This document shows, in pieces, positions 1 through 64,000 of a stretch of DNA of 64,000 bases; position 1 is the stretch's first letter, and each line of letters opens with the position of its first letter. Both the position numbers and the translations under genes were made by a program. The DNA is from Candidatus Methanogaster sp. GTDB lineage: Archaea > Halobacteriota > Methanosarcinia > Methanosarcinales > Methanogasteraceae. The stretch covers positions 19,562-83,561 of the forward strand of contig PQXF01000004.1 in the NCBI GenBank assembly GCA_003194445.1. Direction: 5' to 3'. Under the pieces are notes generated by a model that worked only from the letters and a program-made list of their open reading frames with translations, was not told where the DNA came from and ran no database searches.

Positions 1-2
1 GA

Positions 3-104
3 GTGAAATTGACAAAAGAGGCAATGAAAATCTGCGAAGAGAGAATTGAAAGATCGGGAAATTTGCCAAAGTGGGATGTCACCATCGAGCCTGCATTCGG
101 GTAA
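3..104 (+). CDS. C-terminal end of an unidentified protein, truncated by window start
   Basis: Frame open from the window edge: VKLTKEAMKICEERIERSGNLPKWDVTIEPAFG then TAA at 102-104; same frame as the next ORF. Confidence 0.35.
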   Translation: MKLTKEAMKICEERIERSGNLPKWDVTIEPAFG

Positions 105-119
105 GTTATTTATTGGGGC

Positions 120-1118
120 TTGCCTAACAGAATACGGATGGATCACGGTTTCTCGCCTCCGTTCTTTGGGGATGACCTGTCTGTTCTTGATCTGATCCGG
201 GAGCAGGGTCTGGACGTTAAGATCGGGCAGACCCGACTGGAACAGTTTCTCGAAGATGACGGGCAGGAACAGGTCGTCAATCCATTCTCGGATGATGTGA
301 TCAAACGTATGGAGGATGATACCTTCTATGGTCAGTCGTCTATTGATCTCTCTCTGGTAAAATCCCGGATGGAGGAGACAGAACACCTGATCGGTAGTTC
401 GGAGGAGGTACAGCGATTTGTCAGGAGTGGGCTTGACAGGTTCTCCTCTTCGATAACTGAAAACCCAGGGGATAACACGTTTGCAATTGAGATTCGGGAT
501 CCCCGGCTGAGTCAGGACTTGGACGATAATACCATACCCCGCGCAACGTTTGATCCGCGTAGGGGTCTTGATAACCCGGACATGGAAGTTATAGACCTGG
601 GACATCCGCTTGTGCGCAACCTCATCGAACTTGTGAAGGAGATTACATTCACCTCAAACGATACGTATGGGCGAACCGCGGTCATCAAAACATCTGAAGC
701 AAAAGCTGTTTCAGCCGTTTACACCTTTCTGGCAAGATACACAATCCACACAGAACCGATCTCTATTATGGAAGAACTTCTCACGGTGGGCGCCAGGATT
801 CATAGTGGGGAGCTGCTTGGAGATGAAGATGTCAGGGCACTGATGGCGTCAGAGCCGATCCCTGATGGGCGTACCGTGGAAGAGATGAGCCATGACCTTC
901 ATCTGGCGCTTGAAAGAGACGATATCGACGAGATCCTCTCGCAAAAGGCAAATAACCGGTGTGACTATCTTATATCGGAGAGAACCAGAGTAAAAGAAAA
1001 TCTGTTGGAATCGGGTGAGCACGAGTGGCTGGAAGACTTTGAAAAGATTGATCTTGCATCCGTAGACCTTCTCTCTGTGACTCTCTACTACCCCAAGCCA
1101 GGGGGTGGCAGCCGATGA
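120..1118 (+). CDS. Defence-island protein resembling the C-terminal region of SNF2-type (DrmD-like) helicases
   Basis: 332-aa ORF (TTG start, or ATG at 138). Segment EVIDLGHPLVRNLIELVKE...GRTAVIKTSEAKAVSAVYTFLARY resembles the region after the helicase core of defence-associated SNF2 proteins. Overlaps the methylase start by 4 nt. Confidence 0.4.
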   Translation: MPNRIRMDHGFSPPFFGDDLSVLDLIREQGLDVKIGQTRLEQFLEDDGQEQVVNPFSDDVIKRMEDDTFYGQSSIDLSLVKSRMEETEHLIGSSEEVQRFVRSGLDRFSSSITENPGDNTFAIEIRDPRLSQDLDDNTIPRATFDPRRGLDNPDMEVIDLGHPLVRNLIELVKEITFTSNDTYGRTAVIKTSEAKAVSAVYTFLARYTIHTEPISIMEELLTVGARIHSGELLGDEDVRALMASEPIPDGRTVEEMSHDLHLALERDDIDEILSQKANNRCDYLISERTRVKENLLESGEHEWLEDFEKIDLASVDLLSVTLYYPKPGGGSR

Positions 1119-4100
1119 AGACGGATCAACTATCCAATATGGCTGCACAGGGCGGGATTATTACGATAGGGTTTCTCGATCAGATGAGAGGCGAGACCGT
1201 AATTAACCCATTTGTAAAACCTCAAGCATTCGCCACATTTGGCAGTCCGGCTCCGGAGAACAAGAAAAAACTGGGCGAAAATATCTCCGAGTCCTTTTAT
1301 AGTCTGTTGGAGCGGTGGGACGCAATCTCCAACTCTTACGAAGACATGGATATCTCCGACGCACGGAAGAAATGGATCATACCACTCCTGCGGGAACTGG
1401 GGTTTGACCCCGGATTCAACCGTGAAGACGTGATGGCAAACGGGGACGAGAACCTGAAATTCAAACTCTCCCATCGTGGTTGGGTCTCCCCTGGTGCACC
1501 GATGATCCACACAGTGGCACCAAAACAGAAACTTGAAACACGACCAACTGATGGAAAAGGCAGTAAACGCAGCCCACATGATGAGATGCAGACATTCCTC
1601 AACGTAAGCAAAGACCACAAATGGGGTATCGTCACAAACGGAATCTCCTTTAGAATCCTCAGGGATTTTTTCCACACAACCACAAAGGGATACGTAGAAT
1701 TCGACATCGAGAATATCATGCGGGAACGCAGTTACAGTGATTTCCGCGCGTTCTACCGGATGGCTCACGCAAGCCGCTTTCGCGGAGGTAATGGCAATGG
1801 AGACTATCCGCTCGAACAGTTTTACAAGGAAAGCGTTACTGCAGGCGAGAAGGTTGGTCCGAACCTCCGGGGCAATGTTAAGAAAGCAATCGAGGTTTTT
1901 GGCAATGGTTTTCTCACCCTCACCCCCGAACTCACAGAGCAGATGATCGCGGACGAAGAACTCTGCAAAAAGTACTACAATGAGATCTTGAGGGTGATCT
2001 ACCGCATCCTCTTCCTCCTCTACGCTGAACAGCGGGCAATGCTTCCCACCAGAGACTCGCTCTACATCGATGAATACAGCATCACACGCCTCCGTAAAAT
2101 AGCTGAAAGCCGCAAAGGAAAGGACGATCACTGCGACCTCTGGGAAGGTCTCAAAATAACTTTCCGGATGCTTGCCGAAGGATGCAATCCACTGAACGTA
2201 TTTCCCTACAACGGAAGCCTTTTTGACAAATCTGAGATCCCCACAATCCGGGAACTTACGATAAAGAACCACGACCTTCTGGAAGCGATCAGGTGCCTCA
2301 CACTCTTTGAGGAAGATCATATACTAAAGCGGATCAACTACCTTGATCTCGATGCGGAGGAGATCGGTTCTATCTATGAGAGCTTGCTTGATTATATACC
2401 GAGAGTGCTCCCATCAGCGATGGAGATTGACGGAAGAACAATTCCAGCGAATGAATTCTTCCTTGACCCCAGAGGAAGCGCAAGAAAAACCACGGGCAGC
2501 TACTACACAGACAAACGTCTGGTGGATGAACTCATCAAAAGCGCGTTAAAACCGGTTGCCGAGAGGAAGATGGCAGAATCAGAGGATAAAGAGTCATCCA
2601 TTCTCTCGCTCAAGGTATGTGACCCGGCATGTGGGAGTGGCGCATTCCTCATTGCAGCCACCAATTATCTGGGGAAAGAGCTGGCTAAGGTACGAACCGG
2701 TCAATCCGAACCGCCTGATACGGATATACGGCGTGCCAGGCGAGACGTTTTGCAGCGCTGCATATACGGCGTTGACCAGAACCCAATGGTCGTGGAACTG
2801 GCGAAGGTATCACTCTGGATCGATGCTGCTGTAAAAGACAAGCCACTCAACTTCCTTGACCACCACATCAAATGCGGCAACTCTTTGATCGGGGCTACAC
2901 CCGAACTCATCGAACAAGGGATACCTGACGAGGCATTTAACCCTGTGGAAGGCGACGACAGGAAGGTTGCAAAGGAGATCAAAAGTAAGAACAAGAATGA
3001 GAAGAAACAGCAGACTCTGGATGAGTTTGGGTTGGAGAAAGAACCTACATGGGCTTACGAATACGAAAAACTCTCTCACGCCGAGGAAGATGACGTCGAT
3101 TCCGTCAAGTGGAAACAGGAGTGCTACAGAGCAATCGTTGAATCACCAAAAAGACAGCATGAGAAGTTAGTCGCAGACACGTGGTGCTCTGCATTCTTCT
3201 GGCAACTGAACGGGGATGCACCACCACCCACAGAAGCAACACTTCGCACGATGCAGAAGGAGATGGCTGATGGCTGCGTGGACCCTGATACACAATCCAC
3301 GATTCTCGAACTGGCGGAGGAACACAGATTCTTCCACTGGCATCTGGAGTTCCCTGATGTGTTCGAGGGAGCTGAAGGAGGATTTGACTGCGTGCTCGGG
3401 AATCCACCGTGGGATGTGTTGCAAGCCGAAGAAAAGCCCTGGTTTATCGTAAGAGATGAAAAAATCGGATTAGCCACTGGGTCAGACAGAAAAATGATTA
3501 TAAAAGAGTTAGAAAAAACGAATCCAGATCTTTATAAGGGGTGGATTTCATACAAAAAGAGTGTAGACAATTGTAACCTATTTTTAAAGCATTCAGGGCG
3601 ATTTAACCTAACTGCTAAAGGGAAATTGAATTATTACCCCCTATTCGCAGAGAATGACAAACAAATAATCAATGGTGGAGGGAGTGTTGGTATGGTAATC
3701 GCAAGCGGAATAGCAACAGACTTCTATAACCAGAACTTCTTCCAGAACGTGGTCGGGAATGGACAGCTTGTAAGCCTGTACGACTTTGAGAATAGAGAGA
3801 GAATATTTTCTGAGATTCATAGCTCGTATAAATTCTCGCTTTTGACCCTTACTGGGAAAGAGGTGCCTGTTCAAGATGCAGACTTCGCCTTCTATCTCAC
3901 CAACCCGGACCACATTCAAGAAGAAGACCGGCATTTTACCCTCACAAACGAAGAAATAGAGCTATTAAACCCCAACACAAAGACGTGCCCCATATTCCGA
4001 TCCAAGAAAGATGCTGAGCTGACCAAGAAGATATACCGGAAGCATCCGGCGTTGATAAAGGAAAATCCGGACGGAGAAGACGAGAATCCGTGGGGGATTT

Positions 4101-4237
4101 CATTCAAGCAAGGACTATTCAACATGACCAGCGACTCCGCGCTCTTCAAGAACAAGGATCAACTGGCAGGCATGGGCTTTGAGCTGGACGGCAACATTTT
4201 CCGCAGGGGGCGAAGAAACCTATTTACCTTTGTATGA
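1115..4237 (+). CDS. Eco57I-type N6-adenine DNA methyltransferase, N-terminal 1040 aa (frameshifted gene)
   Basis: Motif I VCDPACGSGAFLIAATNYLG, motif IV VLGNPPWDVLQAEEKPW, TTGSYYTDKRLVDELI. Reading frame lost just before the conserved LPLYEGKMIWQFNHR segment found in the +1 frame. Confidence 0.85.
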   Translation: MKTDQLSNMAAQGGIITIGFLDQMRGETVINPFVKPQAFATFGSPAPENKKKLGENISESFYSLLERWDAISNSYEDMDISDARKKWIIPLLRELGFDPGFNREDVMANGDENLKFKLSHRGWVSPGAPMIHTVAPKQKLETRPTDGKGSKRSPHDEMQTFLNVSKDHKWGIVTNGISFRILRDFFHTTTKGYVEFDIENIMRERSYSDFRAFYRMAHASRFRGGNGNGDYPLEQFYKESVTAGEKVGPNLRGNVKKAIEVFGNGFLTLTPELTEQMIADEELCKKYYNEILRVIYRILFLLYAEQRAMLPTRDSLYIDEYSITRLRKIAESRKGKDDHCDLWEGLKITFRMLAEGCNPLNVFPYNGSLFDKSEIPTIRELTIKNHDLLEAIRCLTLFEEDHILKRINYLDLDAEEIGSIYESLLDYIPRVLPSAMEIDGRTIPANEFFLDPRGSARKTTGSYYTDKRLVDELIKSALKPVAERKMAESEDKESSILSLKVCDPACGSGAFLIAATNYLGKELAKVRTGQSEPPDTDIRRARRDVLQRCIYGVDQNPMVVELAKVSLWIDAAVKDKPLNFLDHHIKCGNSLIGATPELIEQGIPDEAFNPVEGDDRKVAKEIKSKNKNEKKQQTLDEFGLEKEPTWAYEYEKLSHAEEDDVDSVKWKQECYRAIVESPKRQHEKLVADTWCSAFFWQLNGDAPPPTEATLRTMQKEMADGCVDPDTQSTILELAEEHRFFHWHLEFPDVFEGAEGGFDCVLGNPPWDVLQAEEKPWFIVRDEKIGLATGSDRKMIIKELEKTNPDLYKGWISYKKSVDNCNLFLKHSGRFNLTAKGKLNYYPLFAENDKQIINGGGSVGMVIASGIATDFYNQNFFQNVVGNGQLVSLYDFENRERIFSEIHSSYKFSLLTLTGKEVPVQDADFAFYLTNPDHIQEEDRHFTLTNEEIELLNPNTKTCPIFRSKKDAELTKKIYRKHPALIKENPDGEDENPWGISFKQGLFNMTSDSALFKNKDQLAGMGFELDGNIFRRGRRNLFTFV

Positions 4238-5003
4238 AGGGAAAATGATATGGCAATTCAATCATCGAGCAAGTTCCATAGATTACAAAGGAAGGATTGT
4301 ACCAGGGCGTCATGATGTTATTGAAACAGACGAATATCAATTAATCGATCCAAATTTCTCTCCAATTCCACGATTTTGGGTTTATGATAAAGAAATTAAT
4401 AATAGAATAAAAAATAATGTGAAATATCTTTTTGGTTTTAGAGATATAACAAACGCAAGTAGCGAAAGAACATCAATATTTTCATTTATCCCACTTACAG
4501 GAGTTGGGCATCAAATGCCTCTAATTTTTACAGAGAAAAAAGAGCCTATGGTTAAAGCTATTCTTGCTACTATTTTTAATTCATTTGTATTTGACTTTAT
4601 TTCTCGGCAAAAATTAGGAGGGACTCATATGACTTACTTTATCCTAAAACAACTTCCAGTAGTTTTATTCGAATCAATTGACATTCTATATATTGATAAA
4701 ATTATAGATATTGTTTTGAAACTGAGTTATACTGCATCGGATATTGTTTATTTTGCCCATGACCTCGGTTACAACGGTCCCCCTTTCAGGTGGGACCCGG
4801 AAGAACGGGCATACCTGATGGCAGAACTGGACGCTATCGTTGCCCATCTCTATGGCGTAACCCATGATGAACTGGACTACATTCTTGAGACCTTTCCCAT
4901 CGTCAAAAAGAAGGATATCGCGAAATATGGCGAGTACAGAACAAAAAGACTGATTTTTGAATATTATAATAATTATAAAGACCTGCTGGAGGCAACTCAA
5001 TGA
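4179..5003 (+). CDS. C-terminal part of the same Eco57I-type methyltransferase (specificity/TRD region)
   Basis: EETYLPLYEGKMIWQFNHR...FRDITNASSERTSIFSFIPLTGVGHQMPL...PFRWDPEERAYLMAELDAIVAHLYG is the usual continuation of this family. Confidence 0.8.
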   Translation: MSWTATFSAGGEETYLPLYEGKMIWQFNHRASSIDYKGRIVPGRHDVIETDEYQLIDPNFSPIPRFWVYDKEINNRIKNNVKYLFGFRDITNASSERTSIFSFIPLTGVGHQMPLIFTEKKEPMVKAILATIFNSFVFDFISRQKLGGTHMTYFILKQLPVVLFESIDILYIDKIIDIVLKLSYTASDIVYFAHDLGYNGPPFRWDPEERAYLMAELDAIVAHLYGVTHDELDYILETFPIVKKKDIAKYGEYRTKRLIFEYYNNYKDLLEATQ

Positions 5004-8000
5004 ACCCCTTTGAAACCCTATCCCACATCCAGGACATGTACAGAACTTATGTCCACACATTCCAGAAGATCAAGAATCCCGTAATAAAAGACTGGATGCT
5101 AGAAAGAATGTCTGATGGTACTCTGCTGTGGCGGGATCCGCACATCCAGTTGAACCGTCGTTTTGAGAGGGGCGAATCGCTTGAGGAGATGGTCGCTTCA
5201 GGACTTCTTCATCCCGGAACGCTTTCGGTATTCTCAGCAACCGATTCATCAGGTCAGTTGACAGGAACTCCGATCGTTCCTCATAAGCACCAGAGCGACT
5301 CCATCAAAGCGATATTAAACGAAGATGCGAACACCATAATCACAACAGGCACGAGTTCTGGAAAGAGCTTCTGCTTTGGAATCCCTATTGTGAGCGAGTG
5401 TTTCAGGATGCGGGATGAGGGTCTGGGCGGGATAAAAGCCATCATCATCTATCCAATGAATGCTCTTGCCAACAGCCAGTATGAGGATTTTGCCAGGAGG
5501 TTGCATGGTAGTGGTTTGAGGGTTGCTCTTTATACCGGGGACACGCCGAATAATCATGAGGGCGCGCTGGCTAATCTCAAGATAACTACAGGCAGGGACA
5601 CTCCGTATGATAGTGAGGTCTTGTCCAGGGAGGAGATACAGAGCAATCCTCCTGATATCCTCATGACGAATTATGTGATGCTTGAGTTGTTGCTCACCAG
5701 GCTCGACGATCATGATAAGCTGTTTCCCGAAGAACACCGGGGCAGGCTCAGGTTCCTTGTTCTTGATGAGATTCATACCTATAGCGGGAAGAGGGGTGCG
5801 GATGTTGCCTGCCTCATCAGGAGGTTGAAGAGCAGAACCATGACCACTGAGTCGTTGCGTTGCATCGGGACAAGTGCCACGGTTCAGAGTGCGAAGGGTG
5901 AGGATGCAGGCGTTGTGATTGCAGGGTTTGCAGCAGAACTTTTCGCAGAGGAGTTTTCTAAAGAGCATGTGGTAGGGGAGACGTATCATATCCCAGCACG
6001 TCCTGAGCCCGGACCGCTGCCAGACAGGATGCTGATCACTCCTGAGATGGTCGAGGGTTTTGACGGGTCAATTGAGAGGGGGACGGTTCTGGTAGAGGCA
6101 TTGACCGGGGTGGCTTTGACGGATTACGAGAAGACTCCTGAGAATCTCGGGAGACTACTAGCCTCTCAGCAGACCGTCTGGTTCCTGGAGGATAAAGCAT
6201 CCATCGATTCTTATTCTATACAGGACATGTCAGTTGACTACAGGGATGCGTATCGTCCCGGTTGTGACAGTGGTGGGTGTGCAATGGAATTAAAAGCGGC
6301 TCTATTGGCTGGTACTGTTGGAACGGTCAGGATATATGATCAGGATCAGCCGCTTTTTGTTCCCAAACTGCATAATTTCTTCTCTCAGGGACGGACTATC
6401 AGCAGTTGTCTCACTTCGGAGAGTCCTCATCTGAATGACCGTGGTGAGGTCGTATGTCCGACATGCAAAAAAGAGGAGCGGAAGCGGATCACGTTTCCAT
6501 TAAATTTCTGCCGCTCATGTGGTCAGGAGTTCTATGGTGTGACAATACTGGATGATAACACCCTGCTGCCGAGAGATATTGACACTCTTGCTGTGGAGGG
6601 AAGGGATGCCTACATTTACACATTGAAATATTCATCTGATGAAGTGCCAATTCCAGAGGAATGGATGGGGCGCAATAAAACGATCCGTGCTGACCGGAAG
6701 GGACATGAGCCTCAGGAAAGGATATACTGTCCCGAATGCAATTCACTGGACCCGACGTGTGATCATGAAGGGAAGATCAAGGTATATGAGCTGGCATCGC
6801 CGTTTCTGTTCTGCCCATCCTGTGGCGTGAAATACGACAAACGTTCCAAGGAATTCAACAAGCTCTTCACATTTGGTTCAATAGGGCGAAGCACAGGGAC
6901 TGATGTGCTTGTTTCGAGCATCATGAGCAAGCTGGATGATAGTGAGAAGAAGATTATAGCGTTCTCGGATAACAGACAGGATACGGCTTTGCAGGCGTCT
7001 CACATGAACAACCTGCAAAGGCGCATCCATTTCCGACAGGCTGTGTATCGGGCGCTTGTGGATGGCAGGTACACTGATGCAGATGGTGGAGTGCTCGATA
7101 TTACCCAATCAGGTATCCGGATTTTTGATGCGATGAAACATTATGATGTATTGCCTGATTATGCTAAAGAGCAGGGCAAATTTGTCCAGACCACAAGAGC
7201 AGACGACTCTTACAAGGAATACCTCCAGTACAACGCTGTTCTCGATCTGGGGGCTCCGGTGATGAAGAACCAGCAGAATCTGGAGGATGTGGGGCTTTTA
7301 AAAGTATTGTACAATGGTCTGGATGGTTTGGCGGATGCAGATGAGGTATGGAGAACGATTCCTGAAACGAAATCCATGACTTCAGATGAACGATATGATT
7401 ATCTTACTGGATTCATGGACATATTCAGGAAACAGCGGGCTATCGAATATAAACACATCATCAGAAACGATCTCTTCGAAAATGAGGTTCGTTCAAACAT
7501 CACTGAAGAGTCCCAATTTGATATCAGTGGTGCCCCGGGCAACATAGTTGGATATGGGGATGATATCAAAAAATGGAACCAGAGATACAAGATTTTGCGT
7601 TTAACATACTCACGCAGCCGTCTGATGACATGGACCAAGAGAGTGCTCGGCGTGAGTTCTGAGGCTGCAAAAGAGATTGTTCCGGCTGTAGTAGAAATAT
7701 TGGCTGAAAAGGAATACGGAGGATGGCTTGTTAAACATCCTGTACCTGCGTATCGAGGAAAGGGGATCCTTGGCTCGATATACATGCTCAATACTGAAAG
7801 AATTCAGTTGCAGGCGATTGAAAACACCAGTAAGCATAAGGTATGCCAGAAATGTGCGTCAGTGTATCATTATCGTGTCTTAGACTTATGCACCGGGAGT
7901 TTATGCGGAGGTCTCGGGGATCAGGACTTTAAAGATAATTATTTCCGCCAGATGTATGCAAAACCCTTCTCCGAATCTTCTTCTGTGGTGGCGGAGGAAC

Positions 8001-10258
8001 ACAGTGGACAGATAGATGGAATAACAAGGAAGAATATTGAGGCAAGATTCCGGGATCCGAAAGAACCGTTGAACGTACTCGTTTGCACTCCAACCATGGA
8101 ACTCGGAATTGATATCGGGGACCTGACCGCCGTTTACATGCGTAATGTGCCGCCGAGTCCCAGTAATTATGCACAGAGAGCAGGGAGAGCCGGACGCAAA
8201 AGCCAGCCTGCCATCACTACCACATTCTGCGGTGTTGGTGCGGCAAGAGGACCTCACGACCAGTATTTCTATAGATTCCCGGAAAAGATCATATCCGGCA
8301 AGATAACGCCTCCAAGGTTTATGCTGGATAATCAGCAACTCCTAAAGGCGCACATCAATTCAACGATACTGGAAACAATTAAAATCAAGTTTCCAAAGGG
8401 TTTCGGATATATTCTGAGCACTGATGAGTTAGGATATCCGATGTCATCAGATTTTAAAGACGATCTGATAGATGTAATCTCAGAAAATAGGGGTGGAGTA
8501 ATCGAAAGAATCCAGCAGACATTCGGTAACGAAAAGTCAATGTATACATGGTTTACTGACGAATTTGTGACTGATTGCATCGATTGTTTTGTAGATAACC
8601 TTGAAGAAAGTCTCACTTATTGGAGAACCGAATACGATCTGCTCCAAAGAGAGCACAAGGATCTTGCCGCACGTGAGCGGTCAAATGGGTTACCCCCAGC
8701 CGATCACAGCAGAATGGGCGCGATAGGTAATAAATTAAAAGCTATGAGAGAAGGGGAGATGGATTTTTATCCCTACAGGTATCTTGGAGCCCGTGGTTTT
8801 CTGCCCAACTATGGTTTCCCGACTTCAACGGTTATCCTTTCCCTCCATGATTCAGAAGATGAAATTGCCAGGGATAATGCTCTGGCATTGTCTGAATTTG
8901 CCCCGGGAAATACGATATACTACAGAAGAAATACATACAATGTAACGTATGCAAAACCCAGAAGGGAGAACCATAAACCAGTACTGGAGCATGTACTCAT
9001 CTGCCCCAACTGTTCGACGATATATCATGGACATGAGAGGGCGATTGCTCAATCTGCCTGCCCCGAGTGTGGGCAATCGCTAATAGGTCATCACCCGAAT
9101 CCCAATGGAATGCAGATGCCCGATATGCATGCAGTAAAAAGGAGCCGCATCACCTCAGATGAGGAGGAAAGACGCCGCCTCGGATATCAGTTATCCACAC
9201 ACTACGAGGTAGGAAACGTAACCGAGGGTGTGCGAATAATCGGATCGGATATTGAGATCACATTGAACTACGAACACAACGGAAAAATAATTCATCTGAA
9301 CCGCGGAACCGGAAAAAGTAAGGGTGATGGACCAGGACTGGAGAATGGTTTCGTTCTCTGTTCGGCGTGTAATCGCTGGCTTTTCGGTGAGAAAATTGAG
9401 AAACACATCGGAGAAGAGGGGACCTGTCCCAAAAATGCAACACGGGACGATATAATAAGGGATATCTGGTTGTTTACCATCGGAACTCATGATGTTGCAG
9501 TTCTAAAGCTCCCGCTACCAGAGTATGTAGACGCTCACAAAACCGAAGAGTTCTACACCTCATTTAAGGAAGCAATAATCAGGGGTATGCAGATAGCTCT
9601 GAATCTGGATGAAAGCGAAGTCGGTGGATTAGTAGTATCTGAAGAAAACGGGGACGACTGGAAAATTATTCTGTATGAAAAGGCTGAAGGAGGAACCGGC
9701 GCCATAAAAGCCTTACTTGAACCCCCCCGATTTGAAGAAATGGTCAGGCGTGCACGTGAACTACTCCATGAGTTCGATGAAGATCCAGGCTGCAGCTCCG
9801 CTTGCTACGAATGCCTGTTAAGTTTCTATAATCAACGTGAACACGAACTTCTGGATAGACACATAGTTTTACCGGCACTCCGCGCCTTAGAGTCGGTAAG
9901 AATTGAGCGAATAGAAGATCAATGGGGTGCGAGGGGGCTACAAGAGCTTATACCCCAATGCGATTCTGGGTTCGAGAAGAAAGTATTGGAAGAATTTTCC
10001 AATCAAAGGATATCACTGCCCAATTCCGCCCAAAAAATCATCTACGATGGTGACATACCGATAGCAAAACCCGACTTCTTCTATGATGTGCGGAATATAG
10101 CGGTTTTTGTTGATGGACCACCCCATGACAAGGACTATGTCAAAAAAGACGACGAAATTAAACGCAATAAGCTTAGAGAGATTGGGTACCGGGTGTTTGC
10201 GATAAGATATGGTAATTTCGAAGAAGATGTTGAACGGCTTAAACGTGTCCTGGTGTGA
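5000..10258 (+). CDS. DEAD/DEAH helicase with DUF1998 and C-terminal Vsr/DUF559-like nuclease domain
   Basis: Walker A TTGTSSGKS, DEIH box, QRAGRAGRK motif VI, several CxxC zinc knuckles, DUF1998-type YEKAEGGTGAIKALL...CSSACYECLLSFYNQ, C-terminal FEKKVLEEF...PDFFYDVRNIAVFVDGPPHD...KLREIGYRVFAIRYG. Start overlaps the methylase stop (ATGA-type). Confidence 0.85.
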   Translation: MNPFETLSHIQDMYRTYVHTFQKIKNPVIKDWMLERMSDGTLLWRDPHIQLNRRFERGESLEEMVASGLLHPGTLSVFSATDSSGQLTGTPIVPHKHQSDSIKAILNEDANTIITTGTSSGKSFCFGIPIVSECFRMRDEGLGGIKAIIIYPMNALANSQYEDFARRLHGSGLRVALYTGDTPNNHEGALANLKITTGRDTPYDSEVLSREEIQSNPPDILMTNYVMLELLLTRLDDHDKLFPEEHRGRLRFLVLDEIHTYSGKRGADVACLIRRLKSRTMTTESLRCIGTSATVQSAKGEDAGVVIAGFAAELFAEEFSKEHVVGETYHIPARPEPGPLPDRMLITPEMVEGFDGSIERGTVLVEALTGVALTDYEKTPENLGRLLASQQTVWFLEDKASIDSYSIQDMSVDYRDAYRPGCDSGGCAMELKAALLAGTVGTVRIYDQDQPLFVPKLHNFFSQGRTISSCLTSESPHLNDRGEVVCPTCKKEERKRITFPLNFCRSCGQEFYGVTILDDNTLLPRDIDTLAVEGRDAYIYTLKYSSDEVPIPEEWMGRNKTIRADRKGHEPQERIYCPECNSLDPTCDHEGKIKVYELASPFLFCPSCGVKYDKRSKEFNKLFTFGSIGRSTGTDVLVSSIMSKLDDSEKKIIAFSDNRQDTALQASHMNNLQRRIHFRQAVYRALVDGRYTDADGGVLDITQSGIRIFDAMKHYDVLPDYAKEQGKFVQTTRADDSYKEYLQYNAVLDLGAPVMKNQQNLEDVGLLKVLYNGLDGLADADEVWRTIPETKSMTSDERYDYLTGFMDIFRKQRAIEYKHIIRNDLFENEVRSNITEESQFDISGAPGNIVGYGDDIKKWNQRYKILRLTYSRSRLMTWTKRVLGVSSEAAKEIVPAVVEILAEKEYGGWLVKHPVPAYRGKGILGSIYMLNTERIQLQAIENTSKHKVCQKCASVYHYRVLDLCTGSLCGGLGDQDFKDNYFRQMYAKPFSESSSVVAEEHSGQIDGITRKNIEARFRDPKEPLNVLVCTPTMELGIDIGDLTAVYMRNVPPSPSNYAQRAGRAGRKSQPAITTTFCGVGAARGPHDQYFYRFPEKIISGKITPPRFMLDNQQLLKAHINSTILETIKIKFPKGFGYILSTDELGYPMSSDFKDDLIDVISENRGGVIERIQQTFGNEKSMYTWFTDEFVTDCIDCFVDNLEESLTYWRTEYDLLQREHKDLAARERSNGLPPADHSRMGAIGNKLKAMREGEMDFYPYRYLGARGFLPNYGFPTSTVILSLHDSEDEIARDNALALSEFAPGNTIYYRRNTYNVTYAKPRRENHKPVLEHVLICPNCSTIYHGHERAIAQSACPECGQSLIGHHPNPNGMQMPDMHAVKRSRITSDEEERRRLGYQLSTHYEVGNVTEGVRIIGSDIEITLNYEHNGKIIHLNRGTGKSKGDGPGLENGFVLCSACNRWLFGEKIEKHIGEEGTCPKNATRDDIIRDIWLFTIGTHDVAVLKLPLPEYVDAHKTEEFYTSFKEAIIRGMQIALNLDESEVGGLVVSEENGDDWKIILYEKAEGGTGAIKALLEPPRFEEMVRRARELLHEFDEDPGCSSACYECLLSFYNQREHELLDRHIVLPALRALESVRIERIEDQWGARGLQELIPQCDSGFEKKVLEEFSNQRISLPNSAQKIIYDGDIPIAKPDFFYDVRNIAVFVDGPPHDKDYVKKDDEIKRNKLREIGYRVFAIRYGNFEEDVERLKRVLV

Positions 10259-10269
10259 AAAGATGATAT

Positions 10270-11680
10270 GTTGTGAGCCTTACCAATTATGCGTTTGAGT
10301 TTATCCCCATCTTCATCGATGTCTTTGAGTATCTGCTTAACACCAAACGATTTACCAGAGCCAGGTGGACCGAAGACCGCAAAGCACAGGGGTTGTTTGG
10401 GTTCGGGATTGGCAAGAAACTCGATGATAAGCTCCCGGATTGCACTGTAGCTTTCTATCTCGGCACGATCGATGGTAGTCAATTCGCCAAACACACCCAC
10501 CGGCACACCTTCCAAACCTTTGTCGCCTCTGATGACGATCTCCTCTGCCACGCGCTGCCATGTATTACGGGTCTTTTGATAAAGGATCCGCCAGAAGTTG
10601 GGGTCAGGATCCTTCAGATCCTCGGGACGCTCGATGGGGCAGGAAGTATAGGCATGGTTGGCGCTGCCCTCCAAGAGTATCTGCTCGGGCGGGTATTCGA
10701 TTCCAGTGTTAGTCTTAACGTATCCGGCTTCAAGAAGCGCACGCGAATAGCCGAGCCCCTGCTCGATTCCAGCCTTTATGCCATGTATGCCGTCTTTTGC
10801 CAGATGCCTAACAATCGTTGCAGTGAAGATCGAGGTGAGTCCCATCATATGCCCGTCAATCCGGGGCAGCGAACCCGCCCTCAAGCGAGGATGGATCGAA
10901 AATAAGTGTAGCATTAGCATTCTCTCCACCGCGATGAAGGATATCGCCGTCAGTACCAAAGAGCACTATGAGGTACGGGCACTGCTGCAACTCCTTGAGT
11001 TCATCCAATCTATGTAGTTGAAACACAGAGTCTCTGGCAGTGCGCTCCCACGAGAGTGACTTACTGATATGCACTCCACTGGTCTGGCGGAGATCGCTGG
11101 CGTTGATAACCATAATCCGGTTATCCGGACAATTCTTACTCACTTCATCCCATAGCGCACCCGTGATGAGAGGGCCACTCATCTTGTAGACCGCGATGGA
11201 ATCTTCCATGTGCTGCAGGGCACTATGCCAGGCATCTATGTGATCTCAAAACCCGTTACCCGCATCGTCAAGCACGATGATATCAGCATCCTCGAAGTCA
11301 TGTTCTGGCGGCAGTGACTGAGGCGAACCGCTTCCGGAACCGATATATCCAAATGATTTGCTGATGCGCAAAACCTTCTCCTCTCCGCCCCGAACCTGGA
11401 ACCTGTCCAGCATCACATTGGAGTGAATCACCTTCTCAGGTGGAATATCCCTCAGTGATTCTGACAACGGCGGTCCGGTCACTCTGGCTGGGATCCCTTC
11501 TACTTCAAGCGACTGCTTGGTGAACTTGGTCAATAATGCCGCACCGTCCGGGAGTGCGTCTGCATGTGATGAAGTGTGCTGGCGCCAGTTCCCGCCTTCG
11601 TCACCGGTATCGACAGGGTACATAAACCAATCAACGGTCACGTCTCCGGCAACCACAATCACAGGTTCTTTTTCCGACAT
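10270..11680 (-). pseudogene. ATPase-like protein, degraded (in-frame TGA, frameshift, 3' truncation)
   Basis: MSEKEPVIVVAGDVTVDWF...DIIVLDDAGNGF*DHIDAWHSALQHMEDS (TGA at 11246-11248), frame change near 10860-10870, then LIEFLANPEPKQPLCFAVFGPPGSGKSFGVKQIL ending at the helicase gene. Confidence 0.65.
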
Positions 11681-12117
11681 GTATCATTCTCTCCTCTGAT
11701 CGATCTTGCTATTCGAGGTTGTAATTGTGCTGATACTACAAATCGTTTCATGTCATCTCTGGCACAGGTGGATAGGCGCATGGGTTCAGCCACCTGTATC
11801 CTGAATACATGGTGTGGAGGCTGGGTCTGGAACTGCTGTCGAAGCCGAAACGTGCCGGGTGTATTAAGTGGATGGTGCCGGGCATGTGAGTCGGGGGTGG
11901 CACCGCTGGATGCTGGTGTGCTGGAGGAGATGGTGGATGTGGCGGAGAGGATTCTTCGGGATTGCCGGCACGGGTTTGAGCAGGTGGATGATGAGGGGGA
12001 TGTGTGGGGTGTGGGTATCGGTTGCATTGTGGGTGAGTGTGTGAGGGGGGTTGATCAAAGAGCACATTAATACTTGTTAAGCGCAATATCACATAGGACA
12101 ACGGCAGGCGGTTAAAT

Positions 12118-12255
12118 ATGAAACAAGAAAAGATCACTCTTTCGCAGCTGGAAGGGTTTCTGTTTAAATCCGCCGATATCCTCCGTGGTAAAATAGATGC
12201 TTCGGAGTTCAAGGGACAAATCGATGATCTCCTGTCACATCAAGAACGTGTTTGA
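12118..12255 (+). pseudogene. N-terminal remnant of type I restriction-modification HsdM
   Basis: MKQEKITLSQLEGFLFKSADILRGKIDASEFK matches the typical HsdM N-terminus, then switches to unrelated sequence near 12212. Confidence 0.65.
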
Positions 12256-12598
12256 AGAAGGCGAACTGGTTCCCGACTCAGTTGTTGCAAATTTTGCAAC
12301 AACCGCGGCAGACGGCAAAACCTGCCGGGTCGATCATTATAACCTTGATGCCATTATCTCTGTTGGCTACCGGGTAAAATCACATCGGGGCACGCAATTC
12401 CGCATCTGGGCAACAAAGCGGCTGCGCGAATACATTATCAAAGGCTTTGCCCTCGGCGACGACTGGCTCAAGCATGCAGGCGGTGGCAACTACTTCGAAG
12501 AGTTGCTGGCATGCATCCGGGGCATAATCATCCGGATACAAGACCTTCTCACCGGCAGGGTGCGTGTCATGCCTTTGTTAGAGGATGAAACGCCATGA
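12216..12598 (+). pseudogene. RhuM-family protein, truncated copy
   Basis: [69 protein letters not shown] parallels the intact RhuM immediately downstream; lacks N-terminus. Confidence 0.75.
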
Positions 12599-13632
12599 TC
12601 GAAAAGGATAAAAAGTTGCAAATCCGCAACAGCGCGGCAGAGTTTTTGATTTTCACCGCACAAAGCGGCGATGATGGAATTGAAGTGCGCTATGAGGATG
12701 AAACCATCTGGTTGACTCAGAAACTGATTGCCGCTCTGTTTGATGTAACCGTTCCAACCGTCAATGAGCACTTGAAAAATATCTTTGCAGGCGGGGAGTT
12801 GCAGCAGGATTCAGTTATTCGGAAATTCCTAACAACTGCCGCGGATGGCAAGAATTACAATACGAATTTCTATAACATTGATGCCATCATTTCCGTGGGT
12901 TACCGGGTCAATTCCAAACGTGCCACCCAATTTCGGCAGTGGGCAACCCAGGTGCTGAGAGAATTCGCAATTAAAGGCTATGTGCTTGACCGGAAACGCA
13001 TGGAAAACGGTTCTTTTCTAGGGGAAGACTATTTTGAACGGTTGTTGGAAGAAATCCGGGAGATTAGACTGAGCGAGCGCCGGTTTTATCAGAAGATCAC
13101 TGACATTTACGCAACAAGCGTGGACTACAACAAGGATGCACCAACGACCCGGGAATTCTTTGCCAGGGTTCAAAACAAGTTGCATTTCGCGATCCATGGA
13201 CATACCGCGGCTGAATTGATTATACAGCGCGCCGACAGCAACGAAGAGCGGATGGGGCTCACTTCGTGGGAACGCAGTCCGGGTGGTAAAATCCTGAAGA
13301 CCGATGTTTCAGTCGCAAAAAACTATCTTTCTCAGAATGAACTCGAATCGCTTGGACGGATTGTTAACTCTTATCTGGAGCTGGCTGAAGAACGAGCCAG
13401 ACGAAAAATCCCCATGACCATGGAGGATTGGGCGAAGCGGCTTGATCTTTTTCTGGAATTTGATGATCGAGATATTTTGCGAGATAGTGGCAAGGTTACG
13501 GCACAAATCGCCAAAGAGTTTGCCGAGAGTGAATTTGAAAAATATCGCATTGTGCAGGATCGTCTGTTTGAAAGCGATTTTGACCGGGAGATAAAACGCA
13601 TTCAGGGGAAACCCCGGGAGGCGAACGCATGA
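12595..13632 (+). CDS. RhuM family protein
   Basis: Full-length: [35 protein letters not shown]...[39 protein letters not shown]. Confidence 0.85.
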
Positions 13633-13775
13633 CCTCCAAACTCCCCATAAATCTTGATGACCTACTGCACCGACGAAAGGTCGAAGGCGAGCGGATCGAG
13701 TACAAGGTGGGGCGGAATCCGGATCCGATCATGCGCACTCTCTCTCGCCTTTGTAAACGACTTCGAGAACCCTGG
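13629..13775 (+). pseudogene. AlbA_2 (Schlafen-like) ATP-binding regulator, N-terminal remnant
   Basis: [31 protein letters not shown] followed, after a frame change, by [12 protein letters not shown]. Confidence 0.55.
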
Positions 13776-13779
13776 CGGA

Positions 13780-14420
13780 GGGATAAGCTGATGGAGCTTG
13801 GTATGGACAAGGATGAAGCAAAGAGCTTCTCTGCAATCTCGGAATCAAACGTCCTTCTCGATATGACCAAAGGTGTCCAGTATCTCCGCGAGACCATGGA
13901 ACTGATCATCAAGGGATTCGAGGAGGCGACCACTGCCGAACCGATGTCAAGAGAGCCGTGTCAGGGCCTCAAGCTGATGCTGGTCGATGTCAAGCTCCAT
14001 GAGGATGCTGTGCACCGCGGTCCCGCGCAGGTGATCCCGGCAGTCAGGCAGGCAATTCAGGCAGCGATACTGATGGCAGACGTGACACTGCTCGAACCGT
14101 TCCAGAAGGTATTCATCCAGGTGCCGCAGGACCACATGGGCGGCGCGATATCAGAGATCCAAGGGAGGAGAGGCGCGATACTGGACATGACGCAGGAAGG
14201 CGATGTCACAGACATCGAAGCGAAGACTCCGGTCGCAGAGTTGTTCGGGTTTGCAGGCGATCTCAGGTCTGCAACCGAAGGAAGAGCGCTCTGGAGCACC
14301 GAGTTTGCAGGTTTTGAGCCGCTTCCAAAGAACCTGCTTTCGGATATCGTTTCGCAGATCAGGACTCGGAAGGGGTTGAAGCCGGGGATTCCAAAGGCAA
14401 GCGACTTTGTGAGTCAGTAG
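13780..14420 (+). pseudogene. Archaeal elongation factor 2 (aEF-2), C-terminal remnant
   Basis: [26 protein letters not shown]...[46 protein letters not shown] is the canonical aEF-2 domain IV/V end; GTPase domain absent. Confidence 0.88.
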
Positions 14421-14704
14421 AGGTTATAGATAGCTTAGGTTTGTGGACGCGCTGGGTGTCAGGATCGGCAAGACCGAGGAAGGCATCCGGTGGCGTCTTT
14501 GGGTGTGTGGTTGGTGCGGGGTAGGTGGGTCGATTGAATCATGGTGCGGTGCGATTGTTGTGATCAGGTTTTGTGAGATTGCGCTCTTCGTCACGCGATC
14601 ATAGTAGATAGGGGCATCACGACGCAAACATCGAATATGATGATGAGCGAATACCCACATATATTATGCCGATGTCAATCACCAATCACATTCGATAATT
14701 TTAA

Positions 14705-16039
14705 GTGTTTTCATCAACCATACTTTACGAAATGGACGAAAATGCAAGAATCGCTCTGGAACGGCAGAACCCGTGGTGGTTCGGGAAAGAGTTCGAGACC
14801 GGAATTAACAGGTTGCAATCACACCCACGGCTCAGGAGATACATGGAAGCCGGGGAGATACTCCTGCTTGTTGGTGCCAGAAGGACCGGGAAATCGACAT
14901 TGGTCTACCAGATAATAAAAGACCTGCTACAGAGGGGAACTCCACCGGAAGCCATACTATTCGTCAATCTCGATGAACCCCTGTTCCAGAGCAGGTCAAA
15001 AGACCCGGCACACCTGACCGGGTTAATCAATCATCATCTGGCGCAGCATAGCCAAGAGTTGCGCTTTTACGTCTTCCTTGACGAAATACAGAGCCAGTAT
15101 TACTGGGTGCAGGCTGTAAAGACCCTGCACGATGTCAGGAAAGATATAAAGATCGTGCTGACCGATTCAACATCCACCCTTCTTCAGAGCGAAATAAGCA
15201 CGAAGCTCTCGGGAAGGTACTTTCACATCACGGTCTATCCACTCTCATTTGCGGAATACTTAAACTTCAAACATGTCCGGAGACCTACGACCATCGAGAT
15301 GATCCGGCATTTCGGCGATTATCTCGAATATGGGGCGTTTCCACGGGTTGTACTGGAAGATGACCGCGATCTGAAACGGAAGATACTGAAAAACTACTTC
15401 CAGACCATCTACTTAAAGGACATAATATATCCAAACAACATCAGGAACAATAAAGATGTGTTTGACCTGCTCTATTTTGCAATCTCAAATGTAGGAAAGT
15501 CGTTCTCATACTCAAGCATTGGAAAAACCCTCGGCATTGCATCAGAAACTGTGAAAGAGTATCTATGGTATGCGGAAAGTTCGTATCTGTTGTACACACT
15601 TACCAAATACGACGTATCTGTGAAAAAACAGATTGCGAATCCGAAGAAACTGTACTGTCTGGATACCGGACTTGTAAATTCAGTATCCTTCAAGTTTTCA
15701 GAGAACAGGGGACGGCTACTTGAGAACCTTGTCTGCACAGTGTTGAGAAGGGAGAACAAAGAGATATATTATCACAAAGGAAATTATGAGTGTGACTTCT
15801 TGATAAGAGATGGTCTCAAGGTAACCTGTGCACTTCAGGTAACACTTTCCTTGCAGGATGATGCTACACGGAAAAGAGAGATGAGGGGGTTATTGGAAGC
15901 AATGAAAGCACATAACCTTGACAAAGGCACCATAATATCTGAGAAGGAATCTGATGTGCTCGCGATGGGCGATAAAACTATCAGAATCGACCCCATCTAC
16001 AAATGGCTCAGGTCCGATATGGGTGGGGTACGGAATTAA
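14705..16039 (+). CDS. AAA_14/DUF4143-family ATP-binding protein
   Basis: GARRTGKSTLVYQIIKDLL, LDEIQ, LTDSTSTLLQSEISTKLSGRYFHITVYPLSFAEYL, C-terminal DUF4143-like region (LENLVCTVLRREN...EIYYHKGNYECDFLI). More likely start ATG 14732. Confidence 0.87.
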   Translation: MFSSTILYEMDENARIALERQNPWWFGKEFETGINRLQSHPRLRRYMEAGEILLLVGARRTGKSTLVYQIIKDLLQRGTPPEAILFVNLDEPLFQSRSKDPAHLTGLINHHLAQHSQELRFYVFLDEIQSQYYWVQAVKTLHDVRKDIKIVLTDSTSTLLQSEISTKLSGRYFHITVYPLSFAEYLNFKHVRRPTTIEMIRHFGDYLEYGAFPRVVLEDDRDLKRKILKNYFQTIYLKDIIYPNNIRNNKDVFDLLYFAISNVGKSFSYSSIGKTLGIASETVKEYLWYAESSYLLYTLTKYDVSVKKQIANPKKLYCLDTGLVNSVSFKFSENRGRLLENLVCTVLRRENKEIYYHKGNYECDFLIRDGLKVTCALQVTLSLQDDATRKREMRGLLEAMKAHNLDKGTIISEKESDVLAMGDKTIRIDPIYKWLRSDMGGVRN

Positions 16040-16382
16040 ATGATGCGGCTCCGTTTGACCGCAGAGACCTGCTTGGCTGCCACAGGGTTGTTTTGCACAG
16101 GTGCAGAGGACTTGTAGTTATTGCATATTAAGATAGTGATGACTCAGAGTGGATTCTTGCGTCTTAACCGAACACCAATGTAGCGAGCTTATCTTCGTGT
16201 GGTACTCTTATGATCTCGGTGTATGTCGGATCGATCGGATCAGTTTTTAGGATAGTGTCTCGGCTGCCACTTAATTTGAAGCGGTTACCAATTTATCACC
16301 GCGGAGAACGCAAAGTTTCGAGACTGCGTAAGTCCTCTGCGTGGCTTTGCGCACTCTGCAGGATTTCCTCAGTCGCATCGTT

Positions 16383-16946
16383 TCACTGCATCGATTCGAG
16401 TGCTGACGCTACCATCTGCCTGTACTGCTCAAGATCCATCGAATAGTTCTCCTCGATCATCGGAAGATCTTCGGAAACTCCCTCCTCCAGTTCCTTGATC
16501 CGGTCCAGTGTCTGGCGCGATGTCTCAAGCACCCACCGGTCACGAACCATCGCATCCACCACCGAGATCGTCTCCGGGCGGATCGACGTCATCACACGTC
16601 CGTCTTCGGTCGTGTACACGCTAACCTTGCCGACCACTGCCAGGAATTCGGGAACCGACGCCTCCGTAAGCGCCCGCGTCGCATCCGGCTGGTACTGACC
16701 TGCGTACATAAAGAACGCGCCTGTCGGGTCGGATATCCGCGCCCGCCAGTATTCGGTGTCGGTGCCGATATCTTCCTTCTCTGTGAGCGTGCCGATGACA
16801 AAGACGCGGTTGACCTTCGCTCCGGTCGGAGTCAGCACGTACTGTGGCGCATACGCATCATCCGGGTCACGTTCCAGCGCAACTGTTGTATCGGAGAGTT
16901 CCCTGGCAAAGATCCGGTATGCCACCTCTCTTGCAAAACTAACCAT
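16383..16946 (-). CDS. RPA-associated OB-fold protein
   Basis: 187 aa directly downstream of RPA: MVSFAREVAYRIFARELSDTTV...VFVIGTLTEKEDIGTDTEYWRARISDPTGAFFMYAGQYQP. Confidence 0.75.
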   Translation of the reverse strand: MVSFAREVAYRIFARELSDTTVALERDPDDAYAPQYVLTPTGAKVNRVFVIGTLTEKEDIGTDTEYWRARISDPTGAFFMYAGQYQPDATRALTEASVPEFLAVVGKVSVYTTEDGRVMTSIRPETISVVDAMVRDRWVLETSRQTLDRIKELEEGVSEDLPMIEENYSMDLEQYRQMVASALESMQ

Positions 16947-16947
16947 T

Positions 16948-18489
16948 TCAGGTCACCTCCGCAAGCAGGGCATCGACCCCATTGTCAGGTAACCCTTCCA
17001 CTAGCCAGACATTCTCAACAAGCATGTACCGGTCAAGGATGCTCCCGGACATGGTGTAATATCTACAGAGGAGCCGTTTCTTCATCTCGTCCTGCACCAC
17101 GCTCTGGTCAAGCGCATCTACAGCCATCTCTTTTGCCTCCTCAAGCGTGATATCACTGATACTCTCGGTGATCTCGCGGTTGAAGAGTGCTTCCTGCACC
17201 ATGATCCCGTTATCCAGCACCGCTTTGATGCGGAGGTCATGGATTCCATCCACATTCCCGTGTTCCATGCATGTCCCTTTCATGAGCGCACGGTTGCACA
17301 TCGGGCAACGCCTGATCAGTCCGGAGCCGTCCTGGATATGAACCATGGCGCCTGTGAACTCGGCGGCAGAGAACCCGACCTCGATATCCTCATCGAGTTC
17401 CTTAATCGATGAGTTTTTGTTGAACTTCACGCTGAACCGCTCTTCGAACTCGTCTGTCGTCAAATTCTCGAATGAATAACTCTTGCCCTCAACGAGTGAT
17501 GGTAACTCGGATTTTGCCCACTTAACAAACTTGATCGTACCGGTCTCGTCTCCGATGAGTCCGACCTGATCGATCGACTCATGTTCACTATCCCACAACT
17601 GGACAACCTTTGCATGGAGGTTGATCCACTTATTACTCTCGGTGATGCTGTCTATCTCAACCAGTTGCGCTTCCCGGTCCGGAGTCTCAATATCCTCATC
17701 GAGTTCCTTAATCGATGAGTTCTTGTTGAACTTCACGCTGAATCGTTCTTCGAACTCATCGGTCGTCAGATTCTCGAATGAATAACTCTCGCCCTCGACG
17801 AGTGCCGGCAGCTCGGATTTTGCCCACTTAACAAACTTGATCGTCCCGGTCTCGTCTCCGATGAGTCCGACCTGGTCGATCGACTCATGTTCACTATCCC
17901 ACAACTCCACAACCTTTGCATGGAGGTTGACCCACTTGTCACTCTCGTTGATGGAGTCTATCGTTATCAGTTGCGCTTCCATATCAGGGGTCTCGATATC
18001 CTCATCAAGCTCCTGAATGCGGGTGGTTCGGTTCATCTTCACGCTGAAACGCCCCTCCCATTCATCAGTGGTCATATTCTCAAGGGAATAACTCTTCCCC
18101 TCAACGAGTGCCGGTAAGTTGGATTTTGTCCACTTCACAAACTTGATCGTCCCGGTCTCGTCTCCGATGAGTCCGACCTGGTCGATCGCCGGGGAAGTAC
18201 TATCCCACAACTGGACAATCTTCGCACGAAGATTGACCCACTGTTCGCTCTGGTTGATGTCGGATATCTGCATGGATGATGCAGCTCCCTGCGGCGTGCC
18301 GTAATAGTCCTCCCGCGTAATCCCGCGTTCCCGTAGGAAATAGCTGACGACGCTTCGTTCTGCCTCTGCGATCGGGACCTTGAACCGTTCGGTCAGATCG
18401 CTAAGCCGCCGCTCGATCTCGGGAAGTTCGATATCGACATTCAGTTCGAGGAACCGCTTTCGTATCTGTTCGGATTTTTCTTGGATCAT
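16948..18489 (-). CDS. Replication protein A (single-stranded DNA-binding protein), three tandem OB-folds plus zinc finger
   Basis: Three ~103-aa repeats (WVNLxAKVVxLWDS...DQVGLIGDETGTIKFVKW...LVEGxSYSxENxTTDE) and CPMCNRALMKGTCMEHGNVDG zinc finger. Confidence 0.9.
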   Translation of the reverse strand: MIQEKSEQIRKRFLELNVDIELPEIERRLSDLTERFKVPIAEAERSVVSYFLRERGITREDYYGTPQGAASSMQISDINQSEQWVNLRAKIVQLWDSTSPAIDQVGLIGDETGTIKFVKWTKSNLPALVEGKSYSLENMTTDEWEGRFSVKMNRTTRIQELDEDIETPDMEAQLITIDSINESDKWVNLHAKVVELWDSEHESIDQVGLIGDETGTIKFVKWAKSELPALVEGESYSFENLTTDEFEERFSVKFNKNSSIKELDEDIETPDREAQLVEIDSITESNKWINLHAKVVQLWDSEHESIDQVGLIGDETGTIKFVKWAKSELPSLVEGKSYSFENLTTDEFEERFSVKFNKNSSIKELDEDIEVGFSAAEFTGAMVHIQDGSGLIRRCPMCNRALMKGTCMEHGNVDGIHDLRIKAVLDNGIMVQEALFNREITESISDITLEEAKEMAVDALDQSVVQDEMKKRLLCRYYTMSGSILDRYMLVENVWLVEGLPDNGVDALLAEVT

Positions 18490-18641
18490 GACATTCCTCC
18501 TGTCATCGGGTTATGGTTCATCCTAAAACATCCGAATAGATAAAGGTATACCAGAAGAGCAGGGTGAATATGATAGTAGGATTCGTTTTTTACCGCAGAG
18601 TAGCGGTCAGCACCAGAAGACGCGGCAGCCCTGGTGCAAAG

Positions 18642-18704
18642 ATAAATTTATGTGGGCGGATGCCAACAGTATGAGTGTGGATTTAAAATCCGCATAAGGA
18701 GGTG
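18642..18704 (+). promoter_or_regulatory. Promoter and leader of S-layer gene copy 1 (TATA ATAAATTTAT, SD AAGGAGGTG)
   Basis: Same block at 25396-25459 and 28156-28219, always ending in AAGGAGGTG a few nt before ATG. Confidence 0.7.
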
Positions 18705-18709
18705 CAAAA

Positions 18710-21067
18710 ATGAATAAACAACTGATTGTAATAATAGTGCTTGTTGTTGTTCTCATGCCCGCGAGCGCGGAGACACTCGAGATGCGCGGCACTATCGTAG
18801 AACTGGATGCCGTCAATTCCACTATCGCGAGCATAGCCAATACACCTGCAGGTGACTGGCCCGCAGGATATCGATGGGATTATAGCACATTTTCTGGTTT
18901 CTGGTATGATCCGGACAAGGATCTGCATACCGAGGATATGACGATCTTGGCGAAAGCACCGGGTCATGGGACCAACCTGAGATATCCTTATGTTCGAGAG
19001 ATCGCTGAAGGTGGTTTGGCATATACCACTCATCCGGTGTTTCAGGAGTATGAGCTCCACGCGAATATGATAGACCCGGGCAGAACAACCCAAACCAGTA
19101 TGGAAGAGGCATACGATGGCGATGGCTATATGGAGCCGGATTTGTTAGATCAGGATATTGGATTGTGTGTTGGCAGCAACAATCCTGGCGGTGACTGCGG
19201 CTACTTCGTCGAAGGCTGGATGGGAGAAGAGTACGTGGCAATCAATAACAATGCCGATGAACTCTGCAAACCGATAGTCGAGTTTAAGGATAACGACAAG
19301 AAGACACTGACAACTGGCGAGGAATGGGATCTCGGCGGCGGGTTTGCACTCGAGGTAACGGAAATCGATGCCACTGGTGAGAAAGCAACAATTCATCTGT
19401 CCAGGAATGGCGATCTGTTAGCCACAGGCTGCCTCGATACCAGCGGCAGTGAACAGGATCGCGTCTACACATACACCGCAGACATCGGAAGAGAAAATAA
19501 TATTCCAGTCTTCTCGTGCTATGTAAATACGATCTCTAACGAAACTGACACCGTGGAGCTCATGTACGTCTTCTTGATCGATGATGATGTCATAGAGATC
19601 AAGGTGTCTCAGACATACGGCGCTATGGAAGTGATGACCACAAGTTCCGACAAGATCGTCCTCAATAATGATGAGACTGCTATTGATGTCGATATATGCA
19701 CCACGGAACCGATCATGGGAAATATGTACTTCAAGACCGCAGACGATGATGTTAACGACAATATCAGGTTCTATCCGTACGTTGAGTATACAGAACCCGG
19801 CACTTATGAGGTTCGCGGTACCATCGCAGAACTGGATGAGGCTGCTGATACCATCGCAAACTCAATAGGGTCCCCCCTCTACGTAAAAGACGCAGATAAG
19901 TATCGAGCAGGGGATCAACCAGGACTACAATGGGACTACAACACATTCGCTGGTTTCTGGTATGACTTGGATGAAGATCTAAAGATCGAGACACTGGCGA
20001 TCCTATCGAAAGAACGAGATGCTACGGAGGACACACTGGGATACCCTGGTGACCGTGAGATCGGTGAAGGTAGTTTGATATACACCACGCATCCAGTGTT
20101 TCAGGAGTATGAGCTGCATCAAGATATTGAACCAGACCCAGCTAGGACTCAAACCAAGATGGAACAGGAATATAATCAGTACCTTGAACGAGGGCCGAAT
20201 TCGACAGGATTATGTGTTGAAAGTGACAATGCTGGCGGCGACTGCGGCTACTTCCTCGAGGGCTGGATGGGCGAGGAGTATGTGGCAATCGATGGCAATG
20301 CAGACAAACTATGCAAACTTCTGCTCGAGTTCGAAGATGACGACAAGAAGATACTGACAATTGGCGAGAAATGGGATCTTGGAGGTGGTTTTGCACTCGA
20401 AGCCACGAGCATCGACGACGCAGGTGATATGGTAATGCTTCAATTGTTCAAGAACAACGTTTCATTGGATATGGAAGTGGTATTAACCGGAGGGAGTAGG
20501 TCACAGGAGCGCGTCTATACCTACACACCAGACATCGGTGGGGAGAAGAATATTCCTGTATTTTCCTGCTATGTTGATGCGATCTTCAAAGGAAGCACCA
20601 GTTACGTACAACTGATGTACGTCTTCCTGATCGATGATGATGTTCTGGAGATCAAGACCAGTCAGACCTACGGCGCCATGGAAGTGATGACCGCAAGTTC
20701 CAACAGAGTCGTCCTCACGAACGACGAGTCCAATATCGATCTGGCTTCCGGCACCACCAAGAAAATTATGGAGAACATGTACTTCAAGATCGCAGACAAC
20801 GACACTGCCATCCGGTTCTACCCGTTCGTCGAGCGCACAATCGGCGGCGAAGAGCCCACACCGCCCGCCACCATCCCGGCTGATGATAAGGATGGTGACG
20901 GCGTGCCTGATGCATGGGATGCGGATAACAGCACCCCATCGGATTACTGGGTGAACCCAGATGGCATCGGGCGAAAGTGGGGCGACATGAACGGAGACGG
21001 TGAGCTCACCTCAGCAGATGCGCTCATGATCCTGCAGGCTGCGGTCGGAAAAATCGAACTTGGATAG
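18710..21067 (+). CDS. S-layer duplication-domain protein (two copies) with dockerin-like C-terminus
   Basis: Signal peptide; two repeats each with FxGFWYDxDxDL...TTHPVFQEYELH...GDCGYFxEGWMGEEYVAI...FLIDDDVxEIKxSQTYGAMEVMT; C-term GDMNGDGELTSADALMILQAAVGKIELG. Confidence 0.88.
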   Translation: MNKQLIVIIVLVVVLMPASAETLEMRGTIVELDAVNSTIASIANTPAGDWPAGYRWDYSTFSGFWYDPDKDLHTEDMTILAKAPGHGTNLRYPYVREIAEGGLAYTTHPVFQEYELHANMIDPGRTTQTSMEEAYDGDGYMEPDLLDQDIGLCVGSNNPGGDCGYFVEGWMGEEYVAINNNADELCKPIVEFKDNDKKTLTTGEEWDLGGGFALEVTEIDATGEKATIHLSRNGDLLATGCLDTSGSEQDRVYTYTADIGRENNIPVFSCYVNTISNETDTVELMYVFLIDDDVIEIKVSQTYGAMEVMTTSSDKIVLNNDETAIDVDICTTEPIMGNMYFKTADDDVNDNIRFYPYVEYTEPGTYEVRGTIAELDEAADTIANSIGSPLYVKDADKYRAGDQPGLQWDYNTFAGFWYDLDEDLKIETLAILSKERDATEDTLGYPGDREIGEGSLIYTTHPVFQEYELHQDIEPDPARTQTKMEQEYNQYLERGPNSTGLCVESDNAGGDCGYFLEGWMGEEYVAIDGNADKLCKLLLEFEDDDKKILTIGEKWDLGGGFALEATSIDDAGDMVMLQLFKNNVSLDMEVVLTGGSRSQERVYTYTPDIGGEKNIPVFSCYVDAIFKGSTSYVQLMYVFLIDDDVLEIKTSQTYGAMEVMTASSNRVVLTNDESNIDLASGTTKKIMENMYFKIADNDTAIRFYPFVERTIGGEEPTPPATIPADDKDGDGVPDAWDADNSTPSDYWVNPDGIGRKWGDMNGDGELTSADALMILQAAVGKIELG

Positions 21068-21080
21068 TTTCTGTGATGCG

Positions 21081-21110
21081 GGCGGTGCTTATGCACCGTC
21101 ATTTTTTTCT
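21081..21110 (+). terminator. Hairpin plus T-run after S-layer gene
   Basis: GCGGTGCTTATGCACCGTC followed by ATTTTTTT; related hairpin near 27752-27772 after the second S-layer gene. Confidence 0.6.
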
Positions 21111-21173
21111 CGATAAATTTATCAGAATAGCTGCATCCCAGGTCTGAATACACAACACAAGGTACAAAATCTG

Positions 21174-21587
21174 ATGAAGGCGTACATTCTCGATCTCGAC
21201 GGCGTGATATTCCGCGGCAGCGAAGTGATAGCAGGTGCGCCGTATGCTGTCAACCGGTTGCTGGATAGTGCGAGAGTCGTCTTCCTGACAAATAACTCGA
21301 CACAGAGCAGGGGCACAGTCTCCGCAAGATTAAACGCATCCGGCATCCGGTGCAGGGAGAGTGACGTGATCACTGCCGGATATGCTGCTGCCGTGCATAT
21401 CAGGAAGCGGTACGGCGCACAGAAGATCTATCCGATCGGCGAGGCAGGCTTGATCCGTGAACTGAAAGCAGAGGGGCACAAGATCTATCCGGGCAGGGAT
21501 GGGGGTTGGGTTGAGGATAGAAAGGATGGTAGTGGGGAGGGTTGTGGTGAGAGTGGTGGCGAAGGCAGGGATGAAGATGCAGTTTGA
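21174..21587 (+). pseudogene. HAD-IIA (NagD-like) phosphatase, N-terminal part, truncated at an RPA repeat
   Basis: MKAYILDLDGVIFRGSEVIAGAPYAVNRLLDSARVVFLTNNSTQSR is the HAD-IIA N-terminus; diverges into G-rich sequence and the RPA duplicate at 21585. Confidence 0.75.
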
Positions 21588-21798
21588 CGACGCTTCGTTC
21601 TGCCTCTGCGATCGGGACCTTGAACCGTTCGGTCAGATCGCTAAGCCGCCGCTCGATCTCGGGAAGTTCGATATCGACATTCAGTTCGAGGAACCGCTTT
21701 CGTATCTGTTCGGATTTTTCTTGGATCATGACATTCCTCCTGTCATCGGGTTATGATTCATCCTCAAACATCCGAATAGATAAAGGTATACTCGAAGA
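21585..21798 (-). repeat. Near-identical duplicate of the RPA 5' end and upstream region
   Basis: Offset exactly 3240 bp from 18345-18558; the first 48 codons of RPA (MIQEKSEQIRKRFLELNVDIELPEIERRLSDLTERFKVPIAEAERSVV) are identical. Confidence 0.92.
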
Positions 21799-22059
21799 GC
21801 GTGGTGAAAGTGATTCATGGGAACGATGCCACGACAATCGGAGAATCGGATGACCCCCATCACGACACTCATAACCGATTTGTTCCAGTCGGCTGTTTCA
21901 TTGTTTCAAATTTTGAATATTCTCATTAAAGCAACTCCAATTTTTTCAATCGTGATCTAATCCCGCCCCTCTGTCTTCCGAATAGGTACATAAGCTCTTT
22001 GATGATTTTACCAGATTGGTACTCGGCAATTAACTTTTCATCATCTCAGTCCAATGCTC

Positions 22060-24975
22060 CTACGCTCGTGGGTATGTTTTTCGAATTTCCTCTACTGAAT
22101 ATGCTTTGGATTTCTCAGAATGAGTTTCTTCTTCGGCAGACAAAGGTGGTGTACGCTCACGTTTCTTACAATAGTTAACAATTTCTTTTAAAAACTGATC
22201 TCCGTATTTCTTTAATTTTATTTCACGAATACCATTTATATTTTGGAGACTTGACATATCCCGGGGAACTATGGTAGCCATTGCCGCCAAAATAGAGTCG
22301 TGGAAAATGATTATAGACGGTACATTGGTTTCCTCAGCGATTTTTTTCCTCAAATTCACTAAAATTTCAAATAGATCGCGATCAAAGTCTTCACCAACAT
22401 CCTCGTGCGCCACTTGAACTGCTTCTGGTTTTTTCGATAGAATACCTTCTTTTTTGACGGAGAAAGGCAACACGCTTTCACATCCCCCGTACTTTTGTGA
22501 CCTCTCTCCGATTGTCGAATTTTCTGGTTTCATAGCCTCCTGTCTGAGCTGCTTCCGAACCCTATCTATTGCAGCCTCGACATCGACTGGTTCGTCAGAC
22601 TCTTCTTGTGCTGGTGCGGGGGGTGAGGCAGACAATTTTTGAGATTTTGGTGGTGCATAAGGCGGTTTACCCAGCAGTTCGTGAAGTATCATTATCGCCG
22701 CATGTTTGTCCAGCGGTTCGTTGTGATTGCCACATTTAGGCGACTGTATGCAACTTGGGCACCCGTCATGGCATGGACAGCCTTCAACGGCTTTCAGAGT
22801 AACCTCGAGAATATCGGTTATTATTTCATATCCTCTTTCTGCATAACCCACACCACCACGATGTCCGTCATATACGAATATCCCCGACTTTCCGCTGAGG
22901 TCGTTGTGGTCGGGCGTTGCTATGCCGCCCACGTCATTCCGGTCCGCTAAAAGACGCAGCGGGTACATCGCGATCATGGCGTGCTCGATAGCGTGGATGC
23001 CACCTGCAAAATCAAGATCATATTCTTCAACAAGGTTCGTAAATCTGTCGGGAAGTTCGATCCAGAGGGCTACAGTTTCAAGAGAGAGTTTCGGCATATC
23101 TAAAAGGCATGCTTCCAGCACAATATCCCTAAAATACTTGTATTTCTTGTACTCGGTCACCTGCTCTACCACCTCAACGTCTCCAAGACCAACCTTCGCA
23201 TCCCTGCATGATGGCAGGGTTTTCTCCGTATATTTCTCTTTTATAGATATATCAGAAGTGAATGATGCTTTAGTATAATATTCTGCTTTTGTTTCTTCGG
23301 CATGTATCTCTTTCTTGTCGTGGTCAAGCTTGATGACCCGATATGGTGTGCCCATGTGCAGGTATATGGCACCCTCAAAAGTTTCCTTGAATGCCATCGC
23401 CTTTTCAATCCCCTTCTCGATTGGAATACGCTGCCCACCGCTGAATGTGAATATTGAGTAAGTATCCTGACTTATACCGCGGATGGAGACCTGCATATGG
23501 GGGTTTGGGTTCACTGCTGACTTGCTTTCATCTCCTGTTAAGAGCCCTTCTGCCTCAAGCATCTCGATCGTCCTTGTTGACCCGCTTCCAAAGTATTTTT
23601 CATCTTCTTCTGTGAATGGTATCTCATTTGCCGCGCACAGGATATGTCCCGCTTGAATATACGGGTTTGATACGTTGAGTACCGCCTCTTCGCTACTCGT
23701 GCCGAAGAACTCCCCTGGATATCGCATATAGTACTGATCAAGAGCGTTTAAACCTGCCACCAGCACAACAACACTCTCTTTATCACCCCTTCCAGCTCGC
23801 CCTGCCTGCTGTCTTGTATTCATGATGGTGCCTGGATATTTATCGATGATACATGCGTCCAGCCCGCCGATATTTATACCAAGTTCAAGTGCGTTGGTTG
23901 ATATAACTCCGCGGAGAGTTCCATTAGACAGCTTCTTCTCGATGCCCTCGCGTTCTTTGCCGAAATACCCCGCTCTGTAGGGGGAAATTTTGTCCACCAA
24001 GTCATGCAATTCTTTTTCACGAAGGCTGCGCTTAGCTGCTACATACATTCGTTCCACGCCTTGTCTCGACCGGGTAAAGGCAATTGTCTGAAGTCCGTAC
24101 AATATGAACGCGCTGAAAAGTTTATGCGACTCAGTGAAACTGCTTTTCCTGACGTTAAAACCCCACTCGTTGATATATCTGGATGGGTTCCAGAAGATAA
24201 ATTTCTGAGGACCTCTGCCAGAGCCGTCCCTGTTAATTACAGTAACTTTTCTGCCAATCAGAGCACCTGTGTGCTCGCCGGGGTTTCCTATGGTGGCTGA
24301 GCAGCAGATATACTTCGGATGCGCACCATAATACGCACATACGCGATTAAGTCTTCTCAGGAGATTCGCCATGTTGCTGCCCATTACACCCCGGTAATAA
24401 TGGCTCTCGTCTACTACAATATACTGCAAGTTTGAAAGAAATCTCTTCCAGATACGATGCCATTGCAGAAAACTCAGGTGGATCATCTCGGGGTTTGTAA
24501 GAATGATTTGTGGATTTCCAGATCTTACTGCCTTTTTTTCATCACTGCTCATCGTGCCGATGTACTTGTTAATTTCCGAATCTATGCCAAGTTCATCTCT
24601 GAATTCGACGAAATTTTTATACTGATCATTGACCAGCGCATTAAGCGGAGCGATATAAAGAGCGGTTGCATTCGGATCATTCATGACCGCCTCAAAGATT
24701 GGGAGCATGTATGCGAGTGACTTTCCACTGGCCGTACTCGTCACCAAAACAATATCCTCCCCTGCTCTGACATGCTCGACGGCTTCTACCTGATGGCTAT
24801 ATAGTTGTTCTATCCCCATCTGGCTTAATGCGAAGTTTATCAAAGGCTTTAGTTCAATTGATGCGTGTTCCGGATCCTTAAAAGATGTATCTTCCATGTG
24901 TACAATCTGACCCTCATAGCTATTAGATGATTTGATCTCTTCGATTATATTGGATATCGGCATTTTTCCCACCAT
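22060..24975 (-). CDS. Hrq1/YprA-like DEAD/DEAH helicase with DUF1998/MZB and C-terminal HRDC domain
   Basis: TSTASGKSLAYMLPI, DESHYYRGV, ALELGINIGGLD, QQAGRAGRGD, CPCHDGCPSCIQSPKCGNHNEPLDK, HRDC-like LVNLRKKIAEETNVPSIIIFHDSILAAMATIVPRDMSSL. Confidence 0.88.
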   Translation of the reverse strand: MVGKMPISNIIEEIKSSNSYEGQIVHMEDTSFKDPEHASIELKPLINFALSQMGIEQLYSHQVEAVEHVRAGEDIVLVTSTASGKSLAYMLPIFEAVMNDPNATALYIAPLNALVNDQYKNFVEFRDELGIDSEINKYIGTMSSDEKKAVRSGNPQIILTNPEMIHLSFLQWHRIWKRFLSNLQYIVVDESHYYRGVMGSNMANLLRRLNRVCAYYGAHPKYICCSATIGNPGEHTGALIGRKVTVINRDGSGRGPQKFIFWNPSRYINEWGFNVRKSSFTESHKLFSAFILYGLQTIAFTRSRQGVERMYVAAKRSLREKELHDLVDKISPYRAGYFGKEREGIEKKLSNGTLRGVISTNALELGINIGGLDACIIDKYPGTIMNTRQQAGRAGRGDKESVVVLVAGLNALDQYYMRYPGEFFGTSSEEAVLNVSNPYIQAGHILCAANEIPFTEEDEKYFGSGSTRTIEMLEAEGLLTGDESKSAVNPNPHMQVSIRGISQDTYSIFTFSGGQRIPIEKGIEKAMAFKETFEGAIYLHMGTPYRVIKLDHDKKEIHAEETKAEYYTKASFTSDISIKEKYTEKTLPSCRDAKVGLGDVEVVEQVTEYKKYKYFRDIVLEACLLDMPKLSLETVALWIELPDRFTNLVEEYDLDFAGGIHAIEHAMIAMYPLRLLADRNDVGGIATPDHNDLSGKSGIFVYDGHRGGVGYAERGYEIITDILEVTLKAVEGCPCHDGCPSCIQSPKCGNHNEPLDKHAAIMILHELLGKPPYAPPKSQKLSASPPAPAQEESDEPVDVEAAIDRVRKQLRQEAMKPENSTIGERSQKYGGCESVLPFSVKKEGILSKKPEAVQVAHEDVGEDFDRDLFEILVNLRKKIAEETNVPSIIIFHDSILAAMATIVPRDMSSLQNINGIREIKLKKYGDQFLKEIVNYCKKRERTPPLSAEEETHSEKSKAYSVEEIRKTYPRA

Positions 24976-25245
24976 CTTTGCACTCGGATTGACCCACTGT
25001 TCGCTCTGGTTGATATCGGTTATCCACGTGGACGATACCGCACCCTCTGGAATGTCATTATAGTCCGCTCGCTTGATCCCGTGTTCCCGCAGGAAGTAGC
25101 TGATGACGCTTCGCTCTGCCTCTGCGATCGGGACATTGAACCGTTCGGTCAGATTGCTAAGCCGCCGCTCGATCTCGGAATGATCAATCTCGACATTCAG
25201 TTCGAGGAATCGTTTTCGTATCTGTTCGGATGTTTCATCGATTAT
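24976..25245 (-). pseudogene. Diverged RPA N-terminal segment, in frame with the downstream helicase, initiator ATG replaced by ATA
   Basis: (ATA)IDETSEQIRKRFLELNVEIDHSEIERRLSNLTERFNVPIAEAERSVISYFLREHGIKRADYNDIPEGAVSSTWITDINQSEQWVNPSAK reads without stop into MVGKMPISN. Confidence 0.8.
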
Positions 25246-25464
25246 AATATTCCCTCTGCCATTGGGTCATGTGTAATCCTCAAACATCCGGATAGATAAA
25301 AGTACTCGAAGAATAGGGTGAATGTGATGCCGGGATTCGGTTCCTACCGCAGAATGGCGGTCAGCACCAGAAGACGTGACTGCTCCGGTGTAAAGATAAA
25401 TTTATATGGGGTGGATGCAAATGGCGTGAATGTCGATTTAAAATCCGCATAAGGAGGTGTAAAA

Positions 25465-27738
25465 ATGAACAGACGGATTATTGTAATGATCGCGCTTGTG
25501 GTTGTGGCGTCTCTCATGCCAGCGAGCGCGGAGACACTTGAGGTGCGCGGCACTATCGTAGAACTGGATGGGGCTAACCCCACACTTGGTTATGACCGAG
25601 TATGGAATTACAGCTCGTTTGCTGGTTTCTGGTGCGATCTGGATGATGGTCTGGCGACCGAGACGCTGACGATTACTGCTACGGATTATTGTAACAATCC
25701 TACACTGAACTTTGACTGCGATGATCGGACGCTCGATGAAGGCACTCTTAGGTACCAAACTCAGCCGGTGTTTCATGAGTATGAACTCCACGAGAATGAA
25801 GCAGACCCCGACAGAACGACTGCAACAGCGATGGAAAACACTTATCTAGATGGGCGCATAGGTTTGTGCGTTGAAAGTGATAATGCAGGCGGGGACTGCG
25901 GCTACTTCCTCGAAGGCTGGATGGGGGAAATGTATGTAGCAATCGATAACAATGCCGACAAACTCTGCAAACTTCTGGTGGAGTTTGAGGACGATGACAA
26001 AAAGATGCTGGCAACCAACGAGGGGTGGGATCTCGGTGGTGGATTTTCTCTTACCGCTAACCATATCAACCTCAGTAGTGACAAGGTATGGTTCACGCTG
26101 AAGAAGGATGATAAGGAACTCGACAAAGAGGTGATAACAACCGCCGCCGGTACTCGTCAGGATCGTGTATATACATACGTCGCAGACATTGGAAACGAGG
26201 GAGAGATTCCAGTCTTCTCATGCTACGTGGATGCTGTATTTAGGGGTCCAGACTCCAATATCGTGCAGATTATGTATGTTTTCCTGATCGACGATGATGT
26301 GCTGGAGATCGATGTCAGTGATACGTATGGTGCTATGGAAGTGCAGACTGCAAGCAAGACATGGGTTATCCTCGCGAACTATGAGACCACCATCGATCTT
26401 GATACAGACACCACCGAACACATCATGGGCAACATGTATCTCAAGACTGCTGACGATGACAATGCGATCAGGTTCTACCCGATGGTTGAGTACACCGAAC
26501 CTGGCACTTACGAGGTTCGCGGCACCATCGAAGAACTGGATGCGGCTAACCCCACACTTACCATCAATACGCCTTCAGGTACTCCGGCATATAAGCAGGG
26601 GTATATATGGGATTACAGCTCGTTTGCTGGTTTCTGGTATGACATGGATGACAATCTGCAGACCGAGAGTCTGACGATCTTGGCAAATACTTGGGTCGGT
26701 CAGCCTACACTGGACTTCAGCACCGATGATCGAACCATTGATGAAGGCAGTTTGGTATATGCCACTCATCCGGTGTTTCAGGAGTATGAACTACACGCAA
26801 ATGAAGGAGATCCATTCAGAGATAATCAAACAGTGATGGAACTGTGTTTTAGTGATTATCTGGAACAGCCGATAGGGCTGTGCGTTGAAAGCGATAACAC
26901 GGGTGGTGACTGCGGATACTTCATCGAGGGCTGGATGGGCAGGGAGTATGTGGCAATCGATGGTAATGCCGACAAACTCTGCAAACTTCTGCTCGAGTTC
27001 GAGGGTGATGACAGGAAAACACTGTTCACTGGCGAGAAATGGGATCTTGGCAGTGGTTTTGCGCTTGAACTGACGAGCATCGCAGACAGTGGTGATGCGA
27101 TAACACTTCAATTATTCAAGAACGACGCTCCATTGGATGGAAGTCTAAAGTGTATCAATACCGATTATGGCCCGCAGGAGCGTGTCTACACATACACCAC
27201 GGACATCGGAGGAGAAGAAAGTATTCCTGTATTTTCCTGCTACGTTGATGTGGTCTTTAAAGGAGATATCAGTTATGCACAACTGATGTACGTCTTCCTG
27301 ATCGATGATGATGTTCTGGAGATCAAGACCAGTCAGACCCACGGTGTCATGGAAGTGATGACCGCAAGTGCCACCAAAGTCGTCCTCACGAACGACGAGT
27401 ACGTTATCGATCTCGATACGGGCAGTACTGAACACATCATGGACAACATGTACTTCAAGACCGCGGATGACGACACTGCCATCCGATTCTACCCGTTCGT
27501 CGAGCGCACCATCGGCGGTGAAGAGCCCACACCGCCCGCTACCATCCCGGCTGATGATAAGGATGGTGACGGCGTGCCTGATGTATGGGATGCGGATAAC
27601 AGCACCCCATCGGATTACTGGGTGAACTCAGATGGCATCGGGCGAAAGTGGGGCGACATGAACGGAGACGGTGAGCTCACATCAGCAGATGCGCTCATGA
27701 TCCTGCAGGCTGCGGTCGGAAAAATCGAACTGAAATAG
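25465..27738 (+). CDS. S-layer duplication-domain protein, paralogue of 18710-21067, dockerin-like C-terminus
   Basis: Same signal peptide, two S-layer repeats and WGDMNGDGELTSADALMILQAAVGKIELK. Confidence 0.88.
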   Translation: MNRRIIVMIALVVVASLMPASAETLEVRGTIVELDGANPTLGYDRVWNYSSFAGFWCDLDDGLATETLTITATDYCNNPTLNFDCDDRTLDEGTLRYQTQPVFHEYELHENEADPDRTTATAMENTYLDGRIGLCVESDNAGGDCGYFLEGWMGEMYVAIDNNADKLCKLLVEFEDDDKKMLATNEGWDLGGGFSLTANHINLSSDKVWFTLKKDDKELDKEVITTAAGTRQDRVYTYVADIGNEGEIPVFSCYVDAVFRGPDSNIVQIMYVFLIDDDVLEIDVSDTYGAMEVQTASKTWVILANYETTIDLDTDTTEHIMGNMYLKTADDDNAIRFYPMVEYTEPGTYEVRGTIEELDAANPTLTINTPSGTPAYKQGYIWDYSSFAGFWYDMDDNLQTESLTILANTWVGQPTLDFSTDDRTIDEGSLVYATHPVFQEYELHANEGDPFRDNQTVMELCFSDYLEQPIGLCVESDNTGGDCGYFIEGWMGREYVAIDGNADKLCKLLLEFEGDDRKTLFTGEKWDLGSGFALELTSIADSGDAITLQLFKNDAPLDGSLKCINTDYGPQERVYTYTTDIGGEESIPVFSCYVDVVFKGDISYAQLMYVFLIDDDVLEIKTSQTHGVMEVMTASATKVVLTNDEYVIDLDTGSTEHIMDNMYFKTADDDTAIRFYPFVERTIGGEEPTPPATIPADDKDGDGVPDVWDADNSTPSDYWVNSDGIGRKWGDMNGDGELTSADALMILQAAVGKIELK

Positions 27739-27779
27739 TACTTGCGATGCTGGCGGTGCTCGTGCACCGTCACGCATAC

Positions 27780-27990
27780 GCGGATGATGTCACTCCCTGC
27801 GACATGCCGTAAATATCCCTCTCGAGCTTATGTTCATACAGGAAGTAGCTGACGACGCTTCGTTCTTCCTCTGCGATCGGGACATTGAACCGTTCGGTCA
27901 GATCGCTAAGCCGCCGATTGATCTCGGAATGATCAATCTCGACATTCAGTTTGGGGAATCGTTTTCGTATCTGGTTTCATCGATTATGAT
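27780..27990 (-). repeat. Degraded RPA N-terminal remnant (third extra copy)
   Basis: Same block (GACGACGCTTCGTTCTTCCTCTGCGATCGGGACATTGAACCG...) with a small deletion at TCTGGTTTCATCG relative to the 25 kb copy. Confidence 0.85.
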
Positions 27991-28224
27991 ATTCCCTCTG
28001 CCATTGGGCCATGTTTAATCCTCAAACATCCGGATAGATAGAAGTATCCGGATAGATAGAAGTACTCGGAGAATGGGGTGAATGTGATGCCGGGATTCGG
28101 TTCCTACCGCAGAATGGCGGTCAGCACCAGAGGACGTGGCAGCCCCGGTGCGAAGATAAATTTATGTGGGGTGGATGTAAATGCCGTGAATGTCGATTTA
28201 AAATCCGCATAAGGAGGTGTAAAA

Positions 28225-28490
28225 ATGAACAGACGAATTATTGTAATGATCGCGCTTGTGGTTGTGGCGCCTCTCATGCCCGCGAGCGCGGAGACACTCG
28301 AGGTGCGAGTGACGTTGTGAATATCTCCGCATCGAATCTGGAGTTGGTATGGGGTGCTACCAATTTCGCGGCATTCTGGCATGACCTGGATGATAATCTG
28401 CAAAGTGAGGTGCTTACGCTTGAGGATGGCGTGCTAAACGAAGATGTTGATGATCGAACCATCCATGACGTCCGTACAATTTTCTTATTC
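28225..28490 (+). pseudogene. Truncated, frameshifted third S-layer gene
   Basis: MNRRIIVMIALVVVAPLMPASAETLEVR signal peptide, then a frame change to GASDVVNISASNLELVWGATNFAAFWHDLDDNLQSEVLTLEDGVL; no further S-layer sequence. Confidence 0.82.
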
Positions 28491-28752
28491 GTGCCATTCA
28501 CGATCCCTTTTCCGATTTTATCACGGATGGATAGATGGGAGGAGGATACGAATTTTAACAGGTTATTTTCTGGCAAGCCCTTAAACCGCCCTGATCGCCC
28601 CCCCAAAGCCAGCGATGATGACTTTTTCCGCATAGAATTTTCAGAGATATTGACCGGTTCTGGTAATACTGTGTAAAAAACAACTTAACTCCCACTCGAA
28701 AACTTCTTTTACAACGGTAACAGATGGTTGAGATGATGACAAGGGTGATAAT

Positions 28753-29139
28753 ATGAAGATGATGATACACGTTTCATCGGCGGTTCACGATCCTGTGATT
28801 GCGAGAGCGATTCTTGAAACCGGCGTCGAGATCAATGTCGACCGCGCAAACATCGATGCAACGAGCGGCGAGATCGTGCTTGAGGTGCCTGCTAACTCCT
28901 GCGCCCGCGTTGCGACCGCATTCGAACGTCAGGGAGCATCAGTCTCTGTACTCGAACACCCGATCATCCGGGACGATGCCGAATGCGTGCACTGCGGTGC
29001 ATGCATCAGTGTCTGCCCGGTTCAGGTCTTCTCATTTAAAGATGACTGGAGTGTTGCGATGGACGAGTCGAAGTGCATCCAGTGCAGAACCTGTGTGACT
29101 GCATGTCCGCATGTCGCGCTCATGGTGATGAGTGAGTAG
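28753..29139 (+). CDS. NIL-domain ferredoxin (two 4Fe-4S motifs)
   Basis: N-terminal NIL-like domain, then CVHCGACISVCPVQVF and CIQCRTCVTACPHVAL. Confidence 0.88.
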   Translation: MKMMIHVSSAVHDPVIARAILETGVEINVDRANIDATSGEIVLEVPANSCARVATAFERQGASVSVLEHPIIRDDAECVHCGACISVCPVQVFSFKDDWSVAMDESKCIQCRTCVTACPHVALMVMSE

Positions 29140-29179
29140 GCAAACGACTCCGATGCTGTTGCTTCAGTGGATGCCCGAA

Positions 29180-29593
29180 TTACCCGGCTTTCGAAACCTC
29201 TCGTACGATGTCGCTCGTGCACAGTATCCCGACCGGTCGCTGTGACGCGCCAACGCCTTTTTCTGACAGTATCAGCAGTCTGTGGATGTGTCCATCGCTC
29301 ATGATCTTCGCTGCTCGCCCCAGTGGGGCATCCGGCGCAACCGCAATCAAGCGTGAAGACATAATATCCTCTGCGGTCAACTGTTTAAGATCCGGTTTGT
29401 GCAGCACCTTGACCAGGTCCATCTCTGATATGAATCCAAGCGCATCCCCCTGCGCACCGATCACTGCCACTCCGGATAAACACTGGTTTGCCATCCTCTC
29501 TGCAATCTCCTTGATATGTGTATCTGGAGTGACAGTCGTCACCCCGCGCGTCATGACATCCCGTATCATTTTTTCAGCTATCTTCATAATCAT
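29180..29593 (-). CDS. Tandem CBS-domain protein
   Basis: MIRDVMTRGVTTVTPDTHIKEIAERMANQCLSGVAVIG...DIMSSRLIAVAPDAPLGRAAKIMSDGHIHRLLIL. Confidence 0.88.
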   Translation of the reverse strand: MIMKIAEKMIRDVMTRGVTTVTPDTHIKEIAERMANQCLSGVAVIGAQGDALGFISEMDLVKVLHKPDLKQLTAEDIMSSRLIAVAPDAPLGRAAKIMSDGHIHRLLILSEKGVGASQRPVGILCTSDIVREVSKAG

Positions 29594-29714
29594 CGCCTCC
29601 TGTTCTTATTTCTTGTGTGTAAAGACACCACGCTCTGAAACACGCACCATCTACCATGGAACAGAGTGGTTATAAACCTATTCGCCGTACTATGGGAAAA
29701 AGATATCGATCACC

Positions 29715-30785
29715 CTATCGGCAGGCGACCCTGATGTTCTGATCAATCGATTCTATCTCAAATTTAGCGTCTGTAAATTGTTCGCACGCCCAGATATTCG
29801 TCTTCGTGTGGGATGATAACTCCCGCACGGTGAACGACCCGAACCCTGCGATAGCCATGTACGGAATCAGTTGATCCGCCAGATAAACGTCCACCGACGC
29901 ACCGGAGTCCAGTTCCCTGATGATGCGGTCTGCTGCACCGGATCCGACCATCTCTGCCGGCTTTCCGCGCTCTCCAAGCGCAGATCCGCCCATAAGACCG
30001 CGCCAGAGAGTGATTCCGCTTCCTGTGCTGCCACTGCCACGCCTGCCGCTCCTGTTGCCCTTGCCACCCTTGCTACCCCTGCCACCCTTGCCGCCTTCCG
30101 GTGCGGCAGGGTTATGCTCGGTTATGATGTCCGCGGCATATCCGCGCACCTCAAGTCTGGTGGCAGCAGCATCACGCTGCCTTTTTGCGACGTGCTCAGG
30201 AAGTCCTGATGCATGAGAGCACCCGTAAACTGTGTTCGCACCAGTTCTGTCAAAATCAACCCCCATAATCCGGGAGGGTGTAATCTCAGCCCTGATCTGC
30301 CCGCCCCCACGCGGATAATAGCCACGCTGCAACACCTCGATCTCCACACCGCACCCGGCAAGCGCGAGTGCTGGCAGCGTGACGTGCCGCAGGTAGTCGA
30401 TCGGCGGACTCCATTTCACATCGGTTCCACCAGTGATATCAAAGACCGACGTTTCCGGATAATGCAGTGCAACAGGGATCAGACACTGGAGAAGAAGCGA
30501 AATGCTTCCTGCTGTGCCTATGTCCAGGCGGTATGCCCCACCCCTGATCTCTCCTGGAGCAAAGGTCACCTCTGTAGACCTGATTAAAAGACCTGAAACT
30601 TCTGCACCGGTAAGCGACGCCACCGCTTCTATCGCGGTCAGGTGCTGTGCAGAAAGCCCAGGATTTGGGCGGTTGCTGCGGATGTTTCTGATGCGCACAG
30701 GCGTTTCTGTTATCGCAGCCATGGCAACAGATGTGCGCAGGATCTGCCCGCCGCCCTCCCCGAACGAGCCGTCGATGGTGAGCAT
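29715..30785 (-). CDS. rtcA: RNA 3'-terminal phosphate cyclase with G/R/K/S-rich insertion
   Basis: MLTIDGSFGEGGGQILRTSVAMAAITETPVRIRNIRSNRPNPGLSAQHLTAIEAVA; insertion GGKGGRGSKGGKGNRSGRRGSGSTGSG. Confidence 0.9.
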   Translation of the reverse strand: MLTIDGSFGEGGGQILRTSVAMAAITETPVRIRNIRSNRPNPGLSAQHLTAIEAVASLTGAEVSGLLIRSTEVTFAPGEIRGGAYRLDIGTAGSISLLLQCLIPVALHYPETSVFDITGGTDVKWSPPIDYLRHVTLPALALAGCGVEIEVLQRGYYPRGGGQIRAEITPSRIMGVDFDRTGANTVYGCSHASGLPEHVAKRQRDAAATRLEVRGYAADIITEHNPAAPEGGKGGRGSKGGKGNRSGRRGSGSTGSGITLWRGLMGGSALGERGKPAEMVGSGAADRIIRELDSGASVDVYLADQLIPYMAIAGFGSFTVRELSSHTKTNIWACEQFTDAKFEIESIDQNIRVACR

Positions 30786-30906
30786 AGAGTACGGTCTGCT
30801 GCTGCGGCGATATATGCTTTTGCCAGACCTGCGGGACTGGTCGTCCGACAAACGTCCGCCAGGTTCGTGGTGACTCTCACGCGCTCGAGCCGGGCACGCA
30901 GGTCTC

Positions 30907-31125
30907 CTATAATCCTCGCCACTTCATTGTAGCATCCCCGGTAAGCCCCGCCCCAAGAATCGTGTAGCGCTCAGGACGGATCTCTGATGCATGAACCAGC
31001 GCGTCGATGATGCACTGGTCAGGAATCCCGAGTTCCGTAGCAGTCGTGGGCGCACCGACTGTTTGCAGCGCAGCCCTGATCTGCTGCCAGTTGCCATCGT
31101 GTAGGTACATCAAGATCGCGCTTCG
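30907..31125 (-). pseudogene. 3' end remnant of glycerol-1-phosphate dehydrogenase (egsA)
   Basis: [63 protein letters not shown] parallels the intact egsA C-terminus at 34212. Confidence 0.88.
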
Positions 31126-31309
31126 TGGCTGACTATACCACCATCCACATACAACTATAATTATATTCATTGTATGCAATACTACTTTAATGTAATATAT
31201 ATCTTAACAAGGTGGGTGAATCACCGCTAACAAACGTTGCTGGTGTGATTTTTTATGACGAAATAAGAGAAGATCAATATCCATTTTTATTTTTTTGTAT
31301 TGAAATTAA

Positions 31310-31999
31310 TCAGTCCGAAATATTAACTTCATTCACAGGCATTTTCTCTATGAGATTGTTTAACTCATTCAGTTGCCTATTGATTTTAGACAAATGGTCA
31401 CGCATACTTTCAGTGGTCGAATCATCTATCAAAACACCGTCTTCCGTGCAGATTTCCATGGATTCGATTACCGTGCCCATAAGCGATGCCGATAGATATA
31501 GAATATCATCTACATCATCCCTGATGTGAAGAATTTCTCTGCCGTAAGAGTGTATTATAAGGTCTATCATCGGTATGTTTCGGTCCATATCCATAGAATT
31601 TCTATTAGAAACATTTGTCCAACTATTGATACGGTTTTCAGCAGTTTTTAAAAAACATCTATCAAATTCTGGTTTTAATACTTTGGAATAACGTCTTTTA
31701 AAATCCATTAACTCTTGGATAACGTCTTCTGACTGTCCAGCCTTTGCAAGAATATCGAAAATCGCATCACTATCATCAGATGACTGGAACACAGCAGAAA
31801 TAATTCGAAACTGATCAGGAATTTTTATAGTTAAATTGGAGATTTTAAATGAGATGTCCTCGCCCCTTACACTTTGTAAGAAAAGTTCATCAAATTCTTG
31901 TTTGATTAAATCCTTTGTGGATATGTACATAGCCATATCCTCCTTGACCTTTTTTATGATTTCATCATCTATTGAATTAGTCTCTGCCATGTCAATCAT
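31310..31999 (-). CDS. Hypothetical protein, 229 aa
   Basis: Long ORF overlapping the next gene by 4 nt (operon-like); no recognised family. Confidence 0.65.
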   Translation of the reverse strand: MIDMAETNSIDDEIIKKVKEDMAMYISTKDLIKQEFDELFLQSVRGEDISFKISNLTIKIPDQFRIISAVFQSSDDSDAIFDILAKAGQSEDVIQELMDFKRRYSKVLKPEFDRCFLKTAENRINSWTNVSNRNSMDMDRNIPMIDLIIHSYGREILHIRDDVDDILYLSASLMGTVIESMEICTEDGVLIDDSTTESMRDHLSKINRQLNELNNLIEKMPVNEVNISD

Positions 32000-32952
32000 C
32001 GAGTGTATAGCCCCAAAAAATTATCACGTGTTGATTTTTCAGGAATGTTTTCCTTTGAGTAATTATGCCCCATCAAGTGACTATATGCTGTTGCTTCATT
32101 ACTCTTGGATGCACACCCATACAGATTCATATGTGGTATGCTCTGTGGATTATTAGCAATGTATTTCGCCGGACCAATATGAATAACCGATCGTTCCAAA
32201 AGATTTTGGGCAACTCCCTCTGATAACCGTCGATAATCGATTGAAGGAATGTTAGATAAATAGACATCCGTAACTCGCTGAATAATTTCATCAGGAACAC
32301 CAAGTTTAATTGATAAATCCGACGTATCAGCCTCTGGATGATGTGCAATACTCTGTAATATCTCCTCGAATTCATCTACGTGCAACAATGGTTCTGACAA
32401 CTCTTGAGCAACGAGTTCGCCTTCGACTGTTAATCTGCAAAATGTTTTGTTACCTTCTTTGGCGGTATGAACGATGTCATTATCAACCATCCTTTTAATA
32501 ATTTGAGATAGTGACGACATGCTAACACCGTACCCTATCTCTTTTGTGAGTTCTTTTTGAAGTTCGCTCATATATAGTGATGCCTTCCTATGCAAAATTA
32601 ATGCTATTTTATCTCTTAGTCTACCACTCTTGACAAAATCAACTTTTTTTTTATTGGGAATGTTACCTGCAAGCAGATAGGCGATATCCTCCATTGCTTC
32701 CAGTCTACCAACCAATCGTTTCTTATCGTTCTTATAGAAATGTCTGATAACACCTCCCACCTCTTTTTTAACAGTTTGGAAAAATCCAATATCTTTTCTT
32801 ATTATTGCGGCTGAAAACATCAAATCTAAAGCATGGACTGAAATTAACATATCCTCCTCGACCTCTGCTTCCAACATCTTGTTTTTTACTGCATCGAATC
32901 CTTCGGTCGCGAGATCGATACTTTTTTCCATCTGGTCTTCATTCATCGTCAT
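31996..32952 (-). CDS. Hypothetical winged-helix-like protein, 318 aa
   Basis: LRDKIALILHRKASLYMSELQKELTKEIGYGVSMSSLSQIIKRMVDNDIVHTAKEGNKTFCRLTVEGELVAQEL is wHTH-like. Confidence 0.65.
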   Translation of the reverse strand: MTMNEDQMEKSIDLATEGFDAVKNKMLEAEVEEDMLISVHALDLMFSAAIIRKDIGFFQTVKKEVGGVIRHFYKNDKKRLVGRLEAMEDIAYLLAGNIPNKKKVDFVKSGRLRDKIALILHRKASLYMSELQKELTKEIGYGVSMSSLSQIIKRMVDNDIVHTAKEGNKTFCRLTVEGELVAQELSEPLLHVDEFEEILQSIAHHPEADTSDLSIKLGVPDEIIQRVTDVYLSNIPSIDYRRLSEGVAQNLLERSVIHIGPAKYIANNPQSIPHMNLYGCASKSNEATAYSHLMGHNYSKENIPEKSTRDNFLGLYTR

Positions 32953-33053
32953 GGCGGCTCAATCCTTCTGCGATAGTTTACAGATTGTTTATGTTGAGTA
33001 ACCTAACCTACACATTAACCTATATATGCCTATCGCTTCTTCATCTATTAAAT

Positions 33054-33719
33054 ATGTCGGCGCGAGATTTCCTAAAAGGACTTGTCAAATATGCAGACTT
33101 AACAAGAGAAGAGGAACGCATCGATATTCTATCACATAACGAGGGTGTGTTTGTTGAAGTTGTTAATATAAGTGAAAACATACAAAAATGTCTTTCTACG
33201 TTCGATGCTAGTAAGAATTTAATTAAATTTCTTAAAAATGATTTCTACGAATTTTTTTTGTTTTTCTATAAGACCCATCTACCTGAGCTTAAAAGGTATC
33301 CACACTCTTTTTCAGCTATGGATGTAAAAGAAGGCATCTCAAATTGTCCTGATGCAATTTATTGTCTTGTTTTAGAAGATTACATTAAAAATGATAGTTG
33401 GGAGAGGTTAAAACGTATTATAGAAAATTACATGAATCTTGACACGTACCTGATCGGCAAATTTTTTATATTAACATCGTTGCGGCGAGGATCTTGCAGA
33501 TTGGAAGATAATTGGGATAATATAATATCTCTTATTGACAAATATTGCGAAAAGCGCGAGTCTACTCTGAGAGTCTTTGACATAGATGATATCGAGAAGA
33601 CGTTTTTAGAATGTAACGATGTGCAGCCGATAACAAAAGAAAGGTTTGATGAGCTACGACGAATTGGAGACGGCATTATGCAGCAAATGCACGATAACTG
33701 TCCATGGAAAAAGATTTAG
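33054..33719 (+). CDS. Hypothetical protein, 221 aa
   Basis: ATG after TATA-like TATATATGCC; MSARDFLKGLVKYADLTREEERIDILSHNEGVFVEVVNIS. Confidence 0.55.
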   Translation: MSARDFLKGLVKYADLTREEERIDILSHNEGVFVEVVNISENIQKCLSTFDASKNLIKFLKNDFYEFFLFFYKTHLPELKRYPHSFSAMDVKEGISNCPDAIYCLVLEDYIKNDSWERLKRIIENYMNLDTYLIGKFFILTSLRRGSCRLEDNWDNIISLIDKYCEKRESTLRVFDIDDIEKTFLECNDVQPITKERFDELRRIGDGIMQQMHDNCPWKKI

Positions 33720-33728
33720 GATTATTTT

Positions 33729-34166
33729 ATGTGTTACATTTCTTTGATTATCGAGAAACCCTTGGCTGAAACCATATTTGTGACTGCTGCTCAGTGTGTA
33801 GCAACCATCATTGGAATCGTTGGCATGTTCATAATCTTTCGTGTTGAGCAGTGGAAAGGAGAGAAATGGAGAGTCGAAGATCGATTAAATGAATTGAATC
33901 GCCATCCGGAAACACCCGGTCCGATCGAATCCACCAGGATCAGATTGAAAGAATTAGAAGATCACCCTCCTTTTTGCAAAACAAGACTTCTTACGTTTAT
34001 AATCCCAAATATTGCCACAATAGTTACTGCGATGATTTGTTTACTAATGCTTAATGGATGCGCGGACATTGTTAGCGCAATTCCTGCTGTTGTGGTCCTA
34101 CTTTTACTGTCACTTTCTGTCTTATTAACAGTATATATTATTTATGATATGACAAAATTAAAATAA
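33729..34166 (+). CDS. Small membrane protein, 145 aa
   Basis: Hydrophobic segments FVTAAQCVATIIGIVGMFIIF, FIIPNIATIVTAMICLLML and IPAVVVLLLLSLSVLLTVYII; closely follows 33054-33719. Confidence 0.6.
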   Translation: MCYISLIIEKPLAETIFVTAAQCVATIIGIVGMFIIFRVEQWKGEKWRVEDRLNELNRHPETPGPIESTRIRLKELEDHPPFCKTRLLTFIIPNIATIVTAMICLLMLNGCADIVSAIPAVVVLLLLSLSVLLTVYIIYDMTKLK

Positions 34167-34211
34167 ATAACTTTAAAAAAAGAAACGATAAGTAAACGTG
34201 CATAATAAAAA

Positions 34212-35264
34212 TCAACCAATGACTTCCGTAATCCGCGCCACGTTCATTGCCGCGTCCCGGGTAAGCCCGGCTCCGAGAATCGTATATCGCTCGGGACGGA
34301 TCTCTGATGCATGAACCAGCGCGTCGATGATGCACTGGCCAGGGATCCCGAGTTCTGCGGCAGTCGTTGGCGCACCGATCGTTCGCAGCGCAGCCCTGAT
34401 CTGCTGCCAGTTGCCGCCGTGCAGGTACATCATCATGATTGTGCCGACGCCGCACTGCTCGCCGTGCAGGGCTGGTTCAGGCGCGATTTCGTCCAGTGCG
34501 TGGCTGAACTTATGCTCTGATCCGGATGCTGGCATGGATGAGCCGGCAATGCTCATTGCAACACCGCTTGAGACAAGTGCCTTAATAACAAGCCTTGCAG
34601 ATTCCTCAAGTTCCGGTTTGATCGTCTCTGCCCGGTCCATCACAATCTGCGCAGTCATCCGGGACAGTGTGGCAGCATACTCGCTGTATGGCGCGTTTCT
34701 GAGCCGGTGCGCAAGCTCCCAGTCGAGAACCGCGGTGTAGTTCGAGACGATATCGCCACATCCCGATGCAAGGAAACGATGCGGAGCCCGGGCGATGATC
34801 CCTGTGTCCGCGATGATCCCCAGTGGCGCCTGCGCCGGAACCGAGACCGTGTCGCCATCGCGGGCGATCGATGCACGCATCGATGCGATGCCGTCGTGCG
34901 CTGCTGCTGTCGGCACGCTCAGAAACGGGATATCGAGCATCGTCGATGCGAGTTTCGCGACATCGATCACTGTGCCGCCGCCGACTCCAACGAGGAAGGA
35001 GGCGTTCTCTGCCGCGGTTACTGTGCTGTCTATGTTCTCCTGGTCAGCGTTCGTGACGATTGCGATGTCTGTTGCGAATCCGTCATTGCTGAGTATGTCT
35101 GCTACGGACTCGCCAGCAATCTCTCGCGTCTTTCTGCCGGTTACGATGATGGCGCGCTTGCCCAGTTTGAGTTCGGTGCATATACGGGCGGTGTCGGCTA
35201 TGATACCGTGTCCGATCGCGATGTTGCGTGGGAGTTGCATCCATTTCTGTGATTTTGGGGTCAT
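34212..35264 (-). CDS. egsA: Glycerol-1-phosphate dehydrogenase [NAD(P)+]
   Basis: [73 protein letters not shown]. Confidence 0.93.
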
Positions 35265-36007
35265 GGGGATGTGTTGCGGTTATCTAAAAGATGCTTCTTA
35301 ATTATTTTTTTGACATAATCTGGTACTGGGCGACCGTGGCTATTGGCTACTGTTTTCAGCTTATCATATATCGCCACATCTTCTTCGTCCCAGATTATAT
35401 CGAGACGCCGTATCTCTCTCAAAGCTATGTGGATATAATTCTCAGGATGTGTCCAATAACAGTTAGAACAGATTTTATCGGATTTTTCAGTTAGCCAGTT
35501 GGTACAATGTTCGCATGACCAGGACTTTGCCCGATTGCATGAACCGCACAACAACATATAGTCTTCTGAATCCTTATTCTGGCTGTTGCGGTCTCCTGCA
35601 ATCTCATAAGGTATCCTATGATCTATCTGCAAGTATCTTGAATGATGTCTCCCCATACAAATTGCACAACGTCCATGACCACTCTCATAAAGTTCCTGTT
35701 TAAACTTTTTTGAAAATGTTTTTCTTCCACCAAATTTATCTTCATCGATCTTAGACAAATCACCGAAACGATATGCAGCGATATTATGTCCATCCGAAGA
35801 TTTAACTGTAAATGTTTCTATTGGTATTCCCGCCTCACGAACATCACGTACAGCTCTTGGAGGGTGCTTATAACCATATTCACTCTCTAAATCTTCAGTT
35901 GTTATAAATCCGTGCTCGCTGATGTGTTTAACGACAACCCTTGCTCGCTTACTTAGAAGTGACGTCAAAAGTTCAGCAAGTTCTTCAGACACATCTTTAT
36001 TAGCCAT
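35261..36007 (-). CDS. HNH endonuclease (restriction-like)
   Basis: [29 protein letters not shown]...[19 protein letters not shown]; adjacent to a Dam-type methylase. Confidence 0.85.
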
Positions 36008-36009
36008 AC

Positions 36010-36942
36010 TTAATCTCTGTTTAAGGGCAGTGCCATTTGTTTAGTACCGCGGTAGGGGATTACCTTGCTTAAAATTTTATCCGGTGGCATATTAAGACGT
36101 TTAACCAAATCTCCAGAGAGATAGATCGACTCATAAGTTATCTCATTCCTGCCCAGTAGCGTGGATTGGGTTGAACGACCCGCGTTTACCTCCATTCGCT
36201 GAATATCGATATCCGTGGGAATTTCCTTACCGTATGTTTTCCCCTCCTTGCGACCATCATAGCTCAGTATAAATGATATGCGGCGTCTGGCCAGTTTTTC
36301 TATCTGGGATAGGAAATCATCAAAATCGATGCCATTATAATATCTGGGGTCTCTGCCAGTGCACACACCTTGATACGGGGGGTCCATATAAACCAGATCT
36401 GTTTTTGAAACTTTTTTTAAAATGTTTTTATAATCATCATGGGTTATGATCGTTCTGCCACGCAATAAATATGATACCACAAATATATCACTCCTCATTT
36501 TGTCAGGATGACGCCCCTTTCTTCTGTTATCCGGACTTTGGTTAAATTCGCCTTTGGAATTATATCGGATAGAAGCTTTCACACATCTGGCTAATAAATA
36601 AAGAAAATAATCAGGTCTTCCGGTACTGTTAAATTTGTCACGAACTATAAAGTAAAATTCTTTTTCCCTGCCTTTCTGTTCATTCCAGAGGGTTTCATAT
36701 CCATCAGAAATGCCACTGGGATTTGTAATGATTTCATTCCAAAGATCCATTAAAGGTTTATTTAAATCGTTTATATGAAATCTGTGTGACTTCCCATGAG
36801 AAGCAGTAGCAAGCGAAACCGCTGCTGAGCCGGCAAAAGGTTCAACCAATGTGTCAAACCGGTGCGGGAAGAATGATAATATTGTTCCGGATATGTTTCG
36901 TTTACTCCCTTGGTATGGTATAGGATGGGGAACTCTTTTCAT
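36010..36942 (-). CDS. Dam/D12-class DNA adenine methyltransferase
   Basis: PIPYQGSKRNISGTILSFFP, VEPFAGSAAVSLA, DLVYMDPPYQG. Confidence 0.92.
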   Translation of the reverse strand: MKRVPHPIPYQGSKRNISGTILSFFPHRFDTLVEPFAGSAAVSLATASHGKSHRFHINDLNKPLMDLWNEIITNPSGISDGYETLWNEQKGREKEFYFIVRDKFNSTGRPDYFLYLLARCVKASIRYNSKGEFNQSPDNRRKGRHPDKMRSDIFVVSYLLRGRTIITHDDYKNILKKVSKTDLVYMDPPYQGVCTGRDPRYYNGIDFDDFLSQIEKLARRRISFILSYDGRKEGKTYGKEIPTDIDIQRMEVNAGRSTQSTLLGRNEITYESIYLSGDLVKRLNMPPDKILSKVIPYRGTKQMALPLNRD

Positions 36943-37289
36943 ATCAATCTCTATACTTATACCTGCTTGTTAAAAACACATCCTCGAATCCTTTGGACTT
37001 GAGCAGCGCCGAAAAAGTCAGCATCATATCTATCCCATCTTCCGCTTGGGAACACCGTACAGGTAGTGATCGTGCTCTTCTGACCAATCTTCCGGTCCTT
37101 CAACCGTTCCCGCGTACTTTCTGAGTATATCCCATGCGTTCCCTCCATCCGGTCGCCTCACGATCTTTCACCCCATCCACAGCTCTTCCTCGAGTTCACT
37201 CAAAGCACATCGCCCCTATTTTTTCAGAATCCGAAGGGCAGGACGCTCCGGAAGATCAATCAACGGGTCCCGACAGTATGTGCGCACCA

Positions 37290-38069
37290 TCACACCACCC
37301 CCTGCAAGTACGCAAGACTCGCCTCCCCCTCCTCGAGATTACGCGCCTCGATCACAAACCTGCACCCGCTGTGCCGTTTATACAGTTCACCCATCACATC
37401 CGCCCACGCAATCGTGCCCTCTCCGATCGGCAGATGCTCATCCCTCCTGCCATTGTTGTCATGGATATGGACGTGCACGATCTCTTTCATCCCGAGAAAC
37501 TCTGAGAGTACCCCGTTCGTGTGCGCATGTCCGACATCAAGCGTCATACCGAGATTCTCCCGGTCCACAAGTTCGATCATGCCAGCCATCTCATCCGGTT
37601 CTTTCCCAAAGATTAGCTCCATCCTCGGCATGTTCTCGACAGCGAGTCTGACGCCGAGGTCACCTGCAGAGTCGCAGAGCTGCTGCAGCCCTGCGATGTT
37701 CTGTTGCCATGCAAGATATGGAATCTGCATCCCGAGCGGCGAGAGGTAACCCGGATGCACGACCATCAGGTCTGAAAACTCTGACGCAACCCGGATACAT
37801 GACGTTAACTGCCGAAGTACCTCATCCCAGATCGGATAGTTCAGGCTGGCAAGGTTCAGGTCTGAAAACGGCAGATGGATCGTTATCGCAAGGTCTGTCG
37901 TCTCACAGACCTTCCGCATCTGTGCAAGGTTCTGGCTATCGAGAGCCTGCGTTCCCTCGTGCACAACCTCCCAGCCGCCAAAGCCAATATCCTCGAGGCC
38001 GCAAGCCCAGCTAAACGGGTCATCGATGACCGATATGGATGAGAAACTGATGTTTCGAGAGGGTCTCAT
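37290..38069 (-). CDS. Sugar phosphate isomerase/epimerase-like TIM-barrel (AP_endonuc_2 family)
   Basis: [20 protein letters not shown]...[13 protein letters not shown]...[22 protein letters not shown]. Confidence 0.87.
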
Positions 38070-39925
38070 TTATCCTTATCCACTGCTTCGTAATCTGCGT
38101 CAACCACGTCTTCCTCGCCTGCTTCTGCAGATCCTGCTCCCGCTCCGCCTTCGGGAGCCGCCTGTGCAGCCTCCGCACCTTTCTGATACATTGCAGCAGC
38201 GACCGGGTAGATAGCTTCTGTCAGTTCCTCGGTCTTCTTTTTCATCTCTTCTGTGTCCGCACCCTCGATCGCAGTTTTAAGTTCCTCTATACCTTTCTCG
38301 ACCGTTTCTCGCTGTTCAGCTGTTACAAGATCGCCTGCCTCTTCGAGGGTCTTCTCTGCCGAGGTTACGAGAGCTTCAGCAGTATTCTTCGCTTCGACCG
38401 CCTCTTTCACGCTCTTATCCTCTTCAGCGTGATCCTCTGCGTCCCTGACCATCCGCTTGATCTCTTCATCAGATAGTCCTCCTGGCTTCTTGATCGTGAT
38501 CGACTGCTCCTTTCCTGTACCAAGATCTTTCGCAGTCACATTTAAGATGCCGTTTGCATCGATATCGAAGGTAACCTCGATCTGCGGGATTCCCCTGGGC
38601 GCAGGAGGGATGCCGTCGAGCATAAATCTGCCCATCGTCTCGTTTGCAGATGCGACGCCGCGCTCTCCTTGCAGGACATGAATCTCGACCGAAGGCTGAT
38701 TGGCAGATGCTGTTGAGAATATCTGGCCCTTCTTTGTCGGTATCGTTGTGTTCCGCTCGATAAGTGGCGTTGCAACCCCGCCAAGCGTCTCGATGCCGAG
38801 TGTCAGCGGCGTCACGTCCAGTAGCAGCACATCCTTCTTGACATCACCCGAAAGCACTCCGCCCTGGATTGCAGCACCCGTTGCGACTGCCTCATCCGGA
38901 TTGATGTTCTTGTACGGCTTCTTTCCGGTGACCCGCTCGACCGCAGCAATGACTGCTGGTGTCCTGGTTGCGCCTCCGACAAGGAGCACGCGGTCGATCT
39001 TCTCTTTCGAGAGCCCCGCGCTCTTGATTGCATCCTCCATCGGTTCCACTGTCTTGTTCACAAGGTCAGCGGTCAATTCATCGAACTTTGCACGTGTGAG
39101 AGTCATCTCCAGATGCTTTGGCTGCCCGTCCGGACCGACCGTGATAAACGGCAGGTTGATGTCGGTTGTGACCACCGTGGACAGTTCGACCTTCGCCTTC
39201 TCAGCCGCATCGGTGAGCCTCTGCATCACTGACTTATCCTTGGAAAGATCGATTCCTTCCTGTTTTTTGAATTCGGCTACGATATGATCCACAATATCCT
39301 GATCGAAGTCGTCCCCGCCAAGATGCGTGTCTCCGGATGTTGATTTGACCTCGAATGTGCCGATGCTTGGATCCAGTTCCAGGATCGAGACATCGAATGT
39401 GCCGCCCCCGAGATCGTACACCATCACGGTCTGCTCGCCCTCGGTCTTGTCGATCCCATAAGCAAATGCCGCCGCGGTCGGCTCGTTGATGATCCTCTTC
39501 ACATCGAACCCTGCTATCGCTCCGGCATCTTTTGTCGCCTGCCGCTGGGAGTCGTCAAAGTATGCGGGCACTGTGATCACTGCTTCCGTAATCGTCTCCC
39601 CGAGATACGCCTCTGCATCACTCTTCATCTTCTGAAGGATCATTGCAGAGATCTCCTGTGGCTTATAGTCCTTTCCGTCGATGTTTACGGTGTAACCCTT
39701 CTCACCGACATGCCGTTTGATTGAGGAGATCGTCCGTTCCGGGTTCAAGATTGCCTGTCTCTTTGCGATCTGCCCCACCAGACGTTCCCCGGTCTTTGAG
39801 AAGCCCACCACCGATGGCGTTGTTCTTCCGCCCTCTGCGTTCGGTATGATCGTCGCTTCGCCGGCTTCTATCGTCGCCATACATGAGTTTGTGGTTCCAA
39901 GATCAATTCCTAATATTTTTGCCAT
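38066..39925 (-). CDS. dnaK: Chaperone DnaK (Hsp70)
   Basis: [45 protein letters not shown] complement at 39923-39925 (the listed ORF start is too far upstream). Confidence 0.97.
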
Positions 39926-39989
39926 GTTGTTATACCTCTTAAATATTGATTCCGATGTTGTGATATTAAGTTTTTGTGAAACAATTCGC

Positions 39990-42900
39990 TCACACCATAT
40001 CCGATTCACCGTACCGCTTCCGGTCCTCGAGTTCCTGCTTCTTTGCGGCATTCCACCCGGATACCGCCTGGAGATATCCTGTAACCCGTGACAACTGCTC
40101 CACGTTCGTTGATCCACAGTTCGGACACTCGTCCTTTAACCCGGGCGCGAGATGGGAACAGTCCGTGCATATAGTCATATCTCTTGTGAATGCGAAGTAG
40201 CCGGTCTGCGTATTCTTTGCAATCCGCATCGCGAAGTCGCGAAGCCCTTTCGGGTCGGGTGTGCTCTCACCAAGGAATATGTGCATGATATTGCCGCCGT
40301 CCACGATCGGGAAGAAGACGTGCTCAAGCCCTATACGCTCTGCAAGCGAGATGCCAGCGCCCGGTGGAATGTGCGTGCCGTTTGTGTAGTATATCGGAAG
40401 ATCCCTTGTCTTATGGATGCTTGCAAGCGCCCGATCAATGTCGCCTTTGACCACCTTTTTTGCACATTCCGAATATCTGGGATCGAGTATGTCAGCCACG
40501 GCAAACCGGCCAACAGTCGTCTCAGCAGGCGTTCTTGCAAGTGCAATCGTCATGCCATGCTCTTCGCTTAGCTCCTTTGAGTAAAACTCCATCTCGGTCA
40601 TCGCCCGGATCGCAAGCTTCCACGCGTCCTTTGATTCGTGCAACTGGTGCCCGGTATGGTGCTCTACCATCTCGTTGATGCCGACGACACCGATCTCGTA
40701 CACGAGGCCTTCCAGATCGACCGCCTGTGACCCTTTCTCCCTGGTAACCGGATCCAGTGGGCGCTGTGTAGCAAACGGCATCCGCTGCGCATCTACGATC
40801 TGATTCATCCATTCCCTCTTGATCTTGTGGATCTGTACCGCGATGTCCATCATCCGCTTCAACTCGTTAAATAGCGCCTCATCGTCGTGGTTCGCCCGGT
40901 ATGCGGCTCTCGGGCAGTTTACTGAGATGACCTGCCACGCCCCCATCGAGAAATGCTTCCCGTCCTTAAAGATGAGTTTATCATCGAAATCGGAATCGGT
41001 GTCCGAATTTGAGGAGAAATTATAAGCACAACAGTTTCCTGTTATGATACCGAGCGCGTTAGGGAAATTGTGCGTATCAGAGACATCCACCAGATCGTAA
41101 ACATAGCCGTCATAATCGATATCCTCAATTCTCCTGACTCTGAGTGGGTGGATGTCCCCCCCGACAATGTTTTCGATGATCTGCGCACCGTCTCCGTCTG
41201 CATCGATCAGCGACGGGCTTACGTGTTGACAACCGCCCGAGCGATACTGGCTCGAGTATGTTAGGTTAGAGTACCCAAGCCCGCTCTCCTCGATCGGGAT
41301 TCTGGTGAATATGCCTGCGGTTTTCCTCAGGTCTGCATGGACTGCAGAAGCGCCATATCCTACCGTTTGCTCGAATTTTTGGATCTGCTCCTGTGCAGTG
41401 ACGCTCACTATGAACGTCGGCAGGAGGTAGGATTCTTTCGTTTGCGGATGCATGGTCTTCTGCATACGCTCGTAATAGTTCATCTGCACGTCGACCCGCC
41501 CGGCAAGAAGCACCAATTTCTGTACTGCTAATTTTGATACTAGTTTGAGGCGAATCGTGCTGGCACGAGATTCGTATTCACCATATCTCTCATGTTTAAG
41601 AATATTAACTCGGGATTCAGCATTTCCATCGCCGACAAAGACTCCCTGAAGATACTCCCCGACAAGTGCTGGTTCAACGTTGTAGAGCAGATCTGGCACA
41701 GATTTGTCATGCGCTGTGTGACCGCATCCAAGCGCATCCAGAAGCAGATACAGCAGTTTACTGTTGATGGTCACATTTACAGCGGTAGACTCGATGGAAA
41801 TGATCGGATCGATTTCAAGACTCTCCTTTATACACTGTTTTGCATCATCGATGAGATCTGTTTCATGCTTGCCAAAAGAGAGGCGCACGGAATATCTGCG
41901 CCCTGAATGGTCGCTGCACCCCTCGGACATGTAATATCCAAGAAATCGCACGAATTCGGGAGTTATATAAAATGTTTTCGGAAGTCCCTTTCTTTTGGCG
42001 TGCAGGATGTTGACCATACCGTTCTTGACAGTTATCTCGCTAACGCGAGCTCTCGAGCCGGAGGCGTCACCAAATCCTGCCTCGATCAGGATATCCTCAA
42101 GGTCGATGCTGTGCACAGCAGCGCCCTCAAATCCAGTCTGTTTCATGACCGGGAGATAATCTCCAGCGGCGAGTTCGCGAGTTGTTATCTTCTCGAATCC
42201 TCCTGACCTGTAGACGAATACTGGGTGATCAGGAGTTACCTTGATGCGCCTTCCTGATTCAAGGATGACGTTTAATAGTTTCCCTCTGTATCTCTTGCGC
42301 ATGATGCCACTAAACGGGTGCGCATCCACACTGAATCTGCCAAACTCCATACTTGGTGCCGATGCATCGAGTCTGGCAAATTCAACATCGCCATCGACGT
42401 GAGTGCCACCCGCAGCACCCCTCTCGAAGAGATTGCTAATATAATCCACCTTTACGTTTCCATCAACGATAATCGGTACTAATTCATCCTTACTCAAGCA
42501 TTGATAGCAACTTATCCCCTCTCCAGCACCACGATACGCCGGTATCTGGTTATCGAAGTAAGGAGTGCCAAATTTTGCTGCCAGTTCGAAGGTGAGATCA
42601 TAAAGTTCGGAATAAGTCGGAAGATCGGGATGTTTTGCATTAAACTCTTCGTCCTCTCCCATGAAATCGGGCTCTATCGAGATCTCCGGCTTCGGGAAAT
42701 TAAATGGCTTGCCCCAGTAATCCCCTCCAAGCATGACATTCATCAGCGCCTTAAACGATATCCGCACCTCGCGCTCAAACTCGCCATACATCCGAAGCGG
42801 AGCCTGATCCGGATCGCCGTTATAGATTCTTCCCTTGTATACAACGGGCTTATCCCTCCAGAGCTTTGGAACGCCCGGAGCCAGCTGGACAGACGAGAAG

Positions 42901-43754
42901 ACGAGCTGTCCTCCGCGTGCGACCATCATCTGGGTCATCTCGTAGACGAACATCTGCATCAGTTGCTCGATCTCCTCGTAGGACATCCCCTCGAGATACG
43001 GCGCAAGAAACGTCAGAAAGTTGTAGAACCCCTGACCGCCTGCGAAATTCGTCTGCGCGCTCCCGAGAGCCTTTACTGCGTGGAGAATTGCAACCTCTGC
43101 TTTCTTTGCAGGACCTGCTACACTCGACTTCGTGCCGCTCCCATCCGGCATCAGCCCGTAATAGAAGAAGTACCTGAGGTCCCAGTCCATACAGAAACTG
43201 CGCGTTCCGAGATACTCGAGATCGTGGATGTGAATATCTCCGCTCAGATGCAAATCGGAAAGTTTCGGCGGCAGCAATAGCAGATACTGCTCTTTTGAGA
43301 TCTTGTCTGCCTTCTTCTTATGCGAAGTTTCCGCATTCTCTTGAAGATTTGCATTTTCATTTGCTTCGAACCCTTCACCCACATCGATCTGGTGCGCGTC
43401 ATACACCGGAGTCCCTACCCTCGTTGCGATGTTTCGCCATTCGGGATGCCCGCGCTCAAGGAGGGTTACGTTGACGAGTTCGCGCACGAGCGGACCTGAT
43501 AGGTTCTTAAGACCGATCTTTTTGATGCGCGCCTCCACCTCTTTTGCAATCTCTTCCGCCTCCTCTTCGGTTATTGGATCGATCCTGTAAAATCGCTTGG
43601 AAAGCTGCGTCTCCTTTAAAAGCTGAGCTACGATTGCGTGCCGGTCCCAGTCCATCACGTGCCCGTCCGTTGTCCGAACCCTGGACATCTGCGGCACGCT
43701 CTTCCAGTCAAGCGTCTTTTGCACGGTCTCTTGTGGATGACACCGGCGTTTCAT
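39990..43754 (-). CDS. nrdD: Anaerobic (class III) ribonucleoside-triphosphate reductase with intein
   Basis: [30 protein letters not shown]-terminal [20 protein letters not shown] zinc site; exteins join as [14 protein letters not shown]. Confidence 0.93.
41034..42500 (-). other. NrdD intein with LAGLIDADG-type homing endonuclease domain (489 aa)
   Basis: Starts [21 protein letters not shown], Hedgehog/intein-like [39 protein letters not shown], ends [25 protein letters not shown]. Confidence 0.93.
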
Positions 43755-44014
43755 GGTGCGTTCCCCACCAGATCATCTACCACGTCCTTTCTGACCCGAT
43801 CTCCGTCAAACATCTCTTCAAGGATCTGAAACGAATCTCCGACCTGCAGAACAGGCGCCATCATCGTGAACACTCCGTTTGCGCGCAGTTCTGTGAGCGC
43901 TGCCGGCGTAGACATATCTGCTTCTGTGTACTCGATCGCTGCCGATTTTAGATAACTCTTCAGTTTCTTGCATTTCGGACATGTGCTGGTTGTATATACG
44001 ATGATTCCGGTCAT
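43751..44014 (-). CDS. Glutaredoxin/NrdH-like thioredoxin-fold protein
   Basis: MTGIIVYTTSTCPKCKKLKSYLKSAAIEYTEADMSTP; overlaps the nrdD start by 4 nt. Confidence 0.85.
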   Translation of the reverse strand: MTGIIVYTTSTCPKCKKLKSYLKSAAIEYTEADMSTPAALTELRANGVFTMMAPVLQVGDSFQILEEMFDGDRVRKDVVDDLVGNAP

Positions 44015-44035
44015 GAAAACTCCCTTCTTATGTAT

Positions 44036-44072
44036 AAAACGGACGTGATGGGATTCAAATCTTGAGTGTGAC
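44036..44072 (-). pseudogene. Degraded 3' end of tRNA-Arg (duplicate)
   Basis: AAAACGGACGTGATGGGATTCAAATCTTGAGTGTGAC mirrors AAAACGGACGTGAGGGGATTCGAACCCCTGATGTGCAG 803 bp downstream. Confidence 0.8.
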
Positions 44073-44163
44073 ATATGTGTTTAATCATGAATTAACCCTG
44101 CGGTTTATCTAACTTGACAGCATCATCAATATTATACAATCTTCAAACGTCGGGTGATCGGAA

Positions 44164-44379
44164 ATGTCCAGTGATGCAACACAAATATATGGAACCTATA
44201 AAACGCATGGAACACATGAATCCGGATGGGTAACCATTTCTACGGACGAATACGAGTCAATGGTACGAACAATCGAGGTATTGTCCGACAAAGACCTCAT
44301 GGAACAAATTGAAGAAGGTAAATGCGATAATGTTAAAATTATGGATTTCGAGGAACTTGCAAAGGAACTTGGAATCTAA
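44164..44379 (+). CDS. RelB-like antitoxin candidate, 71 aa
   Basis: WVTISTDEYESMVRTIEVLSDKDLMEQIEEGKCDNVKIMDFEELAKELGI; next to a RelE-like gene. Confidence 0.65.
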   Translation: MSSDATQIYGTYKTHGTHESGWVTISTDEYESMVRTIEVLSDKDLMEQIEEGKCDNVKIMDFEELAKELGI

Positions 44380-44633
44380 AATTCGTTTTTATGTCTAATA
44401 GCTTCGATTACGACCACTTTTTCATTATGATCTATGGAGTACATGATTCTAATTTTATTCTCAAAATATAGTTCCCAATAACCATGAAGTGAACCTCTTA
44501 ATGGTTTACCATGTATATCAGGATTTTCTTTCAATTTCCTAATTTTAATAGCAAAACGTTTCTGGATGTTTTTATCAAATTTCCGCAATCTTTTTTCTGC
44601 GGGCTCTCTGATCTTGATGGTGAAAGAATTCAT
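44376..44633 (-). CDS. RelE/ParE-superfamily toxin candidate
   Basis: FTIKIREPAEKRLRKFDKNIQKRFAIKIRKLKENPDIHGKPLRGSLHGYWELYFENKIRIMYSIDHNEKVVVIEAIRHKNEF. Confidence 0.87.
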   Translation of the reverse strand: MNSFTIKIREPAEKRLRKFDKNIQKRFAIKIRKLKENPDIHGKPLRGSLHGYWELYFENKIRIMYSIDHNEKVVVIEAIRHKNEF

Positions 44634-44683
44634 ATTACGCAGATGCAGTCTATGCTATTTCCTCAATTATGAATCCACCATTT

Positions 44684-44817
44684 GCGCGCAGTTCTGTGAG
44701 CGCTGCAGGTGTCGGCATATCTGCCTCTTCGTATTCGACCGCTGCCGATTTCAGATAACTCTTCAGTTTCTTGCATTTCGGATATATGCTGGTTGCATAT
44801 ATGATAATTCCAGTCAT
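44684..44817 (-). pseudogene. 5' remnant of the glutaredoxin gene (duplicate)
   Basis: Ungapped match to 43881-44014 with offset 803 bp. Confidence 0.88.
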
Positions 44818-44842
44818 GAAAACTCCCTTCTTATGTACAAAA

Positions 44843-44917
44843 CGGACGTGAGGGGATTCGAACCCCTGATGTGCAGCTTAGGAGACTGCCGCCCTATCCT
44901 GGCTAGGCCACACGCCC
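44843..44917 (-). tRNA. tRNA-Arg (anticodon CCT)
   Basis: GGGCGTGTGGCCTAGCCAGGATAGGGCGGCAGTCTCCTAAGCTGCACATCAGGGGTTCGAATCCCCTCACGTCCG; acceptor, anticodon (GCAGT-CTCCTAA-GCTGC) and T arms all pair. Confidence 0.92.
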
Positions 44918-44965
44918 ATAGTGCGGGTGATGTTTAATCTATCGTCCCAATGCACATTAATCCAT

Positions 44966-45171
44966 ATGGTGGAACTGTCGAGTGCTGCAAAAGATATGTA
45001 TGGAACAGATAAAACCGGGAAGATAACTATTTATACGGACGAATGTGTGTCAATTGTGCGAACGAGGGGGTACTCTCTGATAAAGACCTTATAGAGCAGA
45101 TTGAAGAAGGTAAATGTGATAATGCCAAAATTGTGGATTTTGAAGAGCTTGCACGGAAGCCTGGGGTGTAA
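44966..45171 (+). pseudogene. Degraded second copy of the RelB-like antitoxin
   Basis: Same wording as 44164-44379 (GATAAAGACCTTATAGAGCAGATTGAAGAAGGTAAATGTGATAATGCCAAAATTGTGGATTTTGAAGAGCTTGCAC) but with a frameshift near GAACGAGGGGGTAC. Confidence 0.85.
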
Positions 45172-45183
45172 AAAGAGATAGCC

Positions 45184-46053
45184 TCAATCCATCATCGTGC
45201 CGATCCCCTCGTCGGTTAGCAGTTCAAGCAAGAGCGAGTGCGGCTTGCTACCATCGATGATGTGCACCTTCGATACCCCGCCCCGGATCGCGCAGACTCC
45301 GCCCCGTATCTTGGGGATCATCCCGCTCCGGATCGTGCCGTTCTCGGTCAGGTCGTCCACCTCTGACACTGGGATGTGTGATATAAGTGTATCCGTATCA
45401 GACTGATCCGCAAGCACCCCTACCACGTCTGTTAGCAGAATCAGTTTCTTTGCATGAAGAGCAGCAGCGATATCCCCTGATACCGTATCCGCATTCAGGT
45501 TCAGACTGTTTCCAGCGAGATCTACAGCAATCGGTGCGATCACAGGGATATATCCGCGCCCTGATGTGATCATCAGTACCTCGGGGTTTATAATCTCGGT
45601 CTCACCGACCCAGCCAAGATCGATCTCATCGCTGGTTCCAGCAACGACCATCGGCGCTTTCTTTTTGGCAAGGATCAACCTACCATCCTTCCCTGAAAGT
45701 CCGACGCCCTTACCTCCGTACCTGCCGATTAGCGAGACTATTCTCGTGTTCACGTTCCCGACAAGCACCATGCGCGTGATTTCAAGAGTCTCGTCATCTG
45801 TTATGCGTAAGCCACCTGCGAATTCAACCTTCTTGCCGAGGCGCTCCATCTTCTCTGATATCTCAGGACCGCCGCCGTGTACGATGACCGGATGGATTCC
45901 GATGTACTGTAAAAGGATCACGTCGCGGACGATGTCGTCGAGGATCGACGGCTCAACGATCGCATTGCCCCCGATCTTGATCACTATGATCGAGTCCGCA
46001 AACTCCTGGATGTACGGCAGCGCTTCGATTAAGATATCTGCTCTGGTTGGCAT
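45184..46053 (-). CDS. argB: Acetylglutamate kinase
   Basis: VIKIGGNAIVEPSILDDIVRDVILLQYIGIHPVIVHGGGPEISEKMERLGKKVEFAGGLRITD. Confidence 0.95.
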   Translation of the reverse strand: MPTRADILIEALPYIQEFADSIIVIKIGGNAIVEPSILDDIVRDVILLQYIGIHPVIVHGGGPEISEKMERLGKKVEFAGGLRITDDETLEITRMVLVGNVNTRIVSLIGRYGGKGVGLSGKDGRLILAKKKAPMVVAGTSDEIDLGWVGETEIINPEVLMITSGRGYIPVIAPIAVDLAGNSLNLNADTVSGDIAAALHAKKLILLTDVVGVLADQSDTDTLISHIPVSEVDDLTENGTIRSGMIPKIRGGVCAIRGGVSKVHIIDGSKPHSLLLELLTDEGIGTMMD

Positions 46054-46063
46054 CTTATCTATC

Positions 46064-46351
46064 CTACCCCATAATCTCCTTCGTCCTCTTTGCAATCATC
46101 AGGATCCCGACGGCAACGATCCCCATCCCGAAGTTCCGAAGTATTCCGGAAAGCGTATCGGCGTACGGAATCTCGGCAAGCACGACCACGATATATGCGG
46201 CATGTATCAGGCAGCCAAGCAGAACGACGTACCAGCACTGCTTCCAGTAGATCAGTTTTGTCGATCGAACCGCATAGATGCACGCATATATCCAGAACAA
46301 TTCAATCACGAACCGCACTGCAAGTTCAGTGCTCGACTCCACGATAGACAT
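46064..46351 (-). CDS. Small membrane protein, 95 aa
   Basis: Hydrophobic helices (FVIELFWIYACIYAV, WYVVLLGCLIHAAYIVVVLA, FGMGIVAVGILMIA). Confidence 0.6.
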   Translation of the reverse strand: MSIVESSTELAVRFVIELFWIYACIYAVRSTKLIYWKQCWYVVLLGCLIHAAYIVVVLAEIPYADTLSGILRNFGMGIVAVGILMIAKRTKEIMG

Positions 46352-46386
46352 GTGTTGATATTCAACGCCATGCCATATAAGACCAC

Positions 46387-48534
46387 ATGTTAATCGAGAT
46401 AATCATCTGGTATGCGCTGATCCTCGTAATCGGCATGGCAGCATTCCCTATCGTCTCGATCGTCTGCAAAAATCTCTCTGACCGCGGATACTGCATATCA
46501 AAGATCGCAGGCATCCTGATACTCTCGTACCTCGCATGGCTCCTCTCATATCTACTATCCTTCAGCAGAGGGACAGTTCTACTTGCTCTTGCGATTCTCT
46601 GTGCCTTATCACTGCTTTGCATCATATACGGAAAAAGCGAGGTGCACGTTGGAAGAGACGTGGTCATCAGGAATGAAATTGTCTTCTTCGTAGCTTTCAT
46701 AGTTTTTCTGGTAATACGAGTGTACAGTCCCGAGATCATCAACTTCGGTGAGAAGTTCATGGACTTCGCATTCTTAAATGCAGTCATGCGGAGCAGCCAA
46801 TTCCCGCCACACGATCCGTGGTTCGCGGGGGGACTGCTGGATTTCTACTATTATTTCGGATACCTGACCGTGGCTGTGCCGTGCAAGATCTCCGGAATCG
46901 CAACCGCGGTCACGTACAATCTCGGACTGGTCACGTTCGCAGCGCTTGCGGCAAATGCCGCCTTTGGCATCGGGTATGACCTGACAAAGAAGATCAGGTA
47001 TGGCATATCTACGATGATCTTTGTCGTATTCATCGCAAACGCACACATCGTATTTGATATGGCGGCGCGTCTCCTCAATCTCGAGACAGGCAGCCACGAA
47101 CACATCTTCAGGCTCTGGGAGTCCACGAGGATTATACCGGACACGATCAACGAGTTCCCGTACTTCGGTTTCACTTTCGGTGATCTGCATCCGCATGTCA
47201 TCTCGATCCCGTTTCAGTTGCTTGTGCTTGTGCTAATGCTAAACATTCACAGGTCTGACGAAATCGGGATTGCAATATACGGGATCGGCAGGACTCGTAT
47301 CCTCGCGGGAATAATCCTGTCCGCGCTTGCGATAGGCGCGCTCTTTCAGTTGAATGCGTGGGACTATCCGACATATCTGATCATCTTCACATCAATCGTC
47401 CTGGTTCAGCAGTACCACGCCGCATCTATCAGGAATGCGTTGGTTCCGATCGCAACCGTCGCTGTTATGAGCATTCTCCTGTTCATGCCGTTTTATCTGG
47501 ATTTTCAGGGTGCAGGCGCATCCGGATCCGGAATCGGGATCGTGTATCAACACACACTGCTGATCGATTTCATAGAGATATTCGCGCTCTTCCTGTTTCT
47601 GATATTCTCGTTCATGTTCTTGCGCCTGGATATTGACCGGAGGTATGTGGTTGCCCTGATCCCGGTAGCCGCGCTCTCCATGATCTTCTTCCAAACGCTG
47701 ATCATCACCATCCCGCTTACCCTGCTCTGTATATACCTACTGTTTCATGAGGTTCACGAGGATATGAAAAGCGATCGCTTCATTATGGTTCTCGTACTGA
47801 CAGGCTCGCTGCTTGCAATCTTCTGCGAGATATTCTATCTCGATGATCATTTTAGCGCTCCAAACGAGCGCATGAACACTGTATTTAAGTTGTACTTACA
47901 GATCTGGATTCTATGGGGTATCGCATCCGGATACTGCCTGTACCGGAGCATATCACTATTAAAGCGCAGAAGCAGCAGAAATCGCGGTAATAAAACGATC
48001 TGGATCATCATCTTCTGCATACTCTTCGCATCATGTGGCATATGTTCACTCACCATCACCGCCGAGAGGATATCGTTCGATCACAATCCGCGATCGCTTG
48101 ACGGGACTATGTATCTGAATCTGTCCGACAGGGGCGAGTATCGGGCGATATCGTGGATCCGCAGGGAGATTCCGGGAACGCCAGTCATTCTTGAGGCACC
48201 TGGGAGAGATAGTTACTCCACCGATTCAAGGGTCTCTGCATTTACTGGCTTGCCGACTCTCATCGGATGGAGATGGCACGAAATTATGTGGGGGCGCGGT
48301 TGGGATGAGATCGGACCGAGGGTAAAAGATGCTGATACGATCTACCGCACTCATGACGTACCTCTTGCAATCGATCTGCTGGATGAATATAATGTCAGTT
48401 ACGTCTACGTCGGAGCTGCCGAACACGAACGGTACGACGAGAGCGGAGGCCTCTACAAGTTTGAGGACGAGGATTATTTCGAGTGCGTCTACATTGGATC
48501 GGTTCAAATCTACCAGTTGAAGGGATGTCCATGA
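46387..48534 (+). CDS. DUF2298 (YYY) multi-pass membrane protein
   Basis: FLNAVMRSSQFPPHDPWFAGGLLDFYYYFGYLTVAVPCKISGIATAVTYNLG and many TM segments. Confidence 0.88.
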   Translation: MLIEIIIWYALILVIGMAAFPIVSIVCKNLSDRGYCISKIAGILILSYLAWLLSYLLSFSRGTVLLALAILCALSLLCIIYGKSEVHVGRDVVIRNEIVFFVAFIVFLVIRVYSPEIINFGEKFMDFAFLNAVMRSSQFPPHDPWFAGGLLDFYYYFGYLTVAVPCKISGIATAVTYNLGLVTFAALAANAAFGIGYDLTKKIRYGISTMIFVVFIANAHIVFDMAARLLNLETGSHEHIFRLWESTRIIPDTINEFPYFGFTFGDLHPHVISIPFQLLVLVLMLNIHRSDEIGIAIYGIGRTRILAGIILSALAIGALFQLNAWDYPTYLIIFTSIVLVQQYHAASIRNALVPIATVAVMSILLFMPFYLDFQGAGASGSGIGIVYQHTLLIDFIEIFALFLFLIFSFMFLRLDIDRRYVVALIPVAALSMIFFQTLIITIPLTLLCIYLLFHEVHEDMKSDRFIMVLVLTGSLLAIFCEIFYLDDHFSAPNERMNTVFKLYLQIWILWGIASGYCLYRSISLLKRRSSRNRGNKTIWIIIFCILFASCGICSLTITAERISFDHNPRSLDGTMYLNLSDRGEYRAISWIRREIPGTPVILEAPGRDSYSTDSRVSAFTGLPTLIGWRWHEIMWGRGWDEIGPRVKDADTIYRTHDVPLAIDLLDEYNVSYVYVGAAEHERYDESGGLYKFEDEDYFECVYIGSVQIYQLKGCP

Positions 48535-48580
48535 AAAGATATTTCAACAAGCAGTATAAATCAAGATGCGGTGAATCGTA

Positions 48581-49312
48581 ATGAATGATGAGCGAAAGAT
48601 GGAACGGATGGAGACTGGCATACCCGGATACGATGAACTGCTCGGAGGCGGCTTTTTCGAAGGGTCTGTGAACGTGGTCATCGGCGGGTCAGGAACAGGT
48701 AAGACGGCTTTTGGTGGAGAGTTTATATATAACGGCGTAAAGGGAGGCAAGACCGGGATGGTCGTCCTCACATCAGAAGAGGCTGAATACATAAAGAGAG
48801 AATGGTATACGTCGTTTGGCTGGGATTTCTGGAAACTCGAGGAAGAGGGTAAGGTCATCTTCGTCGATATCGCTGATCCGAGTCTGCGGCTACAGAAGAC
48901 CGTGGAGATCTCACCTGATGAACTGATCAAGAGTTTTAAGAAGTTGCTTGAAAGCAAGATAAAGAACGTAGATCCGGATTTGATATTCATCGATTCGCTG
49001 GAAGCCGTATTCCTGGCTATAGAATCGAGATACCGGCTGAAGAGTATGGTTGATGACGTATTCAATGTTCTGCGAAGGGCTACTGCTACATGTATCGTCA
49101 CAAGCGGCACGATCTACGGTGTGGATGAGATCATTGCATACAGTTCCGATTCGATCACCGATCTTGGTATGGTGCGTGTCGGAAACAACCTACAGCGCTC
49201 GGTTCATGTCTCGAAACACCGCGGCTCAGCCACCATCAATCAGGTGCGTGTGCTGCAACTATCAGATGATGGCATCTCTGTACTCTCGCAGTCGCCATAT
49301 CTTGAGTTTTAG
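48581..49312 (+). CDS. KaiC/RecA-superfamily ATPase
   Basis: RMETGIPGYDELLGGGFFEGSVNVVIGGSGTGKTAFGGEFIYNGVKGGKTGMVVLTSEE. Confidence 0.88.
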   Translation: MNDERKMERMETGIPGYDELLGGGFFEGSVNVVIGGSGTGKTAFGGEFIYNGVKGGKTGMVVLTSEEAEYIKREWYTSFGWDFWKLEEEGKVIFVDIADPSLRLQKTVEISPDELIKSFKKLLESKIKNVDPDLIFIDSLEAVFLAIESRYRLKSMVDDVFNVLRRATATCIVTSGTIYGVDEIIAYSSDSITDLGMVRVGNNLQRSVHVSKHRGSATINQVRVLQLSDDGISVLSQSPYLEF

Positions 49313-49378
49313 GCGTCGCACAGAATATCAGGCTTGGCCAGAAAATAATCAATCCGCGTATATATCAGGCTCATCCAT

Positions 49379-50776
49379 TCACGATCTCGGCAGCCCAAGC
49401 CCGAACTCATGATGCAGCGCACGCACAGCCTCCTCTGCCCCATCACTTCGCACCACAAACGAGATGTTGTGCTCTGAAGATCCCTGACTGATCATGATCA
49501 CATTGATGCCCGCGCCCCCCATCGCGGTAAAGACGCGTGCTGCAATGCCGGGGATGCCAACCATGCCTGCCCCGACCACCGCGACTGCGCTGACATCCGG
49601 GTTCATCGTAAGCTCGCGTATCACTCCGTTTCTGAACTCTGACCTGATGGCATCCGCAGCGATGTTCAGATGCGACCCTTCGACAACGATCGAGATGTTC
49701 GCCTCGGACGATCCCTGACTGATCATGGTAATGTTCACGCCTGCCTCTGCGAGTGCGCCAAATACGCGTGCTGCAACCCCAATGGTGCCGACCATGCCAG
49801 CTCCTGATATATTTATCAGCGCGATGTTTTCGATGACGGTGACCGCTTTCACGACCTCTTTGCCCCGCTCCTGATCCCTCACCACGAGAGTGCCCCTGAA
49901 ATCCGGATCGAAGGTGTTTAGCACGCGCACGGGGAGGTCGTTTTTGATCGCGGGTTCGATCGCACGTGGATGAAGCACCTTTGCGCCAAAGTACGAGAGT
50001 TCCATCACCTCGATGTACGAGATCAGCGGGATGTTGCGCGCGTCTGGCACGATATCAGGGTCTGCGGTCATGATCCCGGACACCTCCTTCCAGAACCAGA
50101 TCTCATCTGCATCGATCGCATCACCTATCAGCGATGCCGAGAAATCAGATCCGCCGCGCCCGAGCGTTGTCGGGATGCCTGACGTGTCTTCTGCGATAAA
50201 GCCTGTGACCACGAAGACGCACTCGCTGATCAGCGGGAGCAGGCTCTCACGTATCCGCTCATTGGTGCCTTCAAGCGGTTTTGCTGCCCCGTATTCGCTG
50301 TTGGTCATGATCCCGGCCTCTCGGCCTGTAAGGTGCGTCGAAGAGATGCCGATCGAGCGGAGAGCTCCTGATAGGATCGGTGATGAGAGTAATTCCCCGT
50401 ATGAAGAGATGTAATCGCGGGAACGGCGGGTCAACTCACCAAGATAGCATATCCCGGTCAAAGCCTGCTCCAGTTCGCAGATACGGCTGTCCAGTTCGAT
50501 TAGTACCTGATTGAGAGTGATCTCGTCGTTGATTGCTACCTGCGCCGCCCTGTAATGGACGTCTCGCAGATGCTTGACCAGTTCACGAACCGCCTCGATG
50601 TCTCCCGCATCCGATATCCTATCTGCCTGCTCCAGCAGATGGTCCGTGACCTTCTTAAGCGCAGAGGTCACAATGACCAGTTCATGGTCTCGATAGCGGT
50701 TTATCAACTCGGCGACCCATTTTATCTTCTCACCATCTGCGATCGAGGCGCCTCCGAATTTCATGACCAGCCGCAT
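49379..50776 (-). CDS. Aspartate kinase with C-terminal tandem ACT domains
   Basis: MRLVMKFGGASIADGEKIKWVAELI, TTLGRGGSDFSASLIGDAI, twice MISQGSSExNISxVV. Confidence 0.93.
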   Translation of the reverse strand: MRLVMKFGGASIADGEKIKWVAELINRYRDHELVIVTSALKKVTDHLLEQADRISDAGDIEAVRELVKHLRDVHYRAAQVAINDEITLNQVLIELDSRICELEQALTGICYLGELTRRSRDYISSYGELLSSPILSGALRSIGISSTHLTGREAGIMTNSEYGAAKPLEGTNERIRESLLPLISECVFVVTGFIAEDTSGIPTTLGRGGSDFSASLIGDAIDADEIWFWKEVSGIMTADPDIVPDARNIPLISYIEVMELSYFGAKVLHPRAIEPAIKNDLPVRVLNTFDPDFRGTLVVRDQERGKEVVKAVTVIENIALINISGAGMVGTIGVAARVFGALAEAGVNITMISQGSSEANISIVVEGSHLNIAADAIRSEFRNGVIRELTMNPDVSAVAVVGAGMVGIPGIAARVFTAMGGAGINVIMISQGSSEHNISFVVRSDGAEEAVRALHHEFGLGLPRS

Positions 50777-50826
50777 AATTTATAATGATGGGCGCGCTCA
50801 CTTGAAAAAGATAGTGGTTTTATATC

Positions 50827-51816
50827 TTGGGAGCTATTTCATTCACCATGCTTTTTAGCGACCTGCTTGGCATCGCAGATGAGCCCGTGCAGCTCATAGA
50901 GATGAGTTTCAGCGACCAGAAATCCTGCAAACTGACCAGATACCAGCTCACAGAGATCGTCCGGTCCGGGATGCCGTTTGGTGAAGTGATCCGGATAACA
51001 GGCGCGGACGGACCAGGCGGTCCGGATGAACTGCTCGGAATCGCAGTTCTTGCAAATTCGGAGGGACAGGACTTCCGGATGATATTCGTAAACACGATAT
51101 GCAAAGATCCGGGTTTCACGGATCTATGCGCGGGTTTGTGCGAACACGCGAGGAGCGTCCGAACCGTGGAGACAACGGATTTGCAGTTCATGGACGCGAT
51201 CATCGAGTATTATTCGATCATGCTCGTGAACCGGATGCTATGTGACCGGTGCATATCCACAAAAAAATCGTTTTCAGAGATATTTTCAGAATCGCGTGTG
51301 GATAGACTCATGGCACTTTTAAAGACCATCGAACAGTCCGGCAACACCGATTTCGCGGGGATGGATGCACTCGAGATCTGCTGCGGCAACGGGATGGCGA
51401 CGATCGCACTCACTGAACTGGGCTGCGATCCGTTCTGCATGGATTCTGACCAATGCGCGATCTGCGAAGGGCTTGAGCACGGCGTGCTTACCCCGCACCG
51501 GTCAGTGGTTCTGGACGCAACAGAACTTTCTGCCTTCTTTGATGCGGAATCCTTCGACTGTGTCATCGGATTCATGCTCGGTGCGATCTATCCGTTTAAT
51601 AAGGATCTCTGGGCGCGCATCATGTCAGAATCTGCTGTTTTGTTGCGCGAAAATGGACTTCTTGTGTTCACGGTTCATAAGGAGGAGGAGATCATCATCT
51701 TAAAGGAGGTTATGGGCGCGATCGGGATGGAGGGGGAGATTATCGACAACCGTGACGATGCAGGGGTGTATGATCAGTGGGTATATCTCGGGCGGAAAGA
51801 GCGTTTTATAGGGTGA
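50827..51816 (+). CDS. SAM-dependent methyltransferase-like protein
   Basis: MDALEICCGNGMATIALTELGCDPFCMDSD motif I region and FDCVIGFMLGAIYPF. Confidence 0.7.
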   Translation: MGAISFTMLFSDLLGIADEPVQLIEMSFSDQKSCKLTRYQLTEIVRSGMPFGEVIRITGADGPGGPDELLGIAVLANSEGQDFRMIFVNTICKDPGFTDLCAGLCEHARSVRTVETTDLQFMDAIIEYYSIMLVNRMLCDRCISTKKSFSEIFSESRVDRLMALLKTIEQSGNTDFAGMDALEICCGNGMATIALTELGCDPFCMDSDQCAICEGLEHGVLTPHRSVVLDATELSAFFDAESFDCVIGFMLGAIYPFNKDLWARIMSESAVLLRENGLLVFTVHKEEEIIILKEVMGAIGMEGEIIDNRDDAGVYDQWVYLGRKERFIG

Positions 51817-51910
51817 GGAATCGGGTGTCGATCATCTTCGGAAGCGTGACAGGTTTGAGGATATGTTGAACCAATAACTTTACAATCAGGCAGTTCGATA
51901 GGTTATTATT

Positions 51911-52444
51911 ATGAAGTTGAAATCCATAATGCTCGTAGCGCTGTTGCTTGCTGTGCTGTTTTCCGGGTGCATCGGTGACAAGGATAAGGTTGCACCGACT
52001 CCGACACCTACGCCTGCACCTACGCCAGAACCGACTCCGACTGTGGCACCGACTCCAACCGAGACGCCGACACCAGAACCGACTCCAACCGCGGTGACAA
52101 GAGAGCCGGAAATCCAGAGGATATGGCTCGATGAGTGGTCATTCAAACCCCGGAATCCAACGATTTATGTTGGAGATGCCCTGGAGTGGAACAACAATCA
52201 AGGTATCCGGCAGATGAGACTGAATGAAAGTGCAAGTGTCGCTACCGGTAAGCTTGAGTGGGAGAACCTTCAAGAAACCCCTGTATATGACTTCGTACTG
52301 GTAAGCGAAGATGGGCTCTGGGAGAATCAGACAATCATCCTCGGTAAGAAGTTTAGATATGCGTTCAACACATCTGGCAACTATACGTATTACTGCCAAA
52401 GATTCAGGGGGACGATGAGCGGAACCGTGACCGTGCTTCCGTGA
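51911..52444 (+). CDS. Cupredoxin-like lipoprotein with TP-rich linker
   Basis: Lipobox LLLAVLFSGC, TPTPTPAPTPEPTPT linker, C-terminal YAFNTSGNYTYYCQRFRGTMSGTVTV blue-copper-like motif. Confidence 0.8.
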   Translation: MKLKSIMLVALLLAVLFSGCIGDKDKVAPTPTPTPAPTPEPTPTVAPTPTETPTPEPTPTAVTREPEIQRIWLDEWSFKPRNPTIYVGDALEWNNNQGIRQMRLNESASVATGKLEWENLQETPVYDFVLVSEDGLWENQTIILGKKFRYAFNTSGNYTYYCQRFRGTMSGTVTVLP

Positions 52445-52445
52445 T

Positions 52446-52802
52446 TCAGGCGACGGAATGTACAGCTTCCGGCACAGGTTCATGTATCGCAGCGGTCGCG
52501 CGAAGTTCTTGCTCGCAGGTCCGCTCGGACATGTAGGTAGAGGCAACCTCGTCAAACTCGAGTAACTGCGAAACGATCGGGTTTTCCTCGTTTAATTTAT
52601 ACAGCGTTGCCCGCCCGATCTTTCTGGTAGGAATCACAAGATTCCATTCCTCCAGATTTCTCCAGTGCCGATTTATCGTAGTCCATCCGATGCCTGCGTG
52701 TTCTGCGATCTCAGTTTTGGAGTAATCGTATCCTTTGTGGTCTATCAGAAAATCCAGCATCTTTATTGCCGGAGTTTCTCCGAAGATGTGTTTTAGTGCC
52801 AT
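52446..52802 (-). CDS. Winged-helix transcriptional regulator
   Basis: MALKHIFGETPAIKMLDFLIDHKGYDYSKTEIAEHAGIGWTTINRHWRNLEEWNLVIPTRKIGRATLYKLN. Confidence 0.82.
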   Translation of the reverse strand: MALKHIFGETPAIKMLDFLIDHKGYDYSKTEIAEHAGIGWTTINRHWRNLEEWNLVIPTRKIGRATLYKLNEENPIVSQLLEFDEVASTYMSERTCEQELRATAAIHEPVPEAVHSVA

Positions 52803-52951
52803 GTTGTGTGTGCGCTACTGATGTTTCAGTGTGTGTTGCTGTGATTGCGATGGTAGGTAGTGGTAATAGTAATGTATTAGTAGTAGTGGTGGTATATTTA
52901 AACCTTTCGCATAGAAGGCTATATATACCTTAAACGGAACATTGATATACC

Positions 52952-53179
52952 ATGCCAGTTGAACTGACGCTCCATCAGAAAAAGATCCTCTTCAAACTAA
53001 AGCGTAATTTTTATATCGGTAAAAGACACACATCAGAAGACAATGTCATCAAAGGCTTTCCAACAAACGAGCGTGGTAATCTAAAGAAAGCCCTTAAAAA
53101 ACTTATTCAATCAGGTTATTTGATTTCCAAACCCACTTCTTATGGGCTGGAAATAGCGATCAACCCAAATCCCGCATGA
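52952..53179 (+). CDS. Small wHTH-like protein, divergent partner of 52446-52802; apparent C-terminal frameshift
   Basis: LIQSGYLISKPTSYGLEIAINP parallels LIKSGLLFSKPTSYGLEISLNP of 62880-63155. A single-base indel at 53163-53168 would restore INPKSRMKEINEILKKE ending near 53211. Confidence 0.7.
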   Translation: MPVELTLHQKKILFKLKRNFYIGKRHTSEDNVIKGFPTNERGNLKKALKKLIQSGYLISKPTSYGLEIAINPNPA

Positions 53180-53213
53180 AAGAGATTAATGAGATACTGA
53201 AAAAAGAATAACA

Positions 53214-54305
53214 ATGCACCCCATCACCGAACACGGCACAACAGTAGAACTCAGGGAAGCGTTCTACAACCCCCACATGACCACTGATCGCGACCTCACG
53301 ATCGCAGTCCTTGCAACATTCGGCAGCACGGTTGACCCAATCGAATCGTACCTCGACACGTTCGCTGCAACCGGCATCCGGGGTTTGCGTGCCGCATCGG
53401 AACTTAAGCTTACAGTCACACTCAACGACCGAGATCCGGATGCCGCATACCTGATCCGGCAAAATATCTCCTTAAATAACCTGCAATCGTCCTGCGTTGT
53501 CACAAATGAGGATGCGAACGTCCTGCTCCACCAGAGGCGGTTCGATGTCGTCGATATCGATCCGTTCGGATCGCCTGCGCCGTTCCTTGCCGCGGCATCA
53601 CGCTCAGCAGGGCAGGTGCTCTGCATAACCGCGACCGACACTGCGCCGCTCTGCGGGGCACACTTAAACGCAGGGATCCGTAAATATGCGTCTGTGCCGA
53701 TGAACAACGAGTACCACGCCGAGATCGGGGTTCGGGTGCTGATGGGCGCGATCGCACGGGCTCTTGCGGTGCAGGAGAAGGCGATGGTTCCGCTTCTCGC
53801 TTATGCGAGACGGCATTATGTCCGGGTGTATGCAAGGGTGCTGAAAAGTGTTTCTTCCGCTGATAAGTCGATGCAAGAACTTGGTTTCATCGCCCACTGC
53901 CGCCACTGTAGTTTCAGAACGCAAGTGGCAGGTCTTGCGCCGATGATTTCTGAGAGCTGCCCGGTATGTGGATCGCGGGTTGTGGCTACCGGTCCTCTGT
54001 GGCTCGGACGGCTGCATGATCAAGCGTTTCTGGGATCGGTTCTTTCTGAGCTGATCGATCGGGGATCTGATAAACAGGCGATCAAACTTGTGGAGATGTG
54101 TAGAGACGAGATCGATGCCCCGACATTCTATGATCAACACAAGATCTGCCGCGCACTTAAGATTCCGCCGATCAAGATCGATGATGTAGTCGATAAACTT
54201 CGTGATTCCGGGTTTGCGGCATCGAGAACGCATTTTTCGGGAACATCGTTCAAGACCGATGCAGATATCCGTGCGATTGCTGAGATACTATCGAGGGGTC
54301 GGTGA
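53214..54305 (+). CDS. trm1: tRNA (guanine26-N2)-dimethyltransferase
   Basis: EAFYNPHMTTDRDLTIAVLA, FDVVDIDPFGSPAPFL, TATDTAPLCGAH, C-terminal CRHC/CPVC zinc site. Confidence 0.95.
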   Translation: MHPITEHGTTVELREAFYNPHMTTDRDLTIAVLATFGSTVDPIESYLDTFAATGIRGLRAASELKLTVTLNDRDPDAAYLIRQNISLNNLQSSCVVTNEDANVLLHQRRFDVVDIDPFGSPAPFLAAASRSAGQVLCITATDTAPLCGAHLNAGIRKYASVPMNNEYHAEIGVRVLMGAIARALAVQEKAMVPLLAYARRHYVRVYARVLKSVSSADKSMQELGFIAHCRHCSFRTQVAGLAPMISESCPVCGSRVVATGPLWLGRLHDQAFLGSVLSELIDRGSDKQAIKLVEMCRDEIDAPTFYDQHKICRALKIPPIKIDDVVDKLRDSGFAASRTHFSGTSFKTDADIRAIAEILSRGR

Positions 54306-54417
54306 TCAACGGGTTGATGTTTCGAGGGGGACTACATGAAGAGGCTTGGTAGGTATCGTTTTTGGGCGGATCTTTGAAAGATGAGTCTGATATCCGGTCA
54401 GTGCAGATGGGAACAAC

Positions 54418-57400
54418 CTATAACTCGATTCGCCCGGCTGCGGCTTGCATGATCATGAGCGCGTCGAGGGATGTGACGCAGCCGTTTCCGTCGATATCTG
54501 CTTCTGGCACGTATTCGCCACTAACTGCGATCTGGAGCGCAATCACGACGTCAGCAGAGGTGACGTTACCGTCGTGGTTGAGGTCGCCTTTTGGTGTGGC
54601 GATGTTTACCGAAACAACGGCTGGATTGAACCCGAACTTATCAGCCTGTATGATCAATTGAGTCGTATTGAATGATCCAAACTCAACCTCGCCATCTACA
54701 TCGGTCTTTGCCGTGTATCCATTCACGACAACATCAGCACCTTCGACAACACCGCCAAAGTCAGTTTTCACGGTAATCGTGGTCGTGTTACCTACTGTTC
54801 TGGTCTCTATCACCAGACTGCTTTGTTTCTCCACGATAAAGAGTGTTTCACCCTCGACAACGCAGTATCCTTCTGCAATCGGGGTCGCTTTTACGATGTA
54901 TGTTCCGTTGTGATCTGGTATGAACGACGTTGAATTGGTAGCATTACCAGACGGCGTAGTCGTCTTCAGCGAATACGGGAATGAAACGACGTCGAGTGTA
55001 ACGTTCTTCACCGTTACCGCGATGCTCACGCCTTCGCTTGCGTTATAGATCGGTTTGTCGGTCGATGGGAATGCGAGCAGCGTGTCTCGGGCTGTAACCG
55101 TGAACCGTGCGGTGTTGTAGTCAAGCGTTCCATTACCGCTATCGCTTGCGTTCAGAATGAAATAAATCTCGTACACATCTGGCGTTGTCAGATCAAATGT
55201 CAACTGCTCGATTATGTACTCTCCTGCCTGCAGCATTGGTATATTTATTGAACCGGTTAAACCAGGATTTGAGCCGGAATATTCCAGTGTTGAATTTAGC
55301 GCGGTATTGCCCGGGTTGTGGATGGTCACATTCAGAATTACGGTTCCTGGATCGTAGAACTCATCGTAATCGATGGTCATGATCCCTGTTTCACAGCTTT
55401 GCGACCCCACACCGAATGATGTGTAATTCTCTGCAAGGATTGTTCCGAAGTTGGTGAGATACACTCTTGGAACATGCCACGTCTTGTTCTGGATCGTGAA
55501 ATTGTAATTTCTGCTTGTATCTCCGATTGTTACATTTAGAATATCCTTTATCGTTGTGTTCGCTTCTGGTACGAATATCCACAGCATCGCATCCTCGATA
55601 TACGTGTCTGAACTGATGTTGACGGTCAGGTTCACGGTTTCGCTCAGGTTGTAACTGGATTTGTTCGATGCGATGGTGGCTGAGATGTTCTGCGGCTCTG
55701 AGTCAAATGTTTGGGACCAGCCCGTGTTTAATGAAATTACCCGCCTGTTTTCCAGTGCTGGAAGTACCGAATCGGATTTTATGTATTTGAAACCCCTTAT
55801 CTTTCCATCGGGGGATGTTGTGACCAGTACGTTTCCTGCTGGTACGTGCAAACCACTGCTTGTGATTGTGGGGGTGTCCACGTCGCCAGTGCTCTGTGAT
55901 TGGAGTGTATCGGAGATTACATCTATGACATCTGCGTGCTCTTCATCGACCTCTTTTGCCAGCAGATCGGTTGATACGATCATTCCGCCGTCGATCATCC
56001 ATGGAGATACTTGTTCGAGCATGTCAACGTATTTCATGTACGCTTTGATCGCCTTTACCATCACTATGAGTGGGGCAGCCATGGGTGCGACCGTCGGTTC
56101 AATGATCTCATCTTCAGGAGTGGCATCGATCCAGTCGATGTATGCAGGGATTGTCAGTATCGATTCAGCATCTGCAACAGTCAGATGGTAGACCCATACC
56201 GGGTTGTACTTTCCGGGAATGCAGACGTCAAAGAAGCATAGATCATCTGGCGGATTCAGGGATTCTGTCTGTCTTTCAGCAAGGTAATCTAATGTCGGTT
56301 TTACGCTAATACTTCCGATGATGTCGAGGCGGTATATCTGCTCTCCGTCCGTGTTGGCTATCGCCTCTTTGCTGATTGAAAGAATATCGTTTGTCTCATC
56401 CAGTTGATTCTGGGTATAATATATGTTGAGATTGCTTTTTGTAGTCTGTGTCCGCGTATTGATTGAGTTTTCTTCATCGGCGCAGATTACTCTGTACACT
56501 GCTGGCTTTGTTACGTATTCATTAATTGATTCGACGATCTTATCATCACTTACCTGATCATTGACTTCCTTGATTTCGTTCTGGATGTTGGTTATCGAGT
56601 TGATTGCAGGATCCATGTCATCAACCTCGTGGCTGGTTGCTGGGTCAATAGTTATGAGGATGTTTTTGTATGTTTCGAGTTCTGTTGTGACTTTATCACT
56701 GACTTCTCCCAGTTTACCCCGAAGTTCATTCAATACGTCACCTGCGGTAACGCCCTCTCCCACCGCCATGCCCAACAGGAGGGTGTAAACGTGATTGGTC
56801 AGCGTTTTTCCGGTTATTCCTGATATCTCACGCATCTCATCCCTTGAACAGGTGTCAAGGTCATCGAGTCCCTTTGTTATCGCCTGATAGATCGCCGGGT
56901 CATAGATGATGATTGAGTCTCTGTAGGTGTCTGATCCTGCGGTCACTGTCAGGGTGTGCTCGCCTTTGGTGAGCGTTGTGGTGTCGATGTTGAAGATGAT
57001 ATCCGTTCCGTGCAGGGTATGGTGGAACGTGCCAAGATCAAGCGTTACGTCTGTTTCGAGGTTCGTTTCCACCTCGATAGTCAGTTCGGTTCCGAATGGG
57101 GTGTCTGATGGGTGGTTAACTTTAGTTATCGCACCACCACCGACTGATATGGTCTCGGTCTTCGATTGCGTGTGGCTCTCATTGTCGGTCACGGTCAGGG
57201 TTACCTCGTAGTCTCCGCTGATTGCATAGGTGTGGGTTGGGCTCTGGATGTCGGAGGTTTTGCCGTCTCCGAAGTTCCAATTGTAGGCGGTGATGTATCC
57301 ATCAGGGTCGTGGCTTGTCGAGGTGAAGGATGCGGTCAAGCCGGTGGTTGTGTGGGTGAAGGAAGCGGTGGGAGCGCCAATGTATTTCACGGTTACGGTC

Positions 57401-60400
57401 GGACCGGGGGAAGTGTATTTGCAAACAATTATATCATCAAAATAAGCACCGTTACCTGAACCAGTCGCAGATTTTCCCGATATATGTATCTCGGAGATAT
57501 CTGTATCATAATCAGTTGACCCAATTATACTTCCTTTATCCTCGCCATCAACAAATAGCTTCCAATTATGACTACTCGCAGTATAAATCAATTTAATATT
57601 ATGGTTTGTTTCTCTTGACAAACCCGTATTGCCAGAAGCGAAATAAAAGTAGTTCTCAAAATATTCAACGCAGAAAGTAGCAAAAGTCTTTGTTTTTACA
57701 GTATCGTAACCAAAACCCGATGACCATGAGTTATGTCCGGTTTCAGCAGCATTCCAGTGGCCTGTGTTCAATCCTATGTTATACAGCACATAGCCGTCGT
57801 TTGTTCCCAGTGCAAGCCCTCCTCCTGTTTGATCACCCGAAGACAATCGTAATTTATATGTTATTGCAAAACTTTGGGAAAGGTTAAAGGTACCACCTGC
57901 TTTGTAGGCAGGGCTATCACAATTTCCAACCCTAAACAATTTAATCCATTGATCTCCATCTATAGTAGTGATTGATGCATATGGACATTGCACATTTTCC
58001 CATGTAGGATTATTTGTAAAATCACCATCTTCAAAATCATCGAAGAACTCAAACACCGCATCACCATCACTTACACCTGTGGCTGAAGGATTCTCATACC
58101 ACATCTTCATCGTCGCCGTACCACTCGCCGGAATACTTGACACCTTGACCCAAACCTTTGCTTCTTCACCAGCCGAATCCCACTCCTCGATCCAGTGACT
58201 AAGCAGTACCCCATCCAGTTCCGCAAACCGAATATCTGCACCGTCCGGCTGTGCCTTCGAGAAATCGAAGTTTGATGCGTTCAGTTCGACCAGAATCTGG
58301 TAATCAGAGAGATCAGAGCCAGAATTCTCATGGATCGTAATTAGATTGGAATTCGCCCAGTTCGCAGGAAATGCACCCGCCCCATCTTCACCAAAGCAGT
58401 ATATTGTTCCATTGGGTGAGTTTTCATCCATCATATTTATATACGCCTTGCCATCTGCTATGGCTGGTGAGGAAAGCTCCCAGATATTAACGAGGTACGT
58501 ATCAATTAAATCTCCAGTACTGGCATTTAGTGCAGCTATGCCGTCATTGCATGCGCAGTATACCTTTCCGTCAGCTATCGCAGGGGGTACTTCCATCCAT
58601 TGGATCTCCTCTTTCCAGTTAAGTTCACCCGTATCACCCCTGAAACAACCCATGTAATATTTATATACATAGGTGTCAATTTCTTCCATTAGCATAACAT
58701 ATACATTATCATAAGCTATTACTGGTTGACCTATTCCATCAAAAAGGTAGCCCAAGCTTTCTCCATCCCAAATCACATCGCCTGTAGATGCATCTAAGCA
58801 AACCAGACTATAGTTCACAGGCATGATATAATGGTTAACCACGTTATACTCTCGAACAATGTATAACTTCTCATTCGAGATTATTGGACAATACATCCAA
58901 TTATCATAGGCTGGAAGACTTCTATCCCAGAGGATATTACCGGAGTAAGCATCAAGGCAGTATAGAACGTCATCAGTGGTAGACCTCCAAAGAGATTCAT
59001 AGCCTCCGATGGCATAGACCCGCCCGTTAGCTGCGGATACAAGTTGGCTCCAATACCCGGATCTTTTGACATACGTATCCCATAGAAGCTGCCCGCTAAC
59101 ACTACCGAAGGAGAATACATAGGCATTGTCAGAGTCATCCTCTGTGCCTTTTACACACACTCTTCCGTAGGCGACAGTCGGCGCTTGGCTATCCAATTCA
59201 TAGCCTGTGGGTGCTGAGATTTTCCACAAAACTTCCCCCGAGTAAGCATTAAGGCATAGAAGCTGTTTATCACGAGTCGTGACATAGAGTTTTCCGCTCT
59301 CAATTGTAGGTGTTGAGTAGTAATGCGGGATTAGTTCGTAATTTGACCATACCAGCTGACTCGTTTCAGCATCTAAGCAAATCACCCCCTCTTCAACAGT
59401 TATATATACTTTTCCATCCACCACAATTGGATTGCTGTAGCCAAAGGAAAAATCTTTTGTGTAGGGGTAACTCCAGATAGGGTTTAGAGTATTTGGACCC
59501 TCCTCCTCAGTGTGCCCAGTATGTTGAGGGTCATGCATATACATGGGCCAATCGGCACAGTGCTCGTCAGACACGTTTCTCTTGATATAATAATCTTCCT
59601 TGCCATTCAATGAGACGTAGCATTCGTCTTGATCTTGGTATTCACCATAAACATCCACTTTATCCCCAATTATGAGGGTTGGATCAAAATCTCCATAAGG
59701 TGGATAAATAAACACACTTACAGTCATTTCATTGCTACAAGGCTGTGGTCCACTGATAACCACCCCCACTGTCACATTCCACCATATATCACCAAGTTGT
59801 GGTGGATTCTGTCCAGTTACAGTACCTCTGAACTTGATTTCACCAACCATAATCTCTTCCGTTGTCGTATTATTTGCTCCATCAGTATCTGTCACCGTTA
59901 ATGTCACATCATAACTCCCCGCTGAAGCATACGAATGACTAACAATTTCTCCCGCTCCTGTATTTCCATCACCAAAATCCCACTCCCATAATACAATAGA
60001 GTCATCATCCATAGAAGTTGAAAAGAATGTTGCGGTTGTTCCATTCACGGAATAAACAAAGTATGCTGTTGGCTTCTCATTCATACGGACACGCTTCGTT
60101 TTGTAATCGCTCAATCCTTTTGTGTCTGTAACCGTGAGCGTGACATCGTAGCCCCCTCCGCTTTCATATTCGCGTGTTGGGTTCTCTGCCACCCCACTCG
60201 AACCATCATCAAAGTCCCAGTAATAGGACAGGGCATCGCCATCAGGGTCTGTGGATAAAGAGGTGAATTCCACGCTTAAATCATTCACAGCGAAGGAGAA
60301 GTCCGCACTCGGCTTGTTATTTGACACCCCACCCACTTTCACACCTATCTTGTATGCATACCATCCTTGCTGGTCAAGTTCGCCAGATGTTGGATTCCTA

Positions 60401-61986
60401 ACGAAATTCAAATCTTCAAGCAAAGGTTTGAATGCAAGCCTGTATTTTATCCACTGGTCGCCCACCTCTGTTCCTTTTATCCCGACTTTCAGTGTTTGTG
60501 CTTCTCCCGCACCAAGCCACGGTCTGTACCAATCAAGGAGCGTGTACTCAGCCGGTCTCTGCTCTTCATCGTGATACCATATCAAATCGCCCTTGTGGTA
60601 AATCGTAAATCCCCCATTTGGTTTGTCTGAAGAATAATCTGTGATCTCCAGACCCTCTGAAACGCTCAAAGAGAAATAAGAATCATTCGCTGTCCCGCCA
60701 TCGTTCTTTATCTTGAAAACAAGTTCATATTCGTCCCCGCCACCCAACTCAATAGCATTGCTTGGAATTGAAACAAATCTTGGACTTGGCTCCTGTATCA
60801 GAGTTTTTAACTTCGGAACCATAAATTCATATTCCGAATGTGCAGCATCTCCCAAGGATAGATAGGCTATCTCATAATAATCTGCCAATTCTTCATTATA
60901 GCTGCCACAAAACACATCTATCCCTGTGGAAGTCTGAAGTCCTGATGTCCATAGTTTAAGCGACAAGCGCTTCTCTTCATCTAAAATATCAGATAATTTG
61001 TTAAAATCCGTATTCTGCCACGCGTCTCTTTCTTGACCCAACAAATCTGTATATTCTTTTATATATTTTTGCGGGTTCGTTTCGAACTCCTTAAAGAAGC
61101 TTCTGAACCTGTTCCGAGTCTCCTGCTGAATCTGGTTTTTTTCCATTTCGGCATAAAGATGACCCAACATTTCATCGATGAGACCAAACATATAATTCTC
61201 CCATGCAAACCATGGGCTATTTTTGAACCCGTTTATCATCACATTTCCATAGTTCATATAATCCCACGTCCCTTCTATTCCAGTCGCAGGATCTAAAACT
61301 GTGCTCGCACCGGAACTTGCTATTTCACTAAACACAACCTGATAGGAAGTTGATACCGTTTTTAATAAAGCCCTATTCATCATATCATCCGATATCTCTG
61401 AAAAATCCGGGCTTTCTTCTGCTGTTCCGTTGCATATATGGTAAATCTGCTCAAACAAAACCTTCCGCTGTTCGGCAAGTTCTTTGAAATATTCAACGCT
61501 ATTTGGGTTCAATTCCTTGATTGGAACTTCAACCGAATCCGTTGCGGTTATGATATCGTTGTAATCGTCGTCATCGTGCGCCTTTGCGGTTACTTGCATA
61601 ACAACGCTGCCAGATGAGCCTGTTTTTATAATTACAACTACCGTCTCATTTCTCTTCTCCGCTATCTCCCCGCCCAAATTAAAAGTACAGGTGTGTGTCG
61701 TGTTCGTTGCATCAAACCTGCCGCTCAGATTTGCTACGATCTCAGCATTTCCTGCATCAAAGACAATTTCCGGATCGTTTGCTGGTTCATCGAACCAGGA
61801 ATCTTCATTTACAATGTATTTTATCCCGATGAAATGAGTCGAATCAGGCATGAACTCTTCGGGAGCAAGTATCTTTACTGCAATATCCGGGTCTCCCAGA
61901 TCCAGTGCCGATGCTGTACCAATAAAGCTACTTCCGGCAATAACCAAAACAGCAATCAAACATCCAATCTCCCAAATCTTATTCAT
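54418..61986 (-). CDS. Giant multidomain surface protein (3 PKD, PQQ-like beta-propeller, DUF2341, dockerin)
   Basis: Signal peptide MNKIWEIGCLIAVLVIAGSSFIG; PKD cores YYWDFDDGSSGVAENPTREY, WEWDFGDGNTGAGE, YNWNFGDGKTSDIQSPTHTY; PQQ-type repeats (WPMYMHDPQHTGHTEE...); C-term GDLNHDGNVTSADVVIALQIAVSGEYVPEADIDGNGCVTSLDALMIMQAAAGRIEL. Confidence 0.9.
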   Translation of the reverse strand: MNKIWEIGCLIAVLVIAGSSFIGTASALDLGDPDIAVKILAPEEFMPDSTHFIGIKYIVNEDSWFDEPANDPEIVFDAGNAEIVANLSGRFDATNTTHTCTFNLGGEIAEKRNETVVVIIKTGSSGSVVMQVTAKAHDDDDYNDIITATDSVEVPIKELNPNSVEYFKELAEQRKVLFEQIYHICNGTAEESPDFSEISDDMMNRALLKTVSTSYQVVFSEIASSGASTVLDPATGIEGTWDYMNYGNVMINGFKNSPWFAWENYMFGLIDEMLGHLYAEMEKNQIQQETRNRFRSFFKEFETNPQKYIKEYTDLLGQERDAWQNTDFNKLSDILDEEKRLSLKLWTSGLQTSTGIDVFCGSYNEELADYYEIAYLSLGDAAHSEYEFMVPKLKTLIQEPSPRFVSIPSNAIELGGGDEYELVFKIKNDGGTANDSYFSLSVSEGLEITDYSSDKPNGGFTIYHKGDLIWYHDEEQRPAEYTLLDWYRPWLGAGEAQTLKVGIKGTEVGDQWIKYRLAFKPLLEDLNFVRNPTSGELDQQGWYAYKIGVKVGGVSNNKPSADFSFAVNDLSVEFTSLSTDPDGDALSYYWDFDDGSSGVAENPTREYESGGGYDVTLTVTDTKGLSDYKTKRVRMNEKPTAYFVYSVNGTTATFFSTSMDDDSIVLWEWDFGDGNTGAGEIVSHSYASAGSYDVTLTVTDTDGANNTTTEEIMVGEIKFRGTVTGQNPPQLGDIWWNVTVGVVISGPQPCSNEMTVSVFIYPPYGDFDPTLIIGDKVDVYGEYQDQDECYVSLNGKEDYYIKRNVSDEHCADWPMYMHDPQHTGHTEEEGPNTLNPIWSYPYTKDFSFGYSNPIVVDGKVYITVEEGVICLDAETSQLVWSNYELIPHYYSTPTIESGKLYVTTRDKQLLCLNAYSGEVLWKISAPTGYELDSQAPTVAYGRVCVKGTEDDSDNAYVFSFGSVSGQLLWDTYVKRSGYWSQLVSAANGRVYAIGGYESLWRSTTDDVLYCLDAYSGNILWDRSLPAYDNWMYCPIISNEKLYIVREYNVVNHYIMPVNYSLVCLDASTGDVIWDGESLGYLFDGIGQPVIAYDNVYVMLMEEIDTYVYKYYMGCFRGDTGELNWKEEIQWMEVPPAIADGKVYCACNDGIAALNASTGDLIDTYLVNIWELSSPAIADGKAYINMMDENSPNGTIYCFGEDGAGAFPANWANSNLITIHENSGSDLSDYQILVELNASNFDFSKAQPDGADIRFAELDGVLLSHWIEEWDSAGEEAKVWVKVSSIPASGTATMKMWYENPSATGVSDGDAVFEFFDDFEDGDFTNNPTWENVQCPYASITTIDGDQWIKLFRVGNCDSPAYKAGGTFNLSQSFAITYKLRLSSGDQTGGGLALGTNDGYVLYNIGLNTGHWNAAETGHNSWSSGFGYDTVKTKTFATFCVEYFENYFYFASGNTGLSRETNHNIKLIYTASSHNWKLFVDGEDKGSIIGSTDYDTDISEIHISGKSATGSGNGAYFDDIIVCKYTSPGPTVTVKYIGAPTASFTHTTTGLTASFTSTSHDPDGYITAYNWNFGDGKTSDIQSPTHTYAISGDYEVTLTVTDNESHTQSKTETISVGGGAITKVNHPSDTPFGTELTIEVETNLETDVTLDLGTFHHTLHGTDIIFNIDTTTLTKGEHTLTVTAGSDTYRDSIIIYDPAIYQAITKGLDDLDTCSRDEMREISGITGKTLTNHVYTLLLGMAVGEGVTAGDVLNELRGKLGEVSDKVTTELETYKNILITIDPATSHEVDDMDPAINSITNIQNEIKEVNDQVSDDKIVESINEYVTKPAVYRVICADEENSINTRTQTTKSNLNIYYTQNQLDETNDILSISKEAIANTDGEQIYRLDIIGSISVKPTLDYLAERQTESLNPPDDLCFFDVCIPGKYNPVWVYHLTVADAESILTIPAYIDWIDATPEDEIIEPTVAPMAAPLIVMVKAIKAYMKYVDMLEQVSPWMIDGGMIVSTDLLAKEVDEEHADVIDVISDTLQSQSTGDVDTPTITSSGLHVPAGNVLVTTSPDGKIRGFKYIKSDSVLPALENRRVISLNTGWSQTFDSEPQNISATIASNKSSYNLSETVNLTVNISSDTYIEDAMLWIFVPEANTTIKDILNVTIGDTSRNYNFTIQNKTWHVPRVYLTNFGTILAENYTSFGVGSQSCETGIMTIDYDEFYDPGTVILNVTIHNPGNTALNSTLEYSGSNPGLTGSINIPMLQAGEYIIEQLTFDLTTPDVYEIYFILNASDSGNGTLDYNTARFTVTARDTLLAFPSTDKPIYNASEGVSIAVTVKNVTLDVVSFPYSLKTTTPSGNATNSTSFIPDHNGTYIVKATPIAEGYCVVEGETLFIVEKQSSLVIETRTVGNTTTITVKTDFGGVVEGADVVVNGYTAKTDVDGEVEFGSFNTTQLIIQADKFGFNPAVVSVNIATPKGDLNHDGNVTSADVVIALQIAVSGEYVPEADIDGNGCVTSLDALMIMQAAAGRIEL

Positions 61987-62879
61987 GGTGACCACCCTCG
62001 TTGCACCACCCACTTGTCATTTCAGCGTCTGGACGCACACCCCATGCTGCACCTGTCGCTGTACCAATACACACGCATACCATGAGATATATAGCCTCCA
62101 GCGTGGGTAACAGCCGGATCATACTGTTTATGGATCGTAAAATTATTAGCATGTTATCACCTCTTCACAATTTTATATTACCAACCGTCGCCTGAATCGA
62201 TTTTTCCTCTTCCACATACCACGTCGTCGCACCCGCGCACACAAGCAGCACCGCGAGCACGCCCGCGCTGAGAATTATTCGCAAATCGATACGAGTTTCG
62301 GTTGTGGGGGGATGCTTTGTCATAATGATCGACTCTGATGTACTAATGTGTCACGTCCTATACCCCTACCCGCTCCTATAAAAGCCTTTCGCCCCCCCGA
62401 ATTACCGCTATGCAGAGCCACCGCCCGATCACCCGGGCGCCCGCGAACCAGCGCGCAATCAGACACTACCAGCGGCAATCACCCTCGCCACCACCACACC
62501 CCAAGCCCACACCCACCCCTGCCGCAAACCCGCGGCGGCGCCGCCTGCCCCCGGGTACCGCAGCAGCCCAAGCGCAAAGCCACCACCCGGGTCAGGCAGA
62601 TGCCCGCCAAATTCCCCTACCATGACTGCTGCCCGCAAACATGCTGCTAAAATGGTCTTCTGGCAATGCCCGACCAAAAGCCGCCAGCGTATTATCAGCG
62701 ATGCCGCGGCTGCGAGATCAACCTCCTCCTCTGGCTAAAACTTATGTTTGCATGCATTAGGAAAGAAGCCGACACTTGATACGGATGTGGGCATGAAATG
62801 GATTTTAGGAAAAAGGGTCGCAAAGATACTGGCTTTAATTCCTTTCGATTTGTCAGACGGCAAGGTTCATGCAAATCCT

Positions 62880-63155
62880 CTACTTCGGTAGATATCTCTC
62901 AATGATCGTATCGATCTCCTTTCTTCTTTTTGGATTAAGAGATATCTCCAATCCATAAGATGTCGGTTTCGAGAACAATAAACCGGATTTGATTAAATCG
63001 TTTGCAACGTTCTTTGTCTCGCCCCTCAGATGCTTTGGTATCCCGGTGGTCAATCTATCAAAGCTTGTATGTGCGCCGCCCCACTTTCCGCGTCTTTTCA
63101 GCTTCTTTAGTATCGTCGCTTTCAGCACATCTGCATTGTTCATATTTTTAAACAT
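62880..63155 (-). CDS. Small wHTH-like protein, paralogue of 52952-53179
   Basis: LIKSGLLFSKPTSYGLEISLNPKRRKEIDTIIERYLPK; divergent from a wHTH gene. Confidence 0.72.
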   Translation of the reverse strand: MFKNMNNADVLKATILKKLKRRGKWGGAHTSFDRLTTGIPKHLRGETKNVANDLIKSGLLFSKPTSYGLEISLNPKRRKEIDTIIERYLPK

Positions 63156-63195
63156 CGATGGTAAGATATATAAACGAATCTTCCTGTTTTATATT

Positions 63196-63492
63196 ATGGA
63201 GAATGCCACACTGTTCATGGAGTTTTTCGGAACGAAAACCCCGGTGTTGAAGGTACTGGATTTTCTGATAGATAACGAAGCATTCGATCACTCAAAGTCA
63301 GACATTGCCAGAGGCGCTGGCATCAGCAGAGCAACACTCTTCAATATATGGAAAGTCATAGAGCGAAATGGCGTCGTGGTAGCGACAAGGGAAGTTGGTA
63401 GAGCCAGGATGTATAAACTGAACAAGAAAGCACCCTGCGGGTGCAAATCAGTTGTAGCTCTGGCTAAGCATCGGATGGTTCCAATCAGGTAA
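63196..63492 (+). CDS. Winged-helix regulator, paralogue of 52446-52802, C-terminus probably replaced by transposon end
   Basis: LFMEFFGTKTPVLKVLDFLIDNEAFDHSKSDIARGAGISRATLFNIWKVIERNGVVVATREVGRARMYKLNKKAP. Confidence 0.78.
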   Translation: MENATLFMEFFGTKTPVLKVLDFLIDNEAFDHSKSDIARGAGISRATLFNIWKVIERNGVVVATREVGRARMYKLNKKAPCGCKSVVALAKHRMVPIR

Positions 63493-64000
63493 TTTGCATC
63501 CAAAAACTTCGTTTTCCTTTGGTGGCCCCTTCTCATAGTACACGAATGTCATTTTTTCGCCGCAATTTGGGCATGTTGGCGCCCATTTGTTTGGATTCTT
63601 AAGAAAATCATCAAATGTCGCTTGTCTTATACTTACCTGTAAGTATTTGGAGTATCTTCTTTTGATTCCACGGCTGTATGCTCCGTAATACCGTATCATT
63701 TTAAAATTCCGATCTGGAATGTGCTGAATCAACGCTTTAATGAATTCTCGCACCGTCATCGTCACAAAATGTCTCTTGCCATCATGGTCCCCGTACCAGA
63801 ACGTTACCGTTTTTCCATCATATCGATACAATCGTGTGTTTGCAACCGCTGGATGTCTGATATATCTGGCTACGTACTTTGCTATCCTCTTTTTATTTGT
63901 GATTCTGGATTCTTTTGGGAGATGCACATAGAATCCCTTGGGATATTCCTGGAAAAGTTGGTTTATGAGCACCGAATATACATCTTCCTTTGGAAGTGCT
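63448..64000 (-). mobile_element. IS91-like (Y2-type) transposase C-terminal part, truncated by window end
   Basis: RIAKYVARYIRHPAVANTRLYRYDGKTVTFWYGD...FIKALIQHIPDRNFKMIRYYGAYSRGIK; frame stays open to 64000 (ALPKEDVYSVLINQLFQE). Confidence 0.82.

Follow-up and report, generated by a model that had tools for sequence, protein, structure and literature searches.

The window analysed here is a stretch of 64,000 nucleotides, bases 19562-83561 of contig C114 (166.6 kb) in an assembly of 3.6 Mb (G000) from a Methanosarcinales-type genome, and the sequence upstream of its bp 1 is readable on the same contig. Its beginning holds four forward-strand ORFs, 120-1118 (332 aa), 1115-4237 (1040 aa), 4179-5003 (274 aa) and 5000-10258 (1752 aa), and the tight gene overlaps that a first-pass annotation had reported are found at 1115-1118 and 5000-5003 (ATGA type, 4 nt each). 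The features, named after the components to which they are assigned below, are as follows (window coordinates unless stated otherwise).

C114 16130-18055 (6569-8494 of the extract L004), upstream of the window: N-terminal 641 aa of ArmA with the motor domains (PADLOC DrmD 8e-106)
1-124, plus strand: right end of an ISAzo13-family element (PF07592 transposase, copies in the genome, inverted repeats, TAA duplication at 125-127)
120-1118, plus strand: C-terminal third of ArmA, a BrxHII/DrmD-like Swi2/Snf2 helicase (weak PADLOC DrmD match, 4e-5; collinear with the ArmA of locus L014)
1115-4237, plus strand: first part of ArmB, a PglX/DrmMI-like adenine methylase (Pfam Eco57I 3.6e-19, PADLOC DrmMI 5e-96, motifs DPACGSGAF and NPPW)
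4179-5003, plus strand: last part of ArmB, ~250 aa, in another frame (both parts are one ORF in 25/27 homologous loci)
5000-10258, plus strand: ArmC, an intact 1752-aa YprA-family helicase-nuclease, DruE-like (DruE 2e-122, full-length relatives, tree)
5285-5887, plus strand: ArmC RecA1 (DEAD), residues 96-296, with TGTSSGKS and DEIH motifs (PF00270 1.1e-23)
7982-8200, plus strand: ArmC RecA2 (Helicase_C), residues 995-1067 (PF00271 6.7e-13)
9566-9817, plus strand: ArmC MZB/DUF1998 zinc-binding domain, residues 1523-1606 (PF09369 7.7e-11)
9947-10255, plus strand: predicted Vsr/DUF559-type nuclease of ArmC, residues ~1650-1752 (alignment, Pfam, AlphaFold2, Foldseek and profile matches)
13775-14497, plus strand: displaced EF-2 3' end, a 725-bp direct repeat (94%) of the intact EF-2 3' end; setting, outside the system

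The 332-aa ORF had been described as an SNF2-associated-looking protein. Its DrmD/BrxHII-like helicase nature stands, but it is not a whole gene: it is the C-terminal third of an ArmA of ~966 aa that is cut by an insertion sequence. Retrieval of the upstream sequence, a check proposed in the first-pass annotation, uncovered the N-terminal part of ArmA and an ISAzo13-family element just upstream of bp 1. A 641-aa ORF with SNF2 and Helicase_C domains, which also matches BrxHII (3e-71), is followed by an ISAzo13-type transposase fragment (PF07592, 3e-6), 730 N and the 332-aa ORF. The whole element, the ends of which were mapped against its other copies, lies at C114 18040-19685 (L004 8479-10124); it is ~1.65 kb long with the 730 N inside, terminates in inverted repeats (GGCAA.../...TTGCC) and has a TAA target duplication on both sides. 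When the IS-free site was rebuilt in a script at the duplicated TAA, a single open frame of 966 aa resulted, which aligns end to end, junction included, with the ArmA of L014 (973 aa), a locus of a Methanoperedens relative. Because the flanks rejoin in frame and align to this protein, we assign the 332-aa ORF to the C-terminal third of ArmA. The element thus splits armA between the motor and the C-terminal domain, and a stop codon and ~1.6 kb separate the two halves. The interruption is to be read with the caveat that the N gap falls within the element; a scaffolding error across this gap was considered and rejected, since the flanks correspond, in collinear order, to the two halves of one gene, with a common TAA duplication and in-frame rejoining. 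Many near-identical copies of the element are found across many contigs of the genome, which suggests recent activity, and the only other armA-like match in the genome is a 34%-identical gene on contig C103.

The second gene, armB, is broken as well. Besides the Eco57I and DrmMI matches listed above, the 1040-aa ORF matches PglX (4e-9) and type IIG methylase models, and it shares 49-50% identity with the ArmB of the Methanoperedens relative (L014/L060). For the 274-aa ORF at 4179, the match is to the C-terminal end of those same type IIG models. That it is a separate gene was rejected, since both parts form one ORF in 25 of the 27 homologues. The frameshift lies near a G tract at 4206-4210; it is most likely a mutation, an assembly error being possible. 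A genome-wide search found no second armB. The Eco57I-type methylase of the first-pass annotation is upheld in kind, although its two ORFs, of 1040 and 274 aa, belong to a single frameshifted methylase gene.

The third gene, armC, is whole; two of the three genes of the operon are damaged. The profile search suggested earlier for the 1752-aa protein gave DruE as a far better match (2e-122) than DrmA, which is hit only weakly (2e-14), together with PF09369 and, at the C-terminus, DUF559/MTES_1575. The description of a DUF1998 helicase with zinc knuckles was accurate, given the DEAD, MZB and DruE matches, and full-length relatives of 83, 54, 54 and 47% identity retain both helicase motifs and CxxC pairs. 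By its dN/dS against the 83% relative (L006), 0.15 for the whole gene and 0.25 for the nuclease domain, armC was under purifying selection in the past. Two neighbours on the minus strand were also noted: an apparently broken gene (10135-11680), in several frames and with a weak Torsin/AAA match, abuts the 3' end of armC as a decayed pseudogene, and a second MZB helicase of 971 aa (22060-24975) has a Hrq1-type winged helix and an HRDC domain and is probably a repair helicase unrelated to the operon.

The last ~130 aa of this protein had been thought to look like a nuclease, and its terminal ~110 residues are indeed Vsr/DUF559-like by profile, predicted fold and conserved motif residues. In an alignment of ArmC C-termini, E1659, Q1678, D1692 (xDFxY), D1705-G and H1709 are conserved in nearly all ARMADA I relatives; in the ArmC of Acidithiobacillus caldus the motif residues are lost. 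Pfam finds MTES_1575 and DUF559, weakly for the window protein alone, DUF559 being over the cut-off in two relatives. The AlphaFold2 model (32-sequence alignment, pLDDT 87) has the alpha-beta-beta-beta-alpha-beta order of the PD-(D/E)xK core, so that the structure prediction, also proposed beforehand, came out on the side of a nuclease. Among nucleases, Foldseek ranks I-Bth0305I first (probability 0.98, E 0.024), a protein with a Vsr-like fold; the Foldseek matches are weak as a set, the best E-values being 0.018-0.024 and none below 0.001. Profile matches comprise 3r3p (I-Bth0305I, 0.003) and the Vsr structures 1vsr, 1odg and 1cw0 (0.04-0.05). Because no Foldseek E-value falls below 0.001, the assignment leans jointly on profile matches, conserved residues and topology; each line is modest, and together they support the prediction of a Vsr/DUF559-type PD-(D/E)xK nuclease.

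A scan of species genomes yielded 77 homologous loci. Where flanks are available, loci above ~35% identity (archaea, Chloroflexi and others) have the order A-B-C, and a second set at ~30% identity has the order C-A-B. The Methanoperedens relative L014/L060 possesses an intact A-B-C operon (973, 1336 and 1740 aa). Among annotated records, a Natrinema plasmid is A-B-C, Thermus A-x-B-x-C, and Caballeronia, A. caldus and Deinococcus radiodurans MP1 are C-A-B. The neighbourhood check thus finds BrxHII-like, PglX-like and YprA-like genes together in archaeal and other loci. In a helicase tree of 46 proteins the A-B-C loci, the window among them, group together (SH-aLRT 96) as sister to the C-A-B loci (100), which are bacterial; the nearest neighbours of the window protein are L006, L050 and L014, and it falls outside the E. 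coli ARMADA II and the Druantia III-type proteins. Its placement within the A-B-C group is firm on these sequences; the E. coli rows sit on long branches and their exact place is unsure. Two observations stand apart. In Methanosarcina UBA293 (L016/L057) a 1783-aa ArmC homologue, near an ORF that is SIR2-like by eye, has no detectable armA or armB on the stretch examined around it, and is possibly a stand-alone ArmC. The C-A-B locus on the A. caldus megaplasmid (L119), the ArmC of which has lost its nuclease residues, also has an insertion of the IS21 type, lying between its armC and armA genes.

ARMADA, a recently described anti-virus system akin to DISARM, is defined by Bell et al. 2025 (PMC12458937) as the combination of a helicase of the YprA type with partners that resemble BrxHII and PglX. 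In their account the YprA gene usually comes first in Type I, the order BrxHII-PglX-YprA occurring in many archaea and cyanobacteria, and the YprA protein of Types I and II ends in a predicted active Vsr-type nuclease. The window presents a BrxHII/RapA-like gene, a PglX-like gene and a single-chain YprA-like helicase with MZB/DUF1998 and a predicted C-terminal Vsr-type nuclease, in the BrxHII-PglX-YprA order reported for many archaea and cyanobacteria, and its helicase is placed in the tree apart from ARMADA II and Druantia; it differs from the published type by the ISAzo13-type element in armA and the frameshift in armB. Because content, order and nuclease type agree with the published definition, we propose, with a probability of about 0.9, that the locus is an archaeal ARMADA Type I operon of the order armA-armB-armC. 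The Type I label of the A-B-C clade rests on content and order, since the 46 proteins of the tree do not include the reference protein of Bell et al., WP_108720193. The Type II systems of E. coli ATCC 8739 and NCTC 12900 have the same armA-armB-armC order and component families, but their ArmC is longer (2113 aa in ATCC 8739 versus 1752 aa) and occupies a deep separate branch, and no ArmD (a GajB-like helicase/RelE-like fusion) was found among the ORFs searched downstream of armC.

The first-pass annotation had proposed a compact DISARM-related or separate restriction system. Class 1 DISARM resembles the locus in having DrmD-like and DrmMI-like genes and a YprA-family helicase with DUF1998, but there DrmA and DrmB (DUF1998) are separate genes and DrmC is a separate PLD nuclease, whereas in the window one 1752-aa chain holds helicase, DUF1998 and a predicted Vsr/DUF559 nuclease, and the helicase is nearer DruE than DrmA. 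That no PLD gene follows had been correctly noted: contig C114 has no PLDc_2 match, the only such matches in the genome being on other contigs. DISARM proper was rejected on the fusion, the absence of DrmC and the affinity to DruE. A variant of DISARM produced by fusion of DrmA, DrmB and a new nuclease would explain why the SNF2-like and methylase genes match the DrmD and DrmMI models, two components common to DISARM and ARMADA; we regard it as highly improbable, given the DruE and DrmA scores and the lack of a drmC-type PLD gene nearby. It is also opposed by the relatives of full length, which are helicases of a single chain whose loci fit ARMADA I, and by the tree of YprA proteins published by Bell et al., where ARMADA groups with Druantia and not with DISARM (PMC12458937).

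Druantia itself would account for the DruE match of the large helicase, the YprA family being common to both, and Druantia Type III (DruH-DruE) likewise has a single-chain YprA helicase with a C-terminal nuclease. It has, however, PLD nuclease domains and a DruH partner, and the window has neither: there is no DruH match in L004 (operon to most of armC), and none was recognised among the downstream ORFs searched. The window helicase lies outside the DruE clade of the 46-protein tree, the Druantia III-type loci of relatives (L017, L018) and of E. coli grouping apart; moreover, its partners, one BrxHII-like and one PglX-like, are those of ARMADA, and PADLOC 2023 is older than the ARMADA definition. 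On tree placement and the missing DruH we rejected Druantia, which we consider to have a very slender chance of being correct. The earlier proposal of a restriction-like system related to DISARM, in which one chain unites the helicase, DUF1998 and a nuclease other than PLD, holds, except that the system is not a new one. The gene set and the fusion are those already named ARMADA Type I (PMC12458937), a case that the first-pass annotation had itself listed as refuting its reading; what this locus adds is an archaeal member that looks degraded by an IS and a frameshift.

Beyond what was observed at the locus (the genes and their order, the place in the tree, the conserved nuclease residues, the inserted IS and the frameshift), the working of an intact system can be extrapolated from experiments on ARMADA Type II (PMC12458937) and from DruE of Druantia III (PMC13192584). 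The experiments in the sections cited concern Type II, in E. coli, rather than Type I; there, protection depends on each of the four genes, on the Walker motifs of the helicases ArmA, ArmC and ArmD and on the NPPW motif of ArmB, and it is non-abortive (PMC12458937). DruE, a related helicase-nuclease, engages replication intermediates containing ssDNA (PMC13192584). By analogy, ArmB would most likely methylate adenine in host DNA as a self mark, and ArmA, a Swi2/Snf2 translocase, and ArmC would engage incoming DNA that lacks the mark. ArmC, a YprA-type SF2 helicase, would load on single-stranded or replicating DNA and open it, and its putative C-terminal Vsr/DUF559-type PD-(D/E)xK nuclease would cut the foreign DNA, a direct attack on DNA and not cell suicide. 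We infer self-marking by methylation and cleavage of foreign DNA by ArmC from these two relatives.

Because the IS splits armA and the frameshift removes the last ~250 residues of ArmB, the copy in this genome is probably switched off and its function lost. It is unlikely that the system is still active, with the split ArmA working as two polypeptides and ArmB made by programmed frameshifting or really intact. The N-terminal part of ArmA has both motor domains, so that a residual function of the separate halves is conceivable, the C-terminal part retains a start codon and an open frame, and armC bears the signature of purifying selection, though this is a measure of history; armB is, however, in one frame in nearly all homologues, and the stop codon and the bulk of the IS intervene between the ArmA halves. 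Such residual activity would oppose only the loss of function, and not the ARMADA Type I identity.

The operon lies between two EF-2 sequences. The intact EF-2 gene (C114 13055-15244) upstream of armA and the displaced 3' end mark off an island of ~18 kb that contains the ARMADA operon and RhuM-type genes (C114 13055-33336; window 13629-14497), in which no integrase was recognised. At 12197-13632 the window has a truncated and a full-length gene of the RhuM family, and the full-length one is a strong match to the PADLOC candidate-defence model PDC-S05. A second EF-2 3' copy occurs only in this genome among the 17 searched in its family, and in relatives other genes follow EF-2. Because in one of them (G006) the sequence beyond the shared EF-2 end continues into a stretch matching window 16222-16363, the displaced copy appears to be the original EF-2 3' end. 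A congener (G005, locus L125, G005:C31 703-8518) has HmaC-, HmaB- and DarG-like genes directly after EF-2; its EF-2 flank also has short sequences in common with the island edges at C114 15324-15500 and 31334-31597. Since the duplicated EF-2 end brackets the ARMADA island and the flank in the congener has these genes, the EF-2 3' flank looks like a defence hotspot. We put forward, tentatively and as somewhat less than an even chance, that the 3' end of aEF-2 is an integration hotspot for defence islands in the genus: an unrecognised mobile element with its own EF-2 3' end would have inserted there and restored EF-2, bringing ARMADA and the RhuM-type candidate defence gene as cargo, so that the old 3' end came to lie 18 kb downstream. 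Thaumarchaeal casposons insert in the 3' part of aEF-2 (PMC4046053); a casposon as the carrier is unsupported here, since the ORFs of the interval that were examined included no recognisable cas1 or polB.

The locus is thus an archaeal ARMADA Type I operon, probably caught while being lost through an IS and a frameshift, with its large helicase-nuclease gene still whole. Its relatives extend to Methanoperedens, Methanoculleus, Bathyarchaeota, Heimdallarchaeota and Lokiarchaeota bins, a Natrinema plasmid, Thermus and the D. radiodurans plasmid MP1, a breadth that offers culturable candidates for testing Type I ARMADA. The EF-2 flank, as a possible site of defence islands, may offer a clue to how such systems are transferred among archaea.
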